Notes under the pieces: model-generated
The model's input: the letters and a program-made list of their open reading frames with translations, nothing else
Told to the model about the DNA's origin: nothing
The model's database searches: none
Part shown: in pieces, positions 1-64,000 of the stretch
Layout of the letters: each line of letters starts with the position of its first letter
Position numbering within the stretch: the first letter of the stretch is position 1
Assembly: GCF_002877365.1 (NCBI RefSeq)
Contig: NZ_MCWZ01000299.1
Coordinates: 1 to 64,000, forward strand
From: Vibrio sp. 10N.261.55.A7
GTDB taxonomy: Bacteria > Pseudomonadota > Gammaproteobacteria > Enterobacterales > Vibrionaceae
Direction: 5' to 3'
DNA: 64,000 nt
Program-made: the position numbers and the translations under genes

Positions 1-2441
1 TGTTTGGGGTATCGCCCCTTCATCTCTTTTTGAACGTCTTTATACGATCCTGCCCAAAATGACGCTAAGTCTTGTGTCACTTGAAGCGGTCGCTGTGCGG
101 GAGAAAGCAACTCCAAGACGATTTTCTTTTTCCCAAGAGCAATTAAAGGGGAGTCTTTTTCGCCAAAGATTTCCTGCATGCGCACGGATAATATGGGCTC
201 TCTCCCCACTTCATAACGAATTCTCTTTTTCATACCTGTCGGCAAGGTATGTGAGATTGGTAGCCATTGATCGATCTCTTGATTCAATGGCCAACTCAGA
301 TAAGCAGACAGAGCCTGAACTAGATCGATGTTTTTTAGGCCTTTAAGTGAGGTCACTCCGACCATATAGGGCGCTAGCCATGTGTCGAGCTCACTCAGTA
401 AACTTTCTTCGTCCACCAATGGCCATGGTTTATCAGGAAGCCACTCTGCTGCGCAGCGAATTCTGGTTAGCAGTTCTGTCGCCGATTGACTCCAGTTTAA
501 TACGGATAGGCCTTTCTGATTTACATAGTTAAGTAAGGCATCGGTCATTTTTTGTTTATCAAGCTTAGGGAGCTCTTTACGCGTGATGACCAATGCACCC
601 AATTTCAACTGGTTTTCAGCAATCAATCGACCTTTGTTTTCATTCCACTCGACTGTCTCTTTCTGGACGAAGAGAGTCGGAAAATGCTGTAGAAGCAATT
701 CAATATCTAGATTGGCCGCTAAGAAAACTCGGCTTATATTTTGCTGCCCTCGCATCAAATCAATCGCAACCAGATAATCACTGTCAGAGAGACTATGAGA
801 TCCTTCAACTTCGACACCATGGCCATTCGACAACACAAATTTTCCATTTTTAGCAGAGCGGGACTGAGCGATGCGATCCGGAAAGGCCAAACAAAGCACC
901 ACCGCAACATACTGCTCTTGAACCGAATTTAGGCTGAATGACTTGTCACATTTAGCCGCTAACTGAGCCGCTCGTTGCAAAATGGCTTTGGATTTCTGAT
1001 GAGTGCCCTGCTTAAGACGATAAAGACTATCTTGCAGATCCAATGTATTGCGCTCTGGCTCTTCAACCAAAGCAGCGACCGCAACCGCCGTTTGGAACAG
1101 GGCATCATCCCCCGTTAAGGATTGAGCGAGCATACTTGCGATACGTGGGTCTAAGCCAAATTGGTGCGCCTGTTTACCGATAGAAGTCAACTGATCGCGT
1201 TGATTCATTAGACCTAGCGAGATCAGTAATTGCTTTGCCTGTTTGAGTGCCACAGGTGGTGGAACATCCAGCCACTTAAGCTCGCTTGCCTCTGCTGCGC
1301 CCCACTGAGCCAACTCCATAGCCAAAGAACACAGATCAGAATTCAGTATCTCCGCACTTGGAACCACGGGCTGCTGCTTTAATTTTTCTTCGCTATAAAG
1401 TCGCAAACAGATACCTGGCTCTAGTCGCCCCGCTCGCCCTGCTCTTTGTTCTGCCGAAGATTGAGCGATTCTGACTTGCTCTAATTTAGTAATGCCGGTT
1501 TTAAGGTCGAACTTGGCAACTCGCTCTAATCCCGTGTCGAGAACCAAGCGAATGCCTTCGATGGTTAAGGAGGTTTCAGCAATATTGGTCGCCAGTACGA
1601 CTTTTCGCTGGTTACTTGGTAAAGGCGCAATGGCTTTTTGTTGCTGAGAAAAGGTCAATTGACCATAAAGTGGGTGCACTTCAATATCAGAGGCCAGCTC
1701 AGTCAGCTTTTCTTCAACCTGTTTGATCGCCCCAACACCGGGAAGAAACACCAGTAGAGATCCTGCCTCATTAGCCATCAAGTGATGGATCTGTTTAACA
1801 ACACTCGGCACGAGATAATCATTCGGTTTTAACTCTTGATAACGGTATTCTACCGGGTAGCTGCGTCCTTGGGATTCGACATATTTAGCGTCAGGCAAAA
1901 GAGTGGTTAAGGCGTGTTGATCAAGTGTCGCCGACATCACAACAAGGTGGAGATCGTCTCGCAGCGCTTCTTGAATTTCAAGACTCAGTGCCAAGGACGT
2001 ATCCGCATGAATGCTGCGCTCATGAAACTCATCGAAGATCAACAAATCGACACCAGTTAACTCAGGGTCCGATTGCAGCATCCTAGTCATAATGCCTTCT
2101 GTCACGATCTCAAGCTGAGTATTCCGACCTACACGCGTTTCACCTCGAATTCGATACCCAACTCTCTCCCCCACTTTTTCACCCAATTGAGCCGCTAGGT
2201 AGCCTGCAATGTTTCTCGCTGCCAAACGGCGAGGCTCAAGCATGATGATCTTGCCTGAAAACATCTTCGATTGAACCAATTGCAAGGGAAAGAATGTGGA
2301 TTTACCTGCGCCGGGAGCGGCTTTTAGAATCAATTGATTGTGTGTTTTAACGCCAGCGAGAAGTTCGGGCATCACACTTTCTATAGGTAACGGATTGGAT
2401 GAAGACAATGGAGACGCCTTATGGTGTAATGTGGACACCAT
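1..2441 (-). CDS. hrpB: ATP-dependent RNA helicase HrpB (3' end beyond window)
   Basis: DEAH-box helicase of the HrpA/HrpB family; its cellular role in bacteria is poorly defined. Translating the minus strand gives an uninterrupted frame with Walker A (APGAGKST) about 40 residues in, then a DEFHERS (DEFH) motif II, a MSATLD motif III and a QRAGRAGR motif VI. After these comes the long family-specific C-terminal region, which is still open at base 1 and reads ...MKGRYPKH. The start is the ATG at 2441. It lies only 20 bp from the sfsA start on the other strand. About 813 codons are visible, so probably only the last few residues are missing. Identity is secure; the end lies outside the window. 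Confidence 0.95.
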
Positions 2442-2461
2442 TGTACATAAAAACAGTAGAA

Positions 2462-3178
2462 ATGCATTTTAATCCACCACTTGAATCCGCGCAATTAATC
2501 AAGCGATACAAACGCTTCCTTGCTGATATCACATTGCCTGACCAATCCCAACGCACGATACATTGTGCCAATACAGGCGCGATGACAGGGTGCGCTGATG
2601 CTGGCAATACAGTTTGGTATTCCACGTCTGACAACCCTAAGCGAAAATACCCAAACAGTTGGGAACTAGCACAGACTCAGCGAGGACATTGGATATGCAT
2701 TAACACAGTGAAAGCCAATCAGCTGGCGGTCGAAGCCATCGAAAACGGTGTCATTAGTGAACTGGCAAATTATGATGAATTGAAAACTGAGGTGAAATAC
2801 GGCCATGAAAATAGTCGCATTGATATCTTGCTCAATTCCAAAACTAAGCCAGAATGCTATATAGAGGTAAAAAGCGTCACGCTACTGGATGAACACAATG
2901 ATGGTCAGGGCTACTTCCCCGATGCTGTCACGACTCGTGGTCAAAAGCATTTGAGAGAGCTCACGGAAATGGCAAAAAATGGAAGCAGAGCAGTACTTTT
3001 ATTCACTGTTTTACATACAGGGATTGAAAAAGTGTCCGCTGCACACCATATAGACGCCGACTATTCAAATTTACTAAACCAAGCAATCGAACAGGGCGTA
3101 GAGGTACTGTGCTACAAGGCGCAAATTACTGAATCTGAAATCAAACTCATTTCAGCTGTTGAATTTATCAATAACTAG
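2462..3178 (+). CDS. sfsA: Sugar fermentation stimulation protein SfsA
   Basis: SfsA family, described in E. coli as stimulating maltose metabolism; it has an OB-like N-terminal part and a nuclease-like C-terminal domain, and its biochemical activity is not settled. Recognised by the conserved stretches [41 protein letters not shown] and [16 protein letters not shown] chose the ATG at 2462 ([11 protein letters not shown]), which gives 238 residues and matches the family N-terminus. An ATG at 2399 in the same frame would add 21 unrelated residues and run into hrpB. It is the first gene of the rightward block that continues with dksA, which has its own promoter. Confidence 0.93.
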
Positions 3179-3227
3179 CGAAAAATGATGTCATCTTCAC
3201 AATGATAACAAGTTTGTTTTGCAAGAT

Positions 3228-3256
3228 TTGCTTCGCTCGATTGTTTTTGCTATAGA
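3228..3256 (+). promoter_or_regulatory. Predicted sigma-70 promoter of dksA
   Basis: TTGCTT at 3228-3233 and TATAGA at 3251-3256 are separated by exactly 17 bp, about 60 bp upstream of the dksA start. This is a good sigma-70 match; transcription would begin near 3263. The call is prediction only. Confidence 0.6.
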
Positions 3257-3314
3257 TAGCCGCCTTAAAATAGACTGCTCAAGCAGTTGACTAGGTGTTC
3301 GTAGGAGATGCTGC

Positions 3315-3761
3315 ATGCCAGAATCAAAGAAAAAAGCGATTGGCATCCTAGCCATTGCAGGTGTTGAGCCATACCAAGCAAAGCCAGGTGAAGAGTACAT
3401 GTCACCTGAGCAGGTAGCTCATTTTACAAAAATTTTAGACGCTTGGCGTAATCAGCTAAGAGTGGAAGTTGATCGTACTGTCCACCATATGCAAGACGAA
3501 GCGGCAAACTTCCCAGATCCGGTTGACCGTGCATCTCAAGAAGAAGAATTCAGCCTAGAACTTCGTAATCGTGACCGTGAGCGTCGCTTAATTAAGAAGA
3601 TCGAAAAGACACTGAATAAAATCGAAGAAGATGATTTCGGTTTTTGTGAGTCTTGTGGTGTAGAAATTGGTATTCGTCGCTTAGAGGCTCGCCCAACAGC
3701 TGACCTATGTATCGATTGTAAAACTCTTTCAGAGATGAAAGAGAAACAGCAACAAGGTTAA
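3315..3761 (+). CDS. dksA: RNA polymerase-binding transcription factor DksA
   Basis: DksA binds RNA polymerase in the secondary channel and, with ppGpp, represses rRNA promoters and activates amino-acid promoters. The protein has 148 residues, close to the E. coli length. A coiled-coil occupies roughly residues 33-108 with the functional tip DPVDRAS (68-74). The C4 zinc finger uses C111, C114, C132 and C135. A clear AGGAG lies 8 bases before the ATG. It has its own predicted promoter and is followed by a rho-independent terminator before gluQ. Confidence 0.97.
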
Positions 3762-3778
3762 CCCTTAACGCGGTTAAT

Positions 3779-3802
3779 AAAGGGAGCTTTGGCTCCCTTT
3801 TT
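3779..3802 (+). terminator. Rho-independent terminator between dksA and gluQ
   Basis: A 9-bp perfect stem (AAAGGGAGC / GCTCCCTTT) with a 4-base loop is followed by a short T run. It ends the dksA transcript; gluQ, 26 bp further on, would then depend on read-through or its own start. Confidence 0.8.
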
Positions 3803-3827
3803 GTGGTTTTAGCATCAGGCGAATATT

Positions 3828-4703
3828 ATGAGCTATGTGGGTCGTTTTGCCCCCTCCCCTTCTGGTCCACTGCATTTTGGGTCGTTGGTGGCAGCGCTTG
3901 GAAGCTATTTCCAAGCCAAATCGCAACAGGGGCAATGGCTAGTCAGAATAGAGGACCTCGATCCTCCTCGTGAAATGGCGGGTGCGTCTGATTTAATACT
4001 CGAAACCCTAGAGGCCTACCACCTTTACTGGGATGGTGAGGTTATTTACCAGAGCCAGCGTCATGATTTCTACCAAGATCAAATTGATCGGTGGTTGAGT
4101 TCGAAAGAGGCCTACTTCTGTCAATGCACTCGAAAGCAGATAAAGCAATCGGGTGGCTTCTATCTAGGGACATGTCGCCACACAACCATAACGTCGAATG
4201 AACCCTGCTCGGTACGCTTTACAGTACCTCAACCGATTGACCACTTTTTCGATCTAAAGTATGGCCGTATTGATATTCCTAAATCTCTAGCAGATGAAGA
4301 TTTTATTATTAAGCGTCGAGATGGATTGTACGCTTACAATCTTGCGGTAGTATTGGACGACATCGACCAAGGTGTGACGGAAGTGGTGAGAGGGGCAGAC
4401 CTGATTGAACCAACGGGTCGACAGATAAACCTATACCATGCAATGAAGCAGCCAGAGGTCAGTTACCTTCATTTACCTCTTGCTTTGGATGCAAACGGGA
4501 ATAAGTTATCAAAGCAAAACCATGCACCCGCACTTGATAATCAAGCGCCAGTTGCAGCGCTACTCGCGGCGATGTCGTTTCTTGGTTTTACAATCGATAC
4601 ACATATTGCCAATGCGAAAATAGACGAAATTATAAGCTGGGGCTGCCAAAATTGGTCTTTGAAAAACCTGCCAAATTCGATGGCGAGCACAGCAAATTTT
4701 TAA
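3828..4703 (+). CDS. gluQ: Glutamyl-Q tRNA(Asp) synthetase
   Basis: Paralogue of the catalytic half of glutamyl-tRNA synthetase that attaches glutamate to queuosine in the anticodon of tRNA-Asp. The 291 residues contain the class I HIGH-like motif (HFGS, residues 16-19) and a KMSKS-like GNKLSKQN near residue 225. The zinc ligands C98, C100, Y112 and C116 match the E. coli enzyme. There is no anticodon-binding domain, as expected for this family. It lies downstream of dksA behind a terminator, the arrangement known from enterobacteria. Confidence 0.95.
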   Translation: MSYVGRFAPSPSGPLHFGSLVAALGSYFQAKSQQGQWLVRIEDLDPPREMAGASDLILETLEAYHLYWDGEVIYQSQRHDFYQDQIDRWLSSKEAYFCQCTRKQIKQSGGFYLGTCRHTTITSNEPCSVRFTVPQPIDHFFDLKYGRIDIPKSLADEDFIIKRRDGLYAYNLAVVLDDIDQGVTEVVRGADLIEPTGRQINLYHAMKQPEVSYLHLPLALDANGNKLSKQNHAPALDNQAPVAALLAAMSFLGFTIDTHIANAKIDEIISWGCQNWSLKNLPNSMASTANF

Positions 4704-4805
4704 AATAGCGCTCCTTAAGCTATCATTAGCCCCAAATTAGGCCTTACTAGGCAAATAATCACTTACTAAAGCAACCTTGGTTTAAGCCAAATTTGCCAGA
4801 AGCAC

Positions 4806-6152
4806 ATGAATAATAACGAATATACACCAAGCCAATTTCCAGAACTTGCACTCAATGTTCTTACTCGAGAAGAGCACAATATTTCACGCAAGCAGATCAG
4901 TGACAATGCTCTTAAGGTGCTATACCGACTCAATGGCGCTGGTTTTGAAGCTTACCTCGTTGGAGGTGGCGTAAGAGACCTGCTGCTTGGTTTAGGACCA
5001 AAAGATTTTGATATCGCCACTAATGCGACGCCAGAGCAGATAAAGCACTTGTTCAGAAACTGTCGCCTTATCGGTCGCCGTTTCCGTTTAGCGCACATTA
5101 TGTTTGGGCGCGATATTATTGAAGTGGCAACGTTCCGCGGTCACCACCAAGAGCCCAGCAAAAATATCTCAGCGCAGTCTGATGAAGGCATGCTGCTGCG
5201 CGATAATGTTTATGGCACTATCGACGAAGACGCTGAACGTCGTGATTTTTCAATCAATGCCATGTATTACAACATTAGTGATTACAGCATCCACGACTAC
5301 GCTGGCGGTGTTGAAGACTTAGAAGACAAACTCATTCGATTGATTGGTGATCCCGAGGTTCGCTACCGTGAAGATCCGGTTCGAATGCTGCGTGCAATAC
5401 GTTTTGCCGCAAAGCTCGATTTCGACATTGAAGAAGACACGGCAGAACCGATCGAAGAGCTCGCGACATTATTGCAAGGCATTCCGTCTGCGCGCTTGTA
5501 TGAAGAATCACTGAAGTTGCTTCAATCTGGTTATGGTTTAGAAACCTACCACTTAATGCGTGAGTACAACCTCTTCCAGCAAATGTTCCCAGCGATTGCT
5601 GAGCATTTCACTGAAGACTATGACTCGCAAACAGAGCAAATGCTGGACCTAGTCTTTGACTCGACTGACCTTCGTTTAGAAGAGGGCAAACGAATCAACC
5701 CTGCTTTTATGTTTGCCGCCATGCTTTGGTACCCATTAAATAGCGTCGCTGAGCAGTTAATGAGTGAACGTAAAATGGGTCACTACGATGCGATCATGGA
5801 AGCGAGTAACATTGTGCTCGATGCACAGGTTAAAACCATCGCCATACCACGTCGTCATACCGCTACCATTCGTGAAATCTGGCAGCTTCAATTGCGACTG
5901 CCACGTCGAAATGGTAAACGAGCCTTTAGATTAATGGAGCTGAACAAGTTCCGCGCGGGCTTTGACTTCCTGGAAATGCGTGGTGAAGTTGAAGGCGGTG
6001 AAACTAAACAGCTGGCCGATTGGTGGAACACATTCCAAAATGCAGGGCGTAATATGCGCCAAGCGATGACGACAGACCTTGATGATTCTGGCTCAAAAAC
6101 ACCGTATCGCCGTCGTAGAAACAATCGCAAGAAAAAGAGCAAACCAGAATAA
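4806..6152 (+). CDS. pcnB: Poly(A) polymerase I
   Basis: Adds 3' poly(A) tails to RNA, promoting decay, and affects ColE1 plasmid copy number in E. coli. Nucleotidyltransferase signature LVGGGVRDLLLG is followed by the catalytic KDFDIATNA (DxD) and the RRRDFSINAMYY-type region. The C-terminus is strongly basic (RRRRNNRKKKSK). The ATG at 4806 gives 448 residues, but the frame stays open 5' of it. It includes an in-frame ATT at 4791 and residues resembling the FCRK stretch of E. coli PcnB, whose gene is reported to start at AUU. The true start may therefore be upstream. The stop overlaps the folK start (TAATG). Confidence 0.94.
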   Translation: MNNNEYTPSQFPELALNVLTREEHNISRKQISDNALKVLYRLNGAGFEAYLVGGGVRDLLLGLGPKDFDIATNATPEQIKHLFRNCRLIGRRFRLAHIMFGRDIIEVATFRGHHQEPSKNISAQSDEGMLLRDNVYGTIDEDAERRDFSINAMYYNISDYSIHDYAGGVEDLEDKLIRLIGDPEVRYREDPVRMLRAIRFAAKLDFDIEEDTAEPIEELATLLQGIPSARLYEESLKLLQSGYGLETYHLMREYNLFQQMFPAIAEHFTEDYDSQTEQMLDLVFDSTDLRLEEGKRINPAFMFAAMLWYPLNSVAEQLMSERKMGHYDAIMEASNIVLDAQVKTIAIPRRHTATIREIWQLQLRLPRRNGKRAFRLMELNKFRAGFDFLEMRGEVEGGETKQLADWWNTFQNAGRNMRQAMTTDLDDSGSKTPYRRRRNNRKKKSKPE

Positions 6153-6637
6153 TGGCTGTTGTGTATATAGCGATCGGCAGTAACCTTGCCGATCCTGTTG
6201 GACAAGCAAATGGCGCAATTGAAGCGCTAAAGCATTTACCCAAGTCGACTTTTCTTTCGACCTCGCAACTCTATAGCAGCAGCCCAATGGGGCCACAAGA
6301 TCAGCCTGATTACATTAACGCTGTCGCAGCTATTGAAACCCAATTAACGCCAATTGAACTTCTCGATTGCACTCAAGCAATTGAATTAGAACAAGGGCGA
6401 GTCCGTAAAGATGAACGTTGGGGGCCACGAACCCTCGATTTAGACATCATTCTTTATGGCAATGAAGTGATCGATTCCGAGCGTCTTATCGTTCCACATT
6501 ACGGAATGAAAGAGCGTGAGTTTGTACTCTACCCGCTTGCCGAAATCGCACCAAATTTAACACTCCCTGATGGGACTGAGCTTCAACAACTACTACATCA
6601 AGTAGATAGGAATGGACTCAGCACTTGGCAATCATAG
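6152..6637 (+). CDS. folK: 2-amino-4-hydroxy-6-hydroxymethyldihydropteridine pyrophosphokinase
   Basis: HPPK transfers pyrophosphate from ATP to 6-hydroxymethyl-7,8-dihydropterin in folate synthesis. The 161 residues contain the signature GPRTLDLDIILYG, with the two Mg-binding Asp residues, preceded by VRKDERWGPR. It is translationally coupled to pcnB through the 1-base overlap TAATG. panB follows 23 bp downstream. Confidence 0.96.
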   Translation: MAVVYIAIGSNLADPVGQANGAIEALKHLPKSTFLSTSQLYSSSPMGPQDQPDYINAVAAIETQLTPIELLDCTQAIELEQGRVRKDERWGPRTLDLDIILYGNEVIDSERLIVPHYGMKEREFVLYPLAEIAPNLTLPDGTELQQLLHQVDRNGLSTWQS

Positions 6638-6660
6638 CCAACGCCTTGTAAGGAAAAACA

Positions 6661-7455
6661 ATGAAAAAAGTTACAATCAACGACCTAATCAAATGCAAAC
6701 AAGAAGGACGTAAATTCGCGACCTCTACCGCTTACGATGCCAGCTTTGCTCAGCTTTTTGAAAGCCAAGAAATGCCGGTATTATTGGTCGGTGACTCTTT
6801 GGGTATGGTTTTACAAGGCAAAAGCGATACGCTGCCTGTCACTGTTGATGATGTTGCTTACCACACGCGCTGCGTGCGTGCTGGCAGCCCAAATTGTTTA
6901 TTAATGGCTGATATGCCATTTATGAGTTACGCCACACCAGAGCAAGCGTGTGAAAGCGCTGCGAAACTGATGCAGTCTGGGGCGAACATGGTCAAGCTTG
7001 AAGGCGGCGACTGGTTAGTTGATACGGTAAAAATATTGACCGAGCGCGCGGTTCCTGTCTGTGCTCATTTAGGCCTAACGCCTCAATCAGTGAACATCTT
7101 CGGCGGCTATAAAGTTCAAGGCCGTGATCAAGAAAACGCTGATCGCATGGTGAAAGATGCACTAGCATTGCAAGAAGCTGGGGCTCAAATTGTGTTACTT
7201 GAATGTGTACCTGCAGAGTTGGCAAAGCGCATTACTGAAGTTTTAGACGTACCGGTTATCGGGATCGGTGCTGGTAATGTCACCGATGGTCAAATTCTGG
7301 TTATGCACGATATGTTCGGTATCTCGGCGAACTACATGCCAAGGTTCTCTAAAAACTTCCTTGCTGAAACGGGTGACATGCGCTCTGCCGTAGCGAAATA
7401 CATCAGTGAAGTGGAAAGCGGTGCTTTCCCTGATGACGCTCACACCATCGCTTAG
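6661..7455 (+). CDS. panB: 3-methyl-2-oxobutanoate hydroxymethyltransferase
   Basis: Makes ketopantoate from alpha-ketoisovalerate and 5,10-methylene-THF, the first committed step of pantothenate synthesis. The 264 residues are family length. Visible motifs include [11 protein letters not shown] (Mg/substrate loop), [15 protein letters not shown] and IGIGAG. An AAGGA ribosome binding site precedes the ATG. panC follows after 11 bp, so the two are almost certainly cotranscribed with folK. Confidence 0.97.
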
Positions 7456-7466
7456 GGAGTTAACAC

Positions 7467-8366
7467 ATGCAAACTTTAGCTGAAATAGCGTTAGTTCGAG
7501 AGCAGATCAAGCAGTACAAACGCGACGGCCGCAGCATCGCCTTAGTTCCGACGATGGGCAATCTACACGAAGGGCATATTACGTTAGTAAAAAAAGCTCG
7601 TGAGCATGCAGACGTTGTAGTTGTGAGTATTTTCGTTAACCCAATGCAGTTTGAACGTGCCGACGATCTCACAAATTACCCACGTACCTTAGATGATGAC
7701 CTAGCAAAGCTGAGCGCAGAAGGTGTTGAGTTAGTATTCACGCCAACACCTGAGGTGATCTACCCGCAAGGATTAGATAAGCAGTGCTTTGTTGAAGTAC
7801 CTGTTTTATCGTCGATGTTAGAAGGCGCTTCTCGCCCTGGTCACTTTCGAGGTGTTGCCACGATAGTCACTAAGCTATTCAACATTGTTCAGCCAGACTT
7901 TGCATGCTTTGGTGAAAAAGACTTTCAACAACTCGCTGTGATTCGTCAAATGACGACGGATCTCGCTTTAGACATCCAAATCATCGGCGTGCCCACTGTG
8001 CGTGAAATGGATGGCGTAGCAATGAGCTCTCGCAATGGCTTACTGACCATTGATGAACGTCAACGTGCGCCCGTTGTTGCGCGTACAATGCGATGGGTAA
8101 GCAGTGCGATACGAGGTGGACGTAGTGACTACGACTCCCTCATTGAAGATGCCAGTGACCAACTACGCGCTGCTGGGCTGCAACCGGATGAGATCTTTAT
8201 CCGCGATGCCAAAAACCTGCAATCGGTAACCCCAGAAAGTACACAAGTGGTCATTCTGATGTCGGCTTTCTTAGGCCAAGCAAGGCTCATTGACAATCAA
8301 GTCGTAGAATTGGTTTCTGAGAGCAAAGAAGAAAGCGCAGAGACACAATCTTCTGAATCTGAGTAA
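7467..8366 (+). CDS. panC: Pantothenate synthetase
   Basis: Condenses pantoate with beta-alanine using ATP. Conserved motifs are [10 protein letters not shown] (the HxGH nucleotide site), [15 protein letters not shown] and MSSRNGLL (KMSKS-like). The 299 residues are about 15 more than in E. coli because of an acidic/Ser-rich tail ([15 protein letters not shown]). panD, the neighbour in E. coli, is absent; a terminator follows directly. Confidence 0.97.
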
Positions 8367-8382
8367 AATGCTCAATACAACC

Positions 8383-8412
8383 AAAAAGGTCGACATCACG
8401 TCGACCTTTTTT
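8383..8412. terminator. Bidirectional terminator between panC and the ABC permease gene
   Basis: A 12-bp perfect stem (8383-8394 with 8400-8411) with a 5-base loop is flanked by A and T runs, so it can end both convergent transcripts. Confidence 0.85.
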
Positions 8413-8441
8413 CGTTTAAGCATCCAACTCTGTGCTAGCCA

Positions 8442-9212
8442 TTAGCTACGTAAGCCAATTCCACGAGTGACCAGATAGTGTGCCACTGCATAAAGAACAA
8501 TCACAAAAGCGATAAGCACGGAGAATGACGTCGTGATATCGACATCAGAAACGCCCAAGAAACCGTACCTAAATGCATTCACCATGTAGACAATTGGGTT
8601 GATCTTCGACACACCCTGCCAAAATTCAGGCAACAAGCTAATCGAGTAAAATACCCCGCCTAAATAGGTTAACGGCGTTAAAATAAAGGTTGGAATGATC
8701 GAGATGTCATCAAACGTTTTGGCAAAGACGGCATTAATAAGCCCACCAAGCGAGAAGACCACAGAGGTTAGAAATACCGTTAACGCAATGATCCCCCAAT
8801 GCTCAACCTGAAGATCAACGAAAAACAGTGAAACAAAGGTTACGATAATGCCGACCAGTAGACCACGAGTCACACCGCCCATCACAAAGCCAGCAATGAT
8901 GACGTAGTTAGGCACTGGCGCCACCAACAGCTCTTCAATGTTTTTCTGGAACTTCGCGCTAAAGAAAGAAGACGCTACATTCGAGTACGAATTGGTGATC
9001 ACCGACATCATGATAAGACCCGGCACGATGTATTCCATGTAGCTAAAGCCATTCATTTGACCGATTCGAGACCCAATCAAGCTGCCAAATATAATGAAAT
9101 AAAGTGTCATTGTGATCGCTGGTGGAACCAGAGTTTGAACCCAAATACGAGTAAAGCGATTGATTTCTTTCGTGACTAAGCTGCAAAAAGCCGTCCAATA
9201 AATTTGATACAT
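8442..9212 (-). CDS. ABC-2 type transporter, permease subunit (YadH-like)
   Basis: Inner-membrane permease of an ABC-2 exporter. The 256 residues have about six hydrophobic segments and the ABC-2 signature region around FAKTFDDISIIPTFILTPLTYLGGVFY. Its start is 2 bp from the stop of the ATPase gene, so the pair forms one operon and one transporter. The substrate is unknown; related E. coli genes are yadG/yadH. Confidence 0.9.
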   Translation of the reverse strand: MYQIYWTAFCSLVTKEINRFTRIWVQTLVPPAITMTLYFIIFGSLIGSRIGQMNGFSYMEYIVPGLIMMSVITNSYSNVASSFFSAKFQKNIEELLVAPVPNYVIIAGFVMGGVTRGLLVGIIVTFVSLFFVDLQVEHWGIIALTVFLTSVVFSLGGLINAVFAKTFDDISIIPTFILTPLTYLGGVFYSISLLPEFWQGVSKINPIVYMVNAFRYGFLGVSDVDITTSFSVLIAFVIVLYAVAHYLVTRGIGLRS

Positions 9213-9214
9213 GG

Positions 9215-10138
9215 TTACTGCTCCTCCGCTTGATCTCTGACAATGCTGACAAATAATTCTTCGAGTCGATTTGCCTTGTTTCTCATGGACAGCACTTTAA
9301 TCCCTCTATCAGATAACTGACTAAACACGTGATTCAGCCCCAGCGATTTCTCAACCTCAATCTCAAGTGATCCGTTAATAAGCTGCTGAGAGTTCACACC
9401 ATCCAGATCAGCGAGGGACTCAACGCCTTCTAGGTCTAGAATAAATGTCTCAACATGGAGTTGATTGAGTAACGTCTTCATGGACGTATTTTCAATCAAC
9501 TCACCACGATTAATGATCCCTATGTTTCGGCAAAGCATCTCGGCTTCTTCTAAATAGTGGGTCGTCAATATAATCGTAATCCCCTGCTCTTTATTGATCC
9601 TTTTTAGGAAATCCCACATCGAACGACGCAGCTCTATATCAACGCCAGCCGTCGGCTCATCCAATATTAATAATTGAGGCTCATGCATAAGGGCACGCGC
9701 AATCATCAAGCGACGTTTCATGCCTCCTGATAGATTTCGAGCACGTTCACTGCGTTTTTCCCATAAGTCGAGCTGGGAAAGGTATTTCTGAGCTCTCTCT
9801 TTAGCAAGCGATCGAGATACGCCATAATACCCAGCTTGCTGCAAAACAATCTGCTCTACCGTTTCAAACGGGTTAAAATTGAACTCTTGCGGCACTAAGC
9901 CAAGATTTTGCTTTGCTAGCTCTAGGTCACTATCAATATCAAAACCAAAGACTTTTACCTTTCCAGAAGATTTATTGACGAGTGAAGAAACCACGCCGAT
10001 TGTCGTTGATTTACCAGCTCCATTTGGCCCTAGTAAGGCGTAAAAATCCCCTTTTTCAACATTAAGGCTGATACCTTTGAGTGCTTCAAAACCACCAGCA
10101 TAAGTTTTTCGCAGCTGCTCTATTTCTAATGCGTACAT
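9215..10138 (-). CDS. ABC transporter ATP-binding protein (YadG-like)
   Basis: ATPase of the ABC-2 exporter encoded with the permease at 8442-9212. The 307 residues contain Walker A GPNGAGKST (about residue 38), the signature LSGGMKRRL, Walker B LLILDEP and the H-loop TTHYLEEAE. A C-terminal extension of about 80 residues follows the ATPase core, as in drug- and polysaccharide-type ABC-2 exporters. The substrate cannot be told from sequence. Confidence 0.93.
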   Translation of the reverse strand: MYALEIEQLRKTYAGGFEALKGISLNVEKGDFYALLGPNGAGKSTTIGVVSSLVNKSSGKVKVFGFDIDSDLELAKQNLGLVPQEFNFNPFETVEQIVLQQAGYYGVSRSLAKERAQKYLSQLDLWEKRSERARNLSGGMKRRLMIARALMHEPQLLILDEPTAGVDIELRRSMWDFLKRINKEQGITIILTTHYLEEAEMLCRNIGIINRGELIENTSMKTLLNQLHVETFILDLEGVESLADLDGVNSQQLINGSLEIEVEKSLGLNHVFSQLSDRGIKVLSMRNKANRLEELFVSIVRDQAEEQ

Positions 10139-10254
10139 AATATGACCATGCTCTTTTTCTATTTATGGCTAACAGATGACGCCGAAGAGGTTGTTTTTCA
10201 ACCCAACAGTGAAATATAACTAATTAAAGGTGAGTTTAGACAGAGACAAATAAT

Positions 10255-10285
10255 AAAGGCGCAGTAATTGACTTACTGCGCCTTT
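10255..10285 (-). terminator. Terminator of the SulP gene
   Basis: A 13-bp perfect stem (10255-10267 with 10273-10285) with a 5-base loop lies just 3' of the leftward SulP gene. The A-rich flank on the plus strand gives a T-rich tail on the transcript. Confidence 0.8.
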
Positions 10286-10332
10286 AATTTCAATACAAAT
10301 GTGATGATCTACTTACATAACTCAACAGGTCA

Positions 10333-12003
10333 TCAAACTGGGTTCTGTTGATGCTCGTCAGAGTCTACAATCTTAAGTGATGCCTTAAGTGCCTCATATC
10401 TAAAGGAGTAAGTGTTATCTTCAGATACAAGCTCTAGGACATGGAATTTTTCCAATTGATTGCGTGTCTTTTCGTTTGGACATAGCAACAACACCTGGCA
10501 CTGAGCATCTTTCGCGTCTTTGATTGCATTCTCTAACGCAAGGCCAACCGTCACATCAATCATCGGCACATCGGTAAGATCCAAGATCATCACTTCATAG
10601 TCAGAAATACTGCTGTGTTGTCGTGAGATTGCCTTTGATACACTAAAGATCATTGGCCCTGACAGGTAGAAAAATAGAACCTTACCATTGGCTCTGTCGA
10701 GCAGGCCTCGTTCACTGTCAGTCAGAGGAACATCGTTTTCATCCGCATCACTGATCGCCTTTACCTGCCTTGCCTGTTCTCGACTTAATCGCTCTATGAT
10801 AATGATATTCGAGATGAAAACGCCTAAACCCACAGCGACAATCAGATCGACAAACACCGTCAAAAGCATCACACCATACATGACGCTCATGCCAGCAAAA
10901 CTGACTTTGTGTGCGCGCTGAATGAAACTCCAATCAAGAATATTGAAACCTACATAAACAGCGATACCCGCCAATACAGCCATAGGTATCGGTTCGGTTA
11001 ATCCACCAGCGACCAATACAACAAGCATCAGGACCACTGCGCGAATCATGCCTGAAACCGGTGAGCGAGCCCCCACTTGAATGTTCGTCACTGTTCCCAT
11101 GGTTGCACCAGCACCAGGTAGCGCACCAAATAGACCAGAGATCATATTGGCTAGCCCTTGCCCTCTTAACTCTTTATCGGAGTCGTGCTCTTTTCGCGTC
11201 AAAGAGTCGCCAATGACAGCGGTCAACAAAGTATCGATACAACCTAATGTGCCAAGCACTAATGCATCAATCACCATCTCAACAAACATCTCAGCATTAA
11301 TGTGAGGAATCACAAAGGATGGTAATCCTGCTGGAATGACGCCGATTCGACGTATATCTTCCATACTAAATAGAATGACAGAGATGAGAGTAACCGCGAC
11401 AAGCGCAACGAGCTGAGCCGGTACATACTTACGATATCGCTTCGGGAAAAAGAAGAGAATCGCCAGTGTTAGCAAACCGAGGAAGAGTTCACTGAACTTT
11501 AGGTTTTCAACCAATTCTGGCAGTGCGTTTAAGGTGCCAATCACCCCACCAGATGGCGCTGCATGCCCCAACAAGGGGGATAACTGCAAGATAATAAGTA
11601 TGACACCAATCCCAGACATAAAGCCTGAAATAACGCTATAGGGCATCAATGTAATGTACTTACCCAGCTTTAATGTACCGAGTAGGATCTGAAAGGCGCC
11701 CGCCATCATGACAACGGTAAATGTCATCGCCATCCCGGTTTCTGGGTATTTCGCCATCATGCTGGTTAACACAGCGGTCATGATCACGGTCATAGGACCA
11801 GTCGGCTCAGAAATCAGGCTGGTTGAACCGCCAAATAAGGCAGCGAAGAACCCGACAAAGATGGCGCCCCATAATCCAGCTTCAGCCCCAGCTCCAGAAG
11901 CCACACCAAAAGCGAGCGCTAGCGGTAAAGAAATAATCGCAGTAGTAACACCGCCAAATATGTCGCCTTTCAAACGGACATCTTCAAAACGTTGACCAAA
12001 CAA
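10333..12003 (-). CDS. SulP family anion transporter with STAS domain
   Basis: Inner-membrane SulP (SLC26) carrier of 556 residues. The N-terminal two-thirds is a multi-spanning hydrophobic core that includes the family stretch ISLPLALAFGVASG near residue 25. The C-terminal STAS domain covers roughly residues 440-545 and includes VMILDLTDVPMIDVT. SulP proteins carry sulfate, bicarbonate or other anions. The substrate is not fixed by sequence, but the divergent neighbour is a beta-carbonic anhydrase, which favours bicarbonate (inference). The two starts are 229 bp apart and may share regulation. Confidence 0.9.
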   Translation of the reverse strand: MFGQRFEDVRLKGDIFGGVTTAIISLPLALAFGVASGAGAEAGLWGAIFVGFFAALFGGSTSLISEPTGPMTVIMTAVLTSMMAKYPETGMAMTFTVVMMAGAFQILLGTLKLGKYITLMPYSVISGFMSGIGVILIILQLSPLLGHAAPSGGVIGTLNALPELVENLKFSELFLGLLTLAILFFFPKRYRKYVPAQLVALVAVTLISVILFSMEDIRRIGVIPAGLPSFVIPHINAEMFVEMVIDALVLGTLGCIDTLLTAVIGDSLTRKEHDSDKELRGQGLANMISGLFGALPGAGATMGTVTNIQVGARSPVSGMIRAVVLMLVVLVAGGLTEPIPMAVLAGIAVYVGFNILDWSFIQRAHKVSFAGMSVMYGVMLLTVFVDLIVAVGLGVFISNIIIIERLSREQARQVKAISDADENDVPLTDSERGLLDRANGKVLFFYLSGPMIFSVSKAISRQHSSISDYEVMILDLTDVPMIDVTVGLALENAIKDAKDAQCQVLLLCPNEKTRNQLEKFHVLELVSEDNTYSFRYEALKASLKIVDSDEHQQNPV

Positions 12004-12232
12004 ACTTCAGCTCCCTGCTGATAAAAAAACAAATCACATCACTGTAGCAAATGTGAATGTTATTTTTCACCTTTAATTACGTTAATTTTAGTTAACAAGT
12101 TTCAAAATAATTTTCTAAGCCCGTGATTCTCTGCATAAAGCTCGTCAGATGAGTACTCGCTAAGGCACTTTTAACAAGATCGCGTTTATGACTTTGTGTA
12201 TAGTGTGACGAGTTAGATTGAGGGACAAAACG

Positions 12233-12898
12233 ATGCCAGAGATTAAGCAGCTATTTGAGAATAACTCAAAATGGTCTGATTCCATCACTTCAGATAGGCC
12301 TGAGTATTTCACTAAACTGGAAGAAGGGCAAAACCCCGGTTTTCTTTGGATAGGGTGCTCAGATAGCCGCGTGCCAGCAGAGCGTTTAACAGGCTTATAT
12401 TCCGGCGAACTGTTCGTGCATCGCAATGTTGCAAACCAAGTCATACACACGGACTTAAACTGTTTATCAGTTGTTCAGTATGCTGTAGACGTCCTAAAAG
12501 TAAACCACATCATCGTCTGTGGTCACTATGGCTGTGGTGGCGTTAACGCGGCCATTGATAATACTCAGCTAGGGCTGATCAATAACTGGTTACTTCATAT
12601 TCGCGATCTCTACCTTAAGCACCGCAACTGGCTTGGAGAGATGCCTCGTGAGCTATGGGCAGACAAACTCTGCGAAATTAACGTAGCAGAACAGGTTTAC
12701 AACCTAGGTAATTCAACCGTTCTTCAAGGCGCGTGGGAACGAGGACAACACGTTGAAATCCATGGTGTCGTGTATGGCATTGGGGATGGTAAACTTCTGG
12801 ACCTAGGTGTTAGATGCTCTAGTAGGGAGACACTCGAAGTTTCGTACCAAGCCGCAATGGCTAAGATCCTGAATAACGAGAATAAAACCACTTGCTAA
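12233..12898 (+). CDS. can: Beta-class carbonic anhydrase
   Basis: Interconverts CO2 and bicarbonate. The 221 residues align with E. coli Can at the same numbering: zinc ligands C42, H98 and C101, with the D44-R46 dyad ([10 protein letters not shown]). The conserved stretches LFVHRNVAN and [10 protein letters not shown] are present. I chose the ATG at 12233 because AGGGAC sits 6 bases before it and it matches the family N-terminus; an upstream in-frame TTG at 12218 would add five residues. It diverges from the SulP gene. Confidence 0.95.
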
Positions 12899-12900
12899 AA

Positions 12901-12928
12901 AAACGCTCACTAATTAGTGAGCGTTTTT
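12901..12928. terminator. Bidirectional terminator between can and hpt
   Basis: A 12-bp stem (AAACGCTCACTA / TAGTGAGCGTTT) with a 2-base centre and flanking A and T runs lies between the convergent genes. Confidence 0.85.
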
Positions 12929-12944
12929 TCTATCTATTCGCACG

Positions 12945-13475
12945 TTATTCCTGAGGAACTACCTTACCGATGAATGGTAAGTGGCGATATTTTTGCGCGT
13001 AATCGATACCAACACCCACCACGAACTCATCAGGGATAGCAAAACCAATCCACTTTGCATCAACTTCTATCTCGCGACGAGATGGTTTATCTAGCAGTGT
13101 ACAAACCTCAATCGACTTCGGCTCGCGCAGTGACAGAATCTCGATAACTTTATTTAACGTATTGCCCGTATCGATAATGTCTTCAACCAAAAGAACATCC
13201 TTGCCTTTAATATCATCATCAAGATCTTTAAGGATACGAACATCGCGGTTACTTTCCATTGTGTTGCCATAGCTAGACGCCGTCATGAAATCAACTTGGT
13301 GCGTGATATCGATTGCACGAGCCAAATCCGCCATAAACACAAATGATCCACGCAGTAGACCCACCATGACCAGATCTTCACTGCCTTGGTAATGCTGTGT
13401 AATTTGCTTGCCTAGCTCTGTTACTCGCTCCTGAACTTCCTGCTCAGAAATCATTGGTTCTACTGTATGTTTCAT
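12945..13475 (-). CDS. hpt: Hypoxanthine phosphoribosyltransferase
   Basis: Purine salvage enzyme converting hypoxanthine (and guanine) plus PRPP to the nucleotide. The 176 residues carry the PRPP-binding loop [13 protein letters not shown], with acidic pair E98/D99, and the conserved [12 protein letters not shown] near residue 40. It diverges from luxR, which is the known Vibrio neighbourhood of hapR/opaR/smcR. Confidence 0.96.
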
Positions 13476-13647
13476 ACCATTCTCAATTTATCAGTGTTCA
13501 TCGCATCTCACGCCGATTAAGTGACGTTGAGCGCCTAAATTTGCCGCTATAGTACCACTCCTCAGTTCATGAGTTAAATGTTTCACGGTTTCTCATTTAT
13601 TAGAGTTGCTATTAACTTTAGCACATTGAATCTAATCACTATTCGCA

Positions 13648-13669
13648 TTATTGACTATTATGTAAGCAT
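13648..13669. promoter_or_regulatory. Weak candidate LuxR-type half-site in the hpt/luxR spacer
   Basis: The 324-bp spacer between hpt and luxR is AT-rich. TTATTGA at 13648-13654 equals one arm of the LuxR/HapR/SmcR consensus; the opposite arm matches poorly. LuxR-type regulators bind their own promoters, so this is a plausible but weak autoregulatory site. I see no terminator or small gene in the spacer. Confidence 0.25.
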
Positions 13670-13773
13670 AAATCATTGACCAACCTCATATGCACCATTA
13701 CACTCATTATGCTACACAAAATAACAATAAACTCATTAGAGCAAAGACTCTAAGACTTAAAAGCATAAAATAA

Positions 13774-13790
13774 ACGTCAATAGGCAAGGA
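13774..13790 (+). promoter_or_regulatory. Candidate Qrr sRNA pairing site overlapping the luxR ribosome binding site
   Basis: The leader reads ACGTCAATAGGCAAG at 13774-13788 and runs into the AAGGA ribosome binding site at 13786-13790. It matches 12 of 15 bases of the reverse complement of the conserved Qrr core that pairs with luxR/hapR mRNA, as I recall that core. Pairing here would block translation at low cell density. Confidence 0.7.
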
Positions 13791-13799
13791 AAAAATCAT

Positions 13800-14414
13800 A
13801 TGGACTCGATAGCAAAAAGACCACGCACGCGCCTTTCTCCTCAGAAACGTAAATTGCAACTAATGGAAATTGCATTAGAAGTGTTTGCAAAGAGAGGAAT
13901 AGGACGAGGTGGGCACGCCGATATAGCAGAAATTGCACAAGTTTCTGTTGCCACCGTATTCAATTACTTCCCAACGAGAGAAGATTTAGTAGACGATGTT
14001 CTAAATTATGTCGTCCGTCAGTTCTCCAACTTCTTAACCGACAACATTGATCTGGACATTCACGCCAAGCAGAACCTAAGAAACGTGACTAATGGCATGG
14101 TCAACCTAGTGATACAAGACTGTCACTGGCTTAAGGTTTGGTTTGAATGGAGTGCCTCTACTCGCGATGAAGTTTGGCCACTATTTGTTTCATCTAACCG
14201 AACGAATCAACTCTTGGTTAAGAACATGTTCATCAATGCGATCAATCGCGGTGAAGTATGCAGCGATCATGAACCAGACCACCTAGCAAACCTGTTCCAC
14301 GGTATTTGCTACTCGCTGTTCATTCAGTCTAACCGTCTGCAAAGTGAAATTGCACTAGAACAGCTAACAAGCAGCTATTTGGATATGCTTTGTATCTACA
14401 ATGAAGACAAGTAA
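13800..14414 (+). CDS. luxR: Quorum-sensing master regulator LuxR (HapR/OpaR/SmcR family)
   Basis: TetR-family DNA-binding protein that sits at the end of the Vibrio LuxO-Qrr phosphorelay and controls hundreds of high-density genes. The 204 residues start MDSIAKRPRTRLSP, nearly the V. harveyi LuxR N-terminus. The helix-turn-helix is IAEIAQVSVATVFNYFPTRE (about residues 42-61). The ligand/dimer domain keeps DCHWLKVWFEWSASTRDEVW. It is flanked by hpt and the lpdA end, as in other vibrios. It is unrelated to LuxR/LuxI-type AHL receptors. The species-specific gene name is uncertain. Confidence 0.96.
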   Translation: MDSIAKRPRTRLSPQKRKLQLMEIALEVFAKRGIGRGGHADIAEIAQVSVATVFNYFPTREDLVDDVLNYVVRQFSNFLTDNIDLDIHAKQNLRNVTNGMVNLVIQDCHWLKVWFEWSASTRDEVWPLFVSSNRTNQLLVKNMFINAINRGEVCSDHEPDHLANLFHGICYSLFIQSNRLQSEIALEQLTSSYLDMLCIYNEDK

Positions 14415-14436
14415 TAAACTTTAGTGCACTCAATAC

Positions 14437-14468
14437 AAAAAAAACCGCTGAATCATCAGCGGTTTTTT
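14437..14468. terminator. Bidirectional terminator between luxR and lpdA
   Basis: A CCGCTGA/TCAGCGG stem with a 4-base loop, extended by A8 on one side and T6 on the other, separates the convergent genes. Confidence 0.85.
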
Positions 14469-14496
14469 ATTAACTTCTAAAAGCCTTCAAAGAGAA

Positions 14497-15927
14497 TTAC
14501 TTCTTCTTTTTCACTGCTTTTTTGTTTGGAAGGTCAGTGATTGAACCTTCGAAGACTTCCGCTGCTAGACCAACAGACTCATGCAGAGTTGGGTGAGCGT
14601 GGATAGTCAGTGCTATATCTTCTGCATCACAACCCATTTCGATTGCTAGGCCGATTTCGCCAAGAAGCTCACCACCGTTAGTACCCACAACAGCGCCACC
14701 GATTACGCGATGAGTATCTTTATCGAAGATCATCTTCGTCATACCGTCTGCACAGTCAGAAGCGATTGCACGACCAGAAGCAGCCCAAGGGAAAGTCGAC
14801 ACTTCGTAGTTAATGCCTTCCGCTTTCGCTTCTTTCTCAGTCTTACCAACCCACGCAACTTCAGGTTCCGTGTACGCGATTGAAGGAATCACTTTAGGGT
14901 CGAAGTAGTGCTTCTTACCAGAAATAACTTCAGCCGCTACGTGACCTTCATGCACACCTTTGTGAGCAAGCATTGGTTGACCAACAACATCACCGATTGC
15001 ATGAATGTGAGAAACGTTCGTCCGCATTTGCTTATCAACATTGATGAAACCGCGCTCATCAACCTCGATACCCGCTTTTTCAGCGTCGATAAGTGCACCG
15101 TTTGGAACACGACCGATAGCAACAAGAACAGCATCGTAACGCTCAGCTTCAGCTGGTGCTTTTTTGCCTTCCATTGAAACGTAGATACCGTCTTCTTTCG
15201 CTTCAACCGCAGTCACTTTAGTTTCAAGCATTAGCTTGAACTTGTCTTTGATGCGCTTTGTGAAGACTTTTACGATGTCTTTATCCGCCGCCGGGATAAC
15301 TTGATCGAACATCTCAACCACTTCAACTTTAGAACCTAAAGAGTGGTAAACCGTACCCATCTCTAGACCGATGATACCGCCGCCCATGATAAGCAGCTTT
15401 TCAGGTACTTCGTTCAGTTCTAGTGCATCCGTAGAATCCCAAATACGTGGGTCTTCATGTGGGATGAAAGGCAGTTTGATTGGACGAGAGCCCGCTGCAA
15501 TGATTGCGTTGTCGAAGTTAACCGTCGTTGCTTCGCCTTCACCTTCAACAAGGATGCTGTTAGGGCCAGTAAACTTACCGAAACCGTTAACAACCGTCAC
15601 GTTACGCATCTTAGCCATTCCGCCAAGACCGCCAGTCAGTTGATCAACAACTTTCTCTTTCCAGATACGGATCTTGCTGATGTCAGTTTGTGGCTCGCCG
15701 AATACGACACCGTGATCAGCCATCGCTTTAGCTTCTTCAATCACTTTTGATACGTGAAGAAGTGCTTTTGATGGGATACAACCAACGTTCAAACATACAC
15801 CACCAAGCGTGCTGTAACGTTCAACGAGTACTGTCTCTAGACCTAAGTCTGCACAGCGGAATGCAGCTGAGTAACCAGCAGGACCTGAACCAAGTACAAC
15901 AACTTGGGCTTTGATTTCTTTGCTCAT
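14497..15927 (-). CDS. lpdA: Dihydrolipoyl dehydrogenase (E3)
   Basis: Flavoprotein E3 subunit shared by the pyruvate and 2-oxoglutarate dehydrogenase complexes; it reoxidises dihydrolipoamide with NAD+. The 476 residues show FAD-binding GSGPAGYSAAFR, redox disulfide C45/C50 (GGVCLNVGCIPSK), NAD-binding GGGIIGLEMG and the catalytic HxxxxxHE as HAHPTLHES. The tail is lysine-rich (KKAVKKKK). It lies 238 bp downstream of aceF, separated by a hairpin, so it can be expressed with or apart from aceEF. Confidence 0.97.
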   Translation of the reverse strand: MSKEIKAQVVVLGSGPAGYSAAFRCADLGLETVLVERYSTLGGVCLNVGCIPSKALLHVSKVIEEAKAMADHGVVFGEPQTDISKIRIWKEKVVDQLTGGLGGMAKMRNVTVVNGFGKFTGPNSILVEGEGEATTVNFDNAIIAAGSRPIKLPFIPHEDPRIWDSTDALELNEVPEKLLIMGGGIIGLEMGTVYHSLGSKVEVVEMFDQVIPAADKDIVKVFTKRIKDKFKLMLETKVTAVEAKEDGIYVSMEGKKAPAEAERYDAVLVAIGRVPNGALIDAEKAGIEVDERGFINVDKQMRTNVSHIHAIGDVVGQPMLAHKGVHEGHVAAEVISGKKHYFDPKVIPSIAYTEPEVAWVGKTEKEAKAEGINYEVSTFPWAASGRAIASDCADGMTKMIFDKDTHRVIGGAVVGTNGGELLGEIGLAIEMGCDAEDIALTIHAHPTLHESVGLAAEVFEGSITDLPNKKAVKKKK

Positions 15928-16130
15928 TGTGACCTCTTGTAGTCATTATCCCTAACAGGCTAAGTAGGTATTCCTAAATATATGGACTTTCAAACGTGAA
16001 ACATTTTACAGAGATGTTAACAGTGTGAAAGAAGCATTCAGTTAGCCTGTGAGCTAGACAACAATTCACTCTCAGTTTATTAAGATTGATTGAAACTGTT
16101 ATCTAATAACATGCGTTATATAAAACAATT

Positions 16131-16152
16131 AAGGTGGCCCGAAAGCCACCTT
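16131..16152 (-). terminator. Hairpin after aceF (partial terminator)
   Basis: An 8-bp stem (AAGGTGGC / GCCACCTT) with a 6-base loop follows the aceF stop by 14 bp. Downstream bases on the transcript are only moderately T-rich, so some read-through into lpdA is likely. Confidence 0.6.
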
Positions 16153-16165
16153 ATATCTTCGAACC

Positions 16166-18073
16166 TTACAGAACTAAACGGCGAATGTCAGACAGTGCGC
16201 TGTTTAGGAAAGTAATGAAGCGTGCACCTTCAGCACCATCGATCACACGGTGATCGTATGATAGAGACAGTGGTAATTGTAGGCGCGGTTCGAACTCTTT
16301 ACCGTTCCATACTGGCTTCATTTCAGACTTAGATACACCTAAGATACCCACTTCTGGTGCATTAACGATAGGCGTAAATGCAGTACCGCCGATACCACCA
16401 AGGCTAGAGATTGTGAAACAACCGCCTTGCATGTCTGCCGCTGTTAGCTTACCAGAACGTGCTTTCTTAGAAACAACCATTAGCTCTTCAGATAGCTCGT
16501 AAATGCCTTTCTTGTTCACATCTTTGAAGACAGGAACAACCAGACCGTTTGGTGTATCAACAGCGATACCCACGTTTACGTACTTCTTAAGAATGATGCT
16601 TTCGCCATCGTCAGAAAGAGAAGAGTTAAACGCTGGGAATGCTTCTAGCGCTTTCGCAACAGCTTTCATGATGAACACAAGTGGTGTGATCTTCATGCCT
16701 GTGTCTTTCTTCGCTTCGATTGCGTTCTGTTCTTTACGGAATGCTTCTAGCTCAGTGATGTCTGCATTATCCCACTGCGTAACGTGAGGGATCATTACCC
16801 AGTTACGGTGCAGGTTAGCGCCAGAGATCTTCTTAATCTTAGACAGCTTCTGAACTTCAGTTTCGCCGAACTTTCTGAAATCCACTTTTGGCCATGGTAG
16901 TAGACCAAGAGCGCTGCCGTCGCCGCCTTCGCCAGATGCTGCTGCACCAGACTCTAGACGCTTAAGTGCATCTTTAACGTAAGACTGAACGTCTTCTTTA
17001 AGTACACGGCTCTTACGACCAGTACCTTTAACTTTCGCTAGGTTTACACCGAACTCACGAGCTAGACGACGAACCACTGGAGACGCGTGCGCGTACTCAC
17101 CGTTTTCTTGGAAGTCGTTCGCAGCTGGCGCTTCAGCTTTTGCCGCAGGAGCAGGTGCTGCTGCCGGAGCCGCCACAGGAGCTGCTGCTTGTGCTGGAGC
17201 CGCTACAGGCGCCGCGCCTTCCACCGGAGTGCCGGCCACAACGAAAGTCATGATTAGAGAACCAGTTGACACTGTGTCGCCAGCGGCAATCTTAATCTCT
17301 TTCACTGTACCAGCGAATGGTGCAGGTACTTCCATTGAAGCTTTGTCGCCTTCAACAGTGATGAGAGATTGCTCTTCTTCTACTGTATCGCCAACCGCTA
17401 CCATGATTTCAGTCACTTCTACTTCGTCACCGCCGATGTCAGGAACGTTTACTTCTTTCTCAGCAGATGCTGCTGGAGCCGCCGCAACTGGTGCTGCCGC
17501 CGCAGGAGCCGGAGCTGCTGCAGGTGCTGAACCAGCCACCGGAGTGCCGGCCACTTCAAATACCATGACTAGAGAACCAGTAGAAACTGAATCACCAGAA
17601 GCGATCTTGATTTCTTTAACGATACCAGCGAATGGTGCAGGGACTTCCATTGAAGCCTTGTCGCCTTCAACAGTAAGAAGAGATTGCTCTTCTTCTACTG
17701 CATCGCCGATAGCAACCATGATTTCAGTGACTTCAACTTCGTCGCCACCGATATCAGGTACGTGAACTTCTTTAAGTTCAGATGCCGCCGCTGCAGCAGG
17801 AGCCGCTTCAGCCGGTGCTGCTGCACCTTCCGCAGGGGAGCCTGCCTCTTCAAAGATCATGATAAGAGAGCCAGTAGAGACTGAGTCGCCTTCGGAGATC
17901 TTAATTTCTTTAACCACACCCGCTTGAGACGCTGGTACTTCCATTGAAGCTTTGTCACCTTCAACAGTGATCAGTGACTGCTCTTCTTCAACCTTGTCGC
18001 CAACGCTTACAAGAATCTCAGTAACTTCAACCTCATCCGCACCGATGTCAGGTACATTAATTTCGATTGCCAT
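16166..18073 (-). CDS. aceF: Pyruvate dehydrogenase E2, dihydrolipoyl acetyltransferase
   Basis: Core of the PDH complex; transfers acetyl groups from lipoate to CoA. The 635 residues hold three lipoyl domains with lipoylated lysines K41, K139 and K244 (each in GDKASM). They are joined by Ala/Pro-rich linkers. A peripheral-subunit-binding domain follows near 328-365 ([16 protein letters not shown]) and the catalytic domain runs from about 405 to the end with DHRVIDG (H608). Domains two and three are almost identical. aceE lies 30 bp upstream in the same operon. Confidence 0.97.
17231..18073 (-). repeat. Three tandem lipoyl-domain coding repeats in aceF
   Basis: Three copies of about 228 bp at 17846-18073, 17546-17773 and 17231-17458 encode the lipoyl domains. 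The second and third encode nearly identical proteins (including [10 protein letters not shown] and [12 protein letters not shown]). Such repeats can expand or contract by recombination. Confidence 0.9.
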
Positions 18074-18103
18074 TGCTTATTTACCTTCTATTAAAGCGCT
18101 GTA

Positions 18104-20767
18104 TTAAGCGTATTGTGGGTTTGTTTTTTCAGTGTCGATACCGAATTTAGCAATGGCTTCAACTACCACTGACTTCTCAATATCACCACGTTTAGCCAAT
18201 TCAGTTAGCGCTGCAACCACTACGTAGCCAGCATTCACTTCGAAGTGACGACGAAGGTTTTCACGGCTATCTGAACGACCGAAACCATCGGTACCAAGTA
18301 CTTTGTAAGACTCGCTTGGCATGTACGCACGTACTTGCTCTGCGTAGTTCTTCATGTAGTCAGTCACTGCGATAGCAGGTTCGTTACCAAGAACAGTTGT
18401 GATGTACGGTACTTTCTCTTCCGCTTCTGGGTGAAGCATGTTGTCACGCTCTACCGCTTGGCCGTCACGAGTTAGTTCGTTGAACGACGTTACAGAGAAT
18501 ACGTCAGAGGCTACGCCGTACTCTTCGCTTAGAATTTCAGCTGCTTTACGCGCTTCGTTCATGATAGTACCAGAGCTCATTAGTTGAACTTTGCCCTTGC
18601 TACCTGCGTGAGATTCAAGCTTGTAAATACCCTTACGAATGCCTTCTTCAGCGCCTTCTGGCATTGCTGGCATTGCGTAGTTCTCGTTCATTACTGTTAG
18701 GTAGTAGTAAACGTTCTCTTGCTCAGGACCGTACATGCGACGAATACCGTCTTGCATGATGACCGCTAGCTCGTAAGCAAACGTTGGGTCGTAAGAGATA
18801 CAGTTAGGGATCGTGTTCGCTTGAATGTGCGAGTGACCATCTTCGTGCTGCAGACCTTCACCGTTCAGCGTTGTACGACCTGCTGTCGCACCTAGTAGGA
18901 AGCCACGAGCTTGTTGGTCGCCTGCTAGCCATGCCATGTCACCAATACGTTGGAAACCGAACATTGAGTAGTAGATGTAGAACGGGATCATCGGTAGGTC
19001 GTTCGTGCTGTATGAAGTTGCCGCTGCAACCCATGACGCCATAGAACCTAATTCGTTGATACCTTCTTGAAGAACTTGACCAGACGTTGCTTCTTTGTAG
19101 TAAGAAACGATGCCTTTATCTTCAGGTGTGTATTCTTGACCGTGTGGGTTGTAGATACCAACCTGACGGAACAGACCTTCCATACCGAATGTACGTGCTT
19201 CATCACAGATGATAGGAACGATGTTCTTACCAATGTTCTTGTCTTTAAGCAGGATGTTCAGTGTACGTACATACGCCATAGTCGTTGAGATTTCACGCTT
19301 TTGAGCGCCAAGTAGCGGAGCAAATTCTTCTAGCTCTGGTACTTTGAATTCTTGAGTGAACTTAGGAATACGTTTCGGTGTGTAACCTTGTAGCGCTTTA
19401 CGACGCGCGTGAAGGTATTCGTATTCTGCAGAGCCTTCTTCAAGCGTCAGGTAAGGCAGCTCGGTAATTTTCTCGTTCGTTAGAAGATCTTGAAGACCTA
19501 GACGATCACGTAGGTATTGCACGTGAGTCATGTCCATCTTCTTAACGCCGTGCGCAATGTTCTTACCTTCTGCCGCTTCGCCCATGCCGTAACCTTTAAC
19601 AGTCTTAGCTAGGATTACGGTTGGCTTGCCACCGGTTTCTTTTGCATTGTTGAATGCAGCGAACAGTTTAGAAGAATCGTGACCACCACGCTTAAGCGCG
19701 AAGATTTCGTCATCAGTCATGTCAGCAACAAGAGCCGCTGTTTCAGGGTACTTACCAAAGAAGTGCTCACGTACGTATGCGCCATCTTTAGATTTGAATG
19801 TTTGGTAGTCACCGTCGATAGTTTCGTTCATTAATTGAAGAAGCTTACCTGTCGTGTCTTTAGCCAGTAGAGAATCCCAGTTGCTACCCCAGATAACTTT
19901 AACAACGTTCCAACCTGCACCTTTAAATAGGCCTTCAAGTTCTTGGATGATGCTACCGTTACCCATTACAGGTCCGTCTAGGCGCTGTAGGTTACAGTTG
20001 ATTAGGAAACATAGGTTGTCTAGCTTTTCACGCGCGGCGAAAGAGATAGCACCACGTGATTCAGGCTCATCCATCTCACCGTCACCTAGGAACGCGTATA
20101 CGCGTTGAGCGTTAGTCTCTTTCAGACCACGACCTTCTAGATACTTTAGGAAACGCGCTTGATAGATAGCCGAAATAGGACCTAGACCCATAGAAACTGT
20201 AGGGAACTGCCAGAATTCAGGCATCAGTTTAGGGTGTGGGTAAGAAGGAACACCTTTACCATCCACTTCTTGACGGAAGTTATCTAACTGCTCTTCAGTT
20301 AGACGACCTTCAACGAAAGCACGAGAATAGATACCAGGAGAGATATGACCTTGGTAGTAAACCAAATCGCCACCGTCCGTCTCATTTGGAGCGCGGAAGA
20401 AGTGGTTGAAACAGACTTCGTAGAACGACGCTGCAGACTGGTAAGAAGCCATGTGACCACCAAGGTCCAGGTCTTTCTTAGAAGCACGCAATACGATCAT
20501 GATTGCGTTCCAGCGAATGATTGAACGAATACGACGTTCAAGAGTTACGTCACCTGGATAGGCTGGCTCTTGTGCTGCTGGGATTGTGTTGATGTAGTTT
20601 GTGTTGATGCCTGTTGGCATATCTACACCATCTAAACGTGCTTTGTCTAAAACTTGCTCTAGTAAAAACTGAGCGCGTTCTACACCTTCTTCACGAACAA
20701 CTGATTCAAGTGCTTCTAGCCAATCTTGAGTTTCCAGTGCGTCTACGTCATGCTTCATGTCAGACAT
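18104..20767 (-). CDS. aceE: Pyruvate dehydrogenase E1, homodimeric type
   Basis: Thiamine diphosphate enzyme that decarboxylates pyruvate and reductively acetylates E2 lipoate. The 887 residues match the E. coli AceE size. Recognisable are the N-terminal DVDALETQDWLEALESV, the ThDP-binding region GDGEMDEPESRGA...NCNLQRLDGPV, and the C-terminal GTDGFGRSDSRENLRRHFEV. It is the second gene of pdhR-aceE-aceF, starting 53 bp after the pdhR stop. Confidence 0.98.
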   Translation of the reverse strand: MSDMKHDVDALETQDWLEALESVVREEGVERAQFLLEQVLDKARLDGVDMPTGINTNYINTIPAAQEPAYPGDVTLERRIRSIIRWNAIMIVLRASKKDLDLGGHMASYQSAASFYEVCFNHFFRAPNETDGGDLVYYQGHISPGIYSRAFVEGRLTEEQLDNFRQEVDGKGVPSYPHPKLMPEFWQFPTVSMGLGPISAIYQARFLKYLEGRGLKETNAQRVYAFLGDGEMDEPESRGAISFAAREKLDNLCFLINCNLQRLDGPVMGNGSIIQELEGLFKGAGWNVVKVIWGSNWDSLLAKDTTGKLLQLMNETIDGDYQTFKSKDGAYVREHFFGKYPETAALVADMTDDEIFALKRGGHDSSKLFAAFNNAKETGGKPTVILAKTVKGYGMGEAAEGKNIAHGVKKMDMTHVQYLRDRLGLQDLLTNEKITELPYLTLEEGSAEYEYLHARRKALQGYTPKRIPKFTQEFKVPELEEFAPLLGAQKREISTTMAYVRTLNILLKDKNIGKNIVPIICDEARTFGMEGLFRQVGIYNPHGQEYTPEDKGIVSYYKEATSGQVLQEGINELGSMASWVAAATSYSTNDLPMIPFYIYYSMFGFQRIGDMAWLAGDQQARGFLLGATAGRTTLNGEGLQHEDGHSHIQANTIPNCISYDPTFAYELAVIMQDGIRRMYGPEQENVYYYLTVMNENYAMPAMPEGAEEGIRKGIYKLESHAGSKGKVQLMSSGTIMNEARKAAEILSEEYGVASDVFSVTSFNELTRDGQAVERDNMLHPEAEEKVPYITTVLGNEPAIAVTDYMKNYAEQVRAYMPSESYKVLGTDGFGRSDSRENLRRHFEVNAGYVVVAALTELAKRGDIEKSVVVEAIAKFGIDTEKTNPQYA

Positions 20768-20820
20768 GGCGATCTATCCTTCTATTGGTTGGATTTTAGA
20801 TAAACAGTCAAAGAGCCGTA

Positions 20821-21591
20821 CTAAGACGACTCTTTGCCTTGTTGAATTCGGCGTAAAGAACGTTCTCTTCGAGATTCCTCACGCGTTAAATCCAACAATG
20901 TTTCTTCAATATAAGCTAAATGTGAGTGTGACATTTCACGCGCCTTTTCAGGCTGACCCGAAACGATCGCATCCACAATATTCGCTCTGTGTTTGCTTAC
21001 TTTTTCAACCACGTCTTCGCGGCGATGTAACAACTTTAAATTCTGTAAAATGTTTTGCTCTAGCAATGGAGCAAGGCTACGAACAATGTGCAGCAATACG
21101 ACATTGTGAGCCGCTTCAGTCAGTGCCACGAGGAACTTCATGACCGCACTGGCTTCTGCTTCAATATTCTTTTCTTTTTGCTCTTCACCGATGTTGGCTA
21201 AGCATCCTTGGATGCGGGCAAAATCTTCTTCTGTCCCACGCAATGCCGCAAAGTAGGCAGAAATGCCTTCCATTGCATGACGTGATTCAAGCAGGTCTAG
21301 CTGAGTTTCTGAATGGCTAGATAATAAATTTAGCAGAGGATCAGAAAAACTCTTCCAAATGCTCTCACTGACGAACGTTCCGCCACCTTGGCGACGCGTT
21401 AATAATTTTTTTGCTTCAAGGCGCTGAATAGCTTCTCTAACCGACGGACGTGACACGTCGAACTGCTTCGCTAACTCGCGCTCTGGCGGTAATTGCTGAC
21501 CGGGTGCTAGGGTGCCTTCCACTATCAATTGTTCGAGCTCCTGCTCAATAACATCAGATAATTTAGGCTGACGAATCCTTTGATAAGCCAT
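20821..21591 (-). CDS. pdhR: Pyruvate dehydrogenase complex repressor PdhR
   Basis: GntR-family (FadR subgroup) repressor relieved by pyruvate. The N-terminal winged helix contains [11 protein letters not shown] and [17 protein letters not shown], followed by RRQGGGTFV. The C-terminal FCD effector domain includes [21 protein letters not shown] chose the ATG at 21591 ([17 protein letters not shown], as in E. coli), giving 256 residues. A longer start at 21633 would place a PdhR operator inside the coding region. It heads the aceEF operon and is probably autoregulated through two operators upstream. Confidence 0.95.
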
Positions 21592-21618
21592 ATCGATTGC
21601 TCTTCCCACTCCAGCGTA

Positions 21619-21635
21619 AATTGGTAATACCAATT
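21619..21635. promoter_or_regulatory. PdhR operator 1
   Basis: AATTGGTAATACCAATT is a perfect 7-bp inverted repeat around 3 bases. It matches the E. coli PdhR consensus (ATTGGT-N3-ACCAAT) and lies 28 bp upstream of the pdhR ATG. Confidence 0.85.
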
Positions 21636-21687
21636 ATTTGATGGGCAGAAAATTAACATATCCAAATCAACTCTGTCCAGTGAAATA

Positions 21688-21701
21688 TTGACTCAAATCA
21701 A
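21688..21701. promoter_or_regulatory. FNR-like box with one mismatch
   Basis: TTGACTCAAATCAA has one mismatch to the FNR consensus TTGAT-N4-ATCAA and lies between the two PdhR operators. It could mediate anaerobic repression of PDH, as in E. coli. Confidence 0.4.
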
Positions 21702-21766
21702 GGAACAGTGCCGAATCTAACAAAACGATAACTTAATTTATTTATTCACAAATAGTTAATAAACAA

Positions 21767-21783
21767 AATTGGTCATACCAATT
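21767..21783. promoter_or_regulatory. PdhR operator 2
   Basis: AATTGGTCATACCAATT is a second perfect PdhR palindrome. Its centre is 148 bp from that of operator 1. Confidence 0.8.
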
Positions 21784-21847
21784 ACAAAGAGGACACAAAC
21801 CCACCTGACCTTAATATCATTTAAACTATTGATTTAACGAAATTAAA

Positions 21848-21861
21848 TTGATTAAGATCAA
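21848..21861. promoter_or_regulatory. FNR box upstream of pdhR
   Basis: TTGATTAAGATCAA fits the FNR consensus TTGAT-N4-ATCAA exactly. It lies 257 bp upstream of the pdhR ATG, in the 345-bp spacer that also holds two PdhR operators and the recJ terminator. Confidence 0.55.
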
Positions 21862-21898
21862 GAAATAATCACGATAAGTGTAGATAAAAAGTGAAGAT

Positions 21899-21920
21899 AG
21901 AGCCTTAGAGTTAAGGCTCT
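21899..21920 (-). terminator. Terminator hairpin after recJ
   Basis: A 9-bp stem (AGAGCCTTA / TAAGGCTCT) with a 4-base loop lies 17 bp past the recJ stop. The T run is distant, so termination may be imperfect. Confidence 0.6.
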
Positions 21921-21936
21921 ACATAAGATAGAAATG

Positions 21937-23676
21937 TTAAATTGTGTCGAGGTGTTCAATCATAAGCTGAAGCGATTGATTGCCTCTGAACTCATTGATA
22001 TCAAGTTTAAAAGCGACTCGCGCTTTTTTGGTCGACGCATCAGGCCAGCGTCGAAGGTCAACGTTAAAAGCAATACCATCCACCATGATATTGGTCGGGT
22101 GACCTTTATGAAGAGGTTCTAACATCAGTTTTAAGTGCTTCTCTCCGACCAACTTCTGATGAAGTATCTTAAATTCGCCGTCAAAAATTGGCTCAGGGAA
22201 GGCTTGTCCCCACGGGCCGCCAGCGCGAAGTAACTCGGCCGTGTGCATCGAAAATTGCTCAGGGGTTAACTCACCATCCGATAAAATCACCCCCTTGAGT
22301 GCATTATCATCAAGCTCTTGTCTCACCACCTGATCGAACAAGGCAGAGAATTTCTCAAAGTCAGACTCTTTAATACTTAGCCCTGCTGCCATAGCGTGCC
22401 CGCCAAACTTCGCAATGAGTCCGGGATTTTGAGTATCGATTCGATCGAGTGCATCTCTCATGTGAAGCCCGGGAATAGAGCGACACGATCCTTTGATCAT
22501 ACCTTCGCCCCCATCTGCGAATGCAATGACGGGGCGATGGAACTTCTCTTTGATACGAGAGGCCAAAATACCAATCACACCTTGGTGCCAGTCTCGTTGA
22601 AACATAACAAGGCCGTGTGGCAGCTCTGAATTATCACCAAATTGAAGTCGTTCGCATAAAGCCATCGCTTCTTGCTTCATGCCTTCTTCAATCTCTTTAC
22701 GTGTCTGATTCAAGCCATCGAGTTCACTTGCCATGCGTCGTGCGGCATGGATGTTATTGCTCATTAAGAGTTCAACACCAAATGACATGTCGTCTAGCCG
22801 CCCTGCCGCATTAATTCTAGGGCCAAGTGCAAAACCAAAGTCAGTGGCGACCAATCGATGAGCATCCTTTTTGGCCACTTCTATCAATGCTTGAATACCC
22901 GGTCTCGCTTTGCCAGCCCGGATCCGCTGCAATCCTTGATGCACTAAGATGCGGTTGTTTTCATCCAAAGCAACGACATCGGCAACCGTGCCAAGAGCAA
23001 CCAAGTCAATCAATTCCATTAGCTTGGGTTCAGCCATGTGATTGGCACTAAACCACCCGACTTTTCTCATGTGCACGCATAACGCCATCATAAGATAAAA
23101 GGCAACACCGACACCGGCTAACGATTTAGAGGGGAAGTCACAAGATTCTAGATTAGGGTTGACCATCGCATCCGCAATAGGAAGCTCATTTCCCGGTAAG
23201 TGGTGATCCGTGACTAAGACTTGTAAGCCTTTCTCTTTCGCATAGCGAACGCCATCAATAGAAGAGACACCGTTGTCGACCGTCATAATGACTTCTGCGC
23301 CCAGAGCAATCGCTTGATCCACAACCTCAGGGCTTAAGCCATAACCATCTTCAAAACGATTCGGCACAAGGTAATCAACATTGCTACTGCCTAGCATTCT
23401 CAGCGCCAGAACAGACAGTGCTGAACTGGTTGCCCCATCGGCATCAAAGTCTCCGACAATGATGATGCGTTGGTTCTTGCTTACCGCATCAAATAGAAGT
23501 TCAACGGCTTGTTGAATACCATCTAACTCTTGATACGAGTGCAATGCTCGAGATGCCTTATCTAGCTGTGCGGCAGATTCAATACCACGATTGATGTACA
23601 CTCGCTTTAACAGCGGATCAATTGGCTCATCAAGAAGGGAGAGATCAACATCGGGACGACGAAGAATTTCTATCAT
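21937..23676 (-). CDS. recJ: Single-stranded-DNA-specific exonuclease RecJ
   Basis: 5'-3' ssDNA exonuclease of the DHH phosphoesterase superfamily, used in RecF recombination and mismatch repair. The 579 residues contain VGDFDADGATSSAL (motif I), VTDHHLPG (the DHH motif) and the C-terminal DHHA1 nucleotide-binding part with KFGGHAMAAGLS. It follows dsbC in the xerD-dsbC-recJ order, also seen in E. coli, after a 94-bp gap containing a hairpin. Confidence 0.97.
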   Translation of the reverse strand: MIEILRRPDVDLSLLDEPIDPLLKRVYINRGIESAAQLDKASRALHSYQELDGIQQAVELLFDAVSKNQRIIIVGDFDADGATSSALSVLALRMLGSSNVDYLVPNRFEDGYGLSPEVVDQAIALGAEVIMTVDNGVSSIDGVRYAKEKGLQVLVTDHHLPGNELPIADAMVNPNLESCDFPSKSLAGVGVAFYLMMALCVHMRKVGWFSANHMAEPKLMELIDLVALGTVADVVALDENNRILVHQGLQRIRAGKARPGIQALIEVAKKDAHRLVATDFGFALGPRINAAGRLDDMSFGVELLMSNNIHAARRMASELDGLNQTRKEIEEGMKQEAMALCERLQFGDNSELPHGLVMFQRDWHQGVIGILASRIKEKFHRPVIAFADGGEGMIKGSCRSIPGLHMRDALDRIDTQNPGLIAKFGGHAMAAGLSIKESDFEKFSALFDQVVRQELDDNALKGVILSDGELTPEQFSMHTAELLRAGGPWGQAFPEPIFDGEFKILHQKLVGEKHLKLMLEPLHKGHPTNIMVDGIAFNVDLRRWPDASTKKARVAFKLDINEFRGNQSLQLMIEHLDTI

Positions 23677-23688
23677 AGATATATACTT

Positions 23689-23710
23689 AGCAGGTGCACT
23701 TACACCTGCT
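23689..23710. other. Hairpin between dsbC and recJ
   Basis: A perfect 8-bp inverted repeat (AGCAGGTG / CACCTGCT) with a 6-base loop lies 13 bp before the recJ ATG. There is no T run, so it may affect recJ translation or mRNA processing rather than terminate. Confidence 0.4.
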
Positions 23711-23770
23711 CCTAGTTTTAGTTGAGATTATTTAACTTGTTGCGGAACACACCATAGTAACAACGAGTGT

Positions 23771-24583
23771 TTACTGAACTGCAAGTTGCTCTAACAGTCG
23801 CTCCGGTGGTAAATACCCACCAATCATTTCGCCACTTGGTAAGAAAATGGATGGTGTACCACTGATACCGAGAGATTGACCAAGCGTATAGTCTTTCATG
23901 ACTGTCTCTAAGCATTGTGCGATATTCTCACCGGCTTCAGGAAGCTTGCGATTGATTTTTGCTTGATGCATTGCATCTTGTGGATCGGCGGAACACCAGA
24001 TGGCAGCCATTTGCTCGCCCACATCAGATTGTGGTCCTTTGCGTGGGTAAGCCATATAACGAACGGTAATACCCAGCTCATTGTAATCATTCATTTGGTT
24101 ATGAAGGCGCACACAGTAGCCACACGTGATGTCGGTAAAGATCGTCACCACGTACTTTTCGTCATCCGCTTTATATTCGATCACATCATCGCTCATTGAA
24201 GCAATGCGCTCTGCATTCATCGGCGCCTGACGCTTAGCTAAGACATCTTCGTAGCCACCGCCTTCGGTATGACGATACAAAGTACCTGACATGAAGAGTT
24301 CACCATCGACTGACGAATACAAAATTCCACCACTGGTTTGAACTTCATAAAGCCCTTCGATCCCTGTCGGCAGGACATCAATAACAGTCAACTTCAGTTT
24401 GGCAAAGTTTGCCTCCAGTTGCTGTTTAGACGCTTCGCTTAAGCCTGAAGAATCCATCGTATTCACATCCGAAGATTCACTTTGAATGGCTGCTGTTTCT
24501 TCAACCTTTTCGGTCTCTTCAGCATTGCACGCCACAATAAACAGTGGCAGTAGGAATATAGACAGTCGGCGTAATACGCTCAT
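23771..24583 (-). CDS. dsbC: Disulfide isomerase DsbC, with lipoprotein-type signal
   Basis: Periplasmic isomerase that reshuffles wrong disulfides and is kept reduced by DsbD. The 270 residues have a dimerisation domain (about 50-115) and a thioredoxin fold with active site C154-G-Y-C157, a second pair C197/C224 and the cis-proline motif GTPSIFLP (P244). The start at 24583 (MSVLRRLSIFLLPLFIVAC) avoids an unrelated 57-residue upstream extension. The signal ends in IVAC-N, a good lipobox (C19), so the enzyme may be membrane-anchored, unlike soluble E. coli DsbC. Confidence 0.93.
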   Translation of the reverse strand: MSVLRRLSIFLLPLFIVACNAEETEKVEETAAIQSESSDVNTMDSSGLSEASKQQLEANFAKLKLTVIDVLPTGIEGLYEVQTSGGILYSSVDGELFMSGTLYRHTEGGGYEDVLAKRQAPMNAERIASMSDDVIEYKADDEKYVVTIFTDITCGYCVRLHNQMNDYNELGITVRYMAYPRKGPQSDVGEQMAAIWCSADPQDAMHQAKINRKLPEAGENIAQCLETVMKDYTLGQSLGISGTPSIFLPSGEMIGGYLPPERLLEQLAVQ

Positions 24584-24599
24584 TAAAATCACCTTTAAA

Positions 24600-25562
24600 T
24601 TAAGCCCTTGGATGGTGCTCACTATGAATTTGTTTAAGTCTTTCAGTGGCGACGTGAGTATAAATCTGTGTCGTTGATAAGTCACTGTGCCCCAATAACA
24701 TTTGCACAACTCGTAAATCGGCCCCGTAATTGAGCAAGTGAGTGGCAAACGCATGTCTTAGTACGTGTGGAGAGAGAAGCTCCGTGTCAATCTCAGCAAT
24801 GACGGCATAATGTTTTATCCTATGCCAGAACGTTTGACGCGTCATCTGCCTTGCTCTTTTACTTGGGAAGACCACATCCGAGGTTTTCTCTCCCAATAGA
24901 CTAGACCTTCCTTGCTCCATGAAAGTTTCAATCCAGTCGACGGCATTTTCCCCCATTGGAACCAAACGCTCTTTTCCACCTTTACCCGTAACTCGAACCA
25001 CGCCTTGACGAAGGCTGATGTTCTCCATGGTTAAACTGACTAACTCTGTAACACGCAAGCCTGTCGCGTAAAGCAGTTCTAACATCGCTTTATCACGAAG
25101 CTCGAGCGGATCATTAGGATCAGGGGCATCCAACAAGGCTTCTACTTGATCTTCCGATAAATCTTTCGGCAATCGCTGAGGCAGTTTAGGACTGATCAAC
25201 AACGCACTTGGGTCATCTGCTCGAATTTTTTCGCGATGCAGATATTGAAATAGACGGCGAATGGCCGACAACATTCTTGCTCGGGATGTCTGTTTATACT
25301 CTTTATCCACCAACCACGTTTGGTATTCTTGTAAGCCCGATAAGCTGATCGCATTTAAGCGATAATGGTTCTCTGACATCCATAAAACCAGTTTCTGAAG
25401 ATCATTGCGATACGAGGCCAGCGTATTTTCCGATAAACCACGCTCCATCCACATCGTATCTAAGAACTGCTCCAGTATGGCTTGCTCTGGCGAAACCTTT
25501 TCTTGTTTATGCTCTGTATCACCCTGTTCAGGCGGCGCTATTTTCGACACGGGAAACCTCAT
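24600..25562 (-). CDS. xerD: Site-specific tyrosine recombinase XerD
   Basis: With XerC resolves chromosome dimers at dif, under FtsK control. The C-terminal catalytic domain has ATGLRVTELV (catalytic Arg), GKGGKERLVP (Lys), SPHVLRHAFATHLL (HxxR), MLLGHSDLSTTQIYTHV (His and the Tyr nucleophile). The 320 residues are about 20 more than E. coli XerD, owing to an N-terminal extension (MRFPVSKIAPPEQGDTEHKQ) of unclear reality. Downstream dsbC starts 16 bp after the stop. It diverges from fldB as in E. coli. Confidence 0.95.
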   Translation of the reverse strand: MRFPVSKIAPPEQGDTEHKQEKVSPEQAILEQFLDTMWMERGLSENTLASYRNDLQKLVLWMSENHYRLNAISLSGLQEYQTWLVDKEYKQTSRARMLSAIRRLFQYLHREKIRADDPSALLISPKLPQRLPKDLSEDQVEALLDAPDPNDPLELRDKAMLELLYATGLRVTELVSLTMENISLRQGVVRVTGKGGKERLVPMGENAVDWIETFMEQGRSSLLGEKTSDVVFPSKRARQMTRQTFWHRIKHYAVIAEIDTELLSPHVLRHAFATHLLNYGADLRVVQMLLGHSDLSTTQIYTHVATERLKQIHSEHHPRA

Positions 25563-25694
25563 TAACTCTAACTCGAACAGGTTATGTGACTGGAGGCACT
25601 AATACCACCAATTTGTCGATTTGATAAAATTCGAACTACATTCTTGGCATATTTATGGTTAAAATCCGTCATCGCTCATCAAAATTAGAACATT

Positions 25695-26216
25695 ATGAAG
25701 ATTGGTTTGTTTTACGGCTCTACAACCTGCTACACCGAAATGGCAGCGGAAAAAATACGCGCTATTATTGGGGAGGAGCTTGTAGATATTCACAATGTCA
25801 AAGAGAGTCCACTCTCATTGATGAGTGACTATGACTTATTGATTCTCGGCATCTCCACTTGGGACTTTGGTGAAATCCAAGAAGATTGGAGTGAGATATG
25901 GCAAAAAATCGCTGGCGTATCGCTAAGCGGCAAGTACGTAGCACTGTTCGGCTTAGGCGATCAAGAAGGCTATGGCGAGTGGTTTCTCGATGCGATGGGT
26001 CTTCTACATGATGAACTGAAGCAGGTTGACGCTAACCTGATTGGCTATTGGCCAAATACTGGCTATGACTTTGAAGCGTCTAAAGCCCTCACCCCAGACG
26101 GCTCTCATTTTGTTGGCCTTGCCTTAGATGAAGACTCTCAATACGAGCTGAGCGACGAACGCATTGCAACATGGGTTGAACAGGTTCTTGTTGAATACCA
26201 AGCCGCTCTCGATTAA
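25695..26216 (+). CDS. fldB: Flavodoxin FldB
   Basis: Long-chain flavodoxin, an FMN electron carrier. The 173 residues begin with the FMN phosphate-binding loop [18 protein letters not shown]. They also include the flavin-stacking loops [12 protein letters not shown] and [13 protein letters not shown]. Its divergence from xerD matches E. coli fldB rather than fldA. Confidence 0.94.
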
Positions 26217-26228
26217 TACACAGTAACG

Positions 26229-26777
26229 TTAGTCAGATTCCAACAGTCGGCGTAGCTTTCGCCAATCAAACACCAATCCAGGATCAGTTTTACGCAGCGG
26301 GGCAATGTATTGATGCCCCGTAATTCGACTTGACGTAATTTTGGGGTATTCGTTCATTAGCGCCCGAGTGACACGCTTTAATGCCTGATACTGCTCTTCG
26401 GTGTAGGCCGTGTAGTCATCCCCTTCCAGCTCTATACCTATCGAATACTCATTGCATTTACTGCGCCCAGCATAGCTCGATAACCCCGCATGCCACGCTC
26501 TCTTATTGAAGGGAACAAATTGTATGACTTGCCCTTTTCGATCAATCAGGCAATGCGCAGAGACCCTCATCTCTTTAATGACGTCAAAAAATGGATGTTG
26601 TGATGCATCCAGTTGACCCGTGAAGAACTGCTCAATGTAGTCCCCACCAAATTGGCTGGGTGGCAGACTGATATTATGAATGACCAAAAGAGAAATATCC
26701 GACTCGTCATCACGGCTGTCATGGTGAGGAGATAGAAGGTGCTTTGCATCGCTGTACCAACCTTGCTGAACAATCAT
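26229..26777 (-). CDS. ampD: 1,6-anhydro-N-acetylmuramyl-L-alanine amidase AmpD
   Basis: Cytoplasmic amidase that removes peptide from anhydro-muropeptides in cell-wall recycling. The 182 residues lack a signal peptide. Zinc ligands H34, H155 and D165 and catalytic-region E116 (SIGIELEGDD) and K163 are at the AmpD positions. It is convergent with fldB (12 bp apart) and divergent from nadC, as in E. coli. Confidence 0.95.
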   Translation of the reverse strand: MIVQQGWYSDAKHLLSPHHDSRDDESDISLLVIHNISLPPSQFGGDYIEQFFTGQLDASQHPFFDVIKEMRVSAHCLIDRKGQVIQFVPFNKRAWHAGLSSYAGRSKCNEYSIGIELEGDDYTAYTEEQYQALKRVTRALMNEYPKITSSRITGHQYIAPLRKTDPGLVFDWRKLRRLLESD

Positions 26778-26832
26778 TTTCTCTGCCTTTTTTTAATCCA
26801 TCAAAGCTCTGATTTTATCCATTCCAGTCTGA

Positions 26833-27801
<969 letters not shown>

Positions 27802-27831
27802 TTACTGAACCTCAGTAAATAAATAGAACCC

Positions 27832-27868
27832 AAAAGAGGCTGACTTTATAGGAAGCCTCTTTTTCTTT
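27832..27868 (+). terminator. Terminator after nadC
   Basis: A 10-bp stem (AAAAGAGGCT / AGCCTCTTTT) with a 12-base loop and a long T-rich tail. The rest of the 336-bp spacer to pilA is AT-rich promoter-type sequence in which I could not fix a promoter. Confidence 0.8.
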
Positions 27869-28137
27869 TTAATCACTCGTTCTTATCAACTCAACCTTTC
27901 TTATCAACTTATCCTCAATCCAGAAAATAAACCTTTAGTAGTTCGTCTATCCGAGGGTTAACCGCATTTAAAATTATCTTCTTAATATGCTACTCGTCGA
28001 ATAATTTTGCAGCTCAAATGTAATGCAGTATTAAGTACAACCATTTGACTCGCGCCCAACTCCTACTCACCTATCCATATTCAACAAGTCTACTTAACCT
28101 AGCCGCATCCCTTATATATCGCAAAATGGAGAAAATA

Positions 28138-28545
28138 ATGAAAGCGATCAATAAGAAACAAAAAGGCTTTACGTTAATTGAATTGATGATTGTTGTGGCG
28201 ATCATTGGGGTTTTGTCCGCAATAGCTGTCCCTGCATACAAAGACTATGTAACTAAAAGCGAAGCTGCTTCTGCACTAGCAACAATGAAGTCTCTAATTA
28301 CTCCTGCAGAATTGATTTATCAAGAAGCTGGGGAGATATCTACAGGAATTAACTTAGTAACAGCGCTCGGTATCTCTAGCGGATCGAATACTCTTGGAAC
28401 CATATCAGTCGATGTAAAAGACAAAATTAAATTCACATTCTCTGACAATGCTTTAGCTACTGAAACAATCGAACTAGAACGAACAAACTCGGGGTGGGAG
28501 TGCGCATTTAGTAGCTCAACTGTTGATCTAAAAGGTTGTTCATAA
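28138..28545 (+). CDS. pilA: Type IV major pilin PilA
   Basis: Type IVa pilin subunit. The 135-residue precursor has a short basic leader [10 protein letters not shown] cleaved after G10, then [20 protein letters not shown], the hydrophobic assembly helix with F+1 and E+5. C122 and C134 would form the C-terminal disulfide (D-region). I chose the start at 28138 because GGAG precedes it by 7 bases and it gives a class IVa leader. The variable middle and tail are short. It is the first gene of pilABCD; pilB starts 6 bp later. Confidence 0.95.
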
Positions 28546-28551
28546 TAAACC

Positions 28552-30237
28552 ATGCTCACAAACCTCCCAGCTATCTTGCGCCAGGCTGACTTAATCAGCT
28601 TGGTGCAAGAACAGAATGTGATTGAACATGTTAATGCTTCCGGTATGTCTGTACCTGAAGCATTACTCGATCTTGAGCTGTTCGATCACCAAGATCTAAC
28701 CCAGCAGTTGAGTCATATCTTTGGCTTAACGCCAACAGAACTATCCCACTACGATTACGCCACTTTGTGTCATAACCTTGGCCTGCGAGAGTTGATCACT
28801 CGTTTTCAAGCATTGCCAGTACAGAATAACGGACTGGTTCTATCAATAGCGGTTTCAGACCCGACAAACAGTGAACTCGAAGACGAATTTCGCTTTGCAT
28901 CCGGTTTACAGGTCGAACTTGTTCTAGCCGATTTTAAAGAACTACAAGCCGCGATTCGTCGCTTGTACGGTCATGCTGTCTCAATGCAGAGTTCATCCAA
29001 TAAAGAGATCAGCCAGGATGAATTAGCAAGCTTAGTTGACGTCGCCGATGATGAACTGCAATCCATAGAAAACCTCAGCCAAGATGATGCGCCAGTAAGT
29101 CGCTTTATCAATCAAGTATTACTTGATGCAGTACGTAAAGGAGCTTCAGATATCCACTTTGAGCCCTACGACGACAGCTATCGAATTCGGCTAAGGTGCG
29201 ATGGAATATTAGTCGAAACCCAAACACCAGCAAGCCAACTCAGTCGTCGACTCTCAGCAAGATTAAAGATTTTGGCCAAGCTTGATATTTCAGAGCGTCG
29301 ATTACCTCAAGATGGGCGAATCAAACTCAAGCTCAATGATGTCACCGCAATTGATATGCGTGTTTCAACACTTCCGACGTTGTGGGGAGAGAAGATTGTA
29401 TTGAGGTTACTTGATAGCAGCAGTGCAAACCTTGATATCGATAAACTGGGATACAGTGACACGCAAAAGAAACTCTATCTTGATGCGCTTAAAAAGCCGC
29501 AAGGCATGATATTAATGACAGGCCCAACTGGAAGCGGTAAAACCGTATCCCTCTATACTGGGCTTAGCATCCTCAATACGCCAGAAGTCAATATTTCAAC
29601 TGCCGAAGATCCTGTCGAAATCAACTTATCAGGCATCAACCAGGTACAAGTTCAACCCAAAATCGGATTTGGTTTTGCCAAAGCTTTACGATCTTTCTTA
29701 CGTCAAGATCCTGATATCGTCATGGTTGGTGAAATCCGCGATCTCGACACCGCTGAAATTGCGATTAAAGCCGCCCAAACAGGGCACTTAGTGCTATCAA
29801 CACTGCACACCAATTCTGCGGCAGAAACCGTTGTTCGGTTAAGCAATATGGGAATCGAAGCCTTTAATTTGGCCTCTTCTCTTAGTTTGATCATTGCTCA
29901 GCGTCTCGCTAGAAAACTCTGCTCGCATTGCAAACGCCCTCACGACGATAAAGCCCTATTTGAAAAACACGCGATTAGTGAAGAAATCACGATCTTTGAA
30001 GCCAACCCACATGGCTGTAACGAGTGCAATGCTGGCTACTCTGGGCGTACCGGCATCTATGAGGTCATGCCATTTGATGCCGAACTCGCGAGCGCAGTTA
30101 TTCAAGGGGCTTCTATGATCGAGATTGAAGAACTGGCTGAAAGTCGCGGCATGCAAACCCTGCAGCACTCTGGTATTGAAAAACTCAAACAAGGGATCAC
30201 CAGTTATGCCGAGTTGCAGCGCGTACTCTACTTTTGA
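28552..30237 (+). CDS. pilB: Type IV pilus assembly ATPase PilB
   Basis: Hexameric cytoplasmic motor that drives pilus extension. The 561 residues have a GspE N-domain, then Walker A GPTGSGKT (about 324-331), the Asp box, and Walker B around DPDIVMVGEIRD (about 386). A tetracysteine zinc motif is also present, CSHC...CNEC (about 457-490). It lies between pilA and pilC. Confidence 0.97.
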   Translation: MLTNLPAILRQADLISLVQEQNVIEHVNASGMSVPEALLDLELFDHQDLTQQLSHIFGLTPTELSHYDYATLCHNLGLRELITRFQALPVQNNGLVLSIAVSDPTNSELEDEFRFASGLQVELVLADFKELQAAIRRLYGHAVSMQSSSNKEISQDELASLVDVADDELQSIENLSQDDAPVSRFINQVLLDAVRKGASDIHFEPYDDSYRIRLRCDGILVETQTPASQLSRRLSARLKILAKLDISERRLPQDGRIKLKLNDVTAIDMRVSTLPTLWGEKIVLRLLDSSSANLDIDKLGYSDTQKKLYLDALKKPQGMILMTGPTGSGKTVSLYTGLSILNTPEVNISTAEDPVEINLSGINQVQVQPKIGFGFAKALRSFLRQDPDIVMVGEIRDLDTAEIAIKAAQTGHLVLSTLHTNSAAETVVRLSNMGIEAFNLASSLSLIIAQRLARKLCSHCKRPHDDKALFEKHAISEEITIFEANPHGCNECNAGYSGRTGIYEVMPFDAELASAVIQGASMIEIEELAESRGMQTLQHSGIEKLKQGITSYAELQRVLYF

Positions 30238-30261
30238 TTGCACAGATAAGAATGTTTACTG

Positions 30262-31488
30262 ATGAAAAAAATGAAAGCGATTCAACTCAAAAATTTCCGT
30301 TGGAAAGGCATCAACAGCGTTGGAAAGAGTGTATCAGGCCAACTCTTAGCGTTAACCGAACTCGAGGTTAGAGAAAAGCTCAAAGAGCAGCACATTCAGG
30401 TCAAAAAAATCAAGAAGAGCAATGTTTCACTGCTCACTCGTTTATTTCACCGAGTCAAAGCAAAGGATATTACAATCCTCACTCGCCAACTCGCCACAAT
30501 GCTGACCACGGGTGTTCCAATCGTTCAAGCACTCAAGTTGGTGTCAGATAACAATCGCAAAGCGGAAATGAAATCGATACTCTCGCAAGTGAGTAAAGGC
30601 GTTGAAGCCGGAACCCCCATTTCCAAAGCACTGCGCACAGCCAGTGTTCATTTCGATTCATTGTATGTCGATTTAGTAGCGACAGGAGAGCAGTCAGGAA
30701 ACCTTCCAGAAGTCTTTGAACGGCTAGCAACTTACCGTGAGAAAAGCGAGCAATTAAGAGCAAAGGTCGTCAAGGCTCTCATCTACCCAGTGATGGTCGT
30801 TTTAGTCGCACTCAGCGTCTCTTACTTGATGCTCACCGTCGTTATTCCTGAATTTGAAAGTATGTTCAAAGGGTTTGGCGCTGATCTGCCCTGGTTCACT
30901 CAGCAAGTTCTTTATCTTTCCCATTGGGTTCAAGAATACAGCCTAACCATTTTACTCTTCTTCATTGGCACTTATGTGGGCGTGAGATTGATCAGGAAGC
31001 GATCTTTTAAGGTTCGTTTATCCACCAGTCGCCTCGGACTAAAGATACCGATCATTGGCGGTGTTTTTTCAAAAGCCGCAATAGCCAAGTTCAGTCGAAC
31101 CCTAGCAACTAGTTTTAGTGCTGGGATACCGATACTCTCAAGCCTAAAAACGACGGCTAAAACCTCTGGGAATCTCTACTATCAAACGGCAATTGACTCC
31201 GTACACAGAGATACGTCAGCAGGCATGCCTATGTACATTGCCATGAGAAACACCAATGCCTTCCCTGAGATGGTTTTACAGATGGTCATGATAGGTGAAG
31301 AATCAGGCAGCCTCGATGATATGCTTAATAAAGTCGCGACTATCTATGAGTTTGAAGTCGATAATACCGTCGATAACCTAGGAAAAATTCTCGAGCCACT
31401 GATCATTGTGTTTCTAGGCGTTGTTATTGGCGGGTTAGTCGTCGCAATGTATTTACCAATCTTTAACTTAATGAGTGTATTAGGATAG
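30262..31488 (+). CDS. pilC: Type IV pilus inner-membrane platform protein PilC
   Basis: GspF-family protein that links PilB to the growing pilus. The 408 residues contain two repeats of the cytoplasmic helical domain ([20 protein letters not shown] and [19 protein letters not shown]), each followed by transmembrane segments. A final hydrophobic segment [19 protein letters not shown] closes the protein. Confidence 0.97.
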
Positions 31489-31553
31489 TATGTGCTTCTG
31501 ATATGGTAGTCTCCTTTGTTGGCTGCCGTTACCCTAATTGCTCGAGTAAATAT

Positions 31554-32423
31554 ATGGAAGTGTTTGAGTTACACCCTTGGCTATTCACCACCTTTGCGGT
31601 TATTCTTGGGCTCATCGTAGGCAGTTTTTTAAATGTCGTTATTCACCGCTTACCTATCATTATGGAAAGAGAATGGCGACAAGAGTGCGCTGAGGCATTT
31701 CCTGAATATAAGATAACCCCACCTGAGGGGACGTATTCTCTAAGCATTCCACGTTCAACATGCCCAAGGTGTGATACACAATTGCGCCTTATCGACAATA
31801 TCCCGGTCATTAGCTGGTTAATGCTGAAGGGCAAGTGTCATCAATGCGCAACCCCTATCTCTGCTCGTTATCCTCTTGTGGAACTGCTCACCGCAGCATT
31901 AAGTGGCGCCGTGGCTTACTTCATGGGGCCTAGCTACTTTTCCATCGCTTTAATCTTTTTCACTTTTGTCCTCATCGCTGCAACTTTCATTGATCTAGAC
32001 ACCATGCTTTTGCCAGATCAATTAACCTTACCGCTAATCTGGTCGGGGATTACGTTAGCTCTACTTCAAATAAGCGCAGTATCTCTTCAAGATGCCGTGA
32101 TTGGTGCCATTGCTGGCTACCTTTGCCTATGGTTCGTTTATTGGGGATTCAAACTCGTCACCGGTAAAGAAGGAATGGGGTTTGGCGACTTTAAGCTGTT
32201 GTCGGCTCTAGGTGCTTGGTTAGGCTGGCAATCTCTCCCCTTGATTATTTTGCTCTCTTCCCTCGTAGGACTGGTATTTGGAATTATACAATTAAGGCTG
32301 CAGAAAAAAGGCATAGACAAGGCTTTTCCTTTTGGCCCTTATCTCGCTATTGCAGGTTGGATCAGTCTCATTTGGGGAGAACAAATTATGTCTTGGTATC
32401 TAAGCACCGCTATGGGTATCTAA
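31554..32423 (+). CDS. pilD: Prepilin peptidase / N-methyltransferase PilD
   Basis: Inner-membrane aspartic protease that cleaves and methylates type IV prepilins and type II secretion pseudopilins. The 289 residues have a cytoplasmic zinc domain with C70, C73, C95 and C98, then several membrane segments. The catalytic aspartates are near D149 ([10 protein letters not shown]) and D212 (GFGDFKLL). I chose the ATG at 31554 because the sequence matches Vibrio PilD from there; an earlier in-frame ATG at 31503 adds 17 unrelated residues. Confidence 0.95.
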
Positions 32424-32462
32424 TTGTTCTGCTAGTCGATTTACTATTTAGGAAACGTAACC

Positions 32463-33071
32463 ATGACATATGTAGTAGGCATTACTGGTGGAATAGCGAG
32501 TGGGAAAACAACCGTTGCCGATCTTTTTCATCAACACTTTAATATCGATATTGTTGATGCCGATGTCATCGCTCGTGAAGTAGTACTCCCTAACACGACT
32601 GGACTCAACGCCATCATAGAGCATTTCGGACAGAGTATTGTCGATGAGAGTGGCGCTTTGAACCGCGCTAAGTTACGAGAGAAAATATTTTCTAATCCGT
32701 TAGAAAAGCAATGGTTAGATGAGTTGCTTCATCCCCTTATTAGACAAGAAATGAAAGCGGCCATCGAGTCGACTTGCTCGCCCTATGTATTGCTTGTCGT
32801 TCCGTTGTTGGTTGAAAATAACCTACAAATTATGACGGATCGAATTTTAGTCGTTGATGTTAATGAACAGACACAAATCCAAAGAACAATGGAACGAGAT
32901 GGCGTGCCCGAAGAGCAGGTCAAATCAATTTTAGCATCACAATCAACACGAGAAGAGAGACTGAAGTTTGCTGATGATGTGATTAAAAATGATACGAAAA
33001 ACAGAGAACTTTTGCCTTATATCACAGAATTACATCAAAAGTATCTGGCTATTAGTAGTAAAAATCGGTGA
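32463..33071 (+). CDS. coaE: Dephospho-CoA kinase
   Basis: Last step of CoA synthesis, phosphorylating the 3'-OH of dephospho-CoA. The 202 residues start with the P-loop [13 protein letters not shown], followed by DADVIAREV and the lid region. The position after pilD and before zapD and yacG matches many gammaproteobacteria. Confidence 0.96.
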
Positions 33072-33103
33072 GAATAACAAAGAGACATTCTAAGGCGATA
33101 TCC

Positions 33104-33844
33104 ATGACCACCCATAAGTTTGAACATCCTCTCAACGAAAAAACACGCATCTATTTGCGAGTAGAAGCGCTACTCCGCCAACTTGATGTGTCATCACAGT
33201 TTTCTGATGATCTTCAACACCTTCTGTTCTTCCGCTCTCTTTTTGATCTGTTAGAAATCTTTGAGCAAATACAGCTTAAAAGTGAGCTAGCGAAAGATAT
33301 TGAGAAGCAGCGCCTAACGTATAAAAGTTGGTTAAACGTCGATGGCGTTGATCAAGCAATGCTTCTGGATGTCCTCAAAGAGGTCGATCTTGTTCATGGT
33401 AAACTAATGACTGCCGAGCGTTTTGGTCAGTCCCTTAAAGAAGACCGATTCATTAGTACCATTCGACAACGCTTTAACCTGCCGGGTGGCTCGTGCTGTT
33501 TTGACCTTCCTGCTTTACACCATTGGTTACATCTGCCCACTACGCAAAAAGAGCACGATACTAATCAATGGCTAGAAACACTAACCCCCCTGTCTGATGC
33601 CTTAACACTCTGGCTTAAGCTAGCGAGGGAGACGGGTTATTTTCAGCCTCAACAAGCCAGCAATGGTTTTTTCCAAAGTGATGCTGAAGATGCCAATATT
33701 CTACGCTTAGAGATACCACTGCAATACGGAGTGTATCCAATGATTTCTGGGCACAAGAACCGATTCGCCATTAAGTTCATTGATTTTAAATCAGGCCAAG
33801 CATGCACTCAGGACATACAATTTTCACTCGCTGTCTGCAGTTAG
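33104..33844 (+). CDS. zapD: Cell division protein ZapD
   Basis: Cytoplasmic FtsZ-binding protein that bundles protofilaments at the Z ring. The 246 residues begin [20 protein letters not shown], the family signature. Other family stretches are [18 protein letters not shown] and [20 protein letters not shown] chose the ATG at 33104 with AAGGCG upstream; the in-frame ATG-like start at 33068 would overlap coaE. Confidence 0.95.
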
Positions 33845-33972
33845 GTACTATGGTTAATAGCTCTAACTCATTATTCCGTCCATAAACACCTAAAGCTTTA
33901 AAGCCAATATCTGTTTGCATTCCTGCTTTCAAGAACCGACAATATCGGCACTATCAATACGAGACAGTTACC

Positions 33973-34170
33973 ATGTCAAAAAAAATCACGATTGTTAAAT
34001 GTCCCCAATGCAATGAAGGTGTTGAATGGGGAGAGCAGAGCCCTCACCGCCCTTTTTGCAGCAAACAGTGCCAAATGATAGATTTTGGTGAATGGGCAGA
34101 TGAAGAAAATACCATTGCTGGTGCACCAGACATGTCAGACAGTGACGGTTGGTCAGAAGACCCATATTAA
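33973..34170 (+). CDS. yacG: DNA gyrase inhibitor YacG
   Basis: Small zinc protein that binds GyrB and inhibits gyrase in E. coli. The 65 residues carry the four-cysteine site CPQC near residues 12-15 and CSKQC near residue 30, and an acidic tail. It is the last gene of the pilABCD-coaE-zapD-yacG run. Confidence 0.93.
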
Positions 34171-34195
34171 AAAAGCGAACATCGAATTAATTTAA

Positions 34196-34226
34196 AGGTT
34201 GAAGCCATTGGTCTCAGCCTTTTTTA
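34196..34226 (+). terminator. Terminator after yacG
   Basis: A GGTTGA...TCAGCC outer stem (with a G-U pair) and a short inner GCC/GGT helix are followed by six Ts. Confidence 0.7.
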
Positions 34227-34230
34227 TTAT

Positions 34231-34373
34231 CCATTTTACTTCACGCGCAAAAGTAAAATGGATTGAGATTTAAGCGACGGAAGAATTTCCTAAAACAAGA
34301 AAGAGGAACGGAGTTTACGATAGTAAATGAGTACCGATGACGCAGTAATAGGGAATACTAACCAGCTTAAATC
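34231..34373. other. Unexplained structured intergenic segment
   Basis: Between the yacG and rplS terminators lies a non-coding stretch rich in inverted repeats. These are an 11-bp perfect repeat (34231-34241 with 34251-34261), TTTAC-GATA-GTAAA (34314-34327), and GATTTAAGC (34267-34275) matched by GCTTAAATC (34365-34373) about 107 bp apart. The last pair could be the ends of a small repeated element or the closing stem of an RNA. I see no open reading frame worth calling. Confidence 0.4.
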
Positions 34374-34383
34374 CAAGACATAA

Positions 34384-34412
34384 AAAAGCGGGGTCCAATA
34401 GACCCCGCTTTT
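34384..34412. terminator. Terminator of the rpsP-rplS operon
   Basis: A 12-bp perfect stem (34384-34395 with 34401-34412) with a 5-base loop and A/T flanks lies just 3' of the leftward rplS. Confidence 0.88.
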
Positions 34413-34436
34413 CTTATGAGAACGCTAGTTATAGCA

Positions 34437-34790
34437 TTACTTCTTAGTAAGTTTCTCGCGGATACGAGCTGACTTACCAGAACGCTCACGTAGGTAGTAC
34501 AACTTGGCACGACGTACTGCACCACGGCGTTTAACTTCGATGCTATCAACCATTGGAGAATGTGTTTGGAATGCACGCTCAACACCTTCACCGTTTGAAA
34601 TCTTACGTACAGTGAAAGCAGAGTGTAGACCACGGTTACGGATAGCGATTACAACGCCTTCAAAAGCTTGTAGACGCTCACGATCACCTTCTTTTACCTT
34701 AACTTTAACTACAACAGTGTCACCTGGTGCAAATTTAGGTAGGTCTGATTTTAGTTGCTCTTCTTCAAGAGCCTTGATGATGTTACTCAT
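34437..34790 (-). CDS. rplS: 50S ribosomal protein L19
   Basis: Large-subunit protein at the subunit interface. The 117 residues contain [29 protein letters not shown] and the basic [17 protein letters not shown] ending. Last gene of the leftward rpsP-rimM-trmD-rplS operon. Confidence 0.98.
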
Positions 34791-34838
34791 TTTTAAAATT
34801 CCTAGAATAAACTGATACTAAATAAAATAGGTTACTGC

Positions 34839-35588
34839 TTACTTTTTATCGGAGCGATATTCTCGAATAAATTCAGCCAGTAATTGTTCCTGTTCGTCAG
34901 TCAGAGCTAGGTTTTCCAGAAGCTCTGGTCTTCTAAGCCAAGTACGGCCTAACGATTGTTGTAATCGCCAGCGACGAATGTCCTTATGGTTACCAGACAT
35001 CAATACCGAAGGTACGGATGTGTCATCTAGCACCTCAGGGCGCGTATAGTGGGGACAATCTAACAAACCATTTGCAAAAGAATCTTCTTCTGCTGATGCG
35101 AAATCTCCAAGTACACCCGGAACAAACCGAGAGACTGAATCAATCAGCGTCATGGCTGGCAATTCGCCACCCGTCATTACAAAATCACCAATTGACCATT
35201 CTTCGTCAACTTCGGATTGAATAATGCGCTCATCTACCCCTTCATAGCGACCACAAATAAGAAGCAAGTTCTCGTTTGTTGCCAGCTCTTCAACCCCTTT
35301 CTGGTCGAGTTTTCGACCTTGAGGTGAAAGGTAAATAACCTTCGTCTTTCCCGGTGAGGCTTGCTTTGCTGTATGAATAGCATCGCGCAAAGGCTGAACC
35401 ATCATAAGCATGCCAGGACCACCACCGTAAGGTCTATCATCAACAGTGCGATGTTTATCATGAGTGAAATCGCGAGGATTCCATGTCTCAATAGATAAAA
35501 GACCTTTCTTTACCGCTTGACCTGTTACTCCAAAATCAGTAACTGAACGGAACATTTCAGGAAATAGGCTAATTACGCCAACCCACAT
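34839..35588 (-). CDS. trmD: tRNA (guanine-N1-)-methyltransferase
   Basis: Methylates G37 next to the anticodon, preventing frameshifts. The 249 residues show the knotted SAM site with [25 protein letters not shown] and [14 protein letters not shown]. It lies between rimM and rplS. Confidence 0.98.
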
Positions 35589-35615
35589 GTGTTCTCTCGC
35601 TCTATGATTTTAAAG

Positions 35616-36146
35616 TTAGAATCCAGGATCCCAGTCAACTTCGATCCGTTGAGCTTCACGATCAACTTTCTTGATCACTTGCTCTTCAAGAAACGGGATT
35701 AATCGTTCCTTTTGCCCGAAAGCATCTTTTAGATTTGCTTTCACTACGAGAACATCGTTAGAGCCAGTTTCTAATACATCAGAAACCTTACCCAAGTCGT
35801 AACCTTTATCGGTCACTACTTGCATCCCAAACAATTCACGCCAGTAGAACTCATCTTCTGACAATTCAGGTAATGATGCAGGGTTAATAGCAATTTCGAA
35901 ATTAGTCAGTAAGTGCGCTTCTTCGCGAACTTCCAAACCGGCCAGTTTAGCCACCATAGCTTTGTTATGGCGCTTCCAGCTTTCTACTTTGTACTCAACC
36001 CACTCGCCCTTTTGTTTAATAAACCAAGGACTGTAATCGAATATGCTTTCAGCATTGTCTGTGTAGGAAAAAACTTTAAGCCAGCCGCGAATGCCATAGG
36101 TAGCACCAAACTTGCCCATAACAATTTTTTCGTTTTGCTCACTCAT
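35616..36146 (-). CDS. rimM: Ribosome maturation factor RimM
   Basis: Assists 30S head assembly with S19. The 176 residues include [19 protein letters not shown] (N-domain) and the PRC-barrel part with [12 protein letters not shown] and [16 protein letters not shown] chose the ATG at 36146 because AAAGGAAAA lies at good distance before it; the ATG at 36170 lacks a ribosome binding site. Confidence 0.96.
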
Positions 36147-36214
36147 TGTTTCTTTTCCTTTCATCGACATAAGCTAATATCTTCACTCGTTAATTCTGCA
36201 ATTAACAGTAAAAA

Positions 36215-36463
36215 TTAAGCCGCTTTCTTAGCGTCTTTAACTAGCTTAGCTACGCGGTCAGATACAGATGCGCCTTGACCAACCCAGTGGTTAACGCGAT
36301 CTAGGTCTAGACGTAGACCTTCTTCTTGACCAGTAGCAGTAGGGTTAAAGAAACCTACTTTCTCGATGAAACGGCCAGTTGCTGCATTGCGGCTGTCCGC
36401 TACTACGATTTGATAGAATGGGCGTTTTTTTGCGCCGTGACGTGCCAAACGAATGGTTACCAT
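36215..36463 (-). CDS. rpsP: 30S ribosomal protein S16
   Basis: Small-subunit protein, 82 residues, beginning [20 protein letters not shown] with [10 protein letters not shown] following. It heads the rpsP-rimM-trmD-rplS operon. A CCCCAA/TTGGGG pair at 36498-36532 in its leader could form a hairpin. Confidence 0.98.
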
Positions 36464-36546
36464 GTCGTCCTCTTTGCTTTCTCAAAAATAAAATTAACCC
36501 CAATAACCGTACACAAAAGTGACAGTTTGGGGTCTCGTGCCAAAAT

Positions 36547-36581
36547 AAAGCCTCGGAATTTTACTCTTATTCCGAGGCTTT
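36547..36581 (-). terminator. Terminator after ffh
   Basis: A 13-bp perfect stem (36547-36559 with 36569-36581) and a T-rich tail on the leftward transcript lie between ffh and rpsP. Confidence 0.82.
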
Positions 36582-36697
36582 GCAAGGTATTTAGCTACTT
36601 TTTCGCCACCACAAATTGTCAGATTAATTTGTGATTTAGCTAACAGCTTGATAATAAAGTTAGCGTAGGCGTAATGAATGAAATATGAACTGGCGAA

Positions 36698-38101
36698 TTA
36701 TCGACCAAACGGGTTAAAGCCACCGCCGCCCATACCACCCATGCCGCCCATTCCACCGCCGCCCATCATGCCTTGCATGTTGCGCATCATGCCTTTCATC
36801 CCACCTTTCTGCATTTTCTTCATCATCTTCTGCATCTGAGTGAACTGTTTCAGCAAACGGTTGACATCTTGTACCTGAGTACCAGAACCCGCTGCTATAC
36901 GTTTTTTGCGTGAACCTTTAATGAGTTCAGGACGCTTACGTTCCTTCATAGTCATTGAGTTGATGATCGCTTCCATCTGCTTAAACATCTTGTCATCAAC
37001 TTTATCTTTGACGTTATCTGGGACGTTATTCATGCCTGGAAGCTTATCCATCATTCCCATCATGCCGCCCATGTTTTGCATCTGGCCCAGCTGTTCGCGG
37101 AAATCTTCTAAATCAAAGCCTTTCTTCTCTTTGAATTTCTTTGCCAGCTTGTCCGCTTTTTCGGTATCAACGTTACGCTGAAGATCTTCAATAAGAGAAA
37201 GAACATCACCCATGCCGAGAATACGTGATGCAACACGATCTGGGTGGAAGGGTTCAAGCGCGTCCGTTTTTTCACCCACCCCCAAGAACTTAATTGGCTT
37301 GCCGGTAATATGGCGAACAGACAAAGCTGCACCACCACGGGCATCACCATCAACCTTGGTCAGAATGACACCCGTTAACGGCAGCATGTCGCCAAAGGCT
37401 TTCGCCGTATTCGCCGCATCCTGACCTGTCATTGCATCAACAACAAACAGAGTCTCTACTGGGTTTATAGCGGTATGAAGCTCTTTGATCTCAGCCATCA
37501 TATCTTCGTCGATAGCTAAGCGACCTGCCGTATCAACAAGAAGAACGTCGTAGAATTTTTTCTTGGCGTGATCGATTGCAGCATTGGCAATATCAATCGG
37601 TTTTTGATCCGCTGAGGATGGGAAGAAATCCACACCCACATCAGCAGCAAGCGTTTCCAGTTGCTTGATCGCAGCGGGACGATAAACGTCGGCAGAAACG
37701 ACCAGAACTTTCTTCTTGTCTTTCTCACTTAGGAGCTTGGATAATTTACCAACACTGGTTGTTTTACCCGCTCCTTGCAAACCCGCCATAAGAATAACGG
37801 CTGGCGGTTGAGCGGCTAAATCTAGCGCTTCATTGGACTCACCCATGACCGCTTCAAGCTCTGCTTGAACAATCTTGATGAATTCTTGGCCAGGAGTAAG
37901 AGATTTAGAAACCTCTACACCGACTGCGCCTTCTTTCACGCGTTTTACGAAATCACGAACGACAGGGAGTGCAACGTCCGCTTCTAGTAACGCCATGCGA
38001 ACTTCACGCAGCGTCTCTTTAATATTATCTTCGGTCAAACGACCTTTACCGCTGATGTTTTTCAGCGTTTTGGATAATCGATCGGTTAAATTGTCAAACA
38101 T
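36698..38101 (-). CDS. ffh: Signal recognition particle protein Ffh
   Basis: GTPase that with 4.5S RNA targets membrane proteins to FtsY/SecYEG. The 467 residues have an N-domain, G-domain with GLQGAGKTTSVGKL, DTAGRLAIDEDMM and TKVDGDARGGAALS, and a methionine-rich M-domain. The tail is a run of GGM repeats ending GGGGFNPFGR. It diverges from ypjD by 192 bp. Confidence 0.98.
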   Translation of the reverse strand: MFDNLTDRLSKTLKNISGKGRLTEDNIKETLREVRMALLEADVALPVVRDFVKRVKEGAVGVEVSKSLTPGQEFIKIVQAELEAVMGESNEALDLAAQPPAVILMAGLQGAGKTTSVGKLSKLLSEKDKKKVLVVSADVYRPAAIKQLETLAADVGVDFFPSSADQKPIDIANAAIDHAKKKFYDVLLVDTAGRLAIDEDMMAEIKELHTAINPVETLFVVDAMTGQDAANTAKAFGDMLPLTGVILTKVDGDARGGAALSVRHITGKPIKFLGVGEKTDALEPFHPDRVASRILGMGDVLSLIEDLQRNVDTEKADKLAKKFKEKKGFDLEDFREQLGQMQNMGGMMGMMDKLPGMNNVPDNVKDKVDDKMFKQMEAIINSMTMKERKRPELIKGSRKKRIAAGSGTQVQDVNRLLKQFTQMQKMMKKMQKGGMKGMMRNMQGMMGGGGMGGMGGMGGGGFNPFGR

Positions 38102-38293
38102 CTCTTTTACTCTTCGCTATCAGGCGACAAATTAAGGTGAGTATACATTAGCCACGGATGGAGTCATACCCGTTGTCATAGCCTTCTTAAGAATTGATCT
38201 CTCATCTATTGCAATTCGATCAAGATATACGATAGCCCAAGCGCTTGATGCAGGGTATAATTCCCTCAATTGACTAAATAATTTGTGGCATGA

Positions 38294-39088
38294 ATGGATA
38301 ACGTAATCGCTGTTGCTTCTGCAATTTTATACACACTTGCAATCGCAACTATTATTCCTGGGCTGGTTCAGCAAACGGGAATAAGATCAAAAACAGTCTT
38401 TGTAAGCGCAGCCCTTGCGTTGGCTTTTCATGGCTGGTTATTGAGCGACCTAATCCTAGATGGAAGCGGACAAAACCTCAGCATCCTCAATGTCGCTTCT
38501 CTTATCAGTTTCATCATTTCTCTGGTAATGAGCCTTGCCATGATGAAAACTCGCTTGTGGTTTTTACTGCCCGTCGTTTATAGCTTCTCGGCCATAAACT
38601 TGATAGGAGCAACTTTTATATCGAGTGCTTTCATCACCCACTTAGAGCATCAACCTAAGCTTCTATTGCATATCTCCCTCGCCTTATTCTCATATTCAAC
38701 ACTGTCGATAGGCGCGCTTTACGCTTTACAATTGGCCTGGCTAGATCACAAGTTAAAGGTTAAAAAATCTCTGGTGATCAATCCTAACTTGCCACCGTTG
38801 ATGATGGTTGAGCGTCAGTTATTTAAGATCATCTTAATCGGAACCCTGCTACTCACCGGTACTTTGGCAACAGGCACAATCTTTGTTCAAGACATGTTCG
38901 CGCAAGGAAAAGCACACAAAGGAATTTTGTCATCCATCGCTTGGATCATATACACAACCTTACTTTGGGGACATTACCAAAAAGGTTGGCGTGGTCGTAA
39001 GGTCACCTGGTTTGCCGTTGCGGGCGCGACTCTGCTCACCTTGGCTTACTTCGGAAGTCGGTTTGTAAAAGAGATCATTCTCACTTAG
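38294..39088 (+). CDS. ypjD: CcsA-family inner membrane protein YpjD
   Basis: Polytopic membrane protein related to the cytochrome c assembly protein CcsA; its role is not established. The 264 residues have about eight hydrophobic segments and the family stretch LLLHISLALFSYSTLSIGAL. It sits between ffh and corB as in E. coli (ypjD-yfjD), which suggests but does not prove a joint role with CorB. Confidence 0.88.
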   Translation: MDNVIAVASAILYTLAIATIIPGLVQQTGIRSKTVFVSAALALAFHGWLLSDLILDGSGQNLSILNVASLISFIISLVMSLAMMKTRLWFLLPVVYSFSAINLIGATFISSAFITHLEHQPKLLLHISLALFSYSTLSIGALYALQLAWLDHKLKVKKSLVINPNLPPLMMVERQLFKIILIGTLLLTGTLATGTIFVQDMFAQGKAHKGILSSIAWIIYTTLLWGHYQKGWRGRKVTWFAVAGATLLTLAYFGSRFVKEIILT

Positions 39089-39221
39089 CTCTGGTTGTTT
39101 ACTCAGGGGTAAGTAACTCTTCTTGTTACCTTTTAATAGATTGTCAATATTTGAGACCTCATTGACATCCTCACTATTATCGGTCATAAATTAATCTATA
39201 CATAAAAAGGGAAAATTTAGA

Positions 39222-40502
39222 TTGGACGACATCTCCACTGTTTTTTTGTTCACGTTACTAGGCTGTTTGATTGTTATCTCAGGGTACTTCTCAGGCTCAG
39301 AAACGGGAATGATGTCTCTAAACCGCTATCGGTTAAAACACTTAGCTGGCACAGGGCATAAGGGTGCAAAACGCGTTGAAAAGCTACTAAGCCGCCCTGA
39401 TCGTTTGATAGGGCTGATCCTTATCGGCAACAACTTGGTCAATATCCTAGCCTCTGCCATTGCGACTATCATTGGCATGAGACTCTACGGAGACCTCGGA
39501 GTTGCTCTGGCTACCGGTATTCTCACCTTAGTTATCCTTGTTTTTGCCGAAGTCACACCTAAAACGATCGCTTCGCTTTATCCAGAACGCGTCTCCTACG
39601 CGAGCAGCATCCTACTGATTATTCTGATGAAGGTGCTCTCGCCACTGGTTATTTTAGTAAATTTCATCACGAATGGGTTTATTCGCCTGCTTGGCGTTAA
39701 AGCGGAACACAATAGTGAAGATCATCTCAGCTCTGATGAACTAAGAACCGTGGTTAATGAAGCCGGCAACCTTATTCCTCAGCGACACCAAGACATGTTA
39801 GTTTCCATTTTGGATCTTGAGCATGTGACAGTGAATGACATCATGATTCCTCGAAACGAGATTACCGGTATCGATATCAACGATGACTGGAAATCGATCG
39901 TTCGACAGCTCACCCACTCGCCTCACGGCCGTATCGTCCTTTATCGAGATCAGATTGATGAAGTCGTTGGCATGCTTCGTCTTCGAGAGGCGTATCGCTT
40001 GATGCTCGAAAAAAACGAATTCAATAAAGAGACATTATTGCGAGCCGCCGATGAGGTGTACTTTATTCCAGAGAGCACGCCACTCAATGTTCAGCTTCTT
40101 AAATTCCAAAGAAACAAACAACGAATCGGTCTGATTGTTGATGAATATGGTGACATTAATGGTCTGGTGACACTGGAAGATATCTTGGAAGAGATCGTTG
40201 GAGAATTTACGACGTCGATTGCACCAAGCTTGTCCGATGAAATAACGCCTCAACCAGACGGCAGCTTTATGATTGAGGGCAGCACGAACATCAGAGACAT
40301 CAACAAAGGGCTTCAATGGGCATTGCCAACGAATGGGCCACGCACATTGAACGGTTTGATCTTAGAGCACTTGGAAGACATTCCAGAAAGCCACATCAGC
40401 ATTCGAGTAGCAGAGCACCCGATGGAAATCGTCGAATTAGAAGAAAACCGCATTAAGCTAGTGCGTGTCTTCCCAAAATCGAAAGTAGCGACTTCCAGTT
40501 AA
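39222..40502 (+). CDS. corB: CorB/YfjD family magnesium-transport protein (CNNM type)
   Basis: HlyC/CorC (CNNM) family membrane protein associated with Mg2+/Co2+ efflux. The 426 residues have an N-terminal DUF21 membrane domain (YFSGSETGMMSLNRYRLKHL), two CBS domains (around 190-320, with IMIPRNEITGID and VDEYGDINGLVTLEDILEEI) and a C-terminal CorC_HlyC domain. It starts with TTG at 39222, 10 bases after AAAAAGGGA; no ATG fits the family N-terminus. It follows ypjD by 133 bp. Confidence 0.93.
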   Translation: MDDISTVFLFTLLGCLIVISGYFSGSETGMMSLNRYRLKHLAGTGHKGAKRVEKLLSRPDRLIGLILIGNNLVNILASAIATIIGMRLYGDLGVALATGILTLVILVFAEVTPKTIASLYPERVSYASSILLIILMKVLSPLVILVNFITNGFIRLLGVKAEHNSEDHLSSDELRTVVNEAGNLIPQRHQDMLVSILDLEHVTVNDIMIPRNEITGIDINDDWKSIVRQLTHSPHGRIVLYRDQIDEVVGMLRLREAYRLMLEKNEFNKETLLRAADEVYFIPESTPLNVQLLKFQRNKQRIGLIVDEYGDINGLVTLEDILEEIVGEFTTSIAPSLSDEITPQPDGSFMIEGSTNIRDINKGLQWALPTNGPRTLNGLILEHLEDIPESHISIRVAEHPMEIVELEENRIKLVRVFPKSKVATSS

Positions 40503-40530
40503 AGTCACCTTACTCTGAGCAATGAATACA

Positions 40531-40565
40531 AAAAAACCTTGAGAACTAATCTCAAGGTTTTTTAT
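40531..40565. terminator. Bidirectional terminator between corB and luxS
   Basis: A 10-bp stem (AACCTTGAGA / TCTCAAGGTT) with a 5-base loop, flanked by A7 and T6, lies between convergent genes. Confidence 0.88.
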
Positions 40566-40607
40566 TTTAATCAACGAGTTCTATCTCTTCAATAAAGAGC
40601 AAACCTA

Positions 40608-41126
40608 CTAGTCGACTTTCAACTCTTTAAGCATCGCATCAGGAAGTGCTAACTCATCATTTTTATTGACTGAGATGCCAGCAGAAATAATGTTCTTCGC
40701 GATGTCTTGAGCTTGAGTCAATGAATGCATAGCAGCAGTACCACATTGGTATTCATTTAGCTCAGGGATTTTGTTTTGATCAGCAACCTTTAATACGTCT
40801 TCCATCGCAGCAAGCCACGCAGCAGCCACCGAATCTTCACTCGGAGTGCCAATCAGGCTCATGTAAAAGCCAGTGCGACATCCCATTGGGGAGATATCAA
40901 TGATCTCGACTGAATCACCATTTAGGTGATTACGCATAAAGCCAGCGTAAAGGTGCTCAAGGGTATGAATCCCTTCTTCAGAAAGAATGTCTTTGTTTGG
41001 TGCTGTAAAACGCAGGTCAAACACCGTAATTGTGTCGCCTTTCGGTGTCTGCATTGTTTTTGCAACACGGACAGCTGGCGCATTCATGCGCGTGTGGTCA
41101 ACGGTGAAACTATCTAATAACGGCAT
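40608..41126 (-). CDS. luxS: S-ribosylhomocysteine lyase LuxS
   Basis: Converts S-ribosylhomocysteine to homocysteine and DPD, the precursor of autoinducer-2. The 172 residues hold the metal ligands H54, H58 and C128 (HTLEH and YQCG), with catalytic E57 and C83. In vibrios AI-2 feeds the LuxPQ branch that ends at the LuxR regulator found at 13.8 kb in this window. Confidence 0.98.
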
Positions 41127-41225
41127 TGCTTAATCCTCTTTTTATTACTGCACTGTGCATCAGTGAAGCTCACTGATGCTACATGTCTGTTTAGGCCATT
41201 CTATTCACAGGCGAAATACTAACGA

Positions 41226-42791
41226 CTATTTCAAATAAGAGAAGTAGTTTTCTAAGTATTGATCGAAGTTTTCCGTATCGCTCTCTTCTTGAGCCTTCTG
41301 GGCTTGTCGAGAGCGCACGACTTCAGACTCCATCTCTTGCTGAGAGTATACTTTATATTCGTGCTGTCGGTATTGTTCACGATAGCGCTTGCCTAACTCA
41401 CAACCTAGTTGGCCAAGGCCACCATGCTCTTTTGTTAAAGACAATAATTGACCTGAAATCGTGAGTTCAGGATCATCAACCCACTTAAGCAGTTTATTGC
41501 AAACGTCTTGATACGCACGGCCACCTTGAGACTCATCCATAGCCTGAGCAATCAAGATAAGATCATCAAAGACACGTTTCGCCCAGTCTTGAAGAGATAA
41601 ACGCTCGCCAAGACAGCCTATTTGTAACTCTAAGCCCGTTTTACGCCCTTCAACGATCACTTTATTCCAATTGTCACGCCAACATTCGAGCTCACAGTTA
41701 TCCATTGGTTCTGAGTCACTCAATGCTGCCCAGGTCAGGAACAGATCAAGGAAGCGTACTTGCTCCTCGGTAATGCCTACAGAGCTAAATGGATTCACAT
41801 CCAATGAGCGAACCTCTATATACTCAACTCCCGCTCGTGCTAAAGCTTCAGAAGGCTTCTCATCAGAGTTTGCGACACGCTTAGGTCGAATTGGCGCATA
41901 AAGTTCATTTTCAATCTGCAGTACATTGCTATTCAGTTGTCGATACGCTCCGTCAACTTTAACACCAATATTCGCGAACTCTTCTGATGGCGTGCGAATG
42001 GCTTTATTTAGACCATCTAAGTACTGCTCAAGGCTATTGAAGCCTATTTTTAATACGCTCTGTGCGCTATTGGTATAGCCTAAATCACTTAACCTCAATG
42101 ATGTCGCGTGAGGCAGGTAGAGCGTTTGATTAATGTTCTCAAAAGGCAGCTTTGTCTCTCTTCCCTTCAAGAAAGAGCCACACAAAGCAGGAGAAGCACC
42201 AAAGAAATAAGGGATCAACCAACCAAAACGGTAGTAGTTTCTAATCAGACCAAAATAGCCTTCGGATTTCGTCGTTTCTCGTTCTTGTTTAGATTGCTCG
42301 CCATACAGAGCATCCCAAAAGGTTTCTGGAAAAGAAAAGTTGAAATGAACCCCAGAGATAATTTGCATCAGGCTACCATAGCGGTGTTTAAGCCCTTCGC
42401 GGTAAAGTGTTTTCATTTTGCCGGAATTTGAGGTTCCGTAATATGCCAGGTTAATGTCATCTTCCGCACTGACATAGCAAGGCATTGAGAGTGGCCACAT
42501 TTTCTCATCACCTAACTTGGTTTGAGTAAAATGATGCACATCTTCTAACTGATACAACAGTGTCGATACGTCATTCGATACTGGAGTAATAAACTCGAGT
42601 AAGGATTCAGAGAAATCAGTGGTGATTCTTTCATTTGAATACGCGGAGCCTAAGCTCTCTGGGTGAGGCGTTGTCGCAAGGTGGCCATCATTGTGGTAGC
42701 GCAATGTTTCTCGCTCCACGCCACGTCCATATTGCTTAAACACATCCGATTGTTTGGCTATTCGTTCTAGCCTTGCAGCAAAATCAGTCAA
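41226..42791 (-). CDS. gshA: Glutamate-cysteine ligase
   Basis: First step of glutathione synthesis. Gamma-proteobacterial type, about 521 residues, with [27 protein letters not shown] and [15 protein letters not shown] chose the TTG at 42791 because the encoded [13 protein letters not shown] then lines up with Vibrio GshA and an AAGTGA lies upstream; E. coli gshA also starts with TTG. A GTG at 42803 (four residues longer) is the alternative; there is no suitable ATG. Confidence 0.94.
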
Positions 42792-42874
42792 AATGAAGAT
42801 CACTTATGTTCTTACTAAACGCATTAGCGACCAATTATTGCCGAGCCACTGCGTTCAATAGGTTGTTAGAATTT

Positions 42875-42892
42875 GGGCGGTATTTACCGCCC
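42875..42892 (-). terminator. Hairpin after the M16 peptidase gene
   Basis: An 8-bp GC-rich stem (GGGCGGTA / TACCGCCC) with a 2-base loop lies 17 bp past the leftward stop. The T run is weak. Confidence 0.6.
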
Positions 42893-42908
42893 TTTATAAA
42901 TGTGTACT

Positions 42909-45767
42909 CTAACGGATGATTTCAAGCTCTTCTATCGGAATATCTAACTTTTCTAATTCCGGAATTAAGCTTTCTGCATCTCCGACGACGATTATTTGAT
43001 AATCATCGGGGCTGAACCACTTCGCCGCTAGTTTATCGAGCATTGACTTGTTCACCGTTTCAACTATCTGATTCCTTTGCTGTAGATAGTCTTCATCTAA
43101 GCTGTAAGTTAAGATATTGCTAAGCAGTGCAGCCTTCTGCGATGGGGTTTCATATTTCAATGCATCTTGTTGCCCAACGGCCAAGCGCAAGAATTCTAAC
43201 TCAGCGTCCGTCATCCCTTCCTCGCTAATCAAGCTGAGCTCTTTTTGCAACTCTTCAATAGATGCGACCGTTGAATCGGCTCGGACTTGTGCATTGAATA
43301 CGATAATACCAACCTCTCGGTTGGCGGCGAGATAACCATTTGCCCCATAGGTATAGCCCTTATCTTCACGTAAATTTTGGTTGATTCGGCTATTAAAATT
43401 ACCGGCTAGATTAAAATTGGCCAACTGAGTGAGATAAGATTCGCCCGTCGCATCAAAAGAACGCCCTTTCCTAACAAATCGTACGACACTTTGAGGGGCT
43501 TTAGGTTTATCCACTACGTATATCTTTTGCTCTATCAGTGGCTTCACCACCTGAGGGCGAAGTAATGGCGATGCCTCTCCTTGCCAACTAGAAAAGAACG
43601 TCAGCTCTTTCTTAATCTCTTTTTTCTCTATGTCACCAACCACAACAATTTTCGCACCATGCGGCGTGTAGTGCTCATTATAAAACGCGTTTACATCATC
43701 TAAGGTTAATTCAGATAACGAGGCCTGAGTTCCATCTTGTGAACGAGAAAAGATTGAACGACCAAATATCACTTGTCTCGTGGCTTGAGAAGCTAGCCAG
43801 CTTGGCGTCTGATGACGATAAACCGCTCCTTCAATCATTTGCTTCTTCACTCGCTCAAAATCAGATTGACCAAAGTTAGGCTCAAAGAGGATCTCTTCAG
43901 CGATAGCAAGCGTCGGTGTTAAGTTTTTCTCTAGAGAGGAAATGCTGATCGAGGTGGTATACGAACCTGCACTTACGCTGATATTACTTCCGAGTTTATC
44001 CAACTCCGCTTTTAAGTGCTCTAAAGTGCGCAGCTGTGTTCCTTCTTCCATGAGAGCGGCCGTCAGGTTTGCTAGCCCCTCTTTACCTCGTGGCACATGT
44101 CTTTCGCCTGCAGGTAAGTAGATCTCTATCTGTACTGTTGGCACTTCACTGGTGGTTGTACCCAGTAGTTCGGCACCGTTATCAAAATAAAGCTCGTATA
44201 ACTTAGGCATCTGAGCTTTCACACCACCAGCGACAGGCGGCATGATCGAACGATCAAAATCATCGACTGCTTTACGTTGCTCTAACTGATTGTCTGATAT
44301 TTTTTGATATTCAGGCAATGTTCTCGGTTCGGGGCTAAAGTTTGCCTCACGCACCGCTAGGTTAGCTTGCCCTTTCGGTATCACGCTCAACGTGACCTTT
44401 GGCTGTTCCTGAATGTACTTTTGATAAACGGACAGTATCGATTCAGGGGACACCTCGTGAATCTGTTTCAACCTTTCGTCAATTCGGTCAGGCTGTCCGT
44501 AGAAGGTTTGATTCGATGCTAACTGAGTGACTTTTCCTCTCACACTTTCAAGAGCAAAAACAGCATTGGCTTCCGCCATTCCTGTGATTTGATCTAAACG
44601 CTCTTGCTCGACGCCATTACTAGCAAATTCATCCAATGAATCCATGAGTTCTTGATACAGTGGTGTTAGATCGCTGTCCCCTCCAGAAGCCCCCATCGCA
44701 TAAACATAGAACGTACACGCGAGTTCAGCACAATCTTGAAATGCACCTGCATCAACGGCTTTCTGCGTCTTTACAAGGCGTTGATACAACAAGCTATTCG
44801 CTCCGCCTCCCAGTACATTAGCAAAAGAGTCTAATGAGGTTTGGTCTTGATGTCCGCGATACTCAGTAGGCCAACCGATAATTACCATAGGCTGCTGAAT
44901 ACGATCCTCCAGAGTCAAGTAACGATCGTCCGTTAACTTAGCTGGCTGCTTTTGCGCTTTTTCAACGTTAGGCCCCATTGGGATCGAACCAAAGTATTGG
45001 TTTATCCATTCCAACGTTTCATCTTTATCAATGTCCCCACCAATCGTGAGAACGGCATTGTTTGGCCCGTACCAGCGTAAGAAGAAATCTTTCAGATCAT
45101 TGACATCAACGCGATCAAGATCTTCAACGTAGCCAATTGGCTGCCAAGAATAAGGGTGCCCTTCAGGGTAAATGGCTTCCCCCATTCGTTCCCACATTAG
45201 TCCATATGGGCGATTATCATAATTTTGTGCTCGTTCGTTTTTGACCGTGTCTCTTTGAATCTCAAACTTACGCTGAGAAACTGCATCAATTAAAAAGCCC
45301 ATTCGGTCAGACTCTAACCACAGGACCTTTTCAAGTTGGTTTGAGGGCACTGTCTGAAAGTAATTGGTTCGATCTCGATTTGTTGTCCCGTTGAGGGTGC
45401 CACCAGCTTCAGTAATGATTTTAAAATGCTCTTGGTCACCCACATTTTCTGAACCTTGGAACATCATATGCTCAAAGAAATGCGCAAAGCCTGAACGACC
45501 AATGTCTTCACGTGCAGAGCCTACGTGATAAGTCACATCTACGTGCACCAAAGGATCAGAATCGTCAGGGGAAAGGATTACAGTGAGCCCATTGTCTAAT
45601 TGATACTTAGAGTATGGAATCATGACAGTGTCAGTATTTGCTGGCACTTCTTCGATCAGAGTAACGCCCTCGGGCAGCGAAGAGAAAAAAGGAACTGACG
45701 GAATGGTGTAACTGGAACATGCTGAAATAGTGAGGAGAGAAAATGCCCCTAACCAGATATTTCTCAT
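42909..45767 (-). CDS. M16 family zinc metallopeptidase, lipoprotein
   Basis: Insulinase-type peptidase of 952 residues. A lipoprotein signal ends LTISAC-S (C16). The first M16 domain carries the inverted zinc motif HFFEH (HxxEH) with the downstream glutamate in KNERAQNYDNRPYG. The second half is a non-catalytic M16 domain, as in the pitrilysin-like two-domain arrangement. It probably works in the periplasm, tethered to the outer membrane (C+1 is Ser). The substrate is unknown. Confidence 0.92.
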   Translation of the reverse strand: MRNIWLGAFSLLTISACSSYTIPSVPFFSSLPEGVTLIEEVPANTDTVMIPYSKYQLDNGLTVILSPDDSDPLVHVDVTYHVGSAREDIGRSGFAHFFEHMMFQGSENVGDQEHFKIITEAGGTLNGTTNRDRTNYFQTVPSNQLEKVLWLESDRMGFLIDAVSQRKFEIQRDTVKNERAQNYDNRPYGLMWERMGEAIYPEGHPYSWQPIGYVEDLDRVDVNDLKDFFLRWYGPNNAVLTIGGDIDKDETLEWINQYFGSIPMGPNVEKAQKQPAKLTDDRYLTLEDRIQQPMVIIGWPTEYRGHQDQTSLDSFANVLGGGANSLLYQRLVKTQKAVDAGAFQDCAELACTFYVYAMGASGGDSDLTPLYQELMDSLDEFASNGVEQERLDQITGMAEANAVFALESVRGKVTQLASNQTFYGQPDRIDERLKQIHEVSPESILSVYQKYIQEQPKVTLSVIPKGQANLAVREANFSPEPRTLPEYQKISDNQLEQRKAVDDFDRSIMPPVAGGVKAQMPKLYELYFDNGAELLGTTTSEVPTVQIEIYLPAGERHVPRGKEGLANLTAALMEEGTQLRTLEHLKAELDKLGSNISVSAGSYTTSISISSLEKNLTPTLAIAEEILFEPNFGQSDFERVKKQMIEGAVYRHQTPSWLASQATRQVIFGRSIFSRSQDGTQASLSELTLDDVNAFYNEHYTPHGAKIVVVGDIEKKEIKKELTFFSSWQGEASPLLRPQVVKPLIEQKIYVVDKPKAPQSVVRFVRKGRSFDATGESYLTQLANFNLAGNFNSRINQNLREDKGYTYGANGYLAANREVGIIVFNAQVRADSTVASIEELQKELSLISEEGMTDAELEFLRLAVGQQDALKYETPSQKAALLSNILTYSLDEDYLQQRNQIVETVNKSMLDKLAAKWFSPDDYQIIVVGDAESLIPELEKLDIPIEELEIIR

Positions 45768-45776
45768 AACGCTTCC

Positions 45777-46238
45777 TTAAAAAAATCCAAAATAGATTGT
45801 AGCCAATAAACTATAGCGAAGGGCTTTCCCAACCAAAATAAGAATGAAACAGGGTAAAAATCGCATTCTCAGCCAGCCCGCTGCGAGGCACAATGGGTCA
45901 CCAATGACAGGTAACCAACTAAATAATAACGTCCAATAGCCATATCGATTAAGCCAGCTAATGGCTTTATGACCATGTTTTTCTTGTTGAGTTCGATTTG
46001 GGAGCCACAAACCGAGCCAATAGTTCGTCATGCCGCCCAGAGTATTTCCTACGGTGGCAACAACGATAATAATGAAAGTGGTGTATTGATTCAGGCTTAA
46101 TGTGGCAATGAGACCCGCTTCAGAGCCACCAGGCAATAATGTGGCACTGAGGAAGCCACTGATGAAAAGAACCCATAATGCAGAGTCTGAAAACCAAAGA
46201 GCAAACTGTTCAAATGCAGATGTAAATGTCTCTAGCAC
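45777..46238 (-). CDS. YqaA/DedA-like small membrane protein
   Basis: A 153-residue membrane protein of the SNARE-associated/DedA superfamily, YqaA subgroup, role unknown. It keeps the LPGGSEAGL segment and the VIGDPLCLAAGWLRM segment typical of YqaA. It begins with GTG at 46238 and overlaps the stop of the upstream reductase gene by 7 bases, implying translational coupling. Confidence 0.85.
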   Translation of the reverse strand: MLETFTSAFEQFALWFSDSALWVLFISGFLSATLLPGGSEAGLIATLSLNQYTTFIIIVVATVGNTLGGMTNYWLGLWLPNRTQQEKHGHKAISWLNRYGYWTLLFSWLPVIGDPLCLAAGWLRMRFLPCFILILVGKALRYSLLATIYFGFF

Positions 46239-47182
46239 TGCATATCAAGCAATACCTTGCCTCTAGTGTGACCAGTTTCTATTTGAGTATGTGCATCTTG
46301 TACTTGCGTATACGGGAAAATTTTCTGTATTTCTGTTTTAAGTAATCCGACGCTGACCATGTAAAGCATCGTATCAAGCTGCTCAGGATCAGGATCAACT
46401 AACATACCCGTGGCCTCAAAACCCAATAGCTTGGCTTTTTCACAGATCAGTTCAGCACTTAATGTTGGAACGGTGACAACACGTGCCCCATCTTTTAAGC
46501 ATTTCAATGCATCGAGTGCAGCATCACCGCCAATGAGATCGATCAACACATCCACCTCTTCTACGCGCTCAGAAACAGGCGCAAATTCATAGTTGATCGC
46601 ATGTGCACCTAATGTTGCCATATAATCAAGGTTACTCTCACTGCAACTGGTAAAGACTTCAGCTTTGGCAGCAATGGCTATCTGTACCGCGAGGTGTCCA
46701 ACACCTCCTGCTCCCGCAAGAATAAGAACTCGCTCGCCTTCTTTCACTTCAGCTTTATTTAACGCTTGTGCAGCCGTTTGGCCAGCCAATGGTAAAACAG
46801 CGGCCGCCTCTAAAGTGACAGCATCAGGAACTTGGCTTAATTCTGCTTCAGGAACACAAATGTACTGACTGTAACCACCACCTTGCAGAGGAAAACCCAC
46901 AAAGCCAGCAACAATCGCTCCCTTATCAAATCGAGAAGTGCCCTCACCACCAGAAACGACTTTTCCGGCGATATCGTATCCAGGTACCCAAGGCAAATTA
47001 TCTTTGTTTTGAGCGGCTGCCCAGCCAAGGCCCGCGCGCGTTTTCACATCAATAGGATTAACACCAGCAAAGGCTACCTTTACCAGTACCTCCCCACTTT
47101 TAGGTTGAGGAATTTGAGAAGTGAGAGTGGCAAGGACATCGACCTCACCAAACTGGGTAATTGCGATTTGCTTGTTTTCCAT
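46232..47182 (-). CDS. Zinc-independent MDR family oxidoreductase (quinone reductase-like)
   Basis: Medium-chain dehydrogenase/reductase of 316 residues. N-terminal GroES-like fold (GVNPIDVKTRAG, VPGYDIAGKVV) and a Rossmann NADP-binding segment VLILAGAGGVGHLAVQIA. The catalytic and structural zinc ligands of alcohol dehydrogenases are missing, so a quinone/enone reductase activity is more likely than alcohol oxidation. The exact substrate is unknown. Confidence 0.88.
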   Translation of the reverse strand: MENKQIAITQFGEVDVLATLTSQIPQPKSGEVLVKVAFAGVNPIDVKTRAGLGWAAAQNKDNLPWVPGYDIAGKVVSGGEGTSRFDKGAIVAGFVGFPLQGGGYSQYICVPEAELSQVPDAVTLEAAAVLPLAGQTAAQALNKAEVKEGERVLILAGAGGVGHLAVQIAIAAKAEVFTSCSESNLDYMATLGAHAINYEFAPVSERVEEVDVLIDLIGGDAALDALKCLKDGARVVTVPTLSAELICEKAKLLGFEATGMLVDPDPEQLDTMLYMVSVGLLKTEIQKIFPYTQVQDAHTQIETGHTRGKVLLDMQC

Positions 47183-47207
47183 CTGTGCTAATCCTTAGTT
47201 AAATAAG

Positions 47208-47231
47208 AAAGGGATGCCGAAGCATCCCTTT
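47208..47231 (-). terminator. Terminator after oadGAB
   Basis: A 10-bp stem (AAAGGGATGC / GCATCCCTTT) with a CGAA loop (TTCG on the transcript) and a T-rich tail. Confidence 0.82.
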
Positions 47232-47343
47232 GAATATATAACATTTCTTCTGACTAGGTTAACTTTTAGCTCGCAATTTGACCATCACCTGACCATTTGC
47301 GCGTGAATTAACCGAGTTGGTATTCTCTAATTAGCGATCTTGA

Positions 47344-48474
47344 TTATCCGACCAAGGCTAAAAGTATACCAGCAGCTACTGCCGAGCCTAAAACACCCGC
47401 AACATTTGGCCCCATTGCGTGCATTAGCAAGAAGTTCTGTGAGTTAGCCTCAAGACCGACTTTGTTTACAACACGCGCTGCCATTGGTACTGCTGAAACA
47501 CCAGCCGCACCAATCAGTGGGTTAATGTCTTCTTTTGAGTACTTATTCAAAAGCTTAGCCATTAAGACGCCTGCCGCGGTACCTATACTGAATGCAACCG
47601 CACCGAGTAGCAAAATACCTAGCGTCTTAAAGTTCAGGAATGTATCAGCCTGAAGCTTAGAACCCACACCTAAACCAAGGAAAATAGTCACAACGTTAAT
47701 CAGTTCGTTTTGGGCTGTTTTCGACAGGCGATCTACCACACCCGCTTCACGCATTAAGTTACCTAAACAGAACATACCCACAAGTGGTGTGGCTGATGGT
47801 AGGAACAAAATCGTCATCAATAACACCGCAAGAGGAAAGATAACTTTCTCCGCTTTGCCGACATGTTTAAGCTGAGCCATCTTGATCGTACGCTCTTCAG
47901 GCGTTGTTAATGCCTTCATGATTGGCGGCTGAATAATTGGTACAAGAGCCATATAGCTGTAAGCAGCAACAGCAATAGCACCAAGCAAGTCAGGAGACAA
48001 CTTGCTCGCTAAGAAAATAGCCGTTGGACCATCGGCTCCACCAATGATTGCGATAGAAGCGGCATCTGGCATGGAGAATTCCATTCCAGGGATATAGTTA
48101 AGCATAATCGCACCGAATAATGTTGCGAAGATACCGAACTGAGCCGCTGCCCCTAACCACAACGTTTTTGGGTTAGCAATCAGTGCACCGAAATCTGTCA
48201 TTGCCCCCACACCCATAAAAATGAGTAGTGGGAAAATGCCAGTCTCAATACCAATGTAATAGACGTAATACAGCAAGCCACCTGGATCGGTAAAGCCCGC
48301 ATTTGGGATATTCGCTAATACTGCACCAAAGCCAATAGGCAATAGCAGCAAAGGTTCAAACCCTTTAGTAATGGCTAAGAAAAGCAAAATAGCGCCGACC
48401 AACATCATACACAGTTGGCCGAATTCGAAGTTCGCTATCCCTGTCTCAGACCATAAGATCATCAATCCTTCCAT
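47344..48474 (-). CDS. oadB: Sodium pump decarboxylase, beta subunit
   Basis: Membrane subunit of oxaloacetate decarboxylase that couples decarboxylation of carboxybiotin to Na+ export. The 376 residues are strongly hydrophobic. They show [15 protein letters not shown], the loop with the key aspartate, and the [14 protein letters not shown] region. It starts 9 bp after the oadA stop. Confidence 0.97.
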
Positions 48475-48483
48475 GGTGATCCC

Positions 48484-50271
48484 TTACGCTAAGCTTAGAA
48501 GTGGTGAGCCAACAGTCACAGAGTCGCCTTCTTTAACAAGTAGGTCTTGAACGATACCGCCACGAGCAGCACGAACTTCTGTTTCCATCTTCATCGCTTC
48601 TAAAATAAGTAATACATCCCCTTCCGCAACTTGTGCGCCAGACTGAACGTTTACTTTGAATATATTACCAGCAAGTGGGGCAGGTACCGCTTCAGCATTA
48701 CCTGCAGGTGCAGCAGCAGGAGCCGCCTGTACTGGCGCAGCACCTTGTGCGGGTGCGACTGAGGTCAGTTCACCTTGTGGGCCAACTTCAACATCAAAAA
48801 CTTGACCGTCGACTTTCACGCTGTAGCTTTCAATACCGCCAACCGCTTTAACAGGAGCAGATGTGACTTGAGCAGCAGACTCTAACGTCGGTGCTGGTTC
48901 AAATGCTTCAGGGTTACGGCGATTCTTAAGGAATTTTAGGCCAACTTGTGGGAACAATGCGTAGGTAAGCACGTCATCGACTGTGTCTTCTGCTAAAGAG
49001 ATACCATCCGATTTCGCTTTTTCTAGTAATTCAGTGGTTAATGAATCAAGTTCGTTTTCTAGCAGATCCGCTGGGCGACATGTTACAGGCTCTGCGCCAT
49101 CGAGAACCTTCGCTTGAAGCTCTTGATCGACTTCGGCAGGAGCAGCGCCATACTCGCCTTTTAGTAGACCCGCAGTCTCTTTTGTAATGCTCTTATAACG
49201 CTCACCCGTCAATACGTTAATAACCGCCTGAGAGCCCACAATTTGTGAGGTAGGGGTGACAAGAGGAATGTAACCAAGCTCTTTACGAACGCGAGGAATC
49301 TCTTCCAGTACTTCATCGAGACGATCAGCTGCACCTTGCTCTTTCAGTTGGCCTTCCATATTGGTCAACATACCGCCAGGAACTTGAGCAATGAGGATAC
49401 GGGAATCAATACCTTTAAGCTGCCCTTCCCATTTTGCGTATTTCTTACGTACTTCACGGAAATAGGCAGCAATAGGTTCAATTTGATCAAGCTTTAGATT
49501 CGTATCGCGCTCTGTACCTTCTAACATCGCAACAACTGTTTCGGTTGGCGTATGGCCATAAGTACAGCTCATAGAAGAGATAGCGGTATCGAGAATATCG
49601 ACACCCGCTTCAACGGCTTTCACTGCTGTTGCCGTCGATAAGCCCGTTGTCGCATGACAGTGCAATGCTAATGGCACGTCACAAGACTCTTTGATTCGTG
49701 AGATAAGCTCTTCAGCTTCATATGGCTTAAGCAGACCTGACATGTCTTTAATACAAAGAGAGTGACAGCCAAGATCTTCCAAGCGCTTGGCAAGATCAAC
49801 CCAAGTATCTGAGTTATGAACAGGGCTTGTTGTGTATGACAGCGTGCCTTGAGCATGTGCGCCAACTTCTTTCGTCGCTTTCACTGCAGTTTGGAAATTG
49901 CGTACATCGTTCATTGCATCAAAGATACGGAAAACGTCCATACCGTTGGTATGCGCTCGTTCAATGAACTTTTCTACTACATCATCCGCGTAGTGACGGT
50001 AACCCAATAGGTTTTGACCTCGCAGTAACATCTGCATAGGTGTGTTTGGCATCGCTTTCTTTAATTCACGCAAGCGCTCCCAAGGATCTTCACCTAGAAA
50101 ACGAATACAAGAATCGAAGGTTGCGCCACCCCAAGTTTCAAGTGACCAATAACCGATTTTATCCAACTCTGCCGCAATAGGCAGCATATCTTCAATACGC
50201 ATACGCGTAGCAAATAGTGACTGATGGGCGTCACGAAGGACCACATCCGTAATAGCTAGTGGTTTAGACAT
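48484..50271 (-). CDS. oadA: Oxaloacetate decarboxylase, alpha subunit
   Basis: Carboxyltransferase domain with [16 protein letters not shown] and metal-binding HCHATTG, a PYC_OADA conserved domain, an Ala/Pro linker and a C-terminal biotinyl domain with [10 protein letters not shown] (biotin lysine about 35 residues from the end). About 595 residues. I chose the ATG at 50271 because AGGAG lies 9 bases upstream; the ATG at 50277 would leave only 3 bases. Confidence 0.96.
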
Positions 50272-50302
50272 GCTCATTAACTCCTTTTAATCCTTAAAAA
50301 AT

Positions 50303-50560
50303 CTATTTAGCTGTAGAAGTGCGATGTTGGTGAACTGCAGCAGAGATAGCGGCAACAACGTTCGGACTTATAGCAGAAGGATTTGATTGAACTTTATTAT
50401 TTTGAATGGGTGTAGCGAAGGACTCAGGTGCTTCAGTTGGCACAAGTCTCGACATTAACCTTACAAGGTATACAAGAATAGTTAGGAAAATAAAGACAAC
50501 TGTCATACCCGTCATCATGAGGGTTGCAGCGTCTCCTAGCAGGCTTCCAATGTTTGTCAT
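50303..50560 (-). CDS. oadG: Oxaloacetate decarboxylase, gamma subunit
   Basis: Small membrane subunit that holds alpha and beta together and binds zinc. The 85 residues have one transmembrane helix (MTGMTVVFIFLTILVYLV) and end in a His-containing tail (AVHQHRTSTAK). First gene of oadGAB. Confidence 0.95.
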   Translation of the reverse strand: MTNIGSLLGDAATLMMTGMTVVFIFLTILVYLVRLMSRLVPTEAPESFATPIQNNKVQSNPSAISPNVVAAISAAVHQHRTSTAK

Positions 50561-50823
50561 GTTGCTTCCTTTCTTTGTCTTCCTGACAATTTATGTCGAA
50601 CAATTCCGTAATTTATATCGACAGTGATCTAGGATTATCTCGATTAGTAAAAGATTGTCAATTTTGTTTAACCAACTCTTAATGATAATGCACAAAATTG
50701 ATGGTTTTTTCATCACCAAAATCACATAACTCTATTTTTATCCCACTTTACAGGAGAAAAGACCAATCAATATAGACGGTTAAATCAAAAAACATGCAGA
50801 TACACAGATGTTATCAAGTAAAT

Positions 50824-50837
50824 TTGATATTTATCAA
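50824..50837. promoter_or_regulatory. FNR box upstream of oadGAB
   Basis: TTGATATTTATCAA fits TTGAT-N4-ATCAA exactly and lies 264 bp upstream of oadG in an AT-rich 366-bp spacer. The rest of the spacer holds only the tRNA terminator and an unassigned inverted repeat TGATG...CATCA near 50699-50715. Confidence 0.5.
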
Positions 50838-50891
50838 TTAAAACAATAGGTTGATTTTTTAGTGTTGCAAGAATGATAATGGGATGTTAAT

Positions 50892-50922
50892 AAAAAGCCC
50901 CGCTATAATAGCGGGGCTTTTT
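50892..50922 (-). terminator. Terminator of the tRNA array
   Basis: A 13-bp perfect stem (50892-50904 with 50910-50922) with a T run lies just after the last tRNA-Arg. Confidence 0.9.
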
Positions 50923-50926
50923 AAGG

Positions 50927-51003
50927 TGGCGCGTCCTGGAGGATTCGAACCTCCGACCGCCTGGTTCGTAGCCAGGTACTCTATCCAGCTGAGCTAAGGA
51001 CGC
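50927..51003 (-). tRNA. tRNA-Arg (ACG)
   Basis: 77 nt with encoded CCA. Anticodon loop CTACGAA in a CCTGG/CCAGG stem; acceptor stem GCGTCCT/AGGACGC (type A). Last gene of the array. Confidence 0.98.
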
Positions 51004-51056
51004 ACTGGGTTTTGATATCAATAAGTATCAATATCAGGGTCAACAACCCTTTATAG

Positions 51057-51133
51057 TGGCGCGCTCTGGAGGATTCGAACCTCCGACCGCCTGGTTCGTA
51101 GCCAGGTACTCTATCCAGCTGAGCTAAGAGCGC
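51057..51133 (-). tRNA. tRNA-Arg (ACG)
   Basis: 77 nt with encoded CCA; same body and anticodon ACG but acceptor stem GCGCTCT/AGAGCGC (type B), a compensated two-pair difference. Confidence 0.98.
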
Positions 51134-51190
51134 ACAGGTTTCGATAACAAATCTATAATTCATCATCAGGATTATAACAACCCTTAAAAG

Positions 51191-51267
51191 TGGCGCGTCC
51201 TGGAGGATTCGAACCTCCGACCGCCTGGTTCGTAGCCAGGTACTCTATCCAGCTGAGCTAAGGACGC
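51191..51267 (-). tRNA. tRNA-Arg (ACG)
   Basis: 77 nt with encoded CCA; anticodon ACG, type A acceptor stem (GCGTCCT). Confidence 0.98.
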
Positions 51268-51321
51268 ACAAGTTTTGACATTAACAAGGCTAATATCAGG
51301 GTTATAGAAACCCTTAAATAG

Positions 51322-51398
51322 TGGCGCGCTCTGGAGGATTCGAACCTCCGACCGCCTGGTTCGTAGCCAGGTACTCTATCCAGCTGAGCTAAGAGCGC
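51322..51398 (-). tRNA. tRNA-Arg (ACG)
   Basis: 77 nt with encoded CCA; anticodon ACG, type B acceptor stem (GCGCTCT). Confidence 0.98.
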
Positions 51399-51473
51399 AC
51401 AGGTTTCGATATCGATCTATTTTGGTTGCTATACAAATAAAATCAATATCAGGATTATTAAAACCCTTTATAG

Positions 51474-51550
51474 TGGCGCGCTCTGGAGGATTCGAACCTC
51501 CGACCGCCTGGTTCGTAGCCAGGTACTCTATCCAGCTGAGCTAAGAGCGC
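51474..51550 (-). tRNA. tRNA-Arg (ACG)
   Basis: 77 nt with encoded CCA; anticodon ACG, type B acceptor stem (GCGCTCT). Confidence 0.98.
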
Positions 51551-51615
51551 GCAAGTTTGTGAACAACATCACAATACATTTCTTTTGGAACAAAAAAATT
51601 GACTCAAGGTCAATA

Positions 51616-51710
<95 letters not shown>

Positions 51711-51739
51711 GCATTGTAAATTTTCATTCTTTAAAAGAA

Positions 51740-51816
51740 TGGCGCGTCCTGGAGGATTCGAACCTCCGACCGCCTGGTTCGTAGCCAGGTACTCTATCCA
51801 GCTGAGCTAAGGACGC
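51740..51816 (-). tRNA. tRNA-Arg (ACG)
   Basis: 77 nt with encoded CCA; anticodon ACG, type A acceptor stem (GCGTCCT). Lies between the two serine tRNAs. Confidence 0.98.
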
Positions 51817-51881
51817 ACATTTTGTTCTCTGCTTGTCTGCTACAACAAGTCATCTATTTGCATGCTAAAACAAATAAGCAA

Positions 51882-51977
<96 letters not shown>

Positions 51978-52124
51978 GTCTTGCGGAGGCACATATTACG
52001 ATTTACCAAAAATATGTCAAACACTTTCTTGGCAAAAAGATTAAAAAAAACGTCAACCGTTGGCTATTTAATCAAAGCGATGTGAAATCACTCTTTTTAC
52101 TCGTAATATCTATTTTTAACGCAC

Positions 52125-52150
52125 AAAAAAGGCCAGCACAATCGCTAGCC
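52125..52150 (-). terminator. Terminator after csrA
   Basis: A 7-bp stem (GGCTAGC/GCTGGCC with one G-U pair on the transcript) followed by six Ts on the minus strand. Confidence 0.82.
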
Positions 52151-52162
52151 ATTCATTCAGTT

Positions 52163-52360
52163 TTAGTAGTTGCCTGGTGCAACGTTACCATTACCTTTTT
52201 CTGCTTGAATTCGCATGTAGATTTCTTCACGGTGGACAGAAACCTCTTTTGGAGCATTTACACCGATACGTACTTGATTACCTTTTACACCAAGAACAGT
52301 GACCGTGACTTCATCACCGATCATAAGAGTTTCACCAACGCGGCGAGTCAAAATTAGCAT
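52163..52360 (-). CDS. csrA: Carbon storage regulator CsrA
   Basis: RNA-binding dimer that represses or activates translation at GGA motifs. The 65 residues start [20 protein letters not shown] and contain the RNA-contact region [17 protein letters not shown] chose the ATG at 52360, with AAGGAGC 6 bases upstream. That ribosome binding site itself has a GGA and fits CsrA autoregulation (inference). It is followed by the Ser/Arg tRNA array, as in E. coli. Confidence 0.98.
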
Positions 52361-52451
52361 TACTAGCTCCTTGAGTAGTCTCAAATAAATTTGTTACGAA
52401 AGTATTATCTAACAAAAGTTATATTTTCGTAAACATTAATGTTAACCAATA

Positions 52452-53639
52452 TTAGCCTAAAAACATGTGTTTTTGATGGTCATCGAATACTTGGCCTTGG
52501 GCAAGATAAGCATCATGTAGGATATGAGCTGCATTATCTACGCAATCTTGAAATAAAACGACAGTCAATGAGTCATTATCAATGAAACAGTCAATAACGT
52601 TAATTTCACTTTTCGCTAACAACTGTGTAGATGACTTAATCAATCCTTTTGCTCGCAAACCAACGACCGTTAACAGGCTTACATTAGAACTATTACGGAT
52701 TTTATCTCTGAACACCAGATCCAATTTTGAAATTGAGTCGTATTCAATCACTATGTAGGCACAATCTGCATGGCTGATCACATTCCATACATTGATTCCT
52801 AACATTTGACACTGAGTTGTAGCACTCACTAGATCGGCAGAGTCGATCTTTATTCGCAACATATTTCGGCTAATAGCTAAACCGGTGACGTCTTGAGTAG
52901 GCTCTTCTCCTAGAATGAGACTGCCTTTGTTACTGTCAAAAGTAGAAAGAACCCGCAGTGGTACTTCGTGTTTCCAAGCATATTGGACAGAAGGTAAATG
53001 TAAAACCTTGGCGCCTTTGCGAGCCATTTGTTCCATTGAAGGAAAGTCAATGATGTCCAACTTTTTCGCTTTGGGAACGACTCTAGGGTCACAGGTGTAA
53101 ATACCATCAACATCGGTAAAGATTTGGCACTCTTTTGCTCGCAGTGCTCCTGCTAATGTGACGGCACTAGTATCCGAACCACCGCGCCCAAGAGTGGTGA
53201 TATCACCGTTATCATTGATTCCCTGAAAACCTGCAACGATGACAATTGTACCCAAATCTAACAGAGCGCTAATCACATCTGTTTTGATACACTGGATAGT
53301 CGCTTCATTATGCTGGCTATCTGTCTCAATCCGAGCCTGTGTGGCCGTTAAAGAACGGGCTTGATAACCCAATTTATTCAGAGTCATGGCAAGAAGAGCC
53401 ATAGAGACCTGCTCGCCTGAAGAGAGCAAGACATCTAACTCCCGAGCATTGGGTACACTGTCGACTTGCTTGGCTAGAGACATCAAGCGATTCGTCTCGC
53501 CAGACATAGCCGATACAACAACCACAACTTGGTTGCCTTCATTTTTTGCATTAATCACATGCTTGGCGACGGTATGAATTGATTCAATTGTTCCTACAGA
53601 GGTTCCACCAAACTTTTGTACGATAACGGGCTTTTTCAC
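52452..53639 (-). CDS. lysC: Aspartate kinase, monofunctional
   Basis: Phosphorylates aspartate at the head of the Lys/Met/Thr pathway. The 395 residues have the kinase signature VQKFGGTSVG, VVVVSAMSG, GRGGSDTSA and FTDVDGIYTCDPRVV, then two C-terminal ACT-type repeats from about residue 260. The ACT part departs from classical feedback-site sequences, so allosteric behaviour is unclear. It starts with GTG at 53639. Location between csrA and alaS is usual for vibrios; which isozyme it is cannot be told, so the symbol is tentative. Confidence 0.88.
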   Translation of the reverse strand: MKKPVIVQKFGGTSVGTIESIHTVAKHVINAKNEGNQVVVVVSAMSGETNRLMSLAKQVDSVPNARELDVLLSSGEQVSMALLAMTLNKLGYQARSLTATQARIETDSQHNEATIQCIKTDVISALLDLGTIVIVAGFQGINDNGDITTLGRGGSDTSAVTLAGALRAKECQIFTDVDGIYTCDPRVVPKAKKLDIIDFPSMEQMARKGAKVLHLPSVQYAWKHEVPLRVLSTFDSNKGSLILGEEPTQDVTGLAISRNMLRIKIDSADLVSATTQCQMLGINVWNVISHADCAYIVIEYDSISKLDLVFRDKIRNSSNVSLLTVVGLRAKGLIKSSTQLLAKSEINVIDCFIDNDSLTVVLFQDCVDNAAHILHDAYLAQGQVFDDHQKHMFLG

Positions 53640-53702
53640 CAGTTTTCACCTTCCCAAGACTAAATCTCATAGCACTTACAAAATGGAGTTTCATAAGAGT
53701 CA

Positions 53703-53731
53703 AAACACAAAAACCAAGTTGTTCGCTTGGT
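53703..53731 (-). terminator. Terminator after alaS
   Basis: A 6-bp stem (ACCAAG/CTTGGT) with a 7-base loop, followed on the leftward transcript by TTTTTGTGTTTTG. A second hairpin at 53778-53803 (GCTCAATC/GATTGAGC) lies nearer to the alaS stop without a T run. Confidence 0.6.
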
Positions 53732-53826
53732 GATGTATATCAGCCAATTAAACCACTTGGTTCTATTCGTATTGTTATGCTCAATCAAAAACTATCGATT
53801 GAGCATAGGGTTTCTTCAACGATGCT

Positions 53827-56412
53827 TTATTTTAGACGCTCTTCTAACCAGCCACGAACTGACATAAGAGCTTCAGGTAACGCTTCAACATCGGTACCGC
53901 CAGCTTGAGCCATATCTGGACGACCGCCGCCTTTACCGCCAACTTGCTCAGCAACCATCTTAACGAGGTCACCCGCTTTTACTTTGCCGATTAGGTCTTT
54001 GGTTACACCAGCAATCAAGCCAACTTTACCGTCTGCTACGTTCGCGATCAGGATGATACCGCTACCCACTTGGTTTTTAGCGTTATCAACCATAGTACGT
54101 AGGTTCTTGTTGTCTGCGCCTTCAATTGCAGCAACCAGTACTTTAGTCCCAGAGATGTCTTCTACTTTACCCATTATGTTTGCGCTTTCAGCAGCAGCCA
54201 TCTTCTCTTTAAGCAGTTGGATTTCTTTCTCTAGCGATTTCGCTTTCTTCGCTGACTCAGCCAGCTTCTCTTCGTAAGCGCTATTCTGAGCTTCTACTGC
54301 ATCTAGCGCACCTTCCCCGGTTACTGCTTCGATACGACGAATACCCGCAGCAATGCCACCTTCAGAAGTGATCTTAAATAGGCCGATATCACCTGTATTG
54401 CTCGCGTGAATGCCACCACAAAGCTCAGTAGAGAAGTCGCCCATAGACAGAACGCGTACTTCATCATCGTACTTCTCGCCAAACAGTGCCATTGCACCCT
54501 TTTCTTTCGCTGACTCGATGTCCATGATGTTGGTTTCAATCACGTGGTTCTTACGAACTTGTGCGTTAACCAAGCGCTCTACTTCTTTAAGCTGTTCCGG
54601 TGTTACCGCTTCAAGGTTAGAGAAGTCAAAACGTAGGTTGTCTGGCTTAACTAAAGAACCTTTCTGAGCAACGTGCTCACCTAGAACTTCGCGCAGTGCA
54701 GAGTGAAGTAAGTGCGTTGCAGAGTGGTTTAATGAGATAGCAGCACGACGCTCAGCGTCAACCGTTGCTTGTACTTTATCGCCCTTAGCGAATACACCTT
54801 CAACTAGTTCACCGTGGTGCGAAAATGCGTTACCTAGCTTCTGAGTGTCTTGTACTTTGAATAGACCTGATGCCGTTTTTAGCGTACCAGCATCGCCACA
54901 TTGACCGCCTGACTCAGCGTAGAATGGCGTTTCTTCAAGGATGATGATGGCTTTGTCGCCCGCTGATAGTGAAGAGACTTCTTCGCCGTCAACGAATAGC
55001 GCAGAGATTTCACCTGAACCTTCAGTACCTGTGTAACCACAGAACTCAGTGTTGGTGTCTACTTTGATCGTCGCGTTGTAATCCGTGCCGAATTGGCCAG
55101 CTTCACGTGCACGTTTACGCTGTGCTTCCATCGCCTTCTCAAAGCCTTCTTCATCTATAGTAAAGTCGCGTTCACGAGCTACATCGTTAGTAAGGTCAGC
55201 TGGGAATCCGTATGTGTCGTAAAGTTTGAAAACTGTTTCGCCGTCAAGCTCTTTGCCTTCAAGCGCGTCTAATGCGTCATTAAGAATAACCATGCCGCGC
55301 TCTAGAGTGCGACCAAAGTTTTCTTCTTCAATGCGAAGTACTTTTTCAACAAGCTCTTGCTGTTTCTTAAGTTCATCTGCCGCAGAGCCCATCACTTCAG
55401 CCAGTACACCCACAAGTTTGTGGAAGAACACGCCTTGTGCGCCAAGCTTGTTACCGTGACGAACTGCACGACGAATAATACGACGTAGAACGTAACCACG
55501 ACCTTCGTTTGAAGGCATAACGCCGTCAGCGATTAGGAATGAACAAGAACGGATGTGGTCAGCAATAACGCGCAGCGATTGGTTCGATAGATCGTCATGA
55601 CCCACCACTTCAGCTGTCGCTTTGATTAGCTTTTGGAATACATCAATTTCGTAGTTAGAGTGAACGCCCTGCATGATTGCAGAAATACGCTCAATACCCA
55701 TACCAGTATCTACAGCTGGTTTAGGTAGCGGTTCCATAGTGCCGTCAGCGTGACGGTTGAACTGCATGAATACGTTGTTCCAGATCTCAATGAAACGGTC
55801 ACCATCTTCTTCAGGTGTACCAGGGCGGCCGCCCCAGATGTGCTCACCGTGATCGTAGAAGATTTCAGTACATGGGCCACAAGGACCTGTGTCGCCCATC
55901 GTCCAGAAGTTATCTGACTCGAACTGTTTGCCGCCGTCTTTGTCGCCGATGCGAACGATACGGTCAGCAGGTACACCTACTTTCTTGTTCCAGATATCGA
56001 ATGCTTCATCATCTGTCTCGTATACCGTTACCAGTAGACGATCTTTTGGCAGTTGAAGAGTTTCTGTCAGGAATTCCCAAGCAAACGCAATCGCTTCTTC
56101 TTTGAAATAATCACCAAAGCTGAAGTTGCCTAGCATTTCGAAGAACGTGTGGTGACGAGCCGTGAAACCTACGTTTTCAAGGTCATTGTGTTTACCACCC
56201 GCACGTACACAACGCTGAGCCGTAGTTGCTCGTGTGTAGGCACGCTTTTCGGCGCCTAGGAAGCAATCTTTGAATTGGTTCATACCTGCGTTAGTGAATA
56301 GCAGGGTTGGATCGTTATGTGGAACTAACGATGAACTGTCTACGATTTGGTGTTCTTTGCTCTCAAAGAACTTAAGGAACGCGTTGCGAACCTCATCAGT
56401 GCTCATGTACAT
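53827..56412 (-). CDS. alaS: Alanyl-tRNA synthetase
   Basis: Class II synthetase charging tRNA-Ala, with editing. The 861 residues carry [31 protein letters not shown] (motif 2), the editing-domain [16 protein letters not shown] with the downstream [10 protein letters not shown], and a C-Ala domain ending in [11 protein letters not shown]. The ATG at 56412 follows AGGAAGAG; an internal ATG at 56406 is possible. Confidence 0.98.
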
Positions 56413-56662
56413 GCAGCTCTTCCTGAAAATAGTCGAGTTAGAATTTTGCCGTATTGTAGATCATGGTTAAGGCTTCGACTAGTTTTCTTGTAGAAAAGAC
56501 ACCCTTGGGCAGGATTTTAGAGGGAATTCGATAAAATTAAGAATATTCCACTATATCGAGCCGTGGAAAAGCAGAACTAAATTGGTGACCTATCGGCTAA
56601 GAAAACTCGGACTACGAAAGAGAGTTTGTTAAAGGTATGCACGACGGGGCTACTCCAATAAA

Positions 56663-56691
56663 AAAGCCCCGCATAAAAAATGCGAGGCTTT
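56663..56691 (-). terminator. Terminator after recA
   Basis: A 12-bp stem (one G-U pair on the transcript) with a six-T tail. The remaining 56413-56662 spacer, where recX is expected, contains no usable reading frame. Confidence 0.85.
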
Positions 56692-56745
56692 AAGTTCTTT
56701 AAAAGCGGATGCTTCTTTTAAACATCCACTCTATAAAACGTTAGC

Positions 56746-57786
56746 TTATAACTCTTCGTTTTCTTCTTCTTTCTCTGCATCTTTCTCTTCAAGAACAGCA
56801 GGAGTCAGTAGCAATTCACGAAGTTTAGTATCAATCTCTAGAGCAACTTCTGGATTTTCACGTAGGTATTTACCAGCGTTAGCTTTACCTTGACCGATCT
56901 TGTCGCCTTTGTAGCTGTACCAAGCGCCAGCCTTTTCTACCAACTTGTTCTTAACACCTAAGTCGATAAGCTCACCTTCACGGTTGAAGCCTTTACCGTA
57001 AAGAATTTGAGTTTCAGCTTGTTTGAATGGTGCAGCAATCTTGTTCTTAACAACCTTGATACGCGTTTCGTTACCAACAACCTCATCACCATCTTTGATT
57101 GCACCCGTACGGCGGATATCTAAACGAACAGAAGCATAGAACTTAAGTGCGTTACCACCTGTTGTTGTTTCTGGGTTACCAAACATCACACCAATCTTCA
57201 TACGGATTTGGTTGATGAAGATAGCCATACAGTTAGACTGCTTAAGGTTACCAGTCAGCTTACGCATTGCTTGAGAAAGCATACGAGCCTGAAGACCCAT
57301 GTGGCTATCGCCCATTTCGCCTTCAATTTCTGCTTTTGGTGTTAGTGCTGCTACTGAGTCAATAACAAGAACGTCGATTGCACCTGAACGAGCCAGTGCA
57401 TCACAGATTTCAAGCGCTTGCTCACCCGTATCTGGTTGAGAAACAAGAAGTGCATCAATATCAACACCCAGCTTTTGAGCGTAGATAGGGTCAAGTGCGT
57501 GCTCTGCATCAACGAAAGCACACGTTTTTCCTACACGTTGTGCCGCTGCAATCAGCTCTAGAGTAAGCGTTGTTTTACCTGAAGATTCAGGGCCATAAAC
57601 CTCAACGATACGCCCCATTGGTAGACCACCAGCACCCAGTGCAATGTCTAAAGAGAGTGAACCCGTTGAGATGGTTTCAACATCCATAGTACGGTTATCA
57701 CCAAGACGCATAATAGAACCTTTACCAAACTGCTTCTCAATTTGGCCAAGGGCTGCGGCTAGTGCTTTTTCTTTATTTGCGTCCAT
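56746..57786 (-). CDS. recA: Recombinase RecA
   Basis: DNA strand-exchange ATPase and SOS co-protease. The 346 residues begin [20 protein letters not shown], with Walker A GPESSGKT (65-72), [15 protein letters not shown] and [20 protein letters not shown] (L2 loop), and an acidic tail [14 protein letters not shown] chose the ATG at 57786, with GGAG 6 bases upstream; 57798 is an alternative. A LexA box lies upstream. No recX follows it. Confidence 0.98.
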
Positions 57787-57871
57787 CTCTATCTCCATAC
57801 GGTTCGTAACGTTGGATACGAACTTGACTATACTGATTACCCAAAAGGGTTTCTAATTGGTTTTTATTATA

Positions 57872-57887
57872 CTGTTGATTCATACAG
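57872..57887. promoter_or_regulatory. LexA (SOS) box upstream of recA
   Basis: CTGTTGATTCATACAG has both conserved half-sites CTGT-N8-ACAG and lies 86 bp before the recA ATG, where SOS control is expected. Confidence 0.88.
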
Positions 57888-57964
57888 TGTCCATACCTGT
57901 ATGAAAAAAATAATAGCGTAGTATTGTTTGTGCCACACGAAATGTTGTCAATTCTTTAGCACGA

Positions 57965-58459
57965 TTATTGGATGCAATTACTCAAATGTTCACTAACAAC
58001 TTGAAGTGCATGCTTTATTGCTTGTGAGCGGACTTCTGCTCGGTCACCTTTAAAACAGATAGTCTCTACCTTATGCCAATCCTTTAAATTAGCCCAAGCG
58101 AAGCAAACTGTGCCAACTGGCTTCCCTTCCGTTACACCACCAGGGCCTGCAATGCCACTGATCGATACCGCTATCGTTGCTCTAGAGTGAGCGAGTGCGC
58201 CGTTGACCATTTCGACTACCGTCGACTGACTCACTGCACCATGCAAAATCAGTGTCTGTTGAGAAACACCAAGCATTTCCATCTTAGCTTCATTGCTGTA
58301 AGTGACAAAAGCACGGTCAAACCAGGCTGAACTGCCCGCAATATCGGTTACGGCGGTTGCAACGCCGCCGCCAGTGCAAGACTCAGCCGTCGCCAAGATC
58401 TGATTGTTTTCGAATAGCTGCTGACCAACTTTTTGACTGAGTAACGTAAGTGCGTCCAT
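57965..58459 (-). CDS. pncC: Nicotinamide-nucleotide amidase PncC (CinA C-terminal type)
   Basis: Deamidates NMN to NaMN in pyridine nucleotide recycling. The 164 residues correspond to the CinA C-terminal domain alone: TAESCTGGGVATAVTDIAGSS, FVTYSNEAK, ISGIAGPGG and KPVGTVCFAW. I chose the ATG at 58459 (MDALTLLSQKVG), as in E. coli; upstream in-frame codons do not resemble the family. It lies between recA and divergent mutS. Confidence 0.93.
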   Translation of the reverse strand: MDALTLLSQKVGQQLFENNQILATAESCTGGGVATAVTDIAGSSAWFDRAFVTYSNEAKMEMLGVSQQTLILHGAVSQSTVVEMVNGALAHSRATIAVSISGIAGPGGVTEGKPVGTVCFAWANLKDWHKVETICFKGDRAEVRSQAIKHALQVVSEHLSNCIQ

Positions 58460-58565
58460 GTCTGAAAAACCTCTCTGTAACTTCATCGCGTGAATTTGGA
58501 TCTTTTCGCGTTGATCGTATTCACGTATCCTAAGCCGCAATAGTAAAAAACAAAAGAAATGAACT

Positions 58566-61127
58566 GTGAAAGCCGATCAAAAACACACCCCAATGATGAA
58601 ACAATATCTCGGATTGAAAGCTGAGAATCCAGATATTCTCTTGTTCTATCGTATGGGGGACTTCTATGAACTGTTTTACGATGATGCCAAACGCGCTTCG
58701 CAGTTACTCGATATCTCGTTAACAAAACGCGGGGCTTCCGCAGGAGAGCCAATCCCAATGGCTGGCGTGCCTTATCACGCAGTCGAAGGCTATTTGGCTA
58801 AACTGGTTCAATTAGGAGAGTCTGTCGCCATCTGTGAACAGGTTGGCGATCCTGCCACATCTAAAGGCCCTGTCGAGCGAAAAGTCGTCCGTATTGTCAC
58901 GCCTGGCACAGTGACCGACGAAGCACTGCTTTCTGAACGTGTCGATAACCTGATCGCCGCTATCTATCACCACGGTGATAAATTTGGTTACGCAACGCTA
59001 GATATGACGTCTGGTCGTTTTCAGTTAATTGAACCAGAAACAGAAGAAGCAATGGCGGCCGAACTTCAGAGAACCTCACCGAGAGAGTTGCTGTTCCCTG
59101 AGGACTTTGAGCCGGTTCATCTGATGACAAACCGAAATGGCAATCGTCGTCGTCCAGTGTGGGAGTTTGAACTCGATACTGCAAAGCAGCAATTGAACCA
59201 ACAGTTTGGTACTCGTGATCTTGTGGGGTTTGGGGTTGAGCAGGCTGACTTAGGATTATGCGCTGCAGGTTGTTTGATTCAATACGTGAAAGACACCCAA
59301 CGTACTACCCTGCCCCATATCCGTTCTTTGACTTATGATCGACAAGATCATTCCGTGATCTTAGATGCGGCAACCAGACGTAACCTAGAGATCACTCAAA
59401 ACCTCTCTGGTGGTCTAGACAACACCTTGGCTGAAGTCCTTGATCATAGCTCAACAGCGATGGGTAGCCGGATGCTCAAACGCTGGCTTCATCAACCCAT
59501 GCGTTGTATTGATACTTTGAATCAACGTCTTGATGCCATTGGTGAAATCAAAGAGCTCTCTTTATACAGCGACTTACAGCCGACTCTAAAACAAATCGGT
59601 GATATTGAACGAATCCTCGCGCGCTTAGCACTTCGGTCCGCGCGCCCAAGGGATTTGGCCCGTCTACGCCAAGCGTTAGCGCAACTGCCCGAGTTAGAAA
59701 CGACGTTAGCCGAATTAAAGCAGCCTTATCTGACAAAACTCCGTCAATTCTCATCGCCATTCGAAGAAGTGCAACAGTTGCTTGAGCGCGCTATCAAAGA
59801 GAATCCGCCCGTTGTCATTCGTGATGGTGGCGTTATTGCCACAGGTTACAGTGCGGAATTAGACGAATGGCGAGATCTCGCTGACGGTGCCACTGAATTT
59901 TTGAATAAGCTTGAGGAAGAAGAGCGCGAGCGACACGGGATCGATACGCTAAAAGTGGGTTATAACGCTGTACATGGCTTCTTCATTCAGGTCAGTCGAG
60001 GTCAAAGTCACCTTGTTCCCGCTCACTACGTCAGACGCCAGACACTCAAAAATGCAGAACGCTATATCATTCCAGAGCTTAAAGAGCACGAAGATAAAGT
60101 GCTCAACTCAAAATCCAAGGCCCTAGCCATTGAAAAGAAACTTTGGGATGAACTCTTTGACCTTCTTTTACCGCATTTAGAAAGGCTGCAGAATATCGCT
60201 TCGGCCATCTCTCAAATCGATGTTCTACAAAATCTCGCCGAGCGTGCTGAAAGTTTAGATTATTGCCGACCGACATTGAGCAGCGATGTTGGTATTCATA
60301 TACAAGCAGGTCGCCACCCAGTGGTGGAAACCGTCATGGATGCGCCGTTTATCGCGAACCCTATTGAGCTAAATGAACAACGTAAAATGCTCATTATCAC
60401 CGGTCCTAACATGGGCGGTAAATCGACCTATATGCGTCAGGCAGCACTGATAGCATTGATGGCTCACATTGGCAGCTATGTTCCGGCAGAATCGGCACAA
60501 ATAGGTACTATTGACCGTATATTCACTCGAATTGGCGCATCAGACGACCTAGCTTCGGGTCGCTCGACCTTCATGGTAGAGATGACGGAAACAGCAAATA
60601 TTTTACACAACGCGACGGCTAAAAGCTTAGTGCTTATGGATGAAATCGGTCGAGGAACGAGCACGTATGATGGGCTATCTTTAGCATGGGCAAGTGCTGA
60701 GTGGTTAGCGAGTAATATTGGTTCAATGACGCTCTTTGCCACTCATTATTTTGAGCTTACTGAACTTCCAAATCTGCAGCCTAACTTGGCCAACGTACAT
60801 CTTGATGCAGTGGAGCACGGTGACAGTATCGCTTTCATGCATGCCGTCCAAGAAGGTGCAGCGAGCAAATCTTATGGTTTAGCAGTTGCAGGCCTAGCGG
60901 GTGTACCGAAAAGTGTCATTAAAAATGCGCGCAATAAACTGACTCAGCTAGAACAACTAGGGAACACGACTGAGCAAGCTAAGTCTTCTGCGGTAGATAT
61001 TGCAAATCAACTCAGTTTGATTCCAGAGCCAAGTGAAGTTGAATCGGCCTTGGCAGGAATTGATCCTGATGATCTAACACCGAGACAAGCATTAGAGGCG
61101 CTATATCGATTGAAGAAAATGATTTAG
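58566..61127 (+). CDS. mutS: DNA mismatch repair protein MutS
   Basis: Mismatch sensor and ATPase. The 853 residues have the mismatch-binding [11 protein letters not shown] (Phe-x-Glu) near residue 30, Walker [10 protein letters not shown] (about 613-621), [26 protein letters not shown] and a C-terminal dimer/tetramer tail ending [12 protein letters not shown]. It starts with GTG at 58566; the family sequence ([18 protein letters not shown]) begins right after. The nearest ATG is out of frame. Confidence 0.97.
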
Positions 61128-61169
61128 CCATTTTCCTAAGACTTGCTATGCGCTGATGCAAACCAATAC

Positions 61170-61207
61170 AAAAAGCCCTGCTATTTTCACAAATAGCAGG
61201 GCTTTTT
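61170..61207. terminator. Bidirectional terminator between mutS and rpoS
   Basis: A 17-bp perfect stem (61170-61186 with 61191-61207) with a 4-base loop and A/T ends, shared by convergent genes. Confidence 0.9.
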
Positions 61208-61233
61208 CATTGATACCTAAATTAGATAGTGAG

Positions 61234-62226
61234 TTACTCGTCTTCTACACAGAACAAGTTTTCCATGTTGAGACCTTGTTTAATAAGAACCTCACGAAGT
61301 CTACGTAATCCCTCAACTTGAATCTGACGAACTCTTTCACGCGTTAGATTAATTTCTCGTCCAACTTCTTCAAGGGTAGAAGGCTCATAGCCAAGTAACC
61401 CGAATCGACGTGCAAGCACCTCTTTTTGTTTAGGGTTTAGCTCATCAAGCCAATGAACCAATGAGGCCTTAATATCGTTATCTTGCGTTGATACTTCAGG
61501 ATCTGAGTTGTTAATATCAGGGATGATATCGAGAAGTGCTTTTTCGCCGTCACCACCGATCGGTGTATCAACCGAGCTAACGCGCTCATTTAAGCGGAGC
61601 ATTTTACTTACGTCTTCAACAGGTTTATCCAAAGTGGATGCGATCTCTTCTGCAGTAGGCTCGTGATCAAGCTTCTGAGAAAGTTCTCTCGCAGTGCGTA
61701 GGTAAATGTTTAACTCTTTTACGACATGAATAGGTAAGCGAATGGTACGAGTCTGGTTCATCAATGCACGTTCAATGGTTTGACGAATCCACCACGTTGC
61801 ATAGGTCGAGAAACGGAACCCTCTTTCTGGATCAAACTTCTCTACGGCTCGAATCAAACCAAGGTTGCCCTCTTCAATCAAATCCAATAGAGCTAATCCG
61901 CGATTGCTGTAGCGACGAGAGATCTTCACGACAAGGCGCAAATTACTTTCAATCATTCGTTTACGTGCGGCTTCATCACCTCTAAGCGCTCGACGAGCAA
62001 AGAGAACTTCTTCTTCTGCAGTTAATAGTGGTGAGAAACCAATTTCGCCTAAATACAGTTGAGTGGCGTCTAAGCTTTTGCTTGAAACGTCAGTGTCTTC
62101 AGTGGCGACTGATTTTGCTTTAGCGGTTGTTTTTTTGGCTGGTTGTTTCTTAGGTTTAACGGCTTCCTTCGCGTTAGTGCCTAAATCAAACTCTTCAATT
62201 TTCGTTGCTGCATTGCTGATACCCAT
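61234..62226 (-). CDS. rpoS: RNA polymerase sigma factor RpoS
   Basis: Stationary-phase/general stress sigma factor. The 330 residues have region 1.2 ([21 protein letters not shown]), region 2 ([37 protein letters not shown]), region 3 and region 4 ([19 protein letters not shown]). The N-terminus has a Lys/Ala-rich stretch (about residues 22-40). A strong GGGGGAGG ribosome binding site precedes the ATG, with a small hairpin just before it. It follows nlpD by 70 bp. Confidence 0.97.
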
Positions 62227-62252
62227 ACTGCCTCCCCCTGGCGAGCTAGCAA

Positions 62253-62274
62253 GACATTACTACTTCTTAATGTC
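62253..62274 (-). promoter_or_regulatory. Hairpin just 5' of the rpoS ribosome binding site
   Basis: A perfect 7-bp inverted repeat (GACATTA / TAATGTC) with an 8-base loop lies about 15 bp upstream of the purine-rich ribosome binding site. It may shape the rpoS leader; function is unproven. Confidence 0.4.
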
Positions 62275-62296
62275 GCTAAATTACCCTTAAGTAAAA

Positions 62297-63172
62297 TTAC
62301 GGCAAGTAGCGGTTTGGATTCACTGACTTACCTTGATAGCGAATTTCAAAATGTAATCTTACGCTGCTGGTCCCTGAACTGCCCATTGTTGCTATTTTTT
62401 GACCTGCTTTTACATTCTGTCCTTCTTGTACAAGCAACCGATCATTATGAGCGTATGCACTGAGGTAATTATCGTTATGTTTTACAATCACTAGATTGCC
62501 GTAACCTCTTAACGCATTGCCCGAATAAACAACGGTTCCTCCTGCTGTAGAAACGATGGATTGACCTCGCTGTCCTGCAATATCAATGCCTTTATTTCCT
62601 TGTTCTCCAGCAGAAAACTTCTTAATTACCCTCCCTTTTGTTGGCCAAATCCAGCTGTTTACGTTGTTATTTTTAGGCTTTGCTGTGGCAGCTGGCTTGT
62701 TAACATTTTGTTTACTTGTTGATTTAACATACTCCTTTGATTTTGATTGATCAACCTTCTTAGGGGGATCTTTTTGTACGACTTTAGTTTTACTGGGAGA
62801 GTTGGTTGAATTAGAGTTTTTACTTGTTTTACTGGGAGTTGTAGCCGCAACTGCGCCAGCCCCCGTACCACCGAATGCGGGCGCAACATAGTTTCTACGC
62901 CATAAGTTTAGTTTCTGTCCTGGATGAATCGTATACGGGGGAGTGAGGCTGTTATACCGAATTATTTCTTTTACATCCTTGTCCGTTATATAGGAGATAA
63001 AGTACAGAGTATCGCCTTTTTTGACTTCATAGAAACTGCCTCGGTAGCTACCACGAGAAACATCATTGTAATTTTTGTTAAGCCCAGAAACCGGAGCAGG
63101 GGAACTTGCAGTACACCCCACGAGGATACTGACAACAACTATTGCAACTAGGGTTCTAGGTAGCTTGAACAT
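62297..63172 (-). CDS. nlpD: Murein hydrolase activator NlpD (LysM + degenerate LytM)
   Basis: Outer-membrane lipoprotein that activates an AmiC-type amidase during daughter-cell separation. The 291 residues have a lipobox VSILVGC-T (C20), a LysM domain (about 47-92, YEVKKGDTLYFISY), a Lys/Ser/Thr-rich linker, and a C-terminal M23 fold. The catalytic HxxxD is replaced by NKGID while the RLHFEIRY strand is kept, so it is an activator rather than an enzyme. The rpoS promoter probably lies inside it, as in E. coli (inference). Confidence 0.95.
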   Translation of the reverse strand: MFKLPRTLVAIVVVSILVGCTASSPAPVSGLNKNYNDVSRGSYRGSFYEVKKGDTLYFISYITDKDVKEIIRYNSLTPPYTIHPGQKLNLWRRNYVAPAFGGTGAGAVAATTPSKTSKNSNSTNSPSKTKVVQKDPPKKVDQSKSKEYVKSTSKQNVNKPAATAKPKNNNVNSWIWPTKGRVIKKFSAGEQGNKGIDIAGQRGQSIVSTAGGTVVYSGNALRGYGNLVIVKHNDNYLSAYAHNDRLLVQEGQNVKAGQKIATMGSSGTSSVRLHFEIRYQGKSVNPNRYLP

Positions 63173-63174
63173 GG

Positions 63175-63801
63175 CTAAGCAAGATCACCTGCAACTAACG
63201 GAACAAAACGAACCATTTCAATAGTCTCAGATTGGAACTCTCCATTTACACGAGTGATCTTAATGAGTGTTTGTTCTTCGTCACCCACCGGTATTATCAT
63301 TCTTCCACCTTCCGCTAATTGATCCAGCAACGCCTGTGGAATACTCTCTGCCGCTGCGGTCACTATTATGGCGTCAAACGGGGCTTTGTTTAACCACCCC
63401 TTCCAACCGTCTCCATGTTTGGTTGAGACATTATATATGTCCAGTTGCTTCAAACGCCTCTTAGCATCCCATTGCAATGCCTTGATTCTTTCTATGGAGT
63501 TTACATGATCGACTAACTGGGCTAATACTGCGGTTTGGTAACCAGAACCTGTACCGACTTCCAATACATTCGACTGACGATCCAAGTTCAGCAGCTCTGT
63601 CATCTTTGCCACGATGTAAGGCTGAGAGATCGTTTGCCCCTGCCCTATTGGCAAAGCATTATTGTCGTAGGCTTGGTGCACCATCGCTTGGGACACAAAG
63701 CTTTCGCGAGGCAGGTTTCGAATAGCTTGTAAAACTTGTGGGTCTTGAATACCACTCGCGACAAGAAACTCTATCAGCTTGTCTGCATGTGGGTTGATCA
63801 T
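63175..63801 (-). CDS. pcm: Protein-L-isoaspartate O-methyltransferase
   Basis: Repairs isoaspartyl damage in aged proteins using SAM. The 208 residues show [23 protein letters not shown] motif [16 protein letters not shown] and [13 protein letters not shown]. Its start overlaps the surE stop by 4 bases (ATGA) and nlpD begins 2 bp after its stop, giving the classical surE-pcm-nlpD-rpoS order. Confidence 0.97.
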
Positions 63802-64000
63802 AGTTTTTCTTCCTTAAACCAGTTTTCCATTGCTCGTAAAGATTCATGAGCCGTCAGATCCACTTGTAGTGGTGTGACAGACACATACCCTTTATCAATC
63901 GCATAAAAATCAGTGCCTTCACCAGCATCTTGCTCTTTTCCTGGAGGACCTAACCAAAAAATATCATGTCCACGAGGATCTTTCTGCTTGATCATATTCT
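63798..64000 (-). CDS. surE: 5'/3'-nucleotidase SurE (C-terminal part only)
   Basis: Only the last 67 or so codons are in the window; the frame is open through base 64000. The visible part ([49 protein letters not shown]) matches the SurE C-terminus. SurE is a metal-dependent nucleoside monophosphate phosphatase. It overlaps pcm by 4 bases. Confidence 0.93.

Follow-up and report, generated by a model that had tools for sequence, protein, structure and literature searches.

A conserved second PdhR-type operator upstream of pdhR-aceEF in Vibrio and related families, a candidate for two-operator autorepression

Carbon passes from glycolysis into the TCA cycle through pyruvate dehydrogenase, an enzyme whose regulation is taught on the example of Escherichia coli. 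In that organism pdhR is autoregulated, PdhR repressing from a promoter-proximal operator located at +11 to +27 (PMC10572922), and a genome-scale study of FNR lists a site at -50.5 of pdhR-aceEF-lpdA with direct repression (PMC3688515). A comparative study from 2007 gives candidate FNR sites for the operon in all four of its columns VV, VP, VC, and VF, which are taken here to be vibrios, together with ArcA sites in three of these columns and NarP sites in three (PMC1805755). In kind, oxygen control at the pdhR promoter is already known or predicted. For the Vibrionales, Leyn et al. (2016) report that PdhR controls only the pdh operon, the table row for PdhR reading 55 (6), 200, 399 (PMC5343134).

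By sequence, E. coli lldPRD is the nearest precedent for the arrangement described here. It likewise has a FadR-subfamily repressor and two boxes nearly identical to that of PdhR, which deviate from the PdhR pattern at 1 and 3 positions and are 126 bp (12.0 turns) apart; two LldR-binding sequences have been reported for this operon (PMC10272880). It differs in that LldR senses lactate and with it activates the operon (PMC10272880), and in that reporter work is described as having seen no sign of looping by LldR (PMC7804116). According to the same account, paired LldR sites in a reporter library gave no enhanced repression at lacUV5, and evidence that LldR might loop is cited there, so far as that source goes leaving the case for looping by FadR-subfamily repressors thin and partly negative (PMC7804116). 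The loops formed by LacI, GalR, and AraC share with the present case a distant auxiliary operator and a dependence on helical phase (PMC7804116), whereas the pdhR pair is a prediction from sequence. In GntR-family divergons, paired FadR-subfamily sites at a near-constant distance have been read as cooperative, but these lie between divergently transcribed genes (Suvorova et al., 2015; PMC4494728), whereas the upstream gene is co-directional here. We found no report in the literature of two PdhR operators at pdhR, and the RegPrecise site tables, which were outside this search, may list both. The one bacterial paper found to contain the words “two PdhR” refers to the pdh and ndh boxes (PMC12510636).

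We analyzed a stretch of 64,000 nucleotides of Vibrio sp. 10N.261.55.A7 (contig NZ_MCWZ01000299.1, positions 1 to 64,000; hereafter the window), for which an initial annotation had proposed two perfect PdhR operators, interleaved with FNR boxes, upstream of pdhR-aceEF. The features of this region are:

14497..15927, minus strand: open reading frame, which we take from its sequence to be an lpdA-like dihydrolipoyl dehydrogenase
16166..18073, minus strand: aceF (NF008814, 984 bits)
18104..20767, minus strand: aceE (TIGR00759, 1508.5 bits)
20821..21591, minus strand: pdhR (NCBIfam NF007001, 442.7 bits, cut-off 330), its ATG at 21591-21589
21619..21635, minus strand: predicted proximal PdhR operator AATTGGTATTACCAATT, exact pattern match
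21650..21658, minus strand: putative extended -10 element TGTTAATTT, by analogy with E. coli (TGTTACTTT); presumably also ArcA-like
21674..21679, minus strand: putative -35 element TGGACA, from conservation in Vibrio and the same place in E. coli
21688..21701, minus strand: near-exact FNR box TTGACTCAAATCAA / TTGATTTGAGTCAA, 1 mismatch, at about -51 from the predicted start
21716..21732, minus strand: ArcA-like direct repeat between the operators, two GTTA 11 bp apart, from sequence and alignment; we presume a likeness to the ArcA repeat motif
21767..21783, minus strand: predicted distal (auxiliary) PdhR operator AATTGGTATGACCAATT, exact pattern match
21848..21861, minus strand: exact FNR box TTGATTAAGATCAA / TTGATCTTAATCAA, lineage-specific, 5' of the distal operator
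21897..21922, minus strand: terminator-like hairpin after recJ, 5' of both operators (1 found, 0.3 expected)
21937..23676, minus strand: recJ, the 5' neighbor on the same strand as pdhR (NF008290, 1031 bits)

The profile matches to pdhR, aceE, and aceF confirm the location proposed initially, and the gene order, with pdhR first and then aceE, aceF, and the lpdA-like ORF, fits a PdhR-regulated pdh operon. The nearest named relatives by PdhR identity are Vibrio sp. MedPE-SWchi (99%) and V. amylolyticus (96%). An Rfam scan of positions 20500-22500 returned two hits, both sub-threshold. Beside lpdA, on the opposite strand, the window contains a TetR-type regulator ORF (13800-14414), which we take to resemble the LuxR/HapR quorum-sensing regulator of vibrios.

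Both operators match the palindrome AATTGGT-N3-ACCAATT exactly, with their centers 148 bp apart and 35.5 and 183.5 bp 5' of the pdhR ATG, as had been claimed, and they are the only exact matches in the whole assembly (4,939,727 bases, i.e., 4.94 Mb, in 341 contigs), the reversed control containing 0. Weak matches are uninformative on their own because their counts are close to or below those of shuffled or reversed controls: with up to 3 mismatches the window contains 4 against 3.89 expected from shuffling, and when up to 2 are allowed, 29 occur in the genome against 44 in the reversed control. Other PdhR-like sites were noted elsewhere in the genome (L003-L006, L009, L011, and L015). Structures of PdhR are contained in the PDB.

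An alignment of 81 upstream regions (the window and 80 named Vibrio loci) has a conserved core in the order FNR-like box, TGGACA, TGTTAATTT, and proximal operator, and the same order occurs in E. coli K-12 (ATGATTTCAATCAA, TGGACA, TGTTACTTT, AATTGGTAAGACCAATT). Information content was calculated from 51 Vibrio sequences with pairwise identities below 85%; in this set the block CTGGAC reaches 1.81 bits per site and the block ATGTTAATT, in the -10 region, 1.91. Since a simple scan, which misses the main promoter proposed here as well, found 0 sigma-70-like consensus matches in 21500-22000 where 2.0 were expected, the promoter elements were derived from the E. coli alignment. By this analogy transcription would start near 21643, and the proximal operator would be centered at about +17, with the near-exact FNR box and the distal operator at about -51 and -132, respectively. 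Relative to the promoter elements, just 3' of the predicted start, the proximal operator occupies the position of the operator in E. coli. The pdhR promoters of the two organisms have in common the repressor, the sequence and place of this operator, TGGACA, the extended -10, and the position of the FNR box. They differ in the upstream gene, which is the divergent aroP in E. coli and a co-directional neighbor in the window, and in the distal operator. The usual picture of a single PdhR site in E. coli is borne out, no second operator being present within 420 bp, where the nearest match has 4 mismatches.

At 78 of the 80 named Vibrio loci, a distal operator with up to 3 mismatches is present 135-148 bp 5' of the proximal one. 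Lack of conservation in related species had been named at the outset as one of two findings that would refute the proposal; this did not occur, the site being kept in these loci and in several other families (see below). The proximal and distal operators hold 1.93 and 1.57 bits per site, compared with 0.79 for the 65 bp of spacer 3' of the distal operator and 0.45 on its 5' side. Among the 17-mers whose first base is between -320 and -127, the five best conserved each overlap this operator. The two Vibrio loci that lack it, L063 and L066, retain only the left half (AATTGGTCAGATCTGCT) at about 211 bp 5' of pdhR, apparently as a result of decay. In Vibrio the distal operator is part of a longer conserved block that extends about 20 bp to each side, with TGT before it and TTATTGCYGTTTTAAT after it, and another factor may bind these flanks.

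The gene content upstream varies. RecJ is encoded on the same strand at 42 of the 80 named loci and is absent from the 33 others that have a full 2.5-kb flank, the remaining 5 having short flanks; the sampled loci without recJ carry a different ORF, which we presume to be ampD-like. Among upstream ORFs of 150 codons or more, the one closest to pdhR runs in the same direction in 75 of 77 loci (the flank was too short in 3 of the 80), the exceptions being L064, where a divergent ORF starts about 0.56 kb away, and L032, where the sole ORF of 150 codons found sits about 1.3 kb away. A function of the distal site for a divergent neighbor was, therefore, rejected for Vibrio. Because the neighbor is co-directional, be it recJ or the ampD-like ORF, the distal site seems to serve pdhR and to survive changes just upstream.

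The occurrence of the distal site was also compared across families of the window's order (labeled f, with f1 the window's own family, taken as Vibrionaceae on the basis of the named relatives by PdhR). A strict rule was applied, in which the GGT and ACC cores are intact, the proximal and distal sites have up to 2 and 3 mismatches, respectively, and the two are 80-300 bp apart. The regions come from part of the genomes with a PdhR hit; 65 rows with the last 180 bp identical to another row, including the window's own duplicate, were dropped, and an f7 locus with an incomplete flank (L301) was left out. The distal site was present in 72/77 named Vibrio and 67/80 drawn f1 regions, two sets that share species. 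It was also found in all regions of f2 (6/6), f16 (5/5), f13 (4/4), and f11 (2/2), in f25 (29/34) and f10 (9/12), and in f6 (18/32), f21 (3/6), f12 (2/6), f17 (3/9), and f7 (23/71; 64 have a proximal site, 41 of those without a distal one). It was missing from 14/32 regions of f6, 4/6 of f12, and 6/9 of f17, and under the strict rule none was detected in f19 (0/9), f26 (0/1), or E. coli K-12 (0/1). Chance would produce a distal site in 0.24% of 6,960 Markov-shuffled segments under this rule and in 3.7% under a looser one. A class-wide search for paired exact sites yielded only 2 of 274 genomes, a figure that says little because the gap range used (98-128) excludes the window itself. The double operator is the common state in several families, and a single site is common in others. 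Given how widely the second site occurs in related bacteria, the arrangement in E. coli does not represent the general rule.

At 10.5 bp per turn, the 148 bp between the operators of the window correspond to 14.1 turns, in line with the initial remark that this distance is close to a whole number of turns (about 14). Operator spacing ranges from 103 to 289 bp overall and from 126 to 211 bp in f1, where the hand-merged spacing clusters (127.5, 134.3, 137.6, 147.7, 189, 202, and 210.5) give a resultant length of 0.73 at 10.5 bp (Rayleigh p = 0.02) and a best period of 10.6 in a scan from 8 to 14. Shifts from the common 138-bp spacing amount to -0.96, -0.31, +0.96, +4.90, +6.13, and +6.94 turns, and a weak 181-bp site is +4.13 turns away from it. 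The same analysis of the better sites in the other families resulted in p = 0.25. A phase test specified in advance and applied to 25 values at genus level (from f7, f6, f21, and f16) resulted in V = 0.29 and p = 0.021, with p = 0.049 for the 12 f7 values, none of them seen before, and p = 0.16 for f6. The test was partly unblinded, since all values of f21 and f16 and five of the nine of f6 had been seen earlier; seven f7 spacings seen beforehand (133, 135, 146, 147, 148, 157, and 168) were excluded from it. Pooling of 39 hand-merged family-level clusters gave a Rayleigh p of 0.021 and p = 0.004 in a jitter test, with 30 of them deviating from the common phase by no more than a quarter turn and a best period of 10.85, not 10.5. 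The clusters outside f1 gave R = 0.23 and p = 0.19 (f7 alone, p = 0.42; f6 alone, p = 0.19), and the f16 spacings (118 and 121) as well as others such as 122, 124, 132-134, and 153 run against the common phase. Because of shared ancestry, all these values are less than independent. We read this as modest support for a phase constraint between the operators, and for looping, but not as proof of a loop: the helical phasing that had been suggested is supported in part, with a whole-turn bias in f1 (p ~0.02) and in the partly unseen test set (p = 0.02) and no significant bias in the other families by themselves (p = 0.19). Over distances of 126-211 bp, such a constraint would argue for contact between bound proteins across a loop of DNA. 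By itself, phase dependence is no proof of a two-operator loop, because in the reporter library the distal sites of most repressors tested are reported to have had cyclic effects also where no proximal site was present (PMC7804116).

The explanation that we favor, with a probability of about one half for the account as a whole, is that PdhR autorepresses pdhR-aceEF-lpdA from two operators. At the proximal operator (about +9 to +25), one PdhR dimer would block transcription in the E. coli fashion, and another, bound at the distal operator (about -132), would contact the first across the 148 bp (14.1 turns) and strengthen repression. The resulting small loop would enclose the promoter, the FNR box at about -51, and the ArcA-like repeats, and pyruvate would release PdhR and open the loop. 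PdhR binding, the start site, loop formation, and the response to pyruvate are what we infer in this scheme; what was found is the pair of predicted operators with their conservation, promoter-like elements that are conserved as well, and a bias in spacing. A conserved second operator predicted for the same repressor is in keeping with a two-operator repression loop. The distal site is very probably a genuine auxiliary operator. We are less confident that it does so through looping, and no evidence was found for the formation of PdhR tetramers. In marine bacteria, repression would become tighter or steeper through such a conserved second operator. The spacings found in nature within one family (126 to 211 bp) form a series that lends itself to testing whether a FadR-subfamily repressor can loop DNA. 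Rather tentatively, we propose that a PdhR loop around the pdh promoter is ancestral in the Vibrionaceae and several sister families and has been kept by selection for helical phase through repeated indels. It would be absent from, or lost in, E. coli and some families, and the textbook single operator would be a derived alternative.

The distal site may instead be a genuine PdhR site that acts locally without a loop, through a second promoter, a block to elongation, or an action at a distance that does not touch the proximal dimer. Several observations fit this: the extra conservation of its flanks in Vibrio, as an overlapping promoter element might give, the spacing that varies from 103 to 289 bp, and the helical periodicity that distal sites alone can show (PMC7804116). 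However, conservation of these flanks (TGT and TTATTGCYGTTTTAAT) was not seen in the other groups compared, and the scan with 0 sigma-70-like matches against 2.0 expected also speaks against it, to the extent that a scan that misses the presumed main promoter can. We consider local action unlikely. It is improbable that the distal site is a decoy that buffers free PdhR and has no direct effect on the promoter. The autoregulation of pdhR leaves room for such a role, in which a strong extra site would matter only if PdhR were scarce, but a decoy need not keep a distance of 126-211 bp from the proximal operator in f1 lineage after lineage.

Reading of the distal site by another FadR-subfamily regulator such as LldR, which would bring in lactate control, seems slightly more improbable still. 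In the upstream regions compared, the central triplet of distal sites is CAG/CTG in 118/219 cases, which fits the E. coli LldR consensus AAnTGGTCnGACCAnTT (PMC10272880), against only 5/270 for the proximal sites, where AAT/ATT predominates (208/270). However, the distal operator of the window itself has an ATG/CAT center, and LldR was rejected as its reader in this organism since no protein in the genome passes the NCBIfam cut-off, the top hit being PdhR and the next scoring 81 bits vs. 311. The CAG/CTG center of distal sites may determine affinity or DNA bending. That the distal site is a functionless relic, as the half sites of L063 and L066 and the absence of a distal site in E. coli and f19 might suggest, is the least probable of these alternatives given how strongly it is conserved, surrounded by diverged spacer sequence, in the 51 non-redundant Vibrio sequences.

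With up to 1 mismatch, 9 FNR-type boxes occur in the whole window, compared with 3.83 expected. The initial annotation had assigned two of these to the spacer between the operators, which is correct for the near-exact box (21688-21701), whereas the exact box (21848-21861) is positioned 5' of the distal operator; along the transcribed minus strand the exact FNR box comes first, followed by the distal operator, the near-exact FNR box, and the proximal operator. In the 51 non-redundant Vibrio sequences the near-exact box holds 1.64 bits per site vs. 0.60 for the exact box, which occurs in few lineages and was rejected as a conserved part of the promoter. At 60-69 bp 5' of the proximal operator, 215/269 regions contain an FNR box when up to 2 mismatches are allowed, among them E. 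coli (1/1), nearly all named Vibrio (76/80) and drawn f1 (98/101) regions, f10 (12/12), and most of f19 (6/9); none was found there in f2 (0/6), f7 (0/5), f16 (0/5), or f21 (0/5). Oxygen control via FNR, as put forward initially, is supported for the near-exact box, which is conserved and has the -50.5 position reported from E. coli, and not for the exact box, unconserved in most vibrios. EMSA experiments with Plesiomonas shigelloides, in which FNR is reported not to have bound the pdhR promoter while phosphorylated ArcA did (PMC10572922), count against a simple FNR story.

Exact FNR boxes 5' of the distal operator occur in 10 of the regions compared, the window included. The others are in L016, L017, L074, L088, L089, L097, L207, and L208, and also in L076; their central bases differ, and they are located 69.5-103.5 bp 5' of the distal operator (194.5 bp in L076). 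In several Vibrio lineages such boxes look as if they had been gained repeatedly. Elsewhere in the window, an exact FNR box (TTGATATTTATCAA) occurs at 50824-50837, about 0.55 kb 5' of a minus-strand ORF (48484-50277) that we take to resemble the alpha subunit of oxaloacetate decarboxylase.
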